This document shows, piece after piece, positions 1 through 64,000 of a stretch of 64,000 nucleotides of DNA. Made by a program: the position numbers and the translations under genes. The stretch is from Sclerotinia nivalis (lineage: Eukaryota; Ascomycota; Leotiomycetes; Helotiales; Sclerotiniaceae), in contig JAPEIS010000001.1 in NCBI GenBank assembly GCA_029531795.1, positions 7,998,001 to 8,062,000 on the forward strand, read 5' to 3'. Each line of letters begins with the position of its first letter. Position 1 is the first letter of the stretch. The notes under the pieces were generated by a model. The model was given only the letters and a program-made list of their open reading frames with translations, was not told where the DNA came from and searched no databases.

Positions 1-1266
1 CACCAATGACCAAAGTTCGAAAAAAGGCCGTAATTTTTTGCTTCATCGCGTTAACAATCTCGCGATCAAACTTATAGCAAGAGTTAATAAGATGAGACAA
101 CGTAAAGAAGAAAACCGAAAAGGATTCCTTTGGATCTATAAAAAGCTTATCGAATTTGAACAAGATTTCTCTTTCGATATCCATAAAGATATATAATTTG
201 TCCAATTTGGCCAAAAACGAAACAGCAAAATCGAAGCAAATAAGATCGTCAACGAATCTAATGATATCTGTAATACACTTTTGTTGTACTTGATTATCGA
301 GAAAACTAATAGTATAATTAATCTTCTTTTGTTTGGAAACAAAAAGTTGTAAATCGATTATTTAATAGAATTGCAAATTCAATTTCCAGGATTGGTAGTT
401 CTCTTGTCGAATGAGAATATTAGATCTTTTGTTTTTAAAAACGGACGGGTTCTTTTAAGTTTGGTAGAGAGTGATCGGTTTCTAGTTAGTAGTAGTATTA
501 TTGGTGTTCAATTGAGCTTACTTACCGATTAGAATGTGAAGAAGCTCGATGTTTTCCGTTTTGAATTCCTTGATCTTATTTGTTTGAATAGTAATATAAA
601 TAGTTTGAATAATAAAACGATCTTTGATAATAAAGAAAATATAATTCAGATAAACAATTTGTTTGTTAGAACCGACAGCGAGGTTTGGCATTATTGAAAC
701 ATCCAATTCTACTAGGATTTGTATAATAGTAGGTTATTGGCTGAAGACTCGTTGGATTTCGGTACGAATTCCTTCGATAGAAGTAGAAATCGTATTATCA
801 ACAGATGTAGAATTAGAAGTTATTGTAAAAAGAATTATAATTATACAAAGTAATCGATAGAGAATTTGCAATTATACAAAAGCAATCAAAAACAGATACA
901 GAAGCTTGCGAATAAATACGATCGTATAAAAGCAATCAGGGATCAGAAGCTGTACAAAAGCAGATAAGAAATGCGATCGCACAAAAGCAGGCGAGTTACG
1001 ACGGCGCGAAAGCAGTCGGAAACAGACACGGAAGCCTGCAGATGATTTGACAAGGCCAGATCATTTCGTAAAGTGACGGAATCTTTGAAAGGGTAGTATA
1101 AATTATTATGGTGAGGGAAAAGGTATATGTAGGTTTGATCTATTGTTGTATTATGAGGAGGAGAAGAAGGTCAAGAAGGTGACCTGACTATATAGAAGTG
1201 AATGTATGCATGTGTGTCTAAGGCACATATGATTACGTGCAGGTGAAGGGAGATGAACCCGTAACA
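1..1266 (-). mobile_element. Left-truncated Ty3/Gypsy element, 5' LTR and gag region
   Basis: This is the 5' end, read on the minus strand, of a second copy of the retrotransposon at 4,658-11,409. It aligns with 10,144-11,409 at a constant offset of 10,143 bases at both ends, so there is no net insertion or deletion. The differences I read are mainly A/G and C/T transitions, as expected for RIP. It consists of one 163-bp LTR (1,104-1,266) followed by leader and degenerate gag sequence broken by stops. The rest lies outside the window. It is inserted in an older Gypsy element. Confidence 0.85.
1104..1266 (-). repeat. 163-bp LTR (5' LTR of edge element)
   Basis: On the minus strand the repeat begins TGTTACGGGTT and ends CCTCACCATAATA. 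It has the same length, 163 bp, as the copies at 4,658-4,820 and 11,247-11,409. The three differ mostly by transitions. Confidence 0.88.
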
Positions 1267-4200
1267 CAAATGATCTGTTCTAGATTTAAAGGGTTTTAAA
1301 TGATCGATATAAAAGAATCGACGAATAGGTTTATTATTGATTTATCGTAGTTGATAGGATTTCTGATGATTTCCTATAGGACCAATTATTACAAATGGAC
1401 CTCGATAGGCTAGATGAAGTTTCTTTTTAGTAGATACTTCATCATAGAGTATAACCATTTGATCAGGATCGAAAACTGTATAGTTTCGAATACCCATATT
1501 GTGTTTTTCTTTGATTAATGTTTTTTTCTAATCAGATCATTGTAAGATTTCCTATTGAATTAGTTCTTTGTTGTATATAAAATCGAAGACTTTTGATTGA
1601 TGGATCTCTTCTGGAAAGTCTTTATCGAGGTCTATGATATTGAATAAGAAGTTTTAGATTTCAAAATGTTGATTTGAAGGGTATTTGATCTCCAGATATT
1701 CTATAGGCTGATATCCAAAAAGGATCTTGTGAGGAGAATGTCCTAAATAATCAATTTTTTGTATATTGAATGAATTGATTAAGGTTTGAACTTCTATAGG
1801 CCAATTTTCAATTCCTGAATTAATCTTTTTGAAGATTCTTTGAAAGAAATCGTTACCTTTTTCAATCATCCCAAAGGATTTCTTAGTTTTTATAATTATA
1901 GAGATAAGTAGCATTCCGATTTCTTTAATAAACTGTTTAACTACCTTATTTTCGAAATGAGTATCTGGATCATGAAATCCTCCGATTGAAATTCCAAAGG
2001 CATTGAAAATCCAATTTAAGTATCTTATTGTTTCAATGCCTATTGCTTCAATTGTTGAAAAAGCCCAAATATAGTGTGAAAAGTAATCGATTATAAGAAG
2101 GATATAAGAAAAATAAATAAAATCTTTTTTATCGAATATATCATCGTCGAAATCTATTGATTAAGTAGTAATACTAATTTTGATAAATTTCTGAATTACC
2201 GATCAGATTATTTTAAGGATCTCAGCCTTATTGATTAGAATAGATAGAAAAAATTCTATAAAATCGAAACCAATAAGAATTAAAGGACGATCAATTTTAT
2301 AAAGTTTGAGATAGGATATCCTTTGTCGTATACTATACTTGGTATATTTTATACAATCTTGGATATACTGTTTAATATTAGTAATTAATGTTGATCATTA
2401 ATAATTCCTAAGCTTCTTGGTTATGAGTTCTACTATATAATGACCTTCTAAATCATAAACAAAAGCTAATACTTTTGAAATTTCAGATTTGAGGATATAT
2501 CGCTTATTGACCCTACGGAAGGAAAAATATAGCTCGCCCTCGAATATATAAAAGTTCTTGATATACCTAAGAAAGACTGTTTTCTCTAATTTGGAAAAAT
2601 CTTCAAAAAGAGTTTGAATTGTTATATAAGTATATATAGAAAAATATTATAGATCCTTATTATATTTGCTTGTAATTGGATTATATTGAATATTATTAAA
2701 GATAACTATAAGATGATTAGTAATTATTGATTCTTCTAATGATAATATAGAAAATATATTTTGATCTTTGAGATCTAATTGTTTTTGTAAATGTTGGGCT
2801 TCTCGAAGGTAAAGAAGTTCTTTGTAGTTTCCAATACTATTTTTCCAAATCTATTTGGGATTGTTTATATTATATTATAATTCTCTTAAAGAATCTAAAA
2901 GATCATTTGATTTGCAATCAGGATCTAGAAAAATAGTACAAGAAAGAGCATCTACAATTTTGTTACGAACTTCCGGGATATGAATAATAATGATATTAAG
3001 AATAGAAAGTTTTATTGTTTAATAAGTATATATATTTCTAATCTGAGAATTGAAAAAAAGGAAATTAGTAAATAACAAATGATTAGTAAAGATTATATAA
3101 TCTTCAATAGATCTGAAATAGTAATGATATTTTCTAATAAATTCAATAATAGCGAATAATTTGTATTTATAAATATTATAATTTCTTTATATTTTGATCA
3201 ACAAAAAGGAATTATATAAAACAGGATATTCTATTAAATATTCAGTTTTCTATTTTGGAGGATAGTATTTTTGAGTAATAAAACATTCTGATATAAAAGT
3301 ATTTGAATTTGTATATATCTGAATTGGAAGAGTATAATCGATATTATAAGAATCAATTATTTCTGAGCATTTCTTTTGTAAAAATTCGAAAGCTAATTGT
3401 TTATAAACTCTCTATTGTTATTCCATTTTATCTGTAAGACAAAAAAGAGGATAAGAAATCTCAGCGAAATTCTTAATACCTTTATAAATCATCTGAATTG
3501 TAACTAGAAAACTTCGAATTCTAATTTGATTAATAGAAACCGGAAAATTCTTGATTTTGGTTGTTTTAGCAGGTTTAGTAACTATAATACCGCTAGCTTT
3601 ATAAAGGACTTCTAAAGTCTTTATTTGATTGATAAAGATATATAATTTTTTGAAAGATAGATACAATTGAACAAAATCAAAACAAGGAAGAATATGATTA
3701 ATTAAATTAAAATAAACTTCTTCCGGAGTTGCAAAATCTGAAAAGATATCGTCAATATAGAATTTGATTAATACTAGATTGTTTTCAATATTAGATTCAA
3801 ATATAGAAGGATATTCTTTATTTGTTGAATTATCTTTAAAAGGAGAAATATAATCGAAAACTGTATAGAAAAGTTCAAATATAGAAAAACAAGTAATTTG
3901 AGTATCTTATAAAACTTTGATAAATTATATCTGAATTGAATCTCCTATAGAAAAAGCGAAATAGTAACGATCTTCTAAATGAAGAGGTATACTTCAATAA
4001 GTATATTTCAAATCGAATTGTAGATATACCTTATAATTAGAATGAAAAAGAAACTCGTGAATATCTTGAAATAAAGTACAATAATTGTTTAGTATCTGTT
4101 CTATAATTTTCGAATAATCGAAAATTATATGTCTTTCAGAATCAGATTTATAAGAAAGAAGATTTTTGGGATATTCAACATCTGGTTTATCAATTATTAA

Positions 4201-4652
4201 AGGTATTGCTGATTAATCAGAAAGTTTGCTGTTGGTTATTATAGTATATTTATATATACGGTATTTATATCTTTCAGATATAATTTTATTAAACCAAAAT
4301 ATCTATTGAGGATTGCATCTAAGTCTTTTTCTATTTTTATAAAGAAAAGTATCTGATTTGAATTGTATTCGATGAATATAAAAAGAAATAAAAGGAATAT
4401 AAGCTAATTCTATAACATTTAAATCCCTGTAGATATAAAGAAGTCGAATAACTTTTAATCGAAGTTTATCTATTATTAAAAGATTTATATCGATTTTATT
4501 ATTCTGAAATTATTCATTTATGATATCTATTGAATCTATAAATATTTCTTAAGGAATCGGTCTTTTATTTGTAGGATATATATATATTTTTGGAGGGTCC
4601 GATTGAAAGGTAAAAGCTTGATTGATCGAAATATATTGATCTTTTCTTTGAG
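1267..4652 (-). mobile_element. Older Ty3/Gypsy element, RT-RNase H-integrase part
   Basis: Degenerate pol sequence of a different Gypsy family, read right to left. An RT/RNase H connection segment lies at 3,418-3,666, with remnants such as RIRSFLV and FAEISYPL. An integrase core lies around 1,650-2,100, with HDPDTHFENKVVKQF resembling the DNG-THF region and YLGHSPHKILFG further on. An integrase GPY/F module (LAYRGPFVI) lies near 1,400, and the coding sequence fades out at about 1,270. Stops and AT-rich codons break it throughout. Its 5' half continues at 11,415 after removal of the inner element. Confidence 0.75.
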
Positions 4653-4657
4653 GAAGT
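4653..4657. repeat. Target-site duplication, left copy (GAAGT)
   Basis: GAAGT directly abuts the end of the LTR at 4,658. The same five bases abut the other LTR at 11,410-11,414. This is the expected 5-bp duplication from Gypsy integrase. Confidence 0.8.
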
Positions 4658-4820
4658 TATCACGGTGAGGGAAAAGGTATGTGTAGGTTTGATCTATTGT
4701 TGTACTACGAGGAGGAGAAGAAGGTCAAGGAGGTGATCTGACTATATAGAAGTGAGTGTATGCATGTATGCCTAAAGTATATATGATCATGTGCAGATGA
4801 AGGGAGATGAATCTATAACA
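4658..4820 (-). repeat. 163-bp LTR (3' LTR of inner element)
   Basis: It is identical in length and alignable along its whole length with the LTR at 11,247-11,409. On the minus strand it starts TGTTATAGATT and ends CCTCACCGTGATA. The start is TG, but the end is TA rather than the canonical CA in all three copies. Confidence 0.88.
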
Positions 4821-5099
4821 GTACTTCCTTTTCAAGAAACCTATTTGATTTCAAATGGGTATTAAAAAATAAAGAAAAATAAAGAAAAAAAAATATAGAT
4901 TTCTTTTCTCAATTAAATCTTTGAACAAAAATGTATAATATCCTTTAATGATGTTATATCCTTTATTGTTATAATATATAATATACCTTTAAGTGAAACG
5001 AACAATTTTGATGTGAGTGGATCTTTGTAGAGTAGGTGTAGCAATTGCATTGTGTGATTCCGATTGCAAATTCTGTGGTTTTGGTTGCAATATAGTAGC

Positions 5100-8000
5100 G
5101 TTGGGGTGCTTTAGGATCCAAGCTGGTGGTTTTGGTTTCTTTAGATGAAGGTAATGATATTCGATAAGAATCTTCTCGTTACTCTTTAAATCATTAATTG
5201 GTTGTTAAGTTGATATGTAGTATCTTCATTTGATCAAATAATGATAGCCATCCTTATTGTGATTATCTAGAATTCCTTCAAATATTCATTTCTGAATAGG
5301 TTTATCCTTATTGTTGTCCTGCTCCAAAATTCTATTCTGTATAGTTAGGGATTTTGACTTGTTAATCGTTGTTTGAGTCGGGAAGTGAGGATTAGTATAA
5401 GCTAAAAGTAAAAGAGAATGATAGAAAACAGAGAAGATTTTAATGTTCTCAAATAATTGAACAAGACAAGTACGAGGATAAACTTTGATAATCTTGTAAG
5501 GATTGATTTATTTATCATTCAGTTTTTTTGTTTTGCGTGAAGTCTTTATATTCTTGGTATTGACAAAGATTTTCTGGCCAGCTGTATAGCGAGGTAAGTC
5601 AGAATGGTGATGGTTAGTATAGTTCTTATAAATAGCAATTGTTTATTGTGCAAGAGTACAAAGTTGCTTCAAGATATGTTTTATGTAATCTGCGGTCCTA
5701 TTATCTTTAAAGAATTCCTGTTTTTGTATTAGAGTTATATCCAGTGGATAAGGTTTATTAGGCTTAATATTTAGGTATGGATTAAAGTTGTAATTGGCGA
5801 AGAAATGTGAGCAACCAGTTGTTTCAGAAACCAAATTATTGGATGTAAATTCGGCTAAGGGTAGTCAATCCAATTAATCGTTTTGATGATAGTTAACAAA
5901 AGCTTGTAAATATTGTTCCAGAATCGAGTTAATACGTTTAGTCTGATTATTTGTTTAAAGATGAAAAGCTGAAGAATGTTTTAAGGTAATTTCCAACTGC
6001 TTCGAGAGTTGTGATTAGAAATCTGATACAAACTGTATTCCCCGATCGGAAATGATATTATCCGGAAGTCCATGAAGTGTATAGATGCGGCTGATAAAAG
6101 CATCGATTAGCTCCTCTATTGTTAGTGTGTGTATATCGATGAAATGTTTCATTTTGGTTAGTTTGTAGATTACTACCAAGATATGTTTATAGGTAGAATT
6201 ATAACGAGTACAATCCGGGAATAGTATAATATAGTCGATTGAGATATCAGATTATGTACGAAAAGGGATAGGCAGCGGTTTCAAAAATCCGGGAGGCGCC
6301 GATTTGGACGATTTGATACAAATACAAAGTTCGCAGGCTTTTATATAGGATGCGATCTTCAAATACATGTTAGGCTATTAGTATATACGAGAGACAAGAT
6401 CGATTGTTTTAGTTCGACCAGGATGGCCGGTAGGATTAGAAGAATAAATTCGATAGATAATTTGGAGTTTGAGTTTATTATCTAGTGAAACCCAAATCTT
6501 ATCCCGATAGTAAATTCTATTATTTTAGATCGAACAATCTTGTATAGCGATCCAGAGGGTTTTACGATGCTCTTTTGGCCATTTAATCATTGATGGATTG
6601 TTAAAAGCAAAGATAAATTGATTTGTGATATCGGATCTAGTATACGTTATATCGATTAAGGCATCAATTGGTTGATCGTGAAATGGTATTATTATCTCCA
6701 CTAATGTCAAATTGATATATCTAATCAAATCCTTATAAAGGTCATCGTCAAAACGGTTTTGAGGAAAGACAATGTGTTCTCGATTCTTTAAACGTTTATT
6801 GTTTGGATCAGAGCAATACAATCAATCTTCATGTTTTCTATTTAGTGTGTCTAATTGAATAACTTTGTTTCTTGATCGATAGACTATACGGAAATTATAT
6901 TGAAACAGAAATTCAGATTATCGTATTTGTTGTTGATTGAGAACTTTTGTAATCATAAAATATTCGAGGTTTTTGTAATCAATGAGAATCTCGAACTTTT
7001 TTTGTAAGCCTTGAAGTTCTGGGTGTTATTTTTTCATTGTCTTGATAATAATGAGTAGTTCTTTGTTATAGATTTCATAATTGTATTCCGCTACTGTATG
7101 TTTAGATGAAAAGTAAGCGATTGAACACAAAACGTTATTATCATCATATTACGAAAGAACTCCTTTTGAAGTCCAATTGGAAGTATCGGTTTCCAAAACA
7201 GTTTTCCGTTTGTAATCAAAGTATACCAAAACCGACGCTATTGTGAAAGCTCTTTTTAAGATGTCAAAAGCCTTTGTATGATCTACAGTCTAATCTCATG
7301 TAATATTCTTCTATAAGAAGTTGTTGAGAAAGTAACAAATCTTTGAAAAATCTTTTATAAAACGTCGATAGAAATTAACGAAACCGAGAAATCGTTATAA
7401 ATCCTTTATACATAAAGGCAATTTCCAAGATATAATAGCTATAACCTTTTCTTGATCCATTTCGATGCTTTCAATTGTAATGATAAAACCCAAATACTTT
7501 GTTTTTATAGTTTCGAATTTGCATTTGTTAATATCAATCTGTAATCCAGCATCCATTAACTTTTGAACTATTTGATGGATATACTCTTTATGCTCTACCG
7601 GATTATTGGAGTAGATTAGGATGTTATCGAGATATGCAGTGTAATACTTATTCAATTCGTCGAAAAGCGTATAATTGATATAATGTTGAAACGATGCAGG
7701 TGTATTGTAGAGACCGAAAGGTATAATCAGAAATTCAAAAAGATCAAAACGAGTAATGAATACAGTTTTCTATTCATCCCTTTCGGCGATTCGCAATTTA
7801 TTGAATGCTGTAATGATATCAAGCTTGATGTAAATTTTTGTATTGTAAAGAGTGTCCAGCGTTTCACGAACGATGGGTAATGAATAACGATTCTTTATAG
7901 TAATATTATTTAGTCCTCGATAATTTTGACAAATGCGGATCCCTCTTTTCGGCTTGGTAGCCAATAACAAAGGAGAGGCGTATCGCGATCTCGATTCCCG

Positions 8001-10966
8001 AATAAATTTTTTGAAGAGATTATTATCAAGCTATTTATATATCATTACTAATTCTATTAGCGATAAAGGGCAGTTTTTGAAATAAAGTGGCTCTTTATCG
8101 GGTATCAATTCAATTTTGTGATCCCAGATTCGACGAGGCGGTAATTTATCTGTATAACGTGGGAGAAAAGCAGGAAGTTTGTTTTGTAATTATATGGGAA
8201 GCCTTTGTTGTATTTGATTGTCATTAAGGGGAGATTTGCCAGTTAAAAATTTGTCGATATCAGCCTCAGAGACCTTTTGCAAATGAAACGGTTTGTAATA
8301 ATCGTATATAAAATTATGAAATTGTAATAAAGTTTTAGAGAGTATTTCTGTTATATTGTTTTACTCTTGTAAAATCGATCGAAAATCCCCTTCTGTGAGT
8401 ATCGGGGACAATGTAGTCTATCGCAGATGATCTTACTCAATAGTTTTCTGTATAGTATTCAATTCATTCTATATCAATTGGATAACCTGAATATTATCTT
8501 ATTGACAAAACGAAATAAAGTTAGAAGCTTGTAATTAACAAATATTATTTATATTTGGATTTGTATCTTTGTAAATAGATATAGAGAGTTCCTCAACAGA
8601 AAACGGGGGTAAACGGTTTTTTGGATTGTGAATAGGTTGATACCGATCTGTAATCTTTAAGATCGATTTTGGATACGAACAATTGGGAATCATCTGTGTT
8701 TGATTATTTGGTTCTCTGTAGTGCTTTGTTCGATAATGATTTATACCAGGTGTCAAACCTTGCTGAAATTTGAGGTCAATAGAAGAATCGTCAGATTGTG
8801 ATATGTAATCTTCATTTGGTATTTCTTCAATAGAAGGTTTTTTATAAGAAATTCTTTTAAAAGTAGAAAGTGTTTGAATAGGTGAATAATCAATATCGTT
8901 CTTTGGACAATCCTCGATATATGGAGAGTGGTATTTATAAATTGTGTATTTAGCTTTTATATCAGAATCGATAAGGAATTTATTTAAAGATTCGATAATA
9001 TCAATGATCTATTGTAGAGTAATTTTTGTTAAATCCTTTTGTTCCTTGATTGGAAATGGGATTGTTGATATAATAATTGGCTCTGAATTATAATGTGCCA
9101 AGCAATTGGAAGCGTAATAGTTTGAAAAGAATATTAAATTCATTTCCGTTTAGTTGATAGTAGAATTGTAATATTGTAATTATAATAAGCCAAAGATTAA
9201 TAATGTTTTTAATGAAAACTGGGTAATATAAAAGGATCAATATTTATAGTGATCTTTTATAGCGATTTCCATTACAAAATATTCTGTAATTTTATTGGCG
9301 ACCTTTCCATCAGCAAATCGGAGTTCGCAAGGGTAAGGTAAGAGTTGTATTTCAATATTGTATTTGAAAGTAAAAGAATGATTAGCAAAAGCTTCTCCAG
9401 AATATCCATTATCAATGAAATTTGTAATAGTAAAAGGATTTTCATATATAGGGAATATAATAGTTTTAATAAATAGGGATTTGCTATTTATAAAGTTGAA
9501 TTGCAATAGCTTATATTTATCCATTTCTCGATTTACTATCTTATCCTTAGTATTTCTTTACGAGTGATTTTTCGTAAAGATTAATCTTTTTTTTGTTCGG
9601 GACTTTCCTTGATTGAACTGAGTATAGAGATAATCTTCTTTGGTTCGATATAGCTTTGCCATTGTGCTTAATTCAAATGCTGTTGGCTTTGTACCCAATT
9701 ACTAATATATCCTTTTCGAAATCCATTACGATTATTATTAAATCTATTAATGTTTCGAAAAGCCGGAACAGTAGTATATTGATCGGGGGCCGGATTAATT
9801 GAAGTAACAGTATTGTAGTTGGAAAAGGTATTAATAGAAGTTTGTTTATTAGAAAAAAGATTACTATTGATATTATAAATAGTATAACAATCAATCTGAA
9901 GATGATTGATCCTATTATAACAATTACAAGAAACTATAGGATTAAACTTCTTTTTCTTATTTTGCGGATCCTTTTTTTGTTGTTCTTTTTGTTTTATTGT
10001 ATCGAGGTTTATAGGATCATTATCAGCAATAGGTGCTTTACCAGAATTTTTGTTATAATATTCAGCGTTACGAAGATTCTGATTCTAAGTAGAGAATTTC
10101 TTTTGCCAATTATCAATATCATCGGTTGCGTAGGGGTTCGAGTTATTAATGATCAAAGTTCGAAGGGGGGCTGTAACCTTTTGCTTCATCGTATTAACAA
10201 TCTCGCGATCAGATTTGTAGCAAGAGTTAACAAGATGAGATAACGTAGAGAAGAAAGCTGAAAAGGATTCCTTTAGACCTATAGAAAGCTTATCGAATTT
10301 GAATGAGGTTTCTTTTTCGATATTTACAGAGATATATAATTTATTCAATTTGGTCAAAAACGAAACAGCAGAATCGAAGCAAATGGGATTGTTAACGAAT
10401 CTAGTGATATTTGTAATACACTTTTGTTGTACTTAACCATCAAGAAGATTAATAGTATAGCTAATCTTCTTTTATTTGGAGGCAAAAAGTTGTGAGTCGA
10501 TTATTCAACAGAATTGCAAACCCAATTTCCAGGATTGGTAATCTTTTTGTCGGACGAGAATATTAGATCTTTCGTTTTTAAAAACAAATAGGTTCTTCTG
10601 AGTTTGGCAGGGAATGGTCGGTTTCTAGTTAATAATAATACCACTAGTGTTTAGTTGAGCTTACTTACCGGTTAAAGTGCGAAGAAACTCGACGTTTTCT
10701 GTTTTGAATTCCTCGATCTTATTTGTTTGAGTAGCGATATAAATAGCTTGAATAGTAAAACGATCTTCGATGATAAAGAAAATATGATTCAGATAAACAA
10801 TTTGTTCGTTAGGATTGGCAACAAGATTTGGCATCACTGGAGCATTCAATTCTATTAGGATTTGTGTAATAGTAGGCCATTGGTCGAAGACTCGTTGGAT
10901 TTCGGTACGAATTCCTTCGATAGAAGTAGGAATTGCATTATTAATAGATGTAGAACCAGAAGTCAT
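5100..10966 (-). pseudogene. Degenerate gag-pol of the inner Gypsy element
   Basis: Read on the minus strand. Gag begins at the ATG at 10,966 (MTSGSTSINN) and runs past 10,085. A degenerate zinc knuckle (CNCYNRINHLQIDC) lies near 9,883-9,940. A retropepsin-like motif FIDNGYSGEAF is at about 9,400-9,430. Reverse transcriptase segments span about 7,400-8,000, with the active site now YLDN at 7,623-7,634. Integrase H2C2 and core segments, including SDRGIQFVSD, lie at 5,640-6,820. A chromodomain-like segment (GILDNHNKDG, YHYLIK) lies at about 5,185-5,300 with stops at likely tryptophan positions. No intact protein can be made. Confidence 0.82.
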
Positions 10967-11246
10967 TGTAAAAAGAATTACGATTGTATAAAGTAATCGA
11001 TAGGGAATTTGCAATTGTACAAAAGCAATCAAAAACAGATACAGAAGTTTGCGAATAAATACGATCGTACAAAAGCAATCAGGAATCAGAAGCTGCACAA
11101 AAGTAGATAAAAAACACGACCGTACAAAAGCAAACGAATTACAATGGTGCGAAAGCAATCGGAAACAGATACAGAAGTCTGCAAATGATTTGGCAAGGCC
11201 AGATTACTTTGTAAAGTGATGGAGCCTTTGAAAGGGTAGTACAAAC

Positions 11247-11409
11247 TATTATGGTGAGGGAAAAGGTATGTGTAAGTTTGATCTATTGTTATACTACAAG
11301 GAGGAGAAGAAGATCAAGGAGGTGACCTGACTATATAGAAGTGAGTGTATACATGTGTGCCTAAGGCACACATGATCACGTGCAGGTGAAGGGAGATAAA
11401 CCCGTAACA
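11247..11409 (-). repeat. 163-bp LTR (5' LTR of inner element)
   Basis: This is the upstream LTR of the minus-strand element. It pairs with 4,658-4,820 and 1,104-1,266. The internal leader begins at 11,246 with GTTTGTACTACCC. I could not recognise a clear tRNA primer-binding site there. Confidence 0.88.
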
Positions 11410-11414
11410 GAAGT
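11410..11414. repeat. Target-site duplication, right copy (GAAGT)
   Basis: It matches 4,653-4,657 and fixes the insertion point of the inner element. Confidence 0.8.
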
Positions 11415-14400
11415 AATTTAAAATGTTTAGAATCTACTTTGAAAGAAAAATCGAGTTGATATAGAATTTCGAGTGGTATATATAAATCATTTATTTGAAA
11501 GGTTATATTAAGAGTATATAATAATTGAGCTTTCGAAAAGAAAGATATAGAATGATAACGATGTTTTCGATAATCGAAGCTATAGTTTTGTTTTCGGCAA
11601 AAATATCTGAAAAAGTATTTTTTCTAAGGCTATCTAATAATTGAAAGAGTATATCCTTTATTAAATGAGATAATTTAGATTATATAAACTTTTAAGGAGG
11701 TTGAATATATAAAAAATCTTTATCCTGGATTTCTTTAGATTTTTTAATATTGATTTTCGAAAAAAAAGAAAATAGTTTTGAATTATACTGAGGATTCAAG
11801 AATTTAAAGAGTTTTGTGAATCGTTCGAATCTGAATAATCATCTTGAGATTCTAAAATAAATTCAGAAAAGGAATCAGATACTTCTTCGGATATTTCCTC
11901 GGAATTTGTTGATTCGGAAGAATTCCTTAATGAATCAGATTCTTGTTGATCTTCGAATCATATTGTTTTTGGAATTGGTTTGACCTTGGATACAAAATTA
12001 TCAATATTTCTGTCGGCAATTTCAAAATTCATCGAAATTTCAGCATTTAGAATAGCTATTTGATATTTTGGATTGGTTGGATATAAAATGAATTGATAAG
12101 AAAAGGATTGTTTAAGTTTCGGAATCTGAATAAGCATTTTTTTCTTGTCTAAATCTTTATCTTTAATAGAAAAGGTAGAATTAAAGATATTAATATAATC
12201 TTTGATTGTATAAAGTCATAGTAGATCTAATAAAAGAATCTTTTGATCTTTATTAGAATTACTTTCTTTATCAGAACAAATGAAAATATGAATAACTTAT
12301 CGAACTCTTTCGATTACAAGATTAATAGTAATATATTCTTTCAAATTTATATCAATTCCATCAACAACTTTTATAGAGATATTGCTATTGGATTGAATTC
12401 TATATCGATATAAATCTAAATAATCAACGAAGATAGGAAAAGCAATATTGTTGTTAGAATCTTGATCGATTATACAATTGGATTTGCCTATAATGACTTC
12501 TATTGGAGATAATCCTAGCAAAATATATATTCCTTTAATTCGGAAAGAACGATCTTTATTTGTAATACAAATAATAATTGGAATGGCTGGATAATCTATA
12601 GTATTAGTTCTATTTAGATTAATCATTTATCAATTATTCTTAAAAGAGGTATTGAAACTTAATAGATTATATTTGGGATCTTTTTGTTTATAAAAGAAAT
12701 GCTATCGAATTTGATCAAAAGAAAAATAAATCAGGTAATTCTGAATAAATCTATGTCGAATTGGGTGTACTAGTTCAAAATCTGAGTTCGTGGTTGAATT
12801 CTGATTTAATTGACCAAATTGACCAAATTGACCAAATTGATTGAGGTTACCCTGATCTTTATTCTGAATTGAAGCTGAAAGAGCTGAAGAAACTTCTGAT
12901 TCATGAATAATCGTTGATTTCTTTTTTCTAATTATATTTTCTCAAGTAGTAAAATGTTTGAAATGCTTGACGGTATTAGGGGAGATTTAGCAAAAATCTA
13001 AAAGGTTAATTCCTTCAGAATCTAATATAAAACGTTGTATAAGCATTTTATAATGTATTAGTCCTTGTCCTTATCTACTAACAATATTGAAGAATAGTTT
13101 AGGATTTCTAGAATGTCTTTTATAATTGTTAGTAGAAGTTGTATATTTAAAAGAGGGGGTAGGTAGTCGAACTTTTGATGGTGATAGTTTAGTTTGACAA
13201 ACTTCTAAAGAAGGAGTAGAAACTTATAGTTATAAAAGTACTATTGGTATTTGAAAAGTAATATTTTTGTTTTAATTATAAATATGAAATGCAAAAAGGT
13301 TTTTATTCTATTTGCGAATTTCTTTCTATAATTGAAAAGAAGGATAGGTATCTTCAGATTCTGATGAAATAATAGGATAGAATCTTTTTCGTTACAAAAC
13401 TGTTGTATAGAAGGTAATTTTGTTTTTAAAATCTTTTTTATTGTTGGTATTGTTTAAATTAATTTCTTTAATAAAGTTTTATTCAGGTATTTGTATGAAA
13501 TTAATCGAACTATTGAAGGATCCTTGATCTGAATAATTTGAAGAATTATCAAATTCGTTGTTTGGAATAGTATTATAAAGGGTAGTATCTGAATTATAGA
13601 TATTATTTAATTGAAAAGGAATATCTTTATCGGTTTTAGACTTTCTATAGTGATTGATACAAATTCGATTTGATTTTCTTAAACTAATTACATTGATTTG
13701 ATTAATATCAGATTTTTCTAAAGATCAATTTTTTATAACGATATAAGAAAGATTATTGATAATAGTATTCTTAAATAAAATCATAATATAGAGAATTGCT
13801 TGTTGTTATATTGATAAAAGATTTCTGATATATTTAGATTTAAAATACTTATATTCTTTATAATTAAAGTAAAAAGGTTTCTTATTTGAATTGTATTCTT
13901 TTATATTATTTATAATAGAATATTTTGAAGTTTTTGGATCCGGTAAATTAGTTTATCGGATTTGATTGGAGATTTACTGAAGATCATTGTTCTGTTTTTA
14001 TCAATTATTATTATTATTGTGATTATTATTTCCTTCTCTATTTTGATTTCGAGAGTTATTGGAATTGTAGTTTCCTTCTGAATTATCCTTTTTGAAAGTG
14101 GGTTTTGATTTTAATTGTTAGGAAAGAACTTCGAGTTTCTATTCTTTAGTAAAACCTTTAGATTTGGTATTGGATATATTGTCTATAAGTTCTTTGACAA
14201 TTTCATCGTTTGTGAATGAATCTTGAAGCTTTATATTTCTTTTAGTACTCTGAATTGTATAATAACTTTCGGTAAGAGATCGATAAATGGTATTATTAGA
14301 AATAGAATGATTATGAAGAGTTAAATCGATTAATTCTTTGACAAAGTTAAGAACTAACTTTTCTTGAATGGTTGTATTAATAATATCAAGGTTTTTCTCA

Positions 14401-15575
14401 GAAATAGAAATATCTTTGAGTTTTATATCGTATTGAATATCCTTTGCTTATAAATAGTATTTCTCAAGAATTTCGTTTTTAGTTTGAGCAAACGAATTCA
14501 TTGAATTTATTATATTCTGAGCTGTATTTTCGTTATTGTGAGAAGGATAACGGTTTAGAAAAGCTTTGGTGAAAGCGAATTCGTTTTCCTGAATAGTTAT
14601 TTCGGTATCTTCAAAGATAGTTTTGAAATCGGTATGGTTATTGGTTTAGATTTGAATTTTCTCTTTAAATTTCAATTGAACTATAGTGAAAAAAACGAAT
14701 AATTTGTAAATTGGATCTTTAGTGATTCGTTTGACAATAGTTTTGATCGTATTTAGCTATATAGAGCTTGGTATATTGTAATGATCAAATTCAGATACTG
14801 AATCGATATTGATTTTGTTCCAAAGCTTTTTAGCTTTAGTATTATCGAACGTCGATATATTTGTGTTTTGAAGGTTCGAATTGGAAAGATTGAAGGAAAA
14901 AAGTGAAAATATAATAGGAAACGAATTGAATTCTTTTAGATAATTCAATGAAAGATATGTTTCGAGTTCTAAGAGTTTTATTTGTAAGGATTCTGAAGGA
15001 TTGTAAATCGAAAAGAGAAATTCTTCAATAAGAAATGTATAATATATTTATTCTTGTGAATCAAAATCAGGAAGATATTGATAAAAACGAATAACAATTT
15101 ATCGATATCTGAAATAGATTTCGGAATTGATCTCCAAATTGAATTTTTTATTTCTCAATTACAAAAAGTATGAATATTTCGAAGGTTCAAAGTTAAAAAG
15201 AAGTTCGATATCGAAAGATTAAAGGTTTTGATAGAAAGGCGGCGCTAAATTTATTCCTAAAAATACAACTATTGTACTAGATTAAGATCTCTGAAAAGGG
15301 ATGTTTTGATATAACAAAAGGTCAATACTTTAGACAAATCAAAAGTCGGGGATTCTATATACAAATTGATAGTTCTGCAGATAGCGAGTCTATACCACGA
15401 TAGTTTTGTTTTGCTTCCTTGAAATGATCAAATTGTTGAAACTTATAATATCAATTAATAACCCTAAAAAGAAAATTCAAAAGGTAGTTTTTCGAAAAGA
15501 GAATAAAGTATGAATCTGTAAACAAAAAGATGCTGATGATATATTAGATATTTATAGATCCTTATATAGGTCACC
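11415..15575 (-). mobile_element. Older Ty3/Gypsy element, leader-gag-protease part
   Basis: This is the upstream half of the older element, very AT-rich and full of stops. The leader follows the LTR at 15,576. Gag-like remnants occupy about 13,900-15,100 (for example 14,757-14,948). A protease-region remnant is at 12,297-12,626. I see no intact domain. A 10-bp unit (TTGACCAAAT) is repeated about three times near 12,810-12,840. The position right of the inner insertion, and the continuation into RT and integrase at 1,267-4,652, support a single disrupted element. Confidence 0.65.
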
Positions 15576-15708
15576 AGTAAATATAACAGAAACGGATACA
15601 AAATGATAAATTGAAATTGCACATTTTTTATTAAACTAGGTTGAGTTGGAGTGGTTATATAGACCCTTTTGGAGTTACGTTACCTGCCTCCTTTTTGGTA
15701 CGGTATCT
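15576..15708 (-). repeat. Candidate 5' LTR of the older Gypsy element (133 bp)
   Basis: On the minus strand it runs from AGATACCGTACC to GTTATATTTACT and contains a TATATAA box. It aligns along its full length with 45,256-45,389 in the opposite orientation. I count roughly a dozen differences, nearly all transitions, plus one indel. TGGTGACC, a plausible tRNA primer-binding site, overlaps its downstream edge. The termini are not TG/CA, so the exact ends are uncertain. Confidence 0.65.
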
Positions 15709-18486
15709 CCCCCCTAGATTTATCGATAGCGATATCGATAATCCCTCACCAACAATATGATAATGCAAAATCTAGCCTCCTTTTTGCTTGCTACCTCGAG
15801 ATAAATGGTTTAGAACATACTATACAATGTTTATAGCTATATTGGTATAGCTTTCGACGAATCATACAAATCGAAACTTGAATACCAAGTATGTATTTCA
15901 TTTGCTCAAAAGTCATCCTCCTTTCTTTCCAATCTTTTATTAATTTCTTTATAATTCATTGAATCTCTTTAACAATCATTATAAAAGATCGATAAACCTT
16001 CCCTTTACGAGTAGTTCTATATAAATTCGATTTAATAATACCTCTTGCAATGCTTCGAGGTATATCCAAAAAATTTTCGATCCATCCCTATGATTTCCCG
16101 ACCTCTCTAGCCTGAAACACTCTAGCTCGACGAGGAATATTCTAATTCTCATGAAATTTATGATTATCATTCCTATCATTAAAAAGAATAACGATTTTGA
16201 TTTTGAATGAAAAATAATGAAGATTAGAATTTTAATGAATTATTTATATTGAAGGGGTTAGAAATAAGGTGGGGATTATTTCTCGCTTAACTGTGCGGTA
16301 AGAAGATTCCAGAACTCTTACATTACGCGTTTTGTCCCTGCGTGTACTTCACTTGCTCAAGGGACACATTCTTACCTATGTATCCCAATTCCCATATATT
16401 CCAATTTCAGATTTAACGACAAATAGTGTCGGGCTCAAAAATTGCGATGGAAGTATTTCATTCTGGTATATGCTTTATTTCTTACATCATATGGACCAGC
16501 AAACCAGCTGCAGGTTGTGTAGGCCATTGATCTCGCCATCATTTCCATTTTTCCATATCCCCTCCAAAATGTGATCTTATCCGATTATCCTCAGAAATCC
16601 CAACACGTCTATAACATGAAGGCTCCTTTCTTTGACATATATAGAAAGGCCGAAATGGTGATGTGAAACTGATGACCTATCCGACCAGCGGTAATAAACG
16701 ATATCATTGCTCCAAACATCCTTTCAGCCATCTAGTCTATTCTATCTCCCTTATCTATATCTCTATGTAATGTTTCTCTGCTTTCAGTTGCTTTCCCAAA
16801 CAATTGTTGATAAATCCAAAATCTCTGATATATCCAAATCTTTGAGATAGCTTATACAAGATCTCATTTAAACAATCAATGTCTTTTAAATTTGTCCAAA
16901 TTTGATGTTATTCGTCTATTGCCGCTTCCCCACGACGTATCTCATCAACATCTGGCTCATAACGATATATCTCAGCCTCCCACTCCTCCATCATCTCACT
17001 CATCAACATATCCCGATCAGTCTCCTTCGATTATGCTAATTTTTTCATGATTTTGTATTTTGCAGTAATTTCCCCATTACTTTAGCCACTAAAATAGCCC
17101 GTATGATAGACGTGATTATAATCGTAGCCACCGTGGTTGAAATATATCATAGTGACACAATAGATCGTCATGAGAGTGATGTCAGGGTTGACGGTTCTGA
17201 GGGTGAGAATGAATAGTATCGATTGTGTGTCGGGTCGAGGGTTTGATTCTCGATTGAAGAGGTGTGATACTTTCGCCGGTGACCGAGCTCGTTGGTGTGG
17301 GTATATTTCCGATATTTCGAGAGAATTGCGGATATTGGGATTGATGGATTTGATGAATTGGGATGAAACGAAGAATAAAAAGAAGAGGAAGATTTATCTG
17401 AGCTTCGATTGAATTTGTGCGAGAGGGGTTGCTACTAGCTAACCTACTAACTGGTTTAGCCTGTTGCAACCCATCACTCTCTATTGCTAGATCAAATTTA
17501 GTATACTGGAGGGAAAATGACGTGTGATACGGATCCATCTCTATGAATTTTCAGTAGCTAGGTCCGAGTCTTGTTTAGATTTAACCTCAATATCGTGGAT
17601 GTCGCTTCGCTGATATAGAAGAGTTCACCAGCCGATTGAACGGTCTAATCTGATTAGGCCACCGCCTTGATACATTCAGGGCTCAAAAGCCTATTCAACT
17701 CGATAGTATCCTAACGCTGGAATTCTGCTGATATTTCGCCTAATTAGGCTTACGCGTCAGTTTGCCGGTGTCTGCAGTTGGCAGGTGAACTGTTCTAATG
17801 GTAAATTGGCAAGCTTCTGCCAGAGCGAGGGTAAAAATTGCAAGTCCCGACTACACCGAGCGTGAAAATGTGGTTGGGGCAACTATGGAAATATTCTACG
17901 ACAATCATCCTCATCACTATTCCTTCAACATATAGTAATTCCTCCTGCAGGATTCTGCAGGGAATACGTCTTTCACCTGAGCCTCACCATGCTGCTCGGT
18001 TAACCATACCATTGACCAAAAAATAGTCGACTCTGTCTAGCAAACCATGTTTTGTACTGTTTAGCGCTGTGATAAATGAATCTCTTGGAACATTGCAAGT
18101 TATAAAGGTTGCTACATTGTATTTGAATAAATTAAATTGTACTACATCTTCCTAACCTTCTACATCAATGCCTCTTAGTATACGCGAGTATGAACTTTGG
18201 ATGTGGTCCTGTATCTCTTAGTGACACTTCATCACCACATCGATCCTTTCGCTATCGTGAGGGTGCAAATAACGCTTTAGCACAGTTATGGCGGCCCTTA
18301 ACTGAACCTGTAGAGCCTGTATTTTTTCTCTGATATTTTGCTTGTTTGCATGTTTGGCCCAAGGTTCGATAATAGGACCACCCCAACCATCCCATGTTTC
18401 ATCATTTACAACCATATAATTAACTATCACAATTTGCTCTCTGAAAATGTAAAAAAAGAATCCCCATCAAACACAACTTCCTAACC
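15709..18486. other. Transition zone, no supported gene
   Basis: Base composition moves from AT-rich transposon DNA to ordinary genic DNA. Only short unconvincing reading frames occur (for example 16,332-16,574 and 17,182-17,538). They show no recognisable domain and no splice partner. There is a T-arm-like hairpin near 17,225-17,260 but no matching tRNA 5' half. Confidence 0.5.
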
Positions 18487-20075
18487 ATGATACTCTACAA
18501 ACTAGCCCGTCAAGATAACCCCTACCATAACGATCCCAGCCGAGACACCAACGAATCTCACGGAAAATCCGTAATATTACTAGGAAGATTTTCCTCCACC
18601 GATCCCAACAACGCCATCGAAGTCGCCAGACTCATATTTGGAATCGATGATGAAAATGGTGTCCAAGTACATCTTCTCAGTGAACGAAGTCGGCGATCCT
18701 TGAATTGGGGACGAATTCTTCTTTGTGAGTTTACCGATCATTGGTTTAGCGTTATGTGTGGTGCTGCCGATAAACCTCTTGAGAAGAAGGATTTGGAGAG
18801 TCTTGGGAGGCGGTTTTGGAATACCATGGTTTCTATACATGGGAAGGAGGAGTGGGTGAAGAATAGGGTGAGTGATTTCTCATTTTTTATTTGGATGATA
18901 CCTGCTAATGGAATATCTTACAGGAAACAAAAGCAGAAGAATTATGGGCCTGGCTAGCTGCCCGAACCACAAAACTTAATCTCCGGAGCGAGATCTCCAA
19001 AGTATCAATCTCAGGTCCTGCTTTTGACCATTATAGTCGATTGCGAAAACAATGACTCGGTGAAAAATATGCCCATAAATATATCGACGATATCCATTTC
19101 GACTCTGCTAAAGACCACAAAGTATACAACGAACTAACACTCTACCACTCACTTCACGGGGTGCATAATCAAGAAACACGACTTAGTCAAAACCGATCCA
19201 AATTCACCAAAGTATTATTGGAAAACGGCAATTCAGACATCGAAAAGAAGCGCAGAGTATTTCTCAGTAAAGCAAGGAGCGCGATAAGTAATGTGGTATT
19301 GAATGCTCATGCGGGTGATGGATATAGTTCTTGTCTTACAGCTGCAAATACAATATTACTCGAATATGGAACTTCGCGGGAAATTTGGCTGGAAAAATGT
19401 TTGTTGGATATCCCTACTAAAGCACTTTTCCGATTAGCGAAAATTTATTTTCGTCCTACGGAAACGAAAACGGAAGGGAGTGCACGAGAGGCGGAAAAAG
19501 TCCTTGGGGAATTAGATAAAAAGCGTGGAGAGTTCCTAGTAGAGATTTCTCCTCAAACACATCGATCTCTTGCTGGGTAGCGATATGACTTGTTAATCAG
19601 AATACTTCAAGAACTTGAGACTCAACCGAAAAAACGTGATGCATTGAGGAAGAAATGGGAGAAATTGATATATGGTTATGGGACATTGGAAAGATATTTA
19701 AGAACATGCGAGGTATTATTGCCAGCTTTCCGCCCGGGTGAATCGGCAAGAGAGATACCAAGAACTTCACAAACTGGGTCTAAGACTCGTGGATTGAGTC
19801 ATGGAAATCATTGTTCTTCATCTATGGCAGCGGCGCCAACAAGAAAACAATTGAAGGATGTGACCAGAAATTCTTCGGCAAACCCAGGAACTTCAACGAG
19901 AAATCACTCTCAGGATATAACTCCACGTTCCTCATCAACATCAACATCCCATTCTCGAACACATTCTCAAGACTCTAATCCTGCTTCGAAGAAAAAAGGG
20001 GGAATCAAGAATCTCATACCAAGTTTGCGTGGAAAGACTAGTGCGAGATCAGCTGACAGACAGCCGCTTCTGTAG
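18487..20075 (+). pseudogene. Hypothetical gene with two in-frame stop codons
   Basis: A single reading frame runs through exon 1 (18,487-18,867), a clean 56-bp GTGAGT...CAG intron, and exon 2 (18,924-20,075). It is 511 codons including the terminal stop. It is interrupted by TGA at 19,053-19,055 and TAG at 19,578-19,580, and the frame resumes directly after each. Both stops can arise by one transition (CGA to TGA; CAG or TGG to TAG). The product would be charged in the middle, with a Ser/Thr/Arg-rich low-complexity tail (TPRSSSTSTSHSRTHSQD) and a basic end. I recognise no domain. Extra introns hiding the stops are possible, but I found no convincing splice pair. It is the first gene-like sequence beside the transposon nest, so leakage of RIP is a plausible cause. 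Confidence 0.6.
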
Positions 20076-20853
20076 CATTTTGGAGTCTTTCGGTAGGGGT
20101 CGCCCACATGGTGCTATTTGAGAAAGTGGAAAGGATAGTGTTAGAATTTTTTGTCAAGTTTGATGATCTTGGTTTTCGGAATGAATACCGTGATCTTATA
20201 CAAGTTGCATGGGTTACATAAATCCGCAGGAGAGCCGTGACTGATTACACAGGTAGACCCATTAGGAAGTCGAGATTTCGGCAGTTTACAATTCGGTTGC
20301 CAAAGTAATTTTTGAGGATATAATGTGGCCAAGGCTTCTAGATTCAAATGTATTTGGGATGCAGAATTCCGGCCAAATGTCCCATTTGAAACATGATATA
20401 TGCAATTAGAATTGCAATTATGGCTAGGTGTAAATTCATATGATGTATAAGAGATGAATTGTGTACACTTGTACACCCCTTTTGTCCTAGGTCATGACAT
20501 AGCGAGTGTGATCACGATTAAATGAGTCTCGGAAGAATTGAATGGAGTATATGATATGATTACCATGATTTCAGATTTCCCTTTCCAAACTGTGTTTTCC
20601 TTTAAAAATGCGGAAGTCGTCGCACGACACTCCTATAACAATATGGTATTGTCGCATTTTTCCATACCGACTCCTTAGTTTTGTTCGTGCAAATGACGAA
20701 CGAATGCCCACATAGCCACGCGATGCAAGCCCTCATCACCCAGTAATGATAACGCCAGGCAAGTATGTCCCATATACTCCCTTATACCAAACTGGCCATA
20801 TAACGCCCAGACCATGCGACCCAACACCATGTCCCCAGAAAATCACCCTTAAG
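20076..20853. other. Intergenic, convergent gene ends
   Basis: This lies between the 3' end of the broken hypothetical gene and the 3' end of the CTK3-like gene. Only short frames occur; I see no motif or repeat of note. Confidence 0.5.
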
Positions 20854-21896
20854 TCAAGATTGACCTTCAAGTCTACTTCTTTGAACTTGTTCATTAAACC
20901 ATTCCCTTCCGGCCTCTTTCCTTTCCATGGCCTCTTCTTCATATAAATCCATGTCATCATCTCCCAAATCGCTCGTTTCATCCCATAATTTATCGAATTC
21001 CGAATTTGGTCCCGTAACTGGTACTGCCCAAATATGTTCTCTCAATCTCTTGTGTCTCTCTCTATCTTCCTCAATTCTCTGTTCAATCTGTCTCTTATCC
21101 AATCTAGCAACTCCATTCGTCTTAGTCTGCTTTGGGGTAGCCTGTTGGGAAGTTCCATTTCCATTTGCCTCGTTTTCTGCGGGTGGAGAAGACAAAAGAG
21201 CATCTGGTTGAGTGTCACGTTCTTTCAAACATTCTTCGATTTCCGTGACGGTTTGCGACAAGAGGAAGGACTTTTGTTGAAGGCCTTGGAGAACTTTGCG
21301 CACTACTTTGACATTTGCTGCTCCCGACCCATCTTCCGGCGCAACTGCATCGACTACCCGTAAAATATCTCTTTGGATCATTCGTACGTAATCATCGTGA
21401 CCTTCTCTAGATGCCATGTCGCATAAGATCTCAATAAAATACATAATATTCGCCCTATTGTTCATAGAATTCTAGACATTAGATTAGCTTCACTCTTTTT
21501 CAACCGCGGTCAAACCCAAAACAAAACTCTCATGATTTCCATTCGCCCTTTGATCCAGTCCTTCAGATCCGGTCCAGTTTCAAGACAAAACAAACACAAA
21601 CGCACCCTCTCCAGTTGCTCCAGAATACAACTATGCAAATCCTCATCCATTTCCCTATACTTCAACGCATATTGCGCCGTCTTATTCGCACTCGTAACAC
21701 TCGCATTTAAATGTTGCAAATACTGCGTAAAGCGAATGCGCACTTCAAACGGATCCATATTCTTTTGCTGTGGCTTTGGCTTCGAGCTTGAGGGCTTCGG
21801 TGGTAGAGGGTGTGGTAGCTGTGTGCGAAAAGTAGGAACTTCAATGGATTCGAGAAGTTCATTGATACGCAGAGGACATGGTCTGGTAGGATCCAT
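20854..21896 (-). CDS. CTK3: CTD kinase subunit gamma (Ctk3-like)
   Basis: Spliced from 21,896-21,606 and 21,471-20,854 on the minus strand (302 residues). The intron is GTGCGT...CTAATGTCTAG, phase 0. The N-terminal CID-like domain reads DPFEVRIRFTQYLQHLNAS at about residue 48, then YREMDEDLHSCILEQLER at the exon junction, then NSMNNRANIMYFIEILCDMA. This is followed by DDYVRMIQRDILRVVDAVAP and a coiled C-terminal half ending EWFNEQVQRSRLEG. These are the hallmark blocks of the fungal CTDK-I gamma family. With Ctk1 kinase and Ctk2 cyclin, it phosphorylates the RNA polymerase II C-terminal repeats in the nucleus during elongation. The start may instead be the internal Met just before DPFEVR; the upstream 45 residues are proline-rich. 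Confidence 0.9.
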
Positions 21897-22119
21897 GATG
21901 TAGTTCTATGGTGCTAGGCTTGATTGGGTGTATTTTAGGCGGTAAAGGCCTGGCAGTATTTTGGTGGGATGTTATGGGGAGCTTTGTTTAACCTCTTCCT
22001 AGGTATTGAAAGGTTAGAACTTTGATATTTCAAAACAAGGGATGTTGGGCAGAAACTTCAATAACATACTCAATTACTTACTTTGATGATAACTCAGGCC
22101 AAAGAAAACAAAAACCGAG

Positions 22120-23555
22120 ATGAGTTCTTCAATTGGAGATACGGAAACAGAAATGACCTTGACAGTTCTTGGTTGTGGTATGTTTGTGTGTTTGTTTCTT
22201 TGGACTTCTACTCTTGCCTTGATAGAATTTCATGTGATTAAAGTTAATTTCAATTATTGAAATGAAGGAGGTGATTTGCTTCTTGAGTATGGCAGGAGCC
22301 ATTGGTTAGTTTGATGGGACCTGGTTCTTGAAGCCCTTGGGAGAAGTTGCGAATATTTACTTTGGTTCACATGTACATCTCACCTCATCTCATATAGATC
22401 ATTCTATATTCCTTAAAAGCATGGAATCTGTTAAATTATATTCATGGGTAATAGTATCATGTCATAGTTCCCAAAATGATCTCCATGCACATTTCCTCAA
22501 ATACATAAACCATGGATTCTAGTATAAACAAACATCACATGCTTTACTACCTTTGTTTAGAACTAAAAACATGGCAAAGCTGACGTTCAAACCTAGGAAC
22601 AATGGGCATAGCAATCCTCTCGGGAATCCTCAGCTCCCTCAGTGCCCCCGAAACTCCAAACCCCATCCCTCCAACCACGTCCGGAACCTCAACTCCCGTC
22701 TATCCAACCTCACCACTCACCCGTCTCCCCTCCAAATTCATCGCCTGCGTCCGCCGTCCCGAATCCGCAAAAAAAGTGCACCAAGCACTTTCACCGTATC
22801 TAACCTCCTCATCTACCTCCCTCGCCATCCTCCAAAACGACAATGTCTCCGCCGTTCAACAAGCCGACATAGTCCTCTTATCCTGCAAACCATACATGGT
22901 AAACGAAATCCTGTCGGAACCCGGCATGGGGCAAGCCCTAACCGGTAAACTCTTAATCAGTATCTGCGCCGGTATAACCATCGAACAGCTCTACTCTGAG
23001 CTCTTCACCGAACAGACAAAAGGTCTAACGGACATCGCATCCGCCTCTAACCCCTGCACTATCGTCCGCGCTATGCCTAATACCGCATCTCAAATCAGAG
23101 AATCAATGACCGTCATCGGTACTTCTACACCTCCCCTCCCAGAATCCACAACCGCACTCATAACATGGATCTTCACACGCATAGGCGAAGTAGTATTTCT
23201 CCCCCCATCAACCATGGATGCCTGTACCGCTCTCTGCGGATCCGGTCCCGCTTTTTTCGCCCTAATGCTCGAAGCAACCATCGACGGCGCCGTAGCCATG
23301 GGACTCCCGCGCGCAGAAGCCCAAAAAATGGCAGCGCAAACTATGCGCGGAGCCGCTGGTCTCGTTCTCTCAGGCGAACACCCCGCGCTACTGAGAGATA
23401 AAGTCAGTACTCCGGGCGGGTGTACAATAGGGGGACTTTTGGTTTTAGAAGAGGGGAGAGTGAGGGGCACGGTGGCGAGGGCGGTGAGGGAGGCGACGGT
23501 TGTGGCGGGGCAGTTGGGGAGGGGCGTGGTGGGCGTTAATGGGACGAGGTTTTAG
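22120..23555 (+). CDS. PRO3: Pyrroline-5-carboxylate reductase
   Basis: Exons 22,120-22,177 and 22,597-23,555 (338 residues) are joined by a 419-bp phase-1 intron. Splicing rebuilds the Rossmann dinucleotide motif LTVLGCGTMGIAILSGI. Further family blocks are QADIVLLSCKPYMVNEIL, CTIVRAMPNTASQI, CGSGPAFFALMLEATIDGA and TPGGCTIGGLLVLEEG. The last two form the helical dimerisation domain and the proline signature. The enzyme carries out the last step of proline synthesis, reducing 1-pyrroline-5-carboxylate with NAD(P)H in the cytosol. There is a Pro/Ser-rich insert after the first helix (TPNPIPPTTSGTST). The long first intron is unusual for this locus, where most introns are 43-64 bp. Confidence 0.95.
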
Positions 23556-24004
23556 GTTGTTTTCGGCGAAAGAGTTTTGGGGGGAGGGGTATGGGATGGG
23601 ATAGGATGGGAAAATGGATGCGGAAATGGGATGGGCAAATTGGAATGGGGAAAGTAGAGTGAGCAAAAATGGAATGGGATGGGTAAATGAATACCAAGAT
23701 GGAGTGGGGGAAAGGAAATACCAAAATCACTAGCGCAATCATGACCATTTTATTACTTTCTGAATTTCTTTTCTTTTCATACCAATCTTTGAAGCTGAAC
23801 TAAACTGACTAACTCTGGTATTTATTCTTCCTCTCCATGTTTATTGATTCCAACCCGAAAACCGAAGTGTGAAACATCTCAAGCATTCCCTGATATCATC
23901 CCTAAGTATAAAGCACACCCAAACGCCATGATAAAATAGTACTTCAGTACCACTTTAATACACTGCCTCCGCTGTCACATACCAGTCGTAATGTGACTGG
24001 GTCT
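23556..24004. other. Convergent 3' region with G-rich tract
   Basis: From about 23,575 to 23,720 the plus strand carries many GGGATGGG-like runs (GGGATGGGATAGGATGGG and variants), just beyond the PRO3 stop and before the HAT1 stop. The G runs could form G-quadruplexes in the PRO3 3' UTR. The rest is plain AT-rich 3' sequence. Confidence 0.55.
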
Positions 24005-25709
24005 TCAAGAAGCAAACTTCAACCTCTTAGCTAATGGTACCTCATTCTCATCTTCTTCATCGACATCCTCATCCTCCCCACTAACAGCCCTCTTCCCATT
24101 CTCATTAACCGTACTCTTCCCCTTGCCCTTCCCCACAGCAGTCGGTTTCTCCTTTTCACTCCTCTCATTAACCGCCTCAATTAATCTTCCATAATCAGCT
24201 TCTACACCCATCAACGTCTCGTTCAATTTATCGATTCTCTCTCCACGGTCTAATTGCGCCAGTGCTTCTTTATTGTGGCGATATAAACGTTGTTTAACGA
24301 GCAGTTGCCAGAGATGATATATATGTTCATCTTCTTTCCTAGGGGGTGGTAAAGATTTTTTGGATGTTTCTTCTGTGTCGTGGAGAGGGGCTGCTTTGAC
24401 AGATTGGGGGATTATGGATAGAAGGTACATTTCATGGACGCGGGCGAATTGCCTCGGGGCGATTTTCATTTGAGTTCGGAGATCTTCGTATGCTTTAGTG
24501 TCGAAAAATTTGGTGGGAGCTGGCCCTTTAGGGTTGATTTTAAACGTTGAATCGAGCTTCAACTTGAGGAATCTTTCGTCTTTGCGCAGACGAGCTAGGT
24601 CGTTGATATCTCTTAAATCATCGAATGCTTCATTCGGGTCCTCTACTGTGATCTCTCTTGTATATGGATCATCAGACAAATAGTCGAATATTGCATTATA
24701 AAACAGTGATCCCTTGCCCCCGCTCTGGAAGGGTGGAAGAATCATGAATTGAGATATCCTTGACCGACATGGAAGAGTATTGAAAGAAACTCCATCGACA
24801 GGAAGCGTAAATTCCGGAGCTATCTTGTCACCATTGGGAGTTTGTGGCGGAGTCGTGGGTGTATACATGTAATAGCGATAGACGGTAGAAAAGCCCATGA
24901 ATATGTATGATGAAGATTTCTCGAAAAATGAGGCTGTGGACGGCTTCTTGTGGTATAAGAAAAATACAGTCCATCGCTCAAGATCGTCTTCTGATTCATC
25001 GAGATCAAGTAACGTCCCTCCTTCAATAAACAAAGGAACTAAGATTTGAATGCGCTTGATGGTTTGTTGAACGACTGGATCAGAGAGGCTACCCTTCCAT
25101 ATTTCAAATGTCTCTCCACCGACCTCAATTGCGCGAAAGAGTTCTCCTGGTGGATGCCAATCTGCTGGGATAGCCGAGATGTTTGAATCGAAAACACTTG
25201 ACTTTTCAAAAGCAGCTGTACTGACATCAGTAAAAGAACATGGAAATTTTGATGAAGCGATACGTACTCTTCGGTAAGAATGGTTCCAGCGTCGCCTTCA
25301 AATCCGTTGGTTCTATATCACCCACTGCCTTGAACTTCTTGTTGTAAGTGATTTGTAGACCCGGTCGCATGTCACAGGCATTGTATTTTAAGTTGATCCT
25401 CAAGCCCTGGTATCCAAATATCGATTCTTCATCTCCGAATATGGGATATGTGAACTTCGGGGTGAAAGTGTGAAGTGAGGTTGTGCCCCCTGTGCTTGGA
25501 GTGACCAGTGAGATATAAATAGCTTCATTGGAATCAGCGGACCCTGAAGATGATGGTATTAGCTTTCATGAAATTGGGAAATAATGTTTATGTAGGGTAT
25601 TGCTCGTCGGCGCATTGGATTCGAGCGAAATGTTGAGGAAGAAGCAAATAAAAAGGAACAATAACGAGAATGGAGGGAGGCACTTACAATCAGCATTGAT
25701 ATCTGCCAT
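24005..25709 (-). CDS. HAT1: Histone acetyltransferase type B catalytic subunit (Hat1)
   Basis: Three exons on the minus strand: 25,709-25,688, 25,543-25,268 and 25,215-24,005 (502 residues). All junctions have good GT/AG sites and a GCTAATACC branch point precedes exon 2. The N-terminal Hat1 domain reads SNEAIYISLV, PKFTYPIFGDEESIFGYQGL, then IPADWHPPGEL. The GNAT core shows YIFMGFSTVYRYYMYTP and the acetyl-CoA loop QFMILPPFQSGGKG at about residues 255-268. The tail is acidic and ends in a basic LAKRLKF stretch, a possible nuclear signal. Hat1 with Hat2 acetylates new histone H4 at K5 and K12 before chromatin assembly. The gene is divergent from the ZIP transporter, with 480 bp between start codons. 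Confidence 0.95.
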
Positions 25710-26189
25710 CTTTGCGACAATGATTCTTCTGTTATTGTTGATGCGAAAGGTCGATTTGTCAATTATCGTTAATTATCGTTGTGGATTAAGAATGTAAGGT
25801 ATTCCAAGTTCAGATCAGCTTCAGAGCTTCTCAGAGCTCAATCGCGTAGATTGATTTTCCGAGACGCGTTTCCCCTCATGAAAAGTTACAGGGTTTATTT
25901 GTGGATTACTTAGCGCTGCAACTCTTGAGTTGAATTAAGTTCAGCCTCGTTTGTGGGAGTGAGACCCAAATCTGTCATCCCGGAGTGACGAATTAAATTT
26001 CTTTATAAAGGGAGTGAAGTGCACAATCATAAGAGAACTATCTTCCACCTGCTTTTTCGAGTATTCAATAGACTTTGTTTCCCTTTTGTTGTGATGCAAA
26101 ATCCCGAAATGAAGCGGTGATATCTTCTTTGAATTTTTATAGGATCGCGACGTAGGTTTAAAGGCTGCAAATAGAAGAAAGGATTCAGG
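25710..26189. promoter_or_regulatory. Shared intergenic promoter of HAT1 and ZIP gene
   Basis: This is a 480-bp gap between two divergent start codons, so it must hold both core promoters. I see no strong TATA box. A direct GTTAATTATCGTTAATTATCG-like repeat of TTAATTATCG lies near 25,760-25,785. Confidence 0.45.
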
Positions 26190-27524
26190 ATGTTCGACGG
26201 CCTATTTATGCTGCTCATTCTGAGCGTGATTATGTGTTTGAGGTAATCTTCTTGCTTAAAAGTTATAATCAATATGCTAATCAAGTATTTAGTTGCTTTC
26301 TTGCTGGAGCAGTGCCATTATCTATGACCTTATCACCATCGCAGCTTCGATTAATATCTACGATTGGTATGGGAGTACTTGTCGGTACTTCATTGGTTGT
26401 TATTATACCTGAAGGAATTGAAGCAGTATATACCGCAGGATATTCGGCACATACTCATGGGGCCAGAAGTGTATCAATTCAAGAGAGAAACTCTGGGCTT
26501 TCATGGGTTGGCGGACTCAATACGATCGCATACTCGAATAAAGCAAATATCAATCGAAGACATGCCAAACCGGGCGCAAGGACTTCACGGCCCGTAGAAG
26601 TTGAGATTATTACCAGAGAGACTTTGCCAGAGGAAAAGGAGAGTAGCTCTCCAGAGAAGTCGGAGGAGAAACCAGCGAGCGAAAGCGAAGAACATCAGGA
26701 TGAGGACGAATCACCTACATTTTGGATTGGTCTATCCCTTATATTGGGATTTATTCTCATGTTTTTAATTGACAAACTTCCAAGACACGCCTCCGAGAAA
26801 TTACAAGCTCCAGTTGCGCCGAGACAAATTTCCCTCAACAATCTATCACAGGGAATATCGAACATTTCTTCATCTGATGAAGAATCAGACGGGTTTTTTC
26901 AATCACTCACACCAACCCCAAAACAAAGCCGCAGCCTGGCTACAACGACAGGGCTTGTGATACATGCATCAGCGGATGGGATAGCCATGGGAGCCTCCGC
27001 ATCTACATCCAATACAAAGTTAGGATTTATCATTTTCATAGCGATCATGGTGCATAAAGCACCCGCAGCATTCGGGCTTACTTCTGTCCTACTAAAACAA
27101 GGACTTTCCAAACGAGCAGCACGTGGTCACCTTATAGTTTTCAGTCTCGCGGCACCATTTGGTGCTATTACCACTTTCATATTAGTAAATATCCTAGGTG
27201 GAGGAAACATAGAAGGAGTAAAAGGACAATGGTGGACTGGAATGTTATTATTATTTTCCGGTGGAACCTTTTTGTAAGATCTCTTATTTATTTTTATTCG
27301 AAACAAACCTACCGAGCATTTACTAACAAGTGAATAGATACGTCGCAATGCATGCCATGCAAGAAGATTCAGGGGTGCATACTCATGAACATACAAATTC
27401 TAACGGGTACCTCGAGGGAGGTCTTTCACAGCGCAAACAAGCGAAGCCGCAAATGCGGGATACGCTGGCGGCAGTTGGGGGAATGTTGATTCCTCTATTG
27501 ACACAGTTTGGCCATGATCATTGA
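26190..27524 (+). CDS. ZIP-family metal transporter (ZIP9/Atx2-like)
   Basis: Exons 26,190-26,242, 26,293-27,273 and 27,338-27,524 (406 residues). The first membrane segment is split by intron 1 (MFDGLFMLLILSVIM, then SCFLAGAVPLS). Signature ZIP helices are VIHASADGIAMGASAS at about residue 241, carrying the metal-binding His and Asp, and MVHKAPAAFGLTSVLL at about 272. These blocks are closest in my memory to animal ZIP9 and yeast Atx2, which act in the Golgi or secretory pathway on zinc or manganese. An acidic, disordered loop lies between helices 3 and 4 (EEKESSSPEKSEEK). The short last exon supplies YVAMHAMQED and a histidine-containing stretch (GVHTHEHTNSNGYLEGG), then a final helix. Confidence 0.9.
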
Positions 27525-29809
27525 CTAAATGATTGAATGAAGGAGAGCTTTGTATTATATAAATGAGACGAGATGAAGGGGTGGAATGGAAAATTCGACT
27601 GGGACCATTCTAATACAAGAAAGCAGAGGTAAAACATATAAATGGATATTCTTGTATGAAATAGATATGGGTTGGAGAGAGCGAGGAAAATACAATACCA
27701 ATCATAAGATCTTATTACTATGTTTTTACATCTGAACATGTTACCCCAATTCATGTGATTGAGTTAGGAGGGGAAATAAAGGCATGATTCGCATGATTCG
27801 CTTCGACAAAACTCCACTATGGGAGGGATTACGAGACACAGATATTTCGATCTCGAAACGCTAGGACGTGACTTAGAGCTCTAGATTTTTGAAACCTCTC
27901 CTAAAAATACCTATCTAAGTATAAAGTGAGAATCCGAGACGAAATGTAGGCGTAACTTATTCAAGCATTTGAAACAGGACGAAAGGATTTCAATTTGTGC
28001 ATTTGTGCACAGCCTTTTATTAGTATTCATTCTTTTAGTTGGAGCTGGAGTGCTGGAGTTATTAGGTATACCTTGAGGTTAGGAGTCGAGTCTGATCCCT
28101 CGTTTGGTGATTTGGGAATAAAGATAAGTTACTAGAAAAGGAGTAGATGCATTTGAGCTGGGGAATTATATTGGCAAGGGAGGTGATATTTATATGAAAT
28201 TTTGTGAGGTGAGGTCTTATCGTGATGAAGAAAGGAGGTGGATGGATCGTTTACGGAATAGTAACAAATGAATGATTTTTACCCCTTTTATGAATTGGAA
28301 TGACTTACCTAATCAGGTTCTTGAATGGGGGAATTATGGGGTGATGTGAGGTGAAGGGTATTCGTGCCAAAGTGAGATGAGATGATGATGAAGAAGGAAT
28401 TGAATCTTCATTGCGTAGAATATAGCTGCGGTACTCGTCTTATGAATTGTTGGATGAAAGCTTGATGTTGGTGATGATTGAATAGGAGTAACGAGGGTCG
28501 GATAGCGACAATGAGTACTACCTAGGTACATATATTATGCACTGAAGAAACTGGAGTTTAGACGGACGTTGATTAACCTAATCTATCTCATCGCCACCAC
28601 CAACTTGATTCATACAAGAACGGGTACTAGGATATGCTTTATAGAGTATACCTTGATAGACGCCATCCGAGTCGTTTCTTCAACTCACTCCTATACCGGT
28701 ATGTAGATCGTGGTGGTGGTAGCCAAATGTCTTTCCCAAGCTCTTGGCTTATAATTCATGACGATGGCGATCTAATACCTACCCATCTAATGATCATATG
28801 TATTTATCTAGTACTTACCTAGTACTTAGTATTTACCCCTCAATTTTAAATAGTTTTCATTCAAGAATCATAACAAGAAACTTCATGTTCATTCATCTAA
28901 CATGTTCTGTTTGCAGTAACCCATTGTATTCCATATATCTTCAAGAACATCTTCAAAAACATCTTCAAAAACACAAAAACCTCTCCATTTAAAACTAAGA
29001 ACTGCATGTCATACTCCGTACCATACAGGACCTAATATTATAAATGATCCATCTTTTGCAGTCCCCTATATTACTTCATGAACGAATTATCCCTGCTTAG
29101 GCATACCGGTAACCATAATAATACTGACTGACTAATTCAATTAGCAAAAAACCGCCTACGCTCCACTGGCTCGCTCACTACACCACTACATACTACACAC
29201 TACACACCACTCACACTACTCACACTACTCTCCAACACACAGTCCTTCCTCATCTCTCATATCAACTTCAGCCCAGCCCAGCCCAGTACGTACAAGTACA
29301 AGTACAATTAATAAAGTAAGAAAGGAAATAAATTACTTTCCAAGTATTATCTGGTCGACCAACAAATCCCAATAAATTATAGACCGTATTATCTACGATT
29401 CGATTTATTCTTACCATTTATTTCATTGTAATCAGTATCAATGACAAAAGATACATCATCCAGATCATCCAATCCATCCCATTAATCATCGAGTTTCAAC
29501 ATTAACGACAACGCATTCGAATGTGTTCCCTTGAACATTAGGGTTACACAACCTTCTTTCAACACCGCCTTCATCATACACTAAAATACTCTTCCCTTGG
29601 TTCAAATTTAATATAATCGACGTCCCCTTAATTGGCGCAATCGTTTTCCGCTTTCCATGGTCGAGAGTTCAACGACTAATTGTTAAACCCAAATCCTTCC
29701 CTCGATCCCAAACCATCAATCTATTTGGGAAAGACCTTCATTCACCTCCGCACCCACAAACATAATCTTTTCTCGACCAGTCAACATAGACGATAAGGAG
29801 AAAGCGAGT
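27525..29809. other. Intergenic and 5' leader of CDC4, no gene seen
   Basis: About 2.3 kb without a supportable reading frame. It contains low-complexity stretches: CATCTTCAAAAA-type repeats at 28,940-28,985, CACTACACAC-type repeats at 29,180-29,235, and CAGCCCAGCCCAG at 29,271-29,287. The last kilobase is probably promoter and long 5' leader of the F-box/WD40 gene. Confidence 0.5.
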
Positions 29810-32092
29810 ATGGACAATTTCAGACCTTTGAGCTTGACAGATAGAAGAGCTTCCACTGCACCTATTGAAAAAGACGGCGAAATGTCTCCTACCCGAGCGC
29901 TAACAGTCGACACAAATGGCGATCACATTCCAATGCCGCAAAGGTTAGAAAAGATCTTGAGTCGACCAAGAGGTCCCCCAACTCCAAATATGACAACTCC
30001 TTCCGCCGATTTACAATCTCCCACCCATTCAAGTCACGATCCCCCTCCTCCCCCTACACCGGCGGCAAGTCCAGGTCCCAACCACCCACAACCAGATTGG
30101 AGCGAAGCAGGAGAAAAGGAAGATATATTTTTATCGCAAATTAGGATATACTTCAGTCAAAGTTCGGCACCTGAAAGAACGAGGATATTAGGAGACCTTT
30201 TGAATCTTTGCACAAGCCAACAACTCAGCTTTGTACATCAATATGTTAGCCCGTTACTGAAGAAGGATCCCTTCACGACCCTACCAGAGGAACTATGCCT
30301 TCGTGTACGTCCCCCCTCCCTGAAGGTGAAGCCTAGGCTAATTGATTTGTATAGATTTTGTCTTGTATCGATGACCCCAAAGTACTTGCGCGCTCATCCC
30401 AAGTTTCGAAACGTTGGCGAGATCTACTTTCAGACGACGTCACTTGGATGAAGTTATGTGCGAAGCACGACTATGGCCGAAGAATGTCAGAACATCAGCC
30501 CGCCGCACCTCTAACATCACTTCGACCCCCTCCACATCCAGTTCATTTGGCATTACAAGCAGGGGATAGTTTTGGCTCACAATCATTCCCCGGAATGAGC
30601 GCACCGCTACCGCATGTTCCTGGGAGTTCTAAAAGTTTCGATAGCGCCACAGCTTCGGGCGTATTGAGAAGACCAAAGATTAGGTCATATAAATCACATT
30701 TTAAGCAGAGATATTTGGTCGAAACCGCATGGAGGACCGGGGGACAAAACATCGCAAGACACATTACGCAGGATCAGGGTGTTGTGACAAGTCTACATTT
30801 AACACCAAAATACATCGTAGTTGCGTTGGACAATGCTAAAATACATGTTTTTAACACGGATGGAAATGCACAAAAGACCTTGACCGGACATGTAATGGGT
30901 GTTTGGGCAATGGTACCTTGGGAGGATACTCTCGTTAGTGGAGGCTGTGATCGGGATGTCCGAGTGTGGGATATGGCGAATGGGTATGTTTTACTAATTA
31001 CGTTTCATGAGGTCCGTTATTAATCCATCATAGTGAGAGTATACATACTCTACGTGGACATACGTCAACAGTACGATGCTTAAAGATGTCTGATGCGAAT
31101 ACGGCGATTTCAGGTTCTCGAGATACCACGTTGAGAATTTGGGATATTAAAACTGGCGTGTGCAAAAATGTTCTTGTGGGTCATCAGGCAAGTGTTAGAT
31201 GCTTAGAAATCAAAGGAGATATTGTTGTTTCTGGAAGTTATGATACTACAGCCAGAGTATGGAGTATCTCAGAGGGTAGATGTCTACGAACACTCCAGGG
31301 CCATTTCTCCCAGATATATGCTATCGCTTTTGATGGAAAGAGGATAGCGACTGGGAGTCTTGACACTAGTGTTCGAATTTGGGACCCAGAAAATGGGTAC
31401 GTAATTTTAGTCCAAGTGTGGAGATCAAACTAACCAATCCTCAGGTCTTGTCAAGCTATTCTCCAAGGACACACTTCACTAGTTGGGCAGTTGCAAATGC
31501 GAGGAAACACGTTGGTGACCGGTGGTTCTGACGGCTCTGTTCGTGTCTGGTCACTGGAAAAGATGGCGCCAATTCACCGATTAGCGGCTCATGACAATAG
31601 TGTCACAAGTTTACAGTTTGATGATACACGAGTTGTTAGTGGGGGTAGCGATGGTCGAGTCAAGGTGTGGGATCTTAAAACTGGTCAACTTGTTCGTGAA
31701 CTTACAGCTCCTGCCGAGGCTGTATGGAGAGTGGCTTTCGAAGAGGAAAAGTGTGTTGTTATGGCAAGCAGAGCAAATCGCACTATCATGGAAGTAAGTA
31801 TTGCAGTCTCCCATTACACTGGATCTTACTAACATAAGTCAAGGTATGGTCATTTTCACCACCTGAAGATGTCTTATATGAGAAATCATATGCCCAACAA
31901 ACTCCTATCACGGGGCCTGCCAGACCATTAAGCGCCATTGAGTATCGGAGCGGTAGCCAAGATCAAGCTATGCAAGGAATTGTAACAAGCGAAGCATCAT
32001 ATGTGAGGGATGATATTGAAATGGCCGATGCTGGACCATCGACGGCTCCCCCACAAGCTACTGGTCCTACCTTCTTTCACGAAGATGATTGA
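29810..32092 (+). CDS. CDC4: F-box/WD40 protein, Cdc4/FBXW7 type
   Basis: Five exons: 29,810-30,304, 30,355-30,983, 31,040-31,396, 31,445-31,793 and 31,844-32,092 (692 residues). A disordered Pro-rich N terminus is followed by an F-box at about residues 153-200 (FTTLPEELCLR joined to ILSCIDDPKVLARSSQVSKR). Eight WD40-type blades follow, with blocks such as GHVMGVWAMVPWEDTLVSGG, GHTSTVRCLKM and GHFSQIYAIAFDGKRIATGS. Arg residues in TVRC, SGSR and SVRC sit where human FBXW7 R465, R479 and R505 bind phosphodegrons. This supports recognition of phosphorylated substrates by an SCF ubiquitin ligase in the nucleus. The C-terminal tail is disordered. Four of the five exons meet within WD blades. Confidence 0.93.
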
Positions 32093-32896
32093 TCTACGTC
32101 ACTTTACTTTTCTATATAAAAGCATTCACTGGTTATGATTGCTTGTTTCACCTACTAGTCATCGAATGACTACTCACTATCATCGCTTTTTTATCGATAG
32201 ATAAAAGACGATATCGTAGGCGAATACAGCCTCACATACTTCATTGTCATCCATCCGCAATCCTCATTCACCACCTATTTTTTTATGTCCATATTGAGAG
32301 ACCTTCGATCGATCAAAGCACAAAGTACCTGTTAATAAGAAGCAAAGATGCATCTGGGGCAGGGCGTTTCACATTTGACTGGCTGGCAGAATGGTACAGA
32401 ATTTTTTAATGGCTCAATTACCTATAGGGCAAAGGAAAGGGGGACAATTCAGAGGGAAAGCTTCAACGGCGTAGCATCGAGAGAATTTGCATTAGGGATT
32501 CCCCAGGGTTACGGAGTTACTTAAACTTGTACTTTGAGGTTGGCAGGGTAGCATATTAAACATGCAAAATGATGAAATTCAATATGCTCTTTATTTTGAG
32601 TGTGAAAGGATAAGTGAGGATTGGAAACCCGAGTTGATAGGGGGGTCCGCATGTAAGGTCGAGTGTCAAATCTCTCGGTCTCAAAGTTTGTTTCACGTGA
32701 CTCTCAGGATTTGTAGATCGGAATAATTCGACTCGGAAGCTTGAGGAACAATCTGCCCGAACTAAGCCAAAACAGGACTACTGTAATCGAAACATCCCAA
32801 CCATCAACATCTTTTGTTTGATAGCTGCTGAGAAATTTCCACGAGTTATCTTCCGCCTCCCTCACTCCCTACAACACATTCTCTACCACCACAATC
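32093..32896. other. Intergenic, PDA1 promoter side
   Basis: Holds the CDC4 3' end and the PDA1 upstream region. A TCGATAGATAAAAGACGATATCG-type imperfect palindrome lies near 32,190-32,220. No gene is supported. Confidence 0.45.
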
Positions 32897-34304
32897 ATGT
32901 TTTCGAGAGCATTGAAGGCACGATCTGCCGCGCCTTTGCGCAAAAATGCCATTTCCAGAGCTGCTCTCGTAAAGAGAACGGTTACCACAGACGCGGCCTC
33001 CGCGCATGCCGATAGAGATGCGGTTCCTCAGGTATGATTTCATGTTGAGATATCTCAATTGAAGATTGTGTAGATAGTAGGTATACTAATGATTCTCTGG
33101 GGCATAGGAAGAAGATAAGCCATTCACATTGCAATTATCCGACGAGTCCTTTGAGACCTACGAGCTCGATCCTCCATCTTACACCATGGAGACCACCAAG
33201 AAGGAGTTGAAGCAGATGTATATCGATATGGTTTCAATGCGGTAAGAACGTTGTTGGTATTACGACCGAAGCTTTCGCTGATGGGAAAATATAGTCGCAT
33301 GGAAATGGCCGCCGATAGACTCTACAAGGAGAAGAAAATTCGTGGTTTCTGCCATTTATCAACTGGTCAAGAAGCCGTCGCTGTCGGTATCGAACACTCT
33401 CTTACCAAGGAAGACGACATTATTACTGCCTACAGATGTCACGGTTTCGCCCTCATGCGCGGCGCTTCCGTAAAATCTATCATCGGTGAATTGTTGGGTC
33501 GTCGCGAGGGTATTGCCTACGGTAAAGGTGGTTCCATGCACATGTTCACCAAGGGTTTCTATGGTGGAAATGGTATTGTCGGTGCTCAGGTTCCAGTCGG
33601 TGCTGGTTTGGCTTTTGCTCACAAGTATAATGGCAACAAGAATGTCTCTGTTGCTTTGTATGGTGATGGTGCTAGTAACCAAGGACAAGTTTTCGAGGCT
33701 TTCAACATGGCTAAGTTATGGAACTTGCCAGTTCTCTTCGGTTGTGAGAGTAAGCTTATAGGGATACTACGAGCTTGAGTATATGCTAATTATTATAGAC
33801 AACAAATATGGTATGGGTACCGCAGCCAACAGATCCTCCGCTCTTACCGATTACTACAAACGTGGACAATACATTCCAGGTCTCAAAGTCAACGGAATGG
33901 ACGCCCTCGCTGTTAAGGCCGCTGTCAAGCACGCCAAGGAATATGCCAATGCCGGTAACGGTCCATTAGTTCTCGAATATGTCACCTACCGTTATGGAGG
34001 ACACTCCATGTCCGATCCAGGAACCACATACCGTACCCGTGAAGAAATTCAACGTATGCGTAGCACCCAAGATCCAATTGCTGGTCTGAAACAAAAGTTG
34101 ATCGAGTGGAATGTTACAACTGAGGATGAGTTGAAGACTATCGACAAGGAGGCTAGAGCAAAGGTCGATGCCGAAGTTAAGGAGGCCGAGGAGATGCCTT
34201 TCCCAGATGCGACCCCACAAATTTTGTACGAGGATATCTACGTTAGAGGAAGTGAACCTCAATACATGAGAGGAAGGACGAACGATGAGAACTACTATTA
34301 TTAG
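32897..34304 (+). CDS. PDA1: Pyruvate dehydrogenase E1 component, alpha subunit
   Basis: Exons 32,897-33,031, 33,108-33,241, 33,295-33,749 and 33,799-34,304 (409 residues). The N terminus ([18 protein letters not shown]) is an Arg-rich, Ser/Ala-rich mitochondrial presequence. Family blocks are [32 protein letters not shown] and GKGGSMHMF. The thiamine-diphosphate motif runs from GDG at 213-215 to NN at 242-243. The phosphorylation loop [19 protein letters not shown] has serines at 311 and 313. With the beta subunit it decarboxylates pyruvate in the mitochondrial matrix and feeds acetyl-CoA into the TCA cycle. Activity is normally controlled by a dedicated kinase and phosphatase acting on that loop. 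Length matches the fungal family. Confidence 0.97.
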
Positions 34305-36177
34305 GTTATTGGGATTGGAGTTGCTAGAGGGGAGGAAGGACTGGCACAATGAAATGTATAGTATGAATCGATGGATGGGTGGCTGGCTGGCAGAATGATC
34401 GGACGATTGGCGGGATATGGAATGATTGAATGATAGATGGTTGGGCAATGCTCTCAATTTTTTTTCGTTCGTCGGCTTACGTTCTACACCTACCTACCTT
34501 ACCTTACCTTCCTTGTATTCGTTCCGTTCCGTTTACCGTAGTTGAGATGAATTAAGCGCATACCCTACCCCGCTACTCGTATTCATCCTTTGAATCTTGA
34601 GTGATGAAGAGCCTTTGCGTTATTTTGTATGATGCCATTGGATGTAATGTGATGTGATAAACAGAGTAATAGACTAGTGTCCCCAAATCTGAAGAATCAA
34701 AAATTGAGTGCAAGTAGAGATTTGCTTGAAATTTATCACCTCATCTACCAATTAAGTTAAAGGCTGGAAGATATACGTAGCGAGTGTTTATTCTGATATT
34801 ATTCGGCCTTGATATGCTATAAGGCTATAGGGCTTTTGATTTGAGTGTTTGGTTGGTTGTTTGATTGGATGAGATTGGATGTGTACAAACCAATGTTGAT
34901 TTCCCACATCAGACCTCCGTCAATTCCACATGTCAATAGGAAATCGAGGGCTGAGGGCCTCATATGTTATCGCCATATTGAACTCTTGCAATCATGGCTG
35001 GATTGGAATTGGACGCGGCGATCATTTCAATCTACGTCAGATGGGAGACAGATCGACTATGCTTCAACTCACTCGTAGTGATCATTGCAAGCGTGACTAG
35101 ATCACTATAAACGGAATTGGGAAATGCAACGAAAGTTCGTGTGAAGTACATGCAGAATGGATTGAAATATCTGGGTTGGGATATGCGGGATGTTAAGTGT
35201 TCTTTGATAAAATATGAGGATGGTGGTCTTGCGCGTGTATCGAAGGGAGTGGTTACCTTACTTCCGTGGAATCATCAAATCGGAGATCTTGTTGTCTATG
35301 ATGTTGTGTCTGGCTTTTTGGGTCATAGTGTGGATATCATTGGACTTGATGCGGTATCAATGATTGTTGATGGATGGGAAAGTGTGCTGGATGATTCGTA
35401 TTTTGATACAACGGGGAGCATGTTTTATTTGGCATCTCAATTGGGATGCACCATTGTGGTGGAACGTTCAAGGGCAATCGAGTCGAGAAACTGATATTGA
35501 CCAACAGAGTCATGAAGCAAGAGCTTCCCTCCGAGTGCGCATTGCTTACAATGTTAAGATAGCGGAGATGTGAGGATTGATGGAAGGCTGAGAGTCTCGA
35601 AGAGCTCATGTTTCCGACGTGCCTACATCATGGGTAGATTTCCTTAGCTATTGTGGAGCGAGTTTATGTAGATCTTAAAAGCTATGTTTCATGAAATTTA
35701 GTGCAGTCATTAGTTCACACAGTTTCTCTTGAGGCGATATGATCTTATTTTGCTCTCCGTGTTCTTTACAGATTTAGTTAGCTTTCATGACCTTTCCTCG
35801 GCATTATCACAATTCCAATGACCAATCTAGCTCCGTTGAATAAAAGGACATTGTTAGCTTGTGGCTATTATGGCAGTCTTGCATGTCAAAGCAATGTATC
35901 CCATTCCGGTCAATGATATTCTTCTTTGTTACATCATACTTGATAAGTGAAAAACAAATTAATTCACCACCACTATTTTAATGGCCGCATCGAGTTAACA
36001 CTCAATAAAGAGGGATCCAGGAATAAAGGCAATAATCAATTGAAGTTCGCAACTTCCATCGTCGCTGTGAGCCTTGCTATCTTTCTATTAACCACCATAC
36101 CCAATTCACCATATTCATAAATACGCAAATCACTATTAATTCAAAAGAACGGTTCAACATCCAAATTTTATCATAAC
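34305..36177. other. Intergenic, no supported gene
   Basis: About 1.9 kb. A 125-codon frame at 35,117-35,494 is open but shows no recognisable domain, and its reverse strand is also partly open. I do not call it. TACCTACCTTACCTTACCTTCC repeats near 34,485-34,515 lie in the PDA1 3' region. Confidence 0.45.
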
Positions 36178-39100
36178 ATGGCTGAAGTACCTGAACCCGG
36201 CGGAGACAACCCAGCAGGCTCAAAATCAGGCTCGTTGACTCTCGGATCAGGGAAAACGGGAGATCTAAGTGGTAAAACTCTAGTCGGACAAGACTCACCG
36301 AATGATGTGGATCTTTCGGGAACAATACAAGATCCGGATGCTCCGCCACCAAACACTCGACGAGCAGTACCTGGAACCAGCATCGGTGGTCTAGGTGGCA
36401 TTGGATTACCAAGGACGCCAGGGGGCGACATTGATCTCTCGGGTATTGGAAGGCCACCACCAAGGGATACACGTCCGGCGGATCCAAGGCCAGAACAAAA
36501 CGCACCTCAACCAAATCCTCAACCTCAACAGGTAGATATTTCCCAGTTTAAAAATCCAGATGGCAGTACTGATTGGGCGAGAGTTGCGGTTGTACTGTCA
36601 ACGAAAGTTCAGCGTGGGTTACAGGAGGCGAGGTCCCGGCGTCGATTGCAAAGGCCTAGGCGCCCCCGTGCGGAGGAGCCGGGGCCTCAACCTCAAGGCA
36701 AGTCGGAAGATTCTCAACCTCCAGATAGGGGAAAACAAGCTGGGCGTCGGTTTGGTGGTCTGCGCACGCGTAGGAATCCCTCACAGGCTTTCTTGTCAAA
36801 ACGAGGAATTCCAGTTACGGTTCTGTCAGATATCACTGAAAAAACTACTCCGTTAGCTAGTCCCGAAGATAAAGGCAAGACTGGACTACCATCTCCAGGA
36901 GGTGGTGGTGATGAGAAAAGTATAAAGGGGAAGAAAAGTAGTGGAAGTCATGCTACTAATCCAGGAGAATCTGAGGGGGAGGATGATTTAGATGGCGCTT
37001 CTCCTGTGGGAACTAAACCAAAGCCTTTACCGCCTAGTGACAATGTCAGTAAATATGATATACCCCTCAAAAGTCTCATGCTAACATGCAGCAAAGATAT
37101 CGCCAAGTAAAAGCGAAAAATTTCGTAGATTGACCAGGGAACCGGCAAAATCGCTAACCATTGAACAAAAGTTTCGTCAATGGATTGAACATAGCCAAAG
37201 TTCTGAGAAAAGGACTGGGGCTGAGGAAAATGAAGGGCGGGTTGGGAAAGAATTGATGAATGCACGCGAGAGACACATTGCTTGGATTGAAGATGGGAAA
37301 CGCGCTGCAAATGACTTGATCAAAAATGAGACAGATGGCAATGCTGTAATTGCATTGAACAAAACAATCGAGAGGCTTGACCGTCATCTAAAAGAAGCTT
37401 GGGAATTGGAGGACAAACGTGCAAATCGGAATATCCTGAAAGATCATTTGGAACTCGAAACAAGTCCTACTATCAAGCACAAATTCGAGGATCAACTCAG
37501 AGAGTTAAATTTGCAGATTGAAAATGAAGAGGGCAAAGAGAGAATAAGACTCAAACGTCATATGAGCGGAGATTCGGCTTTGATTTCACAATTAAGAAAA
37601 GTGGCTGATATGACACCGGCCGAGCGAGCCGCTTTCAACATCCGATCTGGTCAACCCTTCACAGCAGCTGCATCACGGCCTCCAGGTCAACTTGAACAAT
37701 CGTCCGCGGAAAGAGCTTTACGTGATAAATGGATACGAGAAGATTCACCTCATGAAAATGTCGTCATGAAAATAGAGAGTATGTCTGATTCCAAAGAGAA
37801 AACGGATGCATGGAAAGCTTTGCAGAAAGTGCGCAGATCCCTTTTATTGGAGAGGCAGAAAGAATTACAACAACTTTGGCGGAAACAAGCGGATGAGATG
37901 AAAGCGGATCGTGAATTTGCTTGGTCGGAGGAGGAAGATGGTGCGGAAGGAGAAGATGTGCCTGGGATAAAGCATTTGTCGCAAGGAAAAATGGGGGGCA
38001 TAGGTAGGGGGAGTGGTGGTAAAGATGTGGCGCAGGCTGAACTTGATAAGGCTAGGGCGCAACTTGCGAAAGATTTGGAGAGGAAAAAGGCTGAAGAGGC
38101 CGAAAATGCGAAGAAGATTGAAGAAGCTAAGAAGCTTGAGGCATTAAAGGGGACTTCCGGGGCTCTTACAGGAAGGGATAGTTTACCGAGTTATCGAGGG
38201 CAGGGAAAACCAAATCCACTTGGCATCGAACTCCCTAAATTTCCAGAGGTTCCTGGCCTGAGGGGAGGAAGTGGACTGTCTGGACGGGGCGGTCTAAGAC
38301 TTCGAAGGCCAGGTCAACTTGATATCTCTGGACTTGGACAAATGCCCGAAATAAAGGGTTTTGCTGGAGCAGAGACAATAGAGGATGGAAATACTACGAA
38401 AATTAAACTCCCAGCTAATCCCGAAAATAAGACGCCTTCGCCCAAAGCGTTACCTTATACAGCTAAAACCCCACTTTCTCCTATTCATGAACGAAGATCG
38501 GAACCCGTCGGTTATGATACACATCCTGGAGTTGCCCGGTTCTTAGAAAATATGGCGGCGGAAAGAATCAGGAAGGAAATGCTGGAAAAGGGTATAGAGC
38601 CGGTGGACTTAGATGCGATGAGGAAAGAAGTCGATGAATTTACGAGACCTCCTCGGACTGATGCTGGGACATTAGCTAGGAATGCTGCGGCTGAGTTGAG
38701 AAGACAGGAAAGAATCAAGGCTGCCAAGGAAAGATTGGAAAAAGCTGCTAAGGCCGAGGAGGAGAGGCTGAAGATCAAAAGGGCTAAGGAAGCTAAGGAT
38801 ATTGAGGAAGGTATAGAATCCAGGAGACCTTTTTCTTGGGAAGACCCGGATAGTTTGGCGGCTGCTGAGGAGATGGAACAGAGGAAGAAGAATGACAAGA
38901 ATGGTGAAAAATTGCTTAAGGAGATGGAGGAGAAAAAAAGGCTCGAAAAAGAAATACAGGAAAGGAATGCTGCGTTGAAGAAGGCCGAGGAAGATGCTGA
39001 GAGACTTTTCAAAGCGTTGGAGGAGCAAAAACGAGCTGAAGACGAAATTCGGAAAAAGTATTTTGAGGATGAGTTAAAAAGGAAGAAGGAAGAAAAGGCT

Positions 39101-40354
39101 GCTAAAGAGAAGAAGGATAGGGAAGATGCTGCGAAGATGTGGGAAAGAATTAAAAACGGGGCTGCGATTGACTTAGATGCGATAGTGAATAAGATAGCCG
39201 AGACAGCGAGACGGGCTGGAACACATCCTAGGCTGCCAGTAGGTGATGCTTTAAAAGATCAGGAAAAGGAGGTACAAGATTATATAAAAAAATTGAAGAA
39301 TGAACTTGAGCAGATTGGACTTGGGGAAAAGTCAGAAGAAGGATCAACATTTGAGCAGCAAGAACGTGAGCGGATTGAAAGGGAACGAAGGATCCAAGAA
39401 GAGTTCGAAGTAAGAGAAAGAGAAAGAGAAAGACAGAGAATTCTAGCAGCGCAGCGAGAAAAAGAGGAAAGAGAGTCAAGACCGAGAGCGGAAAGTGAGT
39501 TGAGACAGATAATGGAAGGAGAAAGGGAAGAACTCCAAAAAGCAGCCGATCGAGAACAGCTAGTGGATGATGAATATGAATTCGACGATGAATTAAGCTT
39601 CTTCCAAACTATCTCCCTCGGGGTACATGTCCCCGGGCTTTCCTGGCTCGGCAGAACCGATCCCGAATTCGCAGAGTCGGATTCCCAGAGCGAAAGTTCA
39701 CACCATAGCCTATTCGATCTTACAGACGAGGATTCAGAATACCCTGATTTATCTACGTCTCCTCCAGGCCCTGCGGATCCAAGGCTCCCTCCTGATGCTC
39801 CGGCCTCGACCCATGGTAAGTCACCGGAGGAATCAAAAATTCATCTCCATCTTACGATTTTCACAAGTCCGGTGCAGTATTTACCGGATGCGCCTCCGTT
39901 GCATTATGTTTGTTATAAAGATATCCCATTATCGTGGAAAATATCACAATTAAAAGATTTTCTTCGCGCGCCCAAGGAAGTAAAAGCCGATTCTGGGACA
40001 TTGATAGAGGATTTTCCAGGTTGTGTGGGGTTTAAGAAAGAAGATGGGGAGGTAATTGCAGAAGGGAGTCCGGAGGTGAAAAACATGAGATTGAGGATGG
40101 GGAAGCGGTGGTTAAATCGTGAGAGTAGGACGTTGATGGAAGAGGGGTTTAGGGATTGGGAAAATTTGATCGTGCTTATGGTGGGGGAGGGTGAGAATGT
40201 GGAGGAGGGCCATTGGAGGGATTGTGTTTGGGAGGCGGATGGCGTGGCTGGGTGGAAAGAGGGGTGGCCTGGGGTTGGGATGGCGAGGGCGCCGAAGGAT
40301 AGGCGGGGTTGGGTGGGGATGGAGTGGGATGATTTTTTTTTGGAAAGGTACTAG
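36178..40354 (+). CDS. Large charged coiled-coil protein, function unknown
   Basis: Two exons, 36,178-37,048 and 37,092-40,354, give 1,377 residues. The proposed 43-bp intron (GTAAATATG...GCTAACATGCAG, phase 1) is short, but it has a branch point and restores one frame. Residues 1-290 are Pro/Gly/Ser-rich with repeated DLSG-type motifs (GDLSGK, VDLSGT, DIDLSGIG, and later LDISGLG). The middle, roughly residues 810-1,120, is rich in Glu, Lys, Arg and Ala (KERLEKAAKAEEERLKIKR; REREREREEF-like runs) and should be a long coiled coil. The last 170 residues look globular (IHLHLTIFTSPVQYLPDAP; LHYVCYKDIPLSWKISQLKD) and end in a Trp-rich segment. I recognise no family. A cytoskeletal or scaffolding role is only a guess from composition. 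Confidence 0.8.
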
Positions 40355-42199
40355 TGGGTGAGTGAGGGTGGGTGTGGGAGTGAGTTGGGTGAGGACTTTG
40401 ATGTTAGGTTAGGGGGTTTGGATGAGGTAATAATTGCAGCGAGGTAGTTGTGGTGTTTTGAGGTTCGGTTTTGTGAGTGGTGTGTTGTATAGTATTATAG
40501 CCTGTCTGCAGGAATACATGAGATTTTTGATCAACTTAACAATATCCATCCAATTCCCATAATGAAACTAGAGATTTCTTTACTCGACTCACATGCAGAA
40601 GGCTTTTGTACCTACTGTAGGATTTGATATCTAAATGAGAAATATCAATTGGTCTTGATTTAATATTATTATTACGATTGCTCAAGTGAGAAATAAATCG
40701 TTTGCGTATATTAGACTCGTTTAGTGGCTTCCCCGTGACAAGAGACAAAATCGAAGTATCTAACTTATGAATATTAAAAGTATCAAATTTCTTCTTTCTG
40801 GGTGAGACGTTGAATTTCTGATCGGATTTTCGAAAGAGGTGATCTGGCAAGTAGGCTTTGATTTTAGGATGACAAGTGAGTATATTGCTTCTGTGTTATG
40901 GAGATGGAAGTATTTGATTTGACTATGGGATAAATAATATATGTTTCCTTATTTTTTTTCGAATAGAGCTTTATTTTGATGAACTTCATTTTCATTTGTT
41001 GTAGTATGTGATTATTATGCGTGATACTCTTCTATATATCGTTTGAGATATCAGCGGCACTGCTTCGATACGCTATTCTCACTGTGGTATATCCATTTTG
41101 GCTACTGAATGTATATAGTAGAATAGAAAAGATACCGTTTATCTCACTACTGAGCTTAGCTATACAGGCGAATGAAATGGTTGTTATAGCCAATCACTAG
41201 GTTTGGCTTGTACGCAAACACGAAAACCGGTCACCGTGGCTCAGTGGAGTTGTCGTTGATTGCACATCTACGAATCGAATCAAAAGTGACACCTAGAGGT
41301 AGTGCATCTGCTGTCCTTCATGGCCTCGGCCATGTTTCCTTGACAAGTCTTGAATTTTTTATATCAGGGGGCGAAGTTTCAACATCTGTATATAGTGTGC
41401 CCTTTACGAACCTCCAACTCTTTTATCAAAGTCTGCAAAGCTGAAATTGAATTATTCGAAATATTTAGCAAAATATATATCGTATTGATTTTATTTTCGA
41501 ATTATTTTGTATTCAAAAATTCGATTTTTCATTTTCTGTTAATCTTTTCAATGTTCTAGATAATACAAATTGATTTTTTTATTTTATCGATGAATTTAAT
41601 TTATAATGAAGGGAGGAGAATATTGAAAAGGGTTTTTCGAATTTTTGGAAAATTGAGATTTGTATAGATATTAATCTTTTTATATAAATAGAACTTTATA
41701 TTAAAATAAATATCCTTAGTTTAATACATCTTCATACTCTTCTGGACGAAAAATAATAATATTATTATTACTACTACTAGAAAGAATTTCACTCAAGCAG
41801 GGAAGCTAGTCTAGAGCCTCTCAGTAAAGTATTAAGCTTACTTTCAGACTCCAATAGTATGCAAGCTATTGATTCCTCAATCTGTTGTTCAAGCAAGTCA
41901 CCGATTTAGTTCAACTAGTTGATTAGCTGTAATAAGAAATCATTCTCGCTTATACGCAACAATACAAATTGTAGTGCCTCGCTTAGAATTTCTATATGGC
42001 TGTTACCTTGGTTCAAACGGTACAGAGGAGATCAATAAGTGAATTGACAAGATTTGTCAAATGTCTCTCAAACTCAACCCCATACTTCTCCTGGACACAA
42101 AATTTCTTTCTAGCCTTGATACTTTCTACAAAATTCTTCGACAATCTAGCCGAATTATCACCTTTTCAATAACACACTTTCATCGATTGAATAATATCA
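40355..42199. other. AT-rich intergenic region
   Basis: About 1.8 kb, clearly AT-rich from 41,440 to 41,780. No gene is supported. It contains the tRNA-like relic at 41,229-41,293. It separates the housekeeping block from the BTB cluster. Confidence 0.5.
41229..41293 (+). other. tRNA-like or SINE-like relic (A and B box)
   Basis: TGGCTCAGTGG at 41,237-41,247 fits the pol III A-box consensus. GAATCGAATCA at 41,272-41,282 resembles a B box with three mismatches. GTCAC at 41,230-41,234 can pair with GTGAC at 41,286-41,290, like a shortened acceptor stem, and GCTC/GAGT can form a D stem. The total of about 65 nt is too short for a functional tRNA and the T stem does not pair. A decayed tRNA or the head of a tRNA-derived SINE is possible. 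Confidence 0.25.
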
Positions 42200-43684
42200 A
42201 TGTCTTCCTCAAAGAAGATATTATTACCAGATTCTGAGAGAAGGTCTTCATTGAGAGCCCGAATTCCAAGAGCCTTTGAAAATAAAGAAGCATCAAAGTC
42301 CCCTCCAAAAGTCCCCAAGCCTCTGACTAAACGTCCCACTACAGCCACCGTTCCAACTGATCTCACGGTGGGAACCGCAGCAATGATTGGTACGGCTGGG
42401 ACGTACAGGTCAATTCTTCCGAGGCCAGAGGCGCCAGCCGTACTAAACAAACCTTTTAAAGCCACAGCCATTACATCTCCTTCTTTTTCTTCTTCTGTAC
42501 CTAGAAAGAAGATTAAACTTAACCACACTCCATTGTTTACACCAAGAAACAACATTACGCCCTCTACTCTATTTTCCGGTTTCCCAAAAGTTTTTCCTAC
42601 CGCAAGCCCTACTACAGAAAAGTCCCCAAAGGCCAAAGGCAAACAGATAGTTATTGGTTCAGCTACATCATTCAATCCTTCATCTTCAGCTAGTAATAGA
42701 TCTTCCAATCTAAACTACAAGTGTCAAAGCAAAAGCTCTCCCAAGGCGATCATGTTGCCTAAGTGGTTTAAAGTCCCTCCACCAAAGCATAGAAAGCGTA
42801 GGCGCGAGGAATTTGAAGAAGACGAATAGTAAGCATCTATTCTTCCTATATTTCGAATCACAGTACGTAACAGTTTTATAGTCAACCATTTGTAATTCGT
42901 GGTGGTCAACTCGGTGACAACGCCGAGTATACCTTCACCAAAGCCGATTTTGATACCATACTTGAGGTGGCACCCCACTTCAAGTCATACCTCGCTACCC
43001 CTGACTCCACTTCCATCAAAATTACCGGCTACTTTGGCTCATCCCTCAAAGTCCTAATCCAATGGCTAACCACCAATACACTTCAGTCACTTGAAGTTCA
43101 TAAGCCAGGAAGACGAGATGGGCAGTCCAGCTATCACTTTGTTGACACATATACTATGGCTAATACATTCCGTCTCTCTGCTATGTGCGATGAGCTGATG
43201 GATTTGGCTTTAAAGGAGCTTTGGGGTAGTGATGATGAAGAGGATGTTTTACCAGATATTCGGGACTTGTATACTGTTTACCAACGAACCAAACCTGGCA
43301 ATCCTTTGAGAAAGCTGTATATCGCTGTTTTTGAGTGAGTTCCCCTGTACTCCCTGTACTCCGCTTGTCACTTTTCAATTGACCATACACTGACAAGTAA
43401 ATAGCTGGCTCTTAACCTCTGACGAATGTAACCGGCTCCGGAGCAAATCCAAGATTTCCAGTCCCGACCTTTGGAATCTACTCAAGGGTTCTGGTCACGC
43501 TGGCGTAGATTATATTAACTACGCAAGAAGTCAAATGACCGATCGTGGAACATATGTTCATCCTCTTGATCCACGAAAATGGAATGCTTGTGAGTTGCAT
43601 CAGCATACGATTGATGAATTATGCCCTTGTTGGGAGAAGCGGGAGACTGCTCGTCGGACATATGAGGAGGGTCGCGTTCTTTGA
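42200..43684 (+). CDS. BTB/POZ-like protein with CxxHxHx5C tail (divergent member)
   Basis: Exons 42,200-42,828, 42,882-43,334 and 43,405-43,684 (453 residues), both introns phase 2. About 210 residues of basic, Ser/Pro/Thr-rich disorder end in KHRKRRREEFEEDE, which resembles a nuclear signal. A divergent BTB-like fold follows: FVIRGGQLGDNAEYTF, then FGSSLKVLIQWLTTNTLQS, then FVDTYTMANTFRLSAMCDEL, matching the position of 'YVLADKL..LMD' in its neighbours. The C terminus has HPLDPRKWNACELHQH and the tail motif C-E-L-H-Q-H-x5-C at 43,589-43,624. The tail and layout link it to the four BTB genes downstream, although its N terminus is unrelated. The exact role is unknown; BTB domains usually mediate protein pairing or Cullin-3 adaptor function. 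Confidence 0.75.
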
Positions 43685-44193
43685 TTGAAGGTGCGGCGCT
43701 CAGACAATTGGTAGTTTACGCATTCAAGGTGCTGCTCTGCTTTTAAGATATCATATAAGGAGAAGAATGGTTTTTACACATTAGGGAAGCATTTTTTGGT
43801 GCTTGTTGTGGACTCAGGAGGTTATGGTGATTAAGTGCTTTTTAAATCGCTCTCATAGTTAGTATGTTTACCACAATGATATATCTGATGATTCGTGCCT
43901 TCCATATCTTCCCCATGCGTTCCTCTTCTTTTCCATGAAACTGCCAATTCATCCATTGTTGATTCGAAATGTCGTTTTTAAACCAGGTGGGCACGCCCAA
44001 GTCTTACCAGACACATCAAAGTCCTCCGAAGTTTTGATCCTTCATTCTTACAACAAAATATCATTTTTCCCTTATCAAAATTTTTGGCTTGTCATATTGT
44101 AGCTCTTTCTTACAGGGTATTGCAATCTCTTATTATTCATATTTATCACATATCATCTCTTCTGGTACGAACAGGGAAGCGTGCCTGGAGAAC
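43685..44193. other. Intergenic gap in BTB cluster
   Basis: About 500 bp. Nothing but presumed 3' and 5' flanking sequence is seen. Confidence 0.4.
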
Positions 44194-44907
44194 ATGACTG
44201 GATCGTCGTCAAGAGCAGAAATCGGCTCCCAGAGCTCGGAGAGCCCAAGCCCAGGCAGTGAGGAGGCTTTATGCCATCCTAGATACAAAAATGATCAGAA
44301 TGTTCCGCCAACTGCTATCGACGATGGTCAGCTCGGAGTCGTCAACAAGAAACTACGACAAATTTCAGGGGAACCAAGCAATGAGGAGGAGAATGATGGG
44401 CCTGATAGTGAGCAGTTAGTTAATATATCGATAAATCCCCTATATAAATCATGGATTCTGACTGGAATATAAAGAGTTCCAATGAGGGTCTTTACCATTG
44501 GTTTTACGAAAGACGGCAAGACGTAAAAACCTTCGAGGCAAGAGTACTATCCTTTCTGCAGAAAAGGGACTGGTGGTTTGCTAATAGTAGAAGCACAGAT
44601 GACCGGAAGCCTCCTCTTCGATAGAATTCCAAAGTTATTAAATATCTATCGCGGCAGCATAAGTCCTTCTACAATTCTCAAAGTTGGATCGGAGCCTCCT
44701 GATTTTCAAGTCGACGGGAACTTGCTACCCTTGAAATCATTTGAATTGATATGGTGGTGGATAAACCACGAAGAAGTTCAAACATTCAATTGTTGTCAGC
44801 GCATAGGGCTTGTGAATGATTGGTGTACAGCGGTTCATGTTTCGGGTAAACATCGCTGCTTTACAGTAGGTAAGGCTATAATTTGGTGGTTTGACCACCC
44901 CGCATAA
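44194..44907 (+). pseudogene. Broken hypothetical coding sequence in BTB cluster
   Basis: Coding-like segments appear in successive frames. A Ser/Glu-rich start at 44,194 (MTGSSSRAEIGSQSSESPSP) runs to about 44,410. A stretch from 44,452 (MDSDWNIKSSNEGLYHWF) runs to 44,622. A third from 44,602 (LLFDRIPKLLNIYRG, VDGNLLPLKSFELIWWWINH) ends at 44,907. A GTTAGT donor exists near 44,412, but I could not find splice sites that join all three. It is either a multi-exon gene I failed to resolve or a decayed one. I recognise no domain, and the CxxHxHx5C tail is not present. Confidence 0.35.
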
Positions 44908-45255
44908 TATGTCACCGCCGACGCTAAAATATAGTGGTTAACCTTAACTAATATTAAGAGGTATATTTGCCCTCATTATCACTTCTCTAGGCTTTGACGG
45001 ACACAGATACGTATAACTTCTGTATCAGCAGATATTGAATAATGTTTTCAAATTAGCACTAGATGCAGTATGATGCGGATCATTATCCGAATAGATTCTG
45101 ATAAATTAGGTATTACTTCTGCTCAGCGAGATATAATTTAGTCAGATGAGTACAGTTGACCAAAGTTTCTATATTACTAAATATATCATACTAATGTACG
45201 GTTTTCAAAAGTATTACCATCATACAGCAGTGAGAAAAGACTCTGAAATAGGCAT
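44908..45255. other. Intergenic gap left of solo LTR
   Basis: AT-rich; no gene seen. It ends in the left copy of the GGCAT target duplication (45,251-45,255). Confidence 0.4.
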
Positions 45256-45389
45256 AGATACCGTACCAAAAAGGAGGCAGGTAACGTGACTTCAAAAGAG
45301 TCTATATAACCACTCCAACTCAATCTAGTTTAATAAAAAATGCGCAACTTCAACTTAATCATTTTGTAACCGTTTCCGTCGTGTTTACT
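45256..45389 (+). repeat. Solo LTR (134 bp) with GGCAT target duplication
   Basis: It runs from AGATACCGTACC to GTGTTTACT and aligns end to end with 15,576-15,708 in opposite orientation. It is flanked by GGCAT at 45,251-45,255 and 45,390-45,394. The direct repeat is GGCATAGA if the adjoining AGA is counted, so the ends are known only to within three bases. A TATATAA box is present at about 45,304. Differences from the other copy are almost all transitions. No internal retrotransposon sequence remains. Confidence 0.75.
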
Positions 45390-45758
45390 GGCATAGAAAA
45401 ACTCGTAATTTGAGAGATTTTGTAAGTGTAATAAGACGACCGTATAACTCATTATGGTTGCAATCTTGCCGCCTGAAGACCATAACAATCGCTAACCGTG
45501 CCAATCTTAGTATAAAAGGATCTCGCTCAGCCATTGCAATTATACGCATCTCAAGCAATAATTTTTCCTTCTCAATATTTAAAGGTCCCCTATCGACCAT
45601 TATAGGACATCCAGAATTTTTTACAACTAATCTTGTAAACAAGCTACGAAGAGACAACCTGAGAGTTTGAGGACAGCATTTTGTTCCTGTGAGGAAATCG
45701 TCGGTTTGGGATTGCAACAATCACAAAAGACAGTTATAACCAGCCTTGAAAAATCAAG
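45390..45758. other. Intergenic gap right of solo LTR
   Basis: Begins with the right GGCAT copy. Both strands have short open frames without recognisable content. The end is presumed promoter of the BTB gene at 45,759. Confidence 0.4.
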
Positions 45759-46539
45759 ATGGCTTCCCCATCAACATCGACATCATCGGTGGTGTCGCCA
45801 TTCCTCAGGTACACGCCCTACCTTATTACATAATTAATTAGTCTCTACATGGGCAATACTAACAGTCTTTAGTTTCATAGGTGTTGAAATGGTCGATCTA
45901 TACGTTGGTCCATCCAAGACGCATTATCGAGTGCACAAAGCATTTCTCTGCAGCAAAATCCCCTACTTCAACAAAATGTTCAACAGCAATTTTTCTGAGG
46001 CTCTCAGTAACTCCGCAACATTTCCTGAAGACTCAACTGAGGCCTTCGATATCTTGATTGAATGGCTGTACACTGGATCCCTCCGACCGTTGGAACTTAA
46101 CTTGTCCTCTCAAAAATGCAACTGGAATGTTTATAGTTTCTACATCCTTGTGGATAAATTATGCATGTCGGACCTCATGAATGAGACAATGGATTTCAAG
46201 CGGCGATTCGATTACGAAAACTCCAGGATCATGAGGTTTAATACCGCAAGAAACATTTGTGCATCCTCACCACAAGGCTCCAAACTTCGTCTATATGCCT
46301 TGAATTGTACCTGGCTATCTTTGTTTGTAGTTCAGGCATCTGATATTAGGTTTGATGAGCTCTTGAGTGTTGCTCTGTACAATGATTCTGATTTCTCCGA
46401 CGATTTTCTTACCATTTTCGAAGATAAAATTGGCGATCGGCGATGTGTAGAACCGAGAGTCGGGAATGATGGCCTTTATCATGTACACGGAAAAGGAATA
46501 AGCTGCAGCTGCCCACCAGATGCTAGGAAGGATGATTAG
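45759..46539 (+). CDS. BTB/POZ domain protein
   Basis: Exons 45,759-45,808 and 45,873-46,539 (238 residues), with a phase-2 intron right before the domain. The Ser/Thr-rich leader MASPSTSTSSVV is followed by the BTB core: VEMVDLYVGPSKTHYRVHKA, FLCSKIPYFNKMFNSNF, FPEDSTEAFDILIEWLYTG. Then comes YSFYILVDKLCMSDLMNETM, the usual end of fungal BTB proteins. The C-terminal tail reads G-L-Y-H-V-H-x5-C (46,471-46,506), so the first cysteine of the shared motif is a glycine here. No other domain is present, so it is probably a stand-alone dimerising or adaptor protein. Substrate or partner is unknown. Confidence 0.85.
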
Positions 46540-47843
46540 AAGACAAAGATTACTGATACTCAGTGCTAATGGGCATGCTTAGTCCAGTAGCCAAGAATTG
46601 GAGTGGGCATGGTGGACAGAAAGCTTCTCCAACTTTGAATTGCATAAAAAAGTCTCATATCACTCAGCATTGCATTCAAAATAGTACTTAGCTTTAGCTT
46701 TCAATTCATATACTTTTCAACGACTACAGAACCTACAGGCAGGATACCCTACATCATAGATCTGGGATGCTATATTATATCCTAAAAAGAACCTGAAACG
46801 CGGATTCCAGATCAGAGTCTAGCATTTTCGTAACTATCAGGCTGGAACATCACTGGAGTACTTTCAATCTATGGGCTCTACGTAAGTGACCAATAAGGGG
46901 CCCTCGATATCAGCCATCGTAACACGGGTATTTACCAATAAAACACTGAAGATATTGAGATCTTTCAACCCAATTAATTCACTCGTTGGGCTAATTTATC
47001 TTTGAAATGTGATGACTAAATCCTCACAGTTCATTATGTGGATCGCCTGATACGTAAGTTAATCGAAACTTCTTCCTTATTGTGAGAAAGTTGGATTACT
47101 AAGGCCACATATGTAGCTAGTTCATAGACATTAGATTATATGATCCTTCGTAATTAAATATAAGGAAAAGACTTCGCTTTCCTTTCTAGAATAATCAATC
47201 GTTTTCATTAGTTTTTTTTATATTTACTATATATAATCCCAATCCATTATTAATTCCATTAATTCTACTATTCGAAGTTTATACAATGTAATCTGATCAG
47301 TTCGTATCCTATTCCCCTTTGCAGCGTACTATTGAGACGTACGTATCTCGATCTACCTCTTTCACACTATGAACCCAGCCAGTACAACATCGACTGTAAA
47401 GTCATCCTCAAATATTACACACGACACTCAACCACTGCAAAGTGCATGAACGAAAGTCACAAGGTGAGAGCTTACACGGAGGAGCAGCTAATGAGCAGTT
47501 CTTACGACGCCGATGGCATATTACTATGGTACACAGCTGTGTGACATAACCTAGGTCCACATTACTCTGCTGTATCAAGGCTCTCCTGTATATAAGGACC
47601 TTTTCTTCAAGCTCCATGTAATTATATACATCTGATTCATCGTAATAACAACCCACGCATTCGTGTCGAGCAAACTTGATAAGTGACTTTAGGACTCTCT
47701 CTGACAGGAAACACTTTCATAGCAAGATTGATAGTGTCGAGATTAAATTCGTAAGTTGAAAATCTCCAATAGGCACTCGAAATAGTCCCCGACATTCCAC
47801 TTTCTACAGCAGAGCATTTGACGTTCGAGAACCTATAACAGCA
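46540..47843. other. Intergenic, no supported gene
   Basis: About 1.3 kb between two BTB paralogues. Small frames at 47,332-47,656 overlap on both strands and show no family resemblance. AT-rich around 47,200-47,280. Confidence 0.45.
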
Positions 47844-48651
47844 ATGGATTACAGATCCGCACTGAGCACGATAGTAGATCTTTCCTTCCGAGAGTATGTA
47901 TCATCGTACTATTTTCTCTAGCTGCGAAAAAGAGGGAGCTTAGAGATCTGATATAATTTTTAGGAGAACGGGAGTCGAAATGGTTGATTTGTATGTGGGT
48001 CCCAAGAAAGCTCATTTTCGGGTACACAAAACAATTTTGTGTGAAAAGATCCCATACTTCAAAAAGTTATTCAAGAGTAACGGATTCATTGAAGGTTCAG
48101 AAAATGTGGCAAATTTCCCTGAAAAAGAAGTTCAATCCTTTGATATTTTGATAGAATGGGTGTGTACTGGAGCGTTAAGTTCATCGCTCTTCGGGGATCC
48201 TACAGTAAAGAATGATCTTTGGTCTACCCCGTGCTTCTTTCGATTGACAGAAAAGTTATGTTTACCTGAAGTCATAGATACGGTCATGGATCTGTGACGA
48301 AAGTATCAAAGAGATAAACATACACTCATGGCAATATCAGATATCCTTCAGGCTTTTAATCAGTTACCCAAAAGATCACCATATCGTCTCTATGCTTTGC
48401 ACTCTTTCATGTTCTTATTCTACTTCACGGGTGATGATTCGCGGAAAATCTGGACTACGGCCGCAATGTTGGATGCAGTAAGGGAGGAATCTGACCTCGG
48501 CCAAGAATTTTTTGATCTTTTGAAAAATCAAGTCAACAACGGTATGCCCAAAGACCCAAGAATCGGGGATGATTGCCTTTACCATTGCCATGAAGCGGGC
48601 GAAGAGTGTCTGGTGAAAGAAAAGAAGGAAGATGGTAATTCAAAAGTCTAA
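47844..48651 (+). pseudogene. BTB/POZ paralogue with in-frame TGA
   Basis: Exon 1 is 47,844-47,893 (50 nt, phase 2, the same length as in the neighbour at 45,759). Exon 2 starts at 47,964. The BTB core is intact: VEMVDLYVGPKKAHFRVHKT, ILCEKIPYFKKLFKSN, FPEKEVQSFDILIEWVCTG. After FRLTEKLCLPEVIDTVMDL a TGA (48,295-48,297) stops the frame. The same frame continues for 117 codons through SPYRLYALHSFMFLFYF to the tail motif C-L-Y-H-C-H-x5-C (48,574-48,609) and stop at 48,651. Without suppression the product would be a BTB domain alone of about 128 residues. The base after TGA is C, but the known CUA readthrough context is absent. Confidence 0.75.
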
Positions 48652-51207
48652 TTTGGATCCTATTTACGCCATGGATATTTCGATTCTGACATATAATAGA
48701 GGATGGATTAGCGCAGATAGTGGGTAGGGAGGGGTTTGGCTTCATGCAACAGATCCGGTGTTACGAGGAGTTGCACAGTACTAACCTCATTTAATTCTAC
48801 TTGCCTTTCGTTGCCCTTTGATATAGTGCCAAACTGAGACTTACGTGCATGAAAAACATTATCTTATTTTGCGTTTTCGATTGTTGATTTCAGAGGTATA
48901 ATGCATTTGGCGAGGTACCCTCACGATCTATTTATTCTCCGCATGCGAAATTAGAATCTCTTTCATTGTTGAAAGGCTTTATGGATAGCAAACTCTCTGC
49001 CGAACTCAAGAGACCCGTGTGCCAGGAGTCTCCCCTGAGATTAAGCGATAATGGCTTACGTAAATCCTGAACGTCTACTTTAAAGAAATTATGTGAAGAC
49101 TAGTGCTCTGTGATAGCTAAAGTATCCTCAAAGAATAGTATTGGTTTTTCTTACGGACGCATTTTTATTTCTTTCCGGTTGCAAGAGATGGTGCTGGTTT
49201 TTTGCCAAGCTAAGATTCGTACCGGTGATTATTTCTTGGCAAACCTAATCAAGTCGTGAATAGGAATTTAAAGATATGTTAATTCTTATATGACATGATA
49301 AGTGGTTTATAAATCATGAGTAACTGTTGTGGCTCTTATATTTGACTATCCCAACAATGGCATTCACCTCTCGGATTTTGTTTTTCAGTGCTTTCAGAGA
49401 ATGTATCCCGTGTATGGATACCATCTTCCGATTTAGCCAGGAAGGTTATTTACAGAGTAGTTTCCTGAGTACATGAAGACTATCCTAGCGAATGAATTCA
49501 TGACACTTAAGTATTGAGAAATTTAACGGTCGTAAGATTCGTTAAATAATATAGGCCAGCATTGCCGCCAAATCACTAACACTCTATCATCACCGTCACC
49601 GTCATCTTACTGTCATTATCGTCAACGACAACATAGACATAACCATACCCCGAGAAGCAGTAACAAACACTACTTAATAATAAAACAACCGAACCATTAA
49701 TTCTAATCTGACATGAGTACCTCCCTCGTCTACGATTGAGAGCTCAATGATTGTAGCCGTAGTAAACTGACATCCAATCCCGCACACAGCCCTAAACTCC
49801 ACCCCGGAGTATTGTAATCTCTTTGATTCCTCAAGATTGCCGGCTTGACCCCGTATTTAAATGGATGTCGAAAGTGATCAAACCGTATTGAGATGGCTAG
49901 AGTGAATTATTATACCAATGACAAACTAGTGCGTGGATTCAATCCACATTTCTGTCTCGAGATTCGTGTGTCAGATTTCGCTCTTTCCAGTAAACCTCAA
50001 AATTCATAAGTGCAGGCTATAAAACTGCACAAAGAACTATGTCTCTGCCCAAGCAAATAACGAACATCATTCAAAAACAAGTAAATGCCTCTTTAGAAAC
50101 GGGATATGTTCTTCGAACATGAAGGAAGAATAAAATCGACGTTCTGCCGTATGTGCCCTGACAGAATCGCCATCTGGCAGACTTTTATCACCTCTTCAGA
50201 TGTAATTATTATGCTAAAGTAGACAGTAATCAATGTAACGATGGCCGTGGTGATGATGATAATAACAATAATATATGCGACAGCTATACATGAAACCATT
50301 AATCAGCACAACTCCCCAATTTACTCTACTGTACCAAGGTGAAAGTGGGCAATGCAGAGCTTTATCCATCATTAAATTGTAATGAAGTTAATTTGGTTTC
50401 TTTTTATGAATGACCGAACTGGAAAATTATCAAACTATCTTACAAGCAATAAAAATCAACGCCCGTTTCCTAAATGACATCTGATCTCGATGATCTGGTA
50501 GTAACAATTACAAAACGAATACAAAAATTTGAAGGAATATCAATAATCAAGAATAAATCATGATAGTAAAAATAGCAATATCAAAAGTTTGATAGAGATG
50601 GAAGAATAATGAAAACAACCAGAAGATGATTTGATCATCAACTAGTATATCGTACCCAATGTCGCTCTAAGACTATTTTGGGTTGAAGGAATTTGGTAAA
50701 GGAATCCTTACATAAGGACAATCATATTGGGTTTTATAGTAAGGCAGGGGGGATGCGGGGTTCTTGGGAGCTTCTATAGAGAGATGCTATCGAGAAGTTT
50801 GGGTGCTGGGGCAATTTGCTGAAAAGATGGCTTCGTGAGCAGTTTAATCAAGAAGTAGATATTCATCCATATCATTATACAACATTTGTAGTGAACTCAA
50901 TGTCTGCTATCCTGGGAGTTTTAATAGAAGCAGTGATTGATTTCAAGAATGAAGAAACCGTTATTGGGAACTCTGGTCTGTTGAATGAAAACACAGCTAC
51001 GAAGAATGCATCATGATTGGAAACATTGTAATACCATAGCTATATTCTATGCTAATCTACCTGCGCAAAATTTTGTTGCACCGTCTTCACGGATGTAGGG
51101 AATCAAGCTGTACCACCAGCAATCAGGAGATATGCAGCGATTGAGTATCTCCAGGGGCATGTAAAAGATCGGCCTGACATCTAGTAGGCACCACTCGTCT
51201 CGTAATC
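48652..51207. other. Long intergenic stretch in BTB cluster
   Basis: About 2.5 kb with no supported gene. It has only small frames (for example 50,093-50,299 and 50,816-51,016) and ATC/GTC-type low-complexity sequence near 49,585-49,625 and 50,250-50,275. Confidence 0.45.
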
Positions 51208-52095
51208 CTAAGGTAAAATCTTAGGCTTTTGGGTGCAAGGCTCGTCCTTTCCATGGCAGTGAAAATCGCATTTTGGTAGCTTGGTTGGATCTTTGGCGGC
51301 AATACCGACAGGATTCGATCTCAACAAGTTCAGAAAGTCTATTGCAAAATCCGGGTGGGATTTCATAACCATTGCCACTCCGTCTGTGGTCCAAGTAGCC
51401 TCAATTCTCTCTGAGCGAAGGGTAGAAAAGACATAATACATGCTGTGACACATGAATTTTCGAAGAGGTGAACCCATTGGTGTGAGCTCGTACACCTTCT
51501 CAACCCACTCGGTTTTCGGGATCCTGCCCGACTTCGCAAGTCCCTCAAAGTAAATATCAGAGCTTTTATCCATAAGTTCAACCAAACAGAGCTTATCTGC
51601 AAGAAAATACAGAAGTAACGGGTTCCAGTTAAATCCAGACTCCCCGCCTCCGTCCACGCAATTGAAGGTTGGCAATGTACCAAGATATACCCAACCATAG
51701 AAAAGATCGAAACTCTGTGGAGAATCTTCTGGAAAGAATACTTTGCCCTCAAGAGCCTCGACGAAGCCACTTGAAAACATCTTCTGGAAATATGGAACCT
51801 TGTCACAAAGTATACCTCGATGGATTCGGAAAAGTTTCTTCTCTGGACCCACATAAATATCGACCGTTTCCGTTCCCGTTATCCTTACAAATTGTTAGAA
51901 AGGTACCATTTGAATTTGAGAAGAAACAATAACTTACTCGATAAAGTCAGGAGTTTCTCCTCGGGACCGCTTCAAGGAGACGGCATCAGCTCTTTTCTGT
52001 TCTGCTATATCCCGATTTCTTTTCGCTTCTGCTAGGGCACCCCTTTCGTCCCCAATACTTACACAACTTTCTGCATTTTCACCTTCTGCAATCAT
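51208..52095 (-). CDS. BTB/POZ domain protein with CxxHxHx5C tail
   Basis: Minus-strand exons 52,095-51,938 and 51,883-51,208 (277 residues); the intron is GTAAGT...TTTGTAAG, phase 2. An Ala/Glu/Lys-rich leader (GALAEAKRNRDIAEQKRADA) precedes the junction PDFIEITGTETVDIYVGP. The BTB core includes KLFRIHRGILCDKVPYFQKM, FPEDSPQSFDLFYGWVYLG and LLYFLADKLCLVELMDKSSD. The tail reads C-D-F-H-C-H-x5-C (51,235-51,270). The coding frame stays open upstream of the chosen ATG to about 52,235 without another Met, so a further upstream exon may add residues. It is the only member of the cluster on the minus strand. Confidence 0.83.
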
Positions 52096-53134
52096 TTGCC
52101 TTTCAACCGCAGTGTCCTTTTGATTTTCTGTCTTGATCAGAGCTGTGGAGTCTGCTGCCGCTTTTTCTTGCTTTCCTCCAGCCGTAGCCAGATTGCTATG
52201 CTTAACAGTATGTGTTGATATGGCAAGTGAACTAAATCGTTCTCAGTCGATAAAAGTATTGATCTTTAATTGGGTTGAAAATCCTGAATGATCGAAATAC
52301 TCCGCGCGATGTAATGCTTTGAAGGTATGTTGGTGCAGAGTTCAGAACCATATATGATTGTTCAAGGTGGGTAGCTTATATATATGATCAATGTATGAAG
52401 AATAAAATTATGAGAAAGCTATGCTACTGAAGAAGTGTAGTGCTACCGTATAAACTAGCACTGTTGTGGGGCTAGTATGGCTAGCACGTGTTTCTAGCAA
52501 AATAATGAAATTTATTTCAGAATGAATCGACGACGTAATTCCCAGGATTCGAAAGGTAATCGGTATTAGGCAGGCTAGCAGGGATGCTAGAAATGCCATG
52601 ATGTGGTGCCGGGGCGGGCGTCCGATACCATGAGTAATTCACTACAAATAATTGATGACAAACCTCCATCAGTTCCGAATACCTCTTCGGTGTCGTGTAG
52701 CTGCGATATCCTGGCTTTTGGCAAAAGCTCGCTAAGGTTTCATGTACTGAGCTGCAATTGTCGTGCTTGATGTCCAAATGCTTGACTATCTGAGGAAGCG
52801 CGGTTGTCCGACTGATTTCATAACGATCAATCTCACTGGAACGCTCTGATGGTTAGTAAAGCCGGGGGTCACCCTCTTATCTTCCAGTCATAATAGCGTT
52901 GGTATAAGTAATTGCGCTCAGGGAATCTGAACAATTCACTGTACTGACAACCAATTTCGACGGTGACATGATGGAACATTCCATTCCAGCCAAACAAAAA
53001 GAAAAATGTCGGCTAAAATTGAGAAGTACGCTTGTGAGTATTCGGTTTCGCAATTGCTGTGTTGACCATCTCGTTAGTTCTGTTTCCTTAACTCAAAGCA
53101 ACCACCAACCCTTTCTCAAAACATCAAGAACAAG
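52096..53134. other. Divergent intergenic region between two BTB genes
   Basis: About 1 kb between start codons of the minus-strand and plus-strand BTB genes. The minus-strand frame remains open to about 52,235. Beyond that I see no gene; an 86-codon frame at 52,517-52,777 has no recognisable family. Confidence 0.45.
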
Positions 53135-54032
53135 ATGGCCTGGATGCGGATTTTCAAAAGAAAGCAGAAGTTACCTAAAGTCGGGGAGGCTCCTGCAATT
53201 CAAGTTAGTATCGCAAAGGCATCCGCAGCGAAGAAAGACAGCAAAACGGTATCTGAAGTTGAACAGTTAGTAGACGCCATTCCATCTTGTGTAAACTTCT
53301 AATTCTCATAACACCAAAGATTTGCAGGAGCAACCATGGTCGACATCCATGTCGGAACAGATGAAAACTCAGCTCACTTCAAGCTTCATAAGTCAATTCT
53401 CTGCACGAAGGTGCCATACTTTGAAAAGATGTTCAATAGAAGGTTCTTGGAAGGCACGACGAATTCTGCAACCCTACCCGAAGATGATCCGGAACTATTC
53501 AATATACTCGTTTCCGTAAGTTAAATTCTCTCAAATTGGTACTGAGCCAGACCCGTTCCTTCTCACTTCTGGAACAAATCTCTGCATTAGCCATGGTATT
53601 GCTGGTACATCATGCCATCAATAGAACGGAATTTGTGTTCTTTATTTCATCAATTTGATTTAACATACTGACAGCTTCCACATGTAGTGGATCTACTCAG
53701 GCCAGATACCTGCCTTACATAACCGTCCCGAAGACGACTTAGAGTGGTTGGCTTGGGATTTTTACGTCCTGGCTGACGAGTTCTATCTTCCAGACCTAAT
53801 GGACCAAACATTGGATGTATGCCTTATCTCCATGAGCAAGGGTAATTGGATGCCTAGGGTAGGCGTTTTGCAACGCATGCATGATTGCTCTATCCGCAAA
53901 TCCAGTGGCATGTTCCGACTCGTAGCCGCTTTCGTATGCTACATCTTGTGCACATATCGAGCTACGAAGGATGAAGAGGACTGGCCGACGCGGGAACTAC
54001 ACACGATTCTTGGTAACAATGAAGATCTTTAG
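53135..54032 (+). CDS. BTB/POZ domain protein, C-terminally truncated by frameshift
   Basis: Exons 53,135-53,265, 53,320-53,515 and 53,688-54,032 (223 residues). Intron 1 is phase 2 at the same place as in the paralogues. A second, phase-0 intron splits the BTB core between NILVS and WIYSG and is unique to this copy. The leader is basic (MAWMRIFKRKQKLPKVGEAP). The core reads ATMVDIHVGTDENSAHFKLH, ILCTKVPYFEKMFNRRFLEG and FYVLADEFYLPDLMDQTLDV. It ends at LGNNEDL, before the family tail. The tail itself survives out of frame just downstream. The protein as read therefore lacks the CxxHxHx5C region. Confidence 0.75.
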
Positions 54033-54157
54033 ACTCCAGGTTTGCGAGACACTCAGCACACCCTAGGGGAACATTGTTCATTGATCCTATTGTGGGTCCA
54101 TCCTGCGACTTTCACGAGCACGCAATGACGGATCCTTGTCCTCAAGCGATGAAGTAG
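54033..54157 (+). pseudogene. Out-of-frame BTB family tail
   Basis: In the +2 frame relative to the preceding exon the sequence reads FIDPIVGPSCDFHEHAMTDP and ends CPQAMK at a TAG (54,155-54,157). It contains the motif C-D-F-H-E-H-x5-C (54,104-54,139) seen at the end of the other cluster members. That frame is open back to about 54,023. A small indel near 54,010-54,030 or a sequencing error would explain it. Confidence 0.65.
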
Positions 54158-55103
54158 GGAAGTTGCAGGGTTCAAGAGAGTGATAAGATAAGATGCACGC
54201 GATTGTGTTTGAAGGAAAGAGATTCAATATACTCTGGAAAAGTGAGATATCATTTTCCGGTGGTAATGGATAGTAGAGAACGCAAGCGTAACTTGAGATC
54301 CCATGGATATTCGAGATCCTTTGAATAGTAGCCCACAATTCCTGTCTGCTCTTTGTTCTTATGTGCAGTAATTCTCGTGAATATGTCGCAACGAGAAACT
54401 GTTCCCCGGAATTGAAGTGTGGAAAACTTCTCTTACGAGATGTTGGAATTAAATGCAAGCTCAGACCAGCCAAGCCGGAGAATGTTCTACACGTGATCGT
54501 AGATTATCCTACGGCGGGGTTCATCTCCCATCACTTTTAAAATACACTCACTGCATTATCCAATTGAAAAGAATACTCGAGGACCTTTCATTCACATCCT
54601 TCCCAAGAAAAACCAGCATACCAAATACCAAATACCAAATCCCAAATCCACATGTATAGTCATCCAACATGTATAGTCATCCAACATAACCGTAAGTTAG
54701 TTCCGACATCCGCTCTACCCTCCAATGACGTAACCAACAAGCTACCCTGTGAATCCGGACCAGAAAAGCTTATCAAGGAACATCGGCACCACCATCACCA
54801 CCATCACCACCATATTGACGTCCTACTACCAAAAAGAAGAAGAAAAATAAAGAACCACTAATTTATGTGATCGTTCCAAGTTTTTTTTTTGGCTTCTATT
54901 GTGTTTAAAAAATTGCTCTCTTCTCTTCTCTTCTCTTCTCATTCTCGTTCTACTTTCTAATCATAAATAATACACACGTTTTCTACCATTGTGAGGTTAT
55001 CCAGAAGTTCAACGGAGGGCAGTTACGATAAGGAATTCCAATATCCAGACATCAACAAATATTAACCAATTCCCCTCAAAACAATCAATTGACCTACCTC
55101 AAC
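54158..55103. promoter_or_regulatory. Upstream region of phosphate carrier with simple repeats
   Basis: Contains AAATACCAAATACCAAATCC repeats (54,620-54,645) and an 18-bp tandem duplication (CATGTATAGTCATCCAA, 54,650-54,685). It also has a CACCAC/CACCAT triplet run (54,786-54,814) and a TTCTC polypyrimidine tract (54,911-54,942). Pyrimidine tracts shortly upstream of the start are common in strongly expressed filamentous-fungal genes. No gene is supported. Confidence 0.5.
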
Positions 55104-56187
55104 ATGCCTTCCCTCGAAAATGCACTGCCGCAACCTAAGATCGAGCTCTACAGCGGAAAATACTTTGCAGCTTGTGGTCTTGGTGGTATAATAGGTATGT
55201 TCCACCTTACCCTCCTCCTGCCATCCCGCGCCTCAATTGCACAACCACCCCAAGGAAATCTACTAACAACCCACCCCTCAGCCTGCGGCCCAACCCACAC
55301 AGCCGTAACCCCTCTCGACCTCGTAAAATGCCGACGCCAAGTCGACTCCAAACTCTACACCTCCAACTTATCGGCCTGGTCTAAAATCTACCGCGCCGAA
55401 GGTCTTCGTGGAGTGTTCTTCGGTTGGTCCCCCACATTCGTTGGATATTGTTTCCAAGGAGGTGGAAAATACGGATTCTACGAAGTATTTAAATATGTAT
55501 ACGGAGAGAGATTATTCCCAAACGCGAATAAAACGGCCATTTTCTTGGGTGCTAGTGCTAGTGCGGAGTTTTTGGCTGATATGGCACTTTGTCCTTTTGA
55601 GGCTATTAAAGTGAGGATGCAAACGACTTTACCGCCTTTTGCAAATAGTTTGAGGGAGGGTATGGGAAAGGTTATTAAGGAGGAGGGATATGGAGGGTGA
55701 GTTTTCCATTTCCTCAACAAATTTTCTTGTGGCTGGGAAAGGATGTAATGCTAACAGAACACTAAATAGGCTCTACAAAGGTCTCTACCCTCTCTGGGGC
55801 CGTCAAATCCCCTATACCATGGTAAAATTTGCCACCTTTGAAACCACCGTCAACAAAATCTATTCATACCTCTCCAAACCCAAAGACTCCTACTCCGCAC
55901 TCCAACAAACCGGAGTTTCTTTCCTCGGAGGTTATATCGCCGGTATTGGCTGCGCCGTAATTTCTCACCCGGCAGATGTGATGGTATCAAAACTTAATAG
56001 TGATAGAAAAGCAGGAGAAGGAGCTGGAAAAGCCATGACGAGAATTTATGGAAATATTGGGTTTCAGGGACTCTGGAATGGTTTGCCGGTTAGGATTGTG
56101 ATGATTGGTACTTTAACGGCGTTTCAGTGGTTGATTTATGATAGTTTTAAGGTGGCGTTGGGATTGCCTACTACGGGGGGTCATTAG
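55104..56187 (+). CDS. MIR1: Mitochondrial phosphate carrier
   Basis: Exons 55,104-55,194, 55,282-55,696 and 55,770-56,187 (307 residues). It has three mitochondrial-carrier repeats, each with the signature after the odd-numbered helix: [22 protein letters not shown] and [10 protein letters not shown]. The phosphate-carrier subfamily is shown by [60 protein letters not shown] and [18 protein letters not shown]. It imports phosphate with protons across the inner mitochondrial membrane for ATP synthesis. The short N terminus ([20 protein letters not shown]) has no long cleaved presequence, as in yeast Mir1. Length matches the family (about 310). Confidence 0.96.
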
Positions 56188-59100
56188 AATAGATAGATGG
56201 TGTTAAATGATAAAGGCTTGGGAAGGGAAGGTATGGGAAGATAGGGGTAAAAGGTATGGAGATTTGGAGTCGGTGAAATCAATGGATTGACTTTGGAGGT
56301 TACGGAGTATTAATTATATGAATTTAGATACATTTACATACACATCTGGGATCTTAGGTATGGTGAATAGTGCATAGTGCATAACATTGGAGTGATGGGT
56401 GTGTAGCTGCATGCTATTCTTCGTCACAAATAATGCACACGCATGAAGCAAATTTCCATATGCTGTACTTCCATTTCACAGAGTCATGGGCTCGTGCTAC
56501 TAATGCAATATACTATCACATCATGTGGTTTATGTACTCATTTCCATCCTTACTCTGGATAGTTTTATTGTCCGAACATCGTGCTAGGAGCTGCGTTCGA
56601 AGATAGTATTATAGTATTAGGCAGGGATAGATGAGATTAGATTAGGCTAGGTGGAATTTGGTGGATGTGTAGATGTAAGGAGTTAGAAACGTTGGAATAT
56701 TTGGAATATGATGATGAGACTCAGAGGAGTGGCGGGGTTGTTGGTTTGTGGAAGGTTCAATGAGTTTGTGAGTTTGACTTAGTGCCTTTTAATATGACGG
56801 GAGTTTTCAAAAGCAAGGCCAAAACTGCATCGAAGAGGGATCGAAATACTCGGCAAGTAGATCATATATGTATGCACTGGATTACGTGCTATTCGCCTTT
56901 CGATTTTAGATGACACCATGACGCTAGGTTCTCCATATTTCGGCTTTCAATGACCCATGACAATGCATTATCACATACAATGGAATCGAAAAGGCAAGCC
57001 GTTCCCCATGTGCGAGTCTTGCATATCATCTAGCTGGATAGTGAAAGACTTTTCCGTGGAAGAACCAGGATAAAACACACCACAATTTCCAGGGAACTGG
57101 TTGATGAGTTGTTGGATGGAAAGAGTAGAGGAGTTTTCCGGATGGGGTATGATGAATAGGATTACATCTTCTGGTTGTATAGCGGGTTTTTTTTTTCAGT
57201 TCTTTCAACGTTCCCGCGGTTTCCAAAAAAGTTTCATGAAAATATCTAAATACTATACTTGCCCGAGTGTGGTTGACAACACATTGAGATTGCCCTTGAA
57301 AGGGCAAAGCTAAGCGAATAATCGTACTAAGTGTTTGGGTTTTGGCATTGCTCCACTTCCTAAGATGCTTAGAATCCGTAATACAAACTCTTCCTCGTGT
57401 TTACTGGGTTGCACCTCGCACGCTCTTTTTCTGTGGAATCAATCAAAGAACCTGCTGCTTCGATCAGTTCGTGAAGATGAAAGTCACTGATGGTCGCTCG
57501 GACGTGACCCCACGCTTTTGGCCTTCGGCGACGAAAGGCCGGCCGCTGCTGTTGCCAGTTTATCAAAATGGTCCTTTCTATCATTCCGTCAGCTATTTCA
57601 GTTAAACTGAGATTCAACTCTTCTGTATCTGCCTTTGAACCTGTTTGGATGAGCTGAAATAGGACAGATGTGACAAGCGATATGACTTGTATATCCATCC
57701 ATCAACAATTCATGAGACAGCGACATAGCGAATCTTCATTGTGCGACCACAGTATTTGAATTTGTCGCCGGGATACTAAATTGCTTCTGATCCTTGACTT
57801 TTCCATCTATTCCGATTGATACTCCCAGAGAAGACGATGGGTCTCTAGGAACTACTAAAAGTAATGTGAACTCCTTTAATAAGCTTTCCGGAGCAGGTGA
57901 CTACAAGCTTGGTCGCGCTAGTTGTCAAAAGCACTTATTGTGAAGTTGCTACTCAGATGCGAGACCTTTATCAACGAGACAACGATCTTGAAAGATTCTT
58001 TGAAACCTCCAAAGACAAAGAAACCCATGCTTCAGCTAAGTGAATCTGTGTGTTCTTAGTTTCAGATGTGGAGTCATTCACATCGGAGACATCGATTTAT
58101 CATCAAAAAACGGTTCGTATCCAAGTACACTTCCACATCCATCTTTTTCAACTAATACTACTTGAGATTTATCTTCTTCGTTCTAGCCACATGCTCAACT
58201 CTGGACACGATCTCCCTCACAACGATCATCTTCAGACTATTGAACAAAGGCTCCAGTATGATCGGCTGATGAACCCTGAGATTGTGATAGCATAGGTACA
58301 GAACTTTTTACACCTGGCACAACAGAAAGTACGTATGCAATCGGTCAAACACACCGAATTATACAGATAAACAACCAAATTTTGAAATCGAAGCAACGCA
58401 AGACAATAACTCCCCAGTCTCGCAACCTCTGATCGGCGCCATGCTTCGTACATGGGTTAAAACCATATTGTAAATCATATATATCACATTTAAAAGGGTT
58501 CAGATAGATTGCAAGTCCACAAAAAGAAAGATGAGCAGAGTTTTGAAATAAAGGACAAGACTGATTGAGCGTATACTAAGCGTAGTTTTCCGAATACCCA
58601 CACTAAAGCTATGGATAACTCACTACAATATATCTTGGAATTCATCTCAACATGATTCTATTTATTGACAAGTATATTTCACCATTTCTCATATTCCAGC
58701 CTGAATAGACAAATTGATTGTGGAGATGTGAATATGATAGACGAAATAAATAAGAATATAAAATAAAACCACCAAATGAAATAATAAAAAAACAAGATGA
58801 ATGAAATAACACATGCATTGGGTGAAGTGAAGGGATTTATTGAGCTAGGTAAATAGTGAGTTGACATGACATAAGGTGCGATGGAAATTAGTAAGGGGAG
58901 TTTATGATCAGATTAGAACTAGGAAACCAATTCTCATGGAGATATGAGGCTGGGCCTTGAGATCGGATGGAGAAAATGTGCGGTACCTTTTTACTTTCTT
59001 ATGATTGTGCTGCAAGAAGAGACCAGATGATATAAGTTTAAAGGATTTTGAATGTTAAAAGCCCGAATTGATCTGCTGAATGTGAGAGTTGAAGGTGATG

Positions 59101-59393
59101 AGATGAAATGCGATGAGATGGAGTAGAATTCAGGGGGAGAGAATACTATCTCGAGATGTATATCAAAACACATACCATACATCATTTCGAGACGAGAGAA
59201 TAAAAAGTAAAAAAAGTTGAGATTGTAAAGGATAGCTAAGCTATCTACTAAGATATCATTTCATGTCATAATCCATTTCCGTCCATCCGTCCGTTCCTTT
59301 CCCAATTCCTATCAGAAGCTATCTATCTAGCCAACAAGCCATTGTATTCTATGCTTTGCATGATACATTCTTTCATTCCAACTCCAAAACGCC
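56188..59393. other. Long intergenic region, no supported gene
   Basis: About 3.2 kb. A 109-codon minus-strand frame at 57,369-57,698 (reading TEELNLSLTEIADGMIER and HELIEAAGSLIDSTEKERAR) looks somewhat protein-like. It has no domain I know and no clear partner exon. Other frames overlap on both strands. ATAGTGCATAGTGCATAA repeats occur at 56,367-56,385. I call nothing here. Confidence 0.45.
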
Positions 59394-60390
59394 TTAAATA
59401 TCAATTCCATCAACAACAATACCCTTCTTCCATTCGTACTCCATAAACTTAGCAATCTCAGCAGCCGTCTCTTCATTGACCATAACGCTAACGAGATACA
59501 AACTAGCATCAAGTCCACATGTAATAGCACCAGTGGTGATAACACGAAGACCACCAAGACGTAAAGCAGCTCTACGAGCATTACTCTCACGACGATTGTT
59601 AGATTCCTTCCAAGCATTGGAACCTTTACGAGCATTTGATGGACGTCTAGCATCTGACTTGCGGCGAACATATTGACTCTCCTCTGGAGAATCAATATCA
59701 AATCGAAGATTGTTCACCACATATCTCTCTTCAACAACATCACAACGTTCTGCCAAATCTCTTTGTGCCGCCTCACTATTGATATTTTCGAACTTGGCGA
59801 AGTAATCTGGGTGGGTGGTAGCGGAGAGACCATGAAGGATACCTTGTTGAGCAAGGAAGAGAGATCCGGTACAGATAGAAAGAAGTGTACGTTCCTTCTC
59901 GGGATGCTTCTTTTGCAAGTCGGAGAAGGCTCTAATGAGACCAAGAGGTTCGGCTTTGTTCTTGAGAACTTGATCAGATCCACCACCTGGAACAATGAGG
60001 ATATCGTATTCTGAGAGGTTGGCATAAGCGTCCTTGTAGTTGAAGTGAGCACGGAATGCAGCTCCTTGATTGGAAACCGTAAATTCCTCGGCAGCAACGA
60101 ACTTGCAATCGAATGCCTTGGATTCTGAATTGAAAGGTGGAAGTTAGTAATTGAACAAACGAAGAAAGGATGATGGCCAAAAGTCAACAATAAGAAACAA
60201 ACAAAGAGAGGTTTTCTCCATCTCAAATATACTCAATGGTCATAAGGTTGAATGGATTAAACTTACTTGGATCATTGATATCATGCTGAGCACGGGTGAG
60301 GACTTCAAGGGGACCGATGAAATCCAAAGCATCCATGCCAGCATGAAGTGTGAATAACACTTTGATGATAGAAATTTCAGGTGCTGACAT
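59394..60390 (-). CDS. DJ-1/PfpI family protein with Arg/Ser/Asn repeat insert
   Basis: Minus-strand exons 60,390-60,267 and 60,124-59,394 (284 residues), joined by a 142-bp phase-1 intron. The class I glutamine-amidotransferase-like fold starts ISIIKVLFTLHAGMDALDFI and contains YDILIVPGGGSDQV. The nucleophile elbow LLSICTGSLFLAQQGILHG has Cys126, followed by SATTHPDYF. The C-terminal TTGAITCGLDASLYLV is typical of isonitrile-hydratase-like and AraC-associated DJ-1 proteins. Residues about 191-231 form an unusual insert of repeated R-x-S-N-A-R units (RRPSNARKGSNAWKESNNRR). The catalytic activity is not predictable from sequence; hydratase, protease-like or redox roles exist in the family. Confidence 0.88.
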
Positions 60391-60737
60391 GATTGCAACT
60401 GAAGAGTTTAATCAAAATGGATTGATATTGAATTGATGAAGGAAGTTATTGATGAAGATTTTCAAGAAGATGATTGATTTGATTGATGAAGATTTTTGAA
60501 TTGATTGAAGATGAGGGGAAGAAAGAAGTGATAAAGTAGTATTTATTGAAAATCAAGCCCAAGTCGTACGACCAAGAGTCAAAAAGATCATCACATAACT
60601 CACGTGTTGTTAGAATGCGGGGTAGCTGTATGAGAACCAATTGACCTTTCCTCATGTGAATTAGTGTTATGATCATACAATGCGGGGGAATTTCTACCCC
60701 TGTTAAATTATTAGTGCCGGGATCCATAGCATAAATA

Positions 60738-60975
60738 ATAACATAGTACCTATAACACAGTATCTATAATATAATACTCATAACACAGTATCTATAATAT
60801 AATACTCATAATATAGTACCCATAATATAGTACCCATAACATAGTACCTTATAACATAGTACTCATAACATAGTACCCATAACACAGTCCCCATAATATA
60901 GTCCCCATAATATAGTACTCATAACATAGTACTCATAACATAGTACCCAGAACATAGTACCCATAACATAGTACC
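60738..60975. repeat. 14-bp minisatellite (CATAACATAGTACC)
   Basis: About 17 tandem copies of a 14-bp unit with variants such as CATAATATAGTCCC and TATAACACAGTATC. They begin about 350 bp upstream of the DJ-1-like start codon. Adjacent units alternate in part, giving hints of a 28-bp higher-order repeat at the left end. No coding potential. Confidence 0.9.
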
Positions 60976-62579
60976 CCTTTCCTTTTTCCCCCTCGCTCAT
61001 ATTGTCCATGCGACATTATCTCAAAGCATTTAAGCATTAACAAAGAGGGGAAATCTTTACTTCATTCAAACCTCAAAGTACGAGTAGTCAAACTTGACTA
61101 ATCATTCACAAATAACTTGGAGACCCACACGATACAATGAAAGCTGATCCACCCAATCATACCATGATTTTCACATGATTCGATGGTATGATTGGATGAT
61201 TGAATGATTGAAACGCGTGTTCAATTGAATGATTTAAGGTTCGATTTCATGCATGCATACCTACCTAGTAGTATAAACTTATAAACTTACTCCGTACAAT
61301 AATTCCCTCAATTTATGGATCTTTACCATCATATCAAATCATTATGGGCCGTCGTGTTGTTGGTGGCGTCGACCGATTTGGTAGTGATAGATATATTGCA
61401 CATTTAGATACTTGGTATGACCATGTTAGATGATTGGCGAAGAACAATTGAAAATCTACTCTCAATGCATCACAAGTATAGAATGTTCCCGTCCCCATTC
61501 TCATTTTCAATGGAAAGTATCACTATCTCCATATATCGATACCTGTGCAACAACAAACTGATGTTGGCTCAAGTTACAGCTTCGGAGCTGATCATTCACC
61601 ATGGTGCCGTGACACTCAATGCTCATTCACTTGGGTACCATTTCGGTATCGACAATAAGCTAGAGGTCTCCCACACTTCATCTCCTAAATGATGCTGTTA
61701 GGAATTTGTTGCTAATGATCCAAAATCATGTGATGTGGTTCAGCTTTCATCAGCCACTAATACATTCTCACCAGCGGCTTAATTAACTTTTGACCATCTA
61801 GAAAAATTCAAACGACCATGTCCTATCTCACCTCAGAAGTTCTGATTATTCAATACATGGTGAATTTTTAATGGTTCGAGACATCGTTATCTCTTAACAA
61901 CTACATTCTTTTCACCATAGCTCTGCGTCTTGGGCCTTTCCCGCTCCATTTATTAGCTCTTTTCCGGCTCAGTTGCTGACAAAAGATGCTTGAGAAGGTT
62001 GCAATTATGGGTTGCGCAACATTGATTAGATTACCTCGAGTATCCTGACTGTCAGCCTTCCCGATCGAGGCAATGCATTTACATTTTGCCAACATATTTT
62101 GTGATGATTTGGCATCTTGGATGATGGATCGCAACGAGACTCGATTACAATGTATAAGCACTCCCTTTGCACTGCATTTGATAATTGCTTTGGCACTGCA
62201 TTTGATATTTGCTTTGGCACTGCATTTGATATTTGCTTTGGCACTACATGCGCATTGTTCTTCATCTACATACTCCGAAGATGCATGCCGAGGGCCAGAT
62301 GCCTCAAACCTCACATCCAATAATAGATCATCCATGTCTTGGTACGGTTTTCTTTGGGAGTGCTTATAGTGACTCTTCGAGCACTGAATATCATGAGACT
62401 GCTCTCTCAATATGGCAGTTCAATGGGATAAAATACGGAAAAGTTGCTGCGATGTTCATGCAAGCTGATTGAATGAGAAGTTTGAAGACATGACTGGATG
62501 TTATCATTATGGGTACAAAATCCACTATCCCTATATCAATCAAAGAGATTAACCTCTCTAACTTTTAATCAGTCCAAAA
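60976..62579. other. Intergenic, no supported gene
   Basis: Contains GATTGAATGATTGAA-type repeats at 61,190-61,215 and the 24-bp repeat at 62,165-62,257. Frames at 61,417-61,692 and 61,901-62,410 reflect chance or repeat-driven openness. Confidence 0.45.
62165..62257. repeat. 24-bp tandem repeat, about four units
   Basis: Units of CTTTGGCACTGCATTTGATA plus TTTG start at 62,165 (23 bp, one base short), 62,188, 62,212 and 62,236 (partial, diverged). The unit length is a multiple of three, so frames on both strands stay open through it. No gene can be attached. Confidence 0.88.
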
Positions 62580-63157
62580 TGCCCTCAAGCGAGAATACCA
62601 TTTCGTATGGAGGATGGATTGATTGGTCTACCTAAAGAAGTAGCAAGTCATGCAGAAGATATTTTTGATGAATTCAATTGCCTTGACCTGAATATCACTA
62701 CTCCGGATGGCTCGAATGGAAGTTCCGAATTGCCAGTTATGGTCTATATTCATGGTGGCGGAGGATGGACAATTCGCAGAGCAGATCCTAACTATTATCG
62801 AAGATCTCATTTTCTACAAGGGAACGGCGGAATTTACCGCTTTGGCTCCAAAATCTAGTCCGGAATTGAGAATCAGACAATATATCTTTAAACAGAAAAA
62901 TCCATTTTCGACAGCGGGGATTTTTGAAGGGGTAGAGGTGCATGCATTGGATTTAGTGTATTTGCATGGCTCTGAGGATATTTTTGGGAAATTGGCGGAT
63001 CTTGGTATTGAGGATAAGGAGGAGGAATTAAGAATGATGCAGGAAATGCAGAGAGCTTGGATACGTTTTGCTTATGGGGAGGATGATGGAGATGTAGATG
63101 GAAGGAAAGGGGGAGGTGCTGTGAAAGTTTTCGACCGGATGGCAAGGTGGGGGTAAT
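62580..63157 (+). pseudogene. Collapsed type-B carboxylesterase relic
   Basis: The first part reads FNCLDLNITTPDGSN and LPVMVYIHGGGGW (about 62,660-62,770). This matches the EDCLxLNI and oxyanion-hole HGGG blocks of type-B carboxylesterases. In another frame from about 62,790 to 63,156 the sequence reads SSPELRIRQYIFKQKNPFST, then VEVHALDLVYLHGSEDIFG (catalytic His region) and MQRAWIRFAYGEDDG. The central 250 or more residues, including the GESAG nucleophile, are missing. Frame changes and an internal deletion make it non-functional. Confidence 0.7.
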
Positions 63158-64000
63158 GGGAATAGAGGAGTTTATGGAGGAAAGAGGAAATGAGCGATGG
63201 AAGGTTTTTGAAGGTTTATGTAACAGGGAGATGGAAGGAGTGGTGGAAGTGCTGTTGCGGGTTTATGGGGGGGGGTAGTTGGGGATGGGTAGGGATAATC
63301 TAGGGTCATCGTTTCTAGTTTTATTTAGCCCCCATGATGTCCTTACCAAAATTCTCTTAGACATAACCCGCAGAACTTGTAAGTAGTATTCCCGTCAAAT
63401 GACTTCTTTATTCTTCAGCTTAGTCTGAGATGCTGCTCAAGCACTACGTAAGATTTCGAAGAGCAATGAGACAGTGTCATTTCAATCTTGAACCCCACAC
63501 CCATGACTCTCTCAGTATCTATCCATTTGATTGTGGGAGTTTGAATCTATGATCAAGAGAGGGCTATATATTACCCTTGTGAGACTTTTTGGTAGGCTTA
63601 GCCTTCTTAATTTTTATATTTTGACATTCCAGATAATAGTAAATCCCCCGTCTGCTTTCCAATTTTAACGCAGGACATTCACAAACCCTGAGCAGCCCAT
63701 ATCCAACCCACCCCCAAATATTAAATGTCGCTTCCTCAATTTCCAACTTCAATTCTGCCTCCACTTAAACGTCTCATAATACATAAAATCTCCATTAACC
63801 TCATTCTTCCCAAATGGTTTTTCTAAAAAAGAAGAATGAGAATGTCGTACAGCGCAGAGTGCAGCTGACACACCAAAATTCGGATTGCAAAGAAGGCTTG
63901 GAATCTCCCTATCCCTGTGATGAATCTTCTTCGTAACCTAGAAGCATGTATGGGAATGATCAATCTAGTGTTAAATTATTAATAATAGACGGACTTACAC
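63158..64000. other. Right-edge intergenic sequence
   Basis: No supported gene. A 66-codon minus-strand frame at 63,564-63,764 has no recognisable content. The window ends in unannotatable sequence. Confidence 0.4.

Follow-up and report, generated by a model that had tools for sequence, protein, structure and literature searches.

The window, a stretch of 64,000 nucleotides from Sclerotinia nivalis, carried five genes of a BTB family, each with one copy of a short Cys/His tail motif:

42200..42829, plus strand: gene 1, Ser/Pro/Lys-rich ORF of 209 aa, probably the N-terminal exon
42871..43338, plus strand: gene 1, diverged BTB/BACK-like exon (no Pfam match; family profile A2, E = 3e-10)
43394..43684, plus strand: gene 1, tail exon (family profile E = 1.7e-5; tail profile E = 2e-7)
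43589-43624, plus strand: tail motif copy 1 (gene 1), CELHQHTIDELC (pattern scan)
45889..46539, plus strand: gene 2, BTB, BACK-like part and tail in a single ORF of 216 aa (PF00651, E = 1.5e-11; stop-to-stop frame starting at 45838)
46471-46506, plus strand: tail motif copy 2 (gene 2), GLYHVHGKGISC (first C replaced by G)
47944..48297, plus strand: gene 3, BTB part, ending at an in-frame TGA at 48295-48297 (PF00651, E = 4.4e-9)
48298..48651, plus strand: gene 3, continuing in frame past the TGA with the BACK-like part and tail (family profile E = 8.2e-19)
48574-48609, plus strand: tail motif copy 3 (gene 3), CLYHCHEAGEEC (pattern scan)
51208..51894, minus strand: gene 4, main exon with BTB, BACK-like part and tail (PF00651, E = 3.9e-5)
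51235-51270, minus strand: tail motif copy 4 (gene 4), CDFHCHGKDEPC (pattern scan)
51934..52242, minus strand: gene 4, ORF containing the N-terminal exon (end of the ORF agrees with the P0001 N terminus, compared by eye)
53312..53524, plus strand: gene 5, BTB exon (PF00651, E = 1.1e-6)
53688..54032, plus strand: gene 5, BACK-like part, ending at a TAG at 54030-54032 (family profile E = 1.2e-12)
54104-54139, plus strand: tail motif copy 5 (gene 5), CDFHEHAMTDPC (frame differs from the preceding part; family profile E of the ORF = 4.6e-6)

The first-pass annotation had described five BTB genes ending in an identically spaced CxxHxHx5C block. Genes 2, 3, 4 and 5 exceeded the Pfam BTB (PF00651) cut-off of 20.5 bits; gene 1 fell outside that description, with no Pfam BTB match, yet was found by the family profile. 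A pattern scan of both strands recovered [CG]-x-[LYF]-H-x-H-x5-C at exactly the five positions given, copy 4 on the minus strand and the other four on the plus strand. Spacing was the same in all five copies, though only four of them were strict CxxHxHx5C, copy 2 having Gly for the first Cys. The shared block reached beyond this pattern, as [D/E]P preceded the motif in every copy. Neither strand of the window held further matches to this pattern or to a looser tail pattern, and a still looser form, [FLYW]HxHx(3-8)C, gave 11 matches (the five copies and six others) where 2.4 were expected. From 60 first-order Markov sequences, we expected 0.067 strict matches per window and 0.05 for the pattern with Cys or Gly, and on this expectation a chance origin of the blocks was rejected.

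Genes 2-5 were clearly related (gene 2 and gene 4 shared 31% identity over 218 aa), and the main exon of gene 4 was 99% identical to P0001 (Sclerotinia nivalis OCU04_002248). An intron probably separates the N-terminal ORF of gene 1 from its next exon, judging by the sequence. The BACK-like frame of gene 5 stops at a TAG and its tail lies in another frame, so this point is either a splice site or a break in the gene. Of the five copies, one or two appear damaged.

A tail of the Cx[FYL]HxH..C type followed 14 of the 35 BTB matches in the same genome, 10 of the 14 lying outside the window; no tail was found in the other 21. We therefore rejected the idea of a feature confined to the cluster: its five copies belong to a dispersed family, with the same motif on other contigs. 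Among these paralogues the spacer before the last Cys ranged from 4 to 7 residues, and one had an extra residue between the first Cys and the first His. Left out of the count were a strict match near C4:1427274 that lay among stop codons, loose matches near C4:1960383/1959723 and C9:315887, two more loose matches behind C11:1006007, and three overlapping loose matches on the minus strand of the window. A loose-pattern match in L018 fitted no BTB reading frame and was treated as chance.

Beyond this genome, the tail was present in 121 of 129 fetched homologues, a count favoured by queries that themselves contained the tail; 598 homologues passed, of which 120 were listed. The named matches came from what we take to be Leotiomycetes and Dothideomycetes, and the listed BTB homologues were called only 'hypothetical', 'uncharacterized', 'BTB domain-containing' or 'BTB/POZ-like'. 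The prediction that the His and Cys positions would be among the most conserved was borne out. The motif occupied residues 258-269 of P0001, and across 123 homologues the invariant positions were F111, Y119, H261, H263 and C269, with C258 conserved at 98% by weight; C258, H261, H263 and C269 ranked 4th, 7th, 6th and 2nd among 277 positions. A conserved aromatic residue and DP adjoined the motif. Among the block-bearing sequences seen, only two had another residue for the first Cys: P0011, with Ser, and window gene 2, with Gly. Besides P0011, seven of the 129 homologues lacked the tail, and several tail-less homologues appear to end early or look misannotated. The expected co-conservation of tail and BTB domain across species likewise held, both in the 121 of 129 homologues and in six of six matches to a query without the tail, of which only P0135 is independent because the query paralogues had been chosen for having a tail and the other five matches were those paralogues or their close relatives.

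In AlphaFold2 predictions, the protein consisted of a BTB domain and a BACK-like bundle with a fold closest to that of SPOP, the BTB being followed by BACK-like helical hairpins as in the BTB-BACK CUL3 adaptors (SPOP/KLHL). Two predicted models placed the tail behind the final BACK-like helix. It was ordered at least in part, and x-C-x-[FY] formed a short turn in two lineages; the four motif residues of the second model were C255, H258, H260 and C266. Its first half was predicted with fair to high confidence in these metal-free models; the last Cys reached a block pLDDT of only 66 in the second lineage, and the end after the motif in the P0042 model was of low confidence (block pLDDT 48-66). 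The fold comparison barely covered the tail, since residues 41-248 were the only ones spanned by at least a fifth of the rows, and just a few Kelch rows reached 255-277, with ranges entering the Kelch part.

From the sequence pattern we infer that the tail binds metal. It is probably a CHHC metal knuckle of 12 residues, with zinc the most likely metal, that caps the C-terminus of a BTB and BACK-like protein in filamentous ascomycetes. The first Cys would sit on the predicted x-C-x-[FY] turn with the first His directly behind it, the second His and the last Cys would close the loop, and a single Zn2+ would hold all four residues. Such a knuckle would pin the C-terminus to the helical bundle and present a small rigid contact surface. 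In Kelch proteins, a substrate-binding propeller occupies the same end of the helical bundle. Counting against this reading are the modest confidence at the last Cys in the second lineage, the Gly and Ser that stand for the first Cys in gene 2 and P0011, the variable spacing among the paralogues of the genome, and the homologues and BTB matches that have no tail.

A metal-free motif, its four residues packing onto the BACK-like bundle or onto a partner, would fit the fair to high confidence reached by the tail's first half in predictions lacking metal, as well as the conserved aromatic residue and DP beside the motif. We nevertheless regard this as unlikely, because conserved Cys and His at fixed spacing amid freer residues usually point to metal ligands, not to packing, and because of the scarcity of substitutions of the first Cys (P0011 and gene 2 only). 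Quite unlikely, too, is a redox- or metal-sensing switch, in which the two Cys and two His would hold zinc or another metal when reduced and release it on oxidation, altering what the BTB dimer binds. This idea draws on analogy with the redox-regulated BTB proteins KEAP1 and NPR1, but the NPR1 rows of the fold comparison stopped at model residues 245-248 and those of KEAP1 at 207 or earlier, neither being aligned with the tail. Binding of RNA or DNA in the manner of retroviral-type zinc knuckles would suit the Lys-rich or K/G-rich ends (e.g. KGKGK) into which many Dothideomycete-like relatives continue after the tail. The window's own genes have no such K/G run, however, the end after the motif was poorly predicted in the P0042 model, and spacing and ligands are unlike those of CCHC knuckles, making this role very unlikely. 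That the five blocks are alike only by chance or through recent duplication of the cluster deserves almost no credence despite the kinship of genes 2-5, as the duplication reading is refuted by the homologue tails and conservation ranks, and the same motif recurs at about 25% identity on further contigs as well as in other species.

The phi-x-E motif, given as a CUL3-contact motif in passages of PMC3616122, was kept in genes 2-5, the four of the window that matched Pfam BTB, and in 15 of 17 Leotiomycete-like rows; it was absent from five of 10 own paralogues and from all 106 Dothideomycete-like rows. The tail is kept independently of this motif and thus appears not to be tied to CUL3 binding, and these absences of phi-x-E count against a general CUL3 role. 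The same genome encodes CUL3, and for the window genes only, BTB dimers with phi-x-E could serve as substrate adaptors by docking on CUL3. Should they do so, they would represent a ubiquitin-ligase receptor with a metal loop as the sole addition to BTB-BACK. A more far-reaching version, which we consider distinctly improbable, is that these proteins form a class of minimal BTB adaptors found widely among filamentous ascomycetes. Their 12-residue CHHC loop would take the place of the usual substrate-binding domain, would itself respond to metal or redox state and would gate recruitment by the BTB dimer, and the family would have grown through birth and death close to chromosome ends.

Compared with the BTB-BACK CUL3 adaptors SPOP and KLHL/KBTBD, the chain here terminates within the CHHC tail or shortly past it, CUL3 binding is putative, and phi-x-E was lacking from all 106 Dothideomycete-like relatives. 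A Pfam scan of the eight window pieces gave no match to MATH, Kelch, ankyrin or C2H2 finger models, the first two of which mark those adaptors. Plant NPR1 has a C2HC zinc finger (C-x4-C-x-H-x2-C) between BTB and BACK, and its family carries ankyrin repeats; here, the CHHC motif follows the bundle and the window pieces lack an ankyrin match. ZBTB transcription factors also combine BTB with a C-terminal zinc-binding part (presumed in the window genes), but C2H2 fingers had no match here in the Pfam scan, and the tail is one 12-residue loop after BACK-like helices. The zf-CCHC zinc knuckle, with its spacing of Cx2Cx4Hx4C, is a similarly short four-ligand loop (the ligands here being putative), though the ligand order of the tail is C-x2-H-x-H-x5-C and none of the 14 tails matched zf-CCHC in Pfam.

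The initial view that the tail is not a named domain stood up, with no convincing match for the tail in Pfam or PDB sequences or for whole proteins in NCBIfam. A single Pfam match (Cnd1_N, E = 0.04, in one of 14 tails) and five matches of the tail profile to PDB sequences at E up to 10 (best Sas5, E = 0.33) were taken as chance. Among the literature matches listed for the family or motif, titles and abstract openings named no tail of this kind, and the passages of PMC9360754 contained no description of the NPR1 zinc site. Table rows in PMC11412873 present an expanded BTB gene family, and those in PMC5987419 BTB/POZ transcripts. As a near-invariant, unnamed motif of presumed metal-binding type that marks 14 of 35 BTB matches in one genome and most of the wider family, the tail offers a handle for defining the family and for separating intact from decaying copies.

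We also recorded where the BTB loci lie on their contigs, with neighbours merged. Of the loci without a tail, 8 of 17 lay no more than 500 kb from a contig end (p = 0.18). For tail-bearing loci, the evidence of enrichment is weak because C7:451069, which adjoins a tail locus, was omitted and the expectation came from only the 12 contigs with BTB matches; seven of nine lay within that distance, against 34% expected (p = 0.009).

The first-pass annotation read a small metal-binding knuckle, with no domain name, into the C-terminal tails of five clustered BTB genes (here genes 1 to 5), and of the possible readings of the sequences this one, a putative metal knuckle added to BTB proteins, has the best support. 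All five motif positions proved exact on re-scanning of the window. Four tails match CxxHxHx5C strictly (0.067 strict matches per window are expected by chance, from 60 Markov sequences), but gene 2 has Gly for the first Cys, and the pattern stood in full in four copies only. Genes 2-5 score above the Pfam BTB cut-off and gene 1 has no Pfam BTB match, its BTB-like exon and tail exon being matched by the profile of this BTB and BACK-like family (E 3e-10 and 1.7e-5, respectively). Beyond the five genes, the best family-profile match among the window ORFs had an E of only 0.28 (51937-52242, minus) and is the N-terminal exon of gene 4 itself, which lies on the minus strand and is 99% identical to Sclerotinia nivalis protein P0001. 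Two reading-frame interruptions were seen in the cluster:

48295-48297, gene 3: in-frame TGA
54030-54032, gene 5: TAG, followed by the tail in another frame

Both point to decay or to introns missing from the gene models; because of them, at least one of the five genes, and perhaps a second, is judged to be decaying, and we infer that the genes form a tandem array under birth-and-death turnover. Elsewhere in the window, two almost identical short peptides (CYGFISLHLHVI.CAL.TH.Y.HF) lie on the minus strand at 1225-1248 and 11368-11391, about 10 kb apart, which suggests a dispersed repeat.

Gene 4 as query returned 25 proteins, and a profile of 16 returned 598, the best 120 of which were used, giving 129 distinct fetched homologues with gene 4 included. 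As anticipated, the tail is co-conserved with the BTB domain: the motif lies in the C-terminal half of 121 of the 129, found with queries that included the tail; the spacer ahead of the last Cys is exactly five residues long in 119 of the 121, and Phe or Tyr precedes the first His in 119 of 119. In an alignment of 123, columns F111, Y119, H261, H263 and C269 (P0001 numbering) are invariant and C258 is conserved at 98% by weight; C269, C258, H263 and H261 rank 2nd, 4th, 6th and 7th of 277 by relative entropy, bearing out the expectation that the His and Cys positions are among the most conserved. The motif is missing from P0010, P0011, P0013, P0016, P0019, P0021, P0025 and P0074; in P0011 Ser replaces the first Cys, several of the sequences stop early, and P0074 is a partial entry according to its source. 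By eye, only part of the match between P0025 (Sclerotinia sclerotiorum) and gene 4 lies in the BTB frame, the rest falling in a different frame, as if the gene of P0025 were broken or misannotated. Since the earlier queries held the tail, ten own-genome paralogues cut before it were used as a control, and all six matches carried the tail; the control is weak because five of the six are query paralogues or near relatives, leaving P0135 (CSYHEHEGASC) as one independent case. We take the CHHC tail to occur in two or more classes of filamentous ascomycetes. Rows are called Leotiomycete-like or Dothideomycete-like after the named matches and the classes that we presume for them, many rows being unnamed metagenome proteins.

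The tail is wider than could be seen from the window: a family-wide, unnamed C-terminal CHHC motif. No convincing match was found for its profile in PDB sequences (nothing better than E 0.33), for 14 tails in Pfam (nothing beyond one match, E 0.04, in one of the 14) or for seven whole proteins in NCBIfam (none near cut-off). Source names among the homologues listed are of the 'hypothetical protein', 'uncharacterized', 'BTB domain-containing' or 'BTB/POZ-like' kind, and none of the titles and opening abstract lines listed by literature searches on the family or motif names the tail.

Nor is the tail tied to the cluster, although all five window genes have it. The 50.3 Mb genome holds 35 PF00651 matches, and Cx[FYL]HxHx(4-7)C follows 14 of them, four in the window and 10 elsewhere, a count that takes in gene 2 and one tail in which the first Cys is followed by one residue more than usual. 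The 25 stretches around BTB matches outside the window (128,824 bases) gave 11 tail-pattern matches, the 11th of which fits no BTB frame and was not counted; the 10 others share an ORF with their BTB match, one such ORF having an inner stop. Behind the remaining 21 BTB matches no tail was found in the nearby stretches, which more distant exons could escape. One BTB gene (C7:451069), 2 kb from a tail-bearing one (C7:448839), has an ORF without the motif. At C1:453807-454109, a BTB gene with an inner stop keeps its tail motif CYFHRHPEGEIC intact, and in the protein at C5:220803-221027 the BTB part and the tail lie on either side of a long LQP/HP-rich repeat stretch.

The genome has four cullin matches, one of them short; by best PDB matches C7:363383 is CUL3 (414.9 bits vs 271.2 for CUL4B), and the other two long ones are CUL1 and CUL4. 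The phi-x-E motif is described as contacting CUL3 in solved complexes (excerpts of PMC3616122), and excerpts of PMC2785787 tabulate a Cul3-BTB complex for S. pombe and report a Cul3 group in Pezizomycotina. By alignment, genes 2-5 read FSE, FIE, FVE and FLE at this place. The motif stands at the expected offset in 15 of 17 Leotiomycete-like rows (the other two are N-truncated, P0014 reading FVE and P0011 FVK), in five of the 10 own paralogues and in none of 106 Dothideomycete-like rows. On this distribution, CUL3 docking is plausible for the window cluster and doubtful for the family as a whole, and the tail is conserved independently of phi-x-E.

The window covers 7,998,001-8,062,000 of contig C1, which starts with CCCTAA repeats, ends in TTAGGG repeats and is telomere-capped on both sides; some 76-88 kb separate the cluster from the right end of the contig. 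Tail-bearing BTB loci are commoner than expected within 500 kb of a contig end (7 of 9 vs 34% expected).
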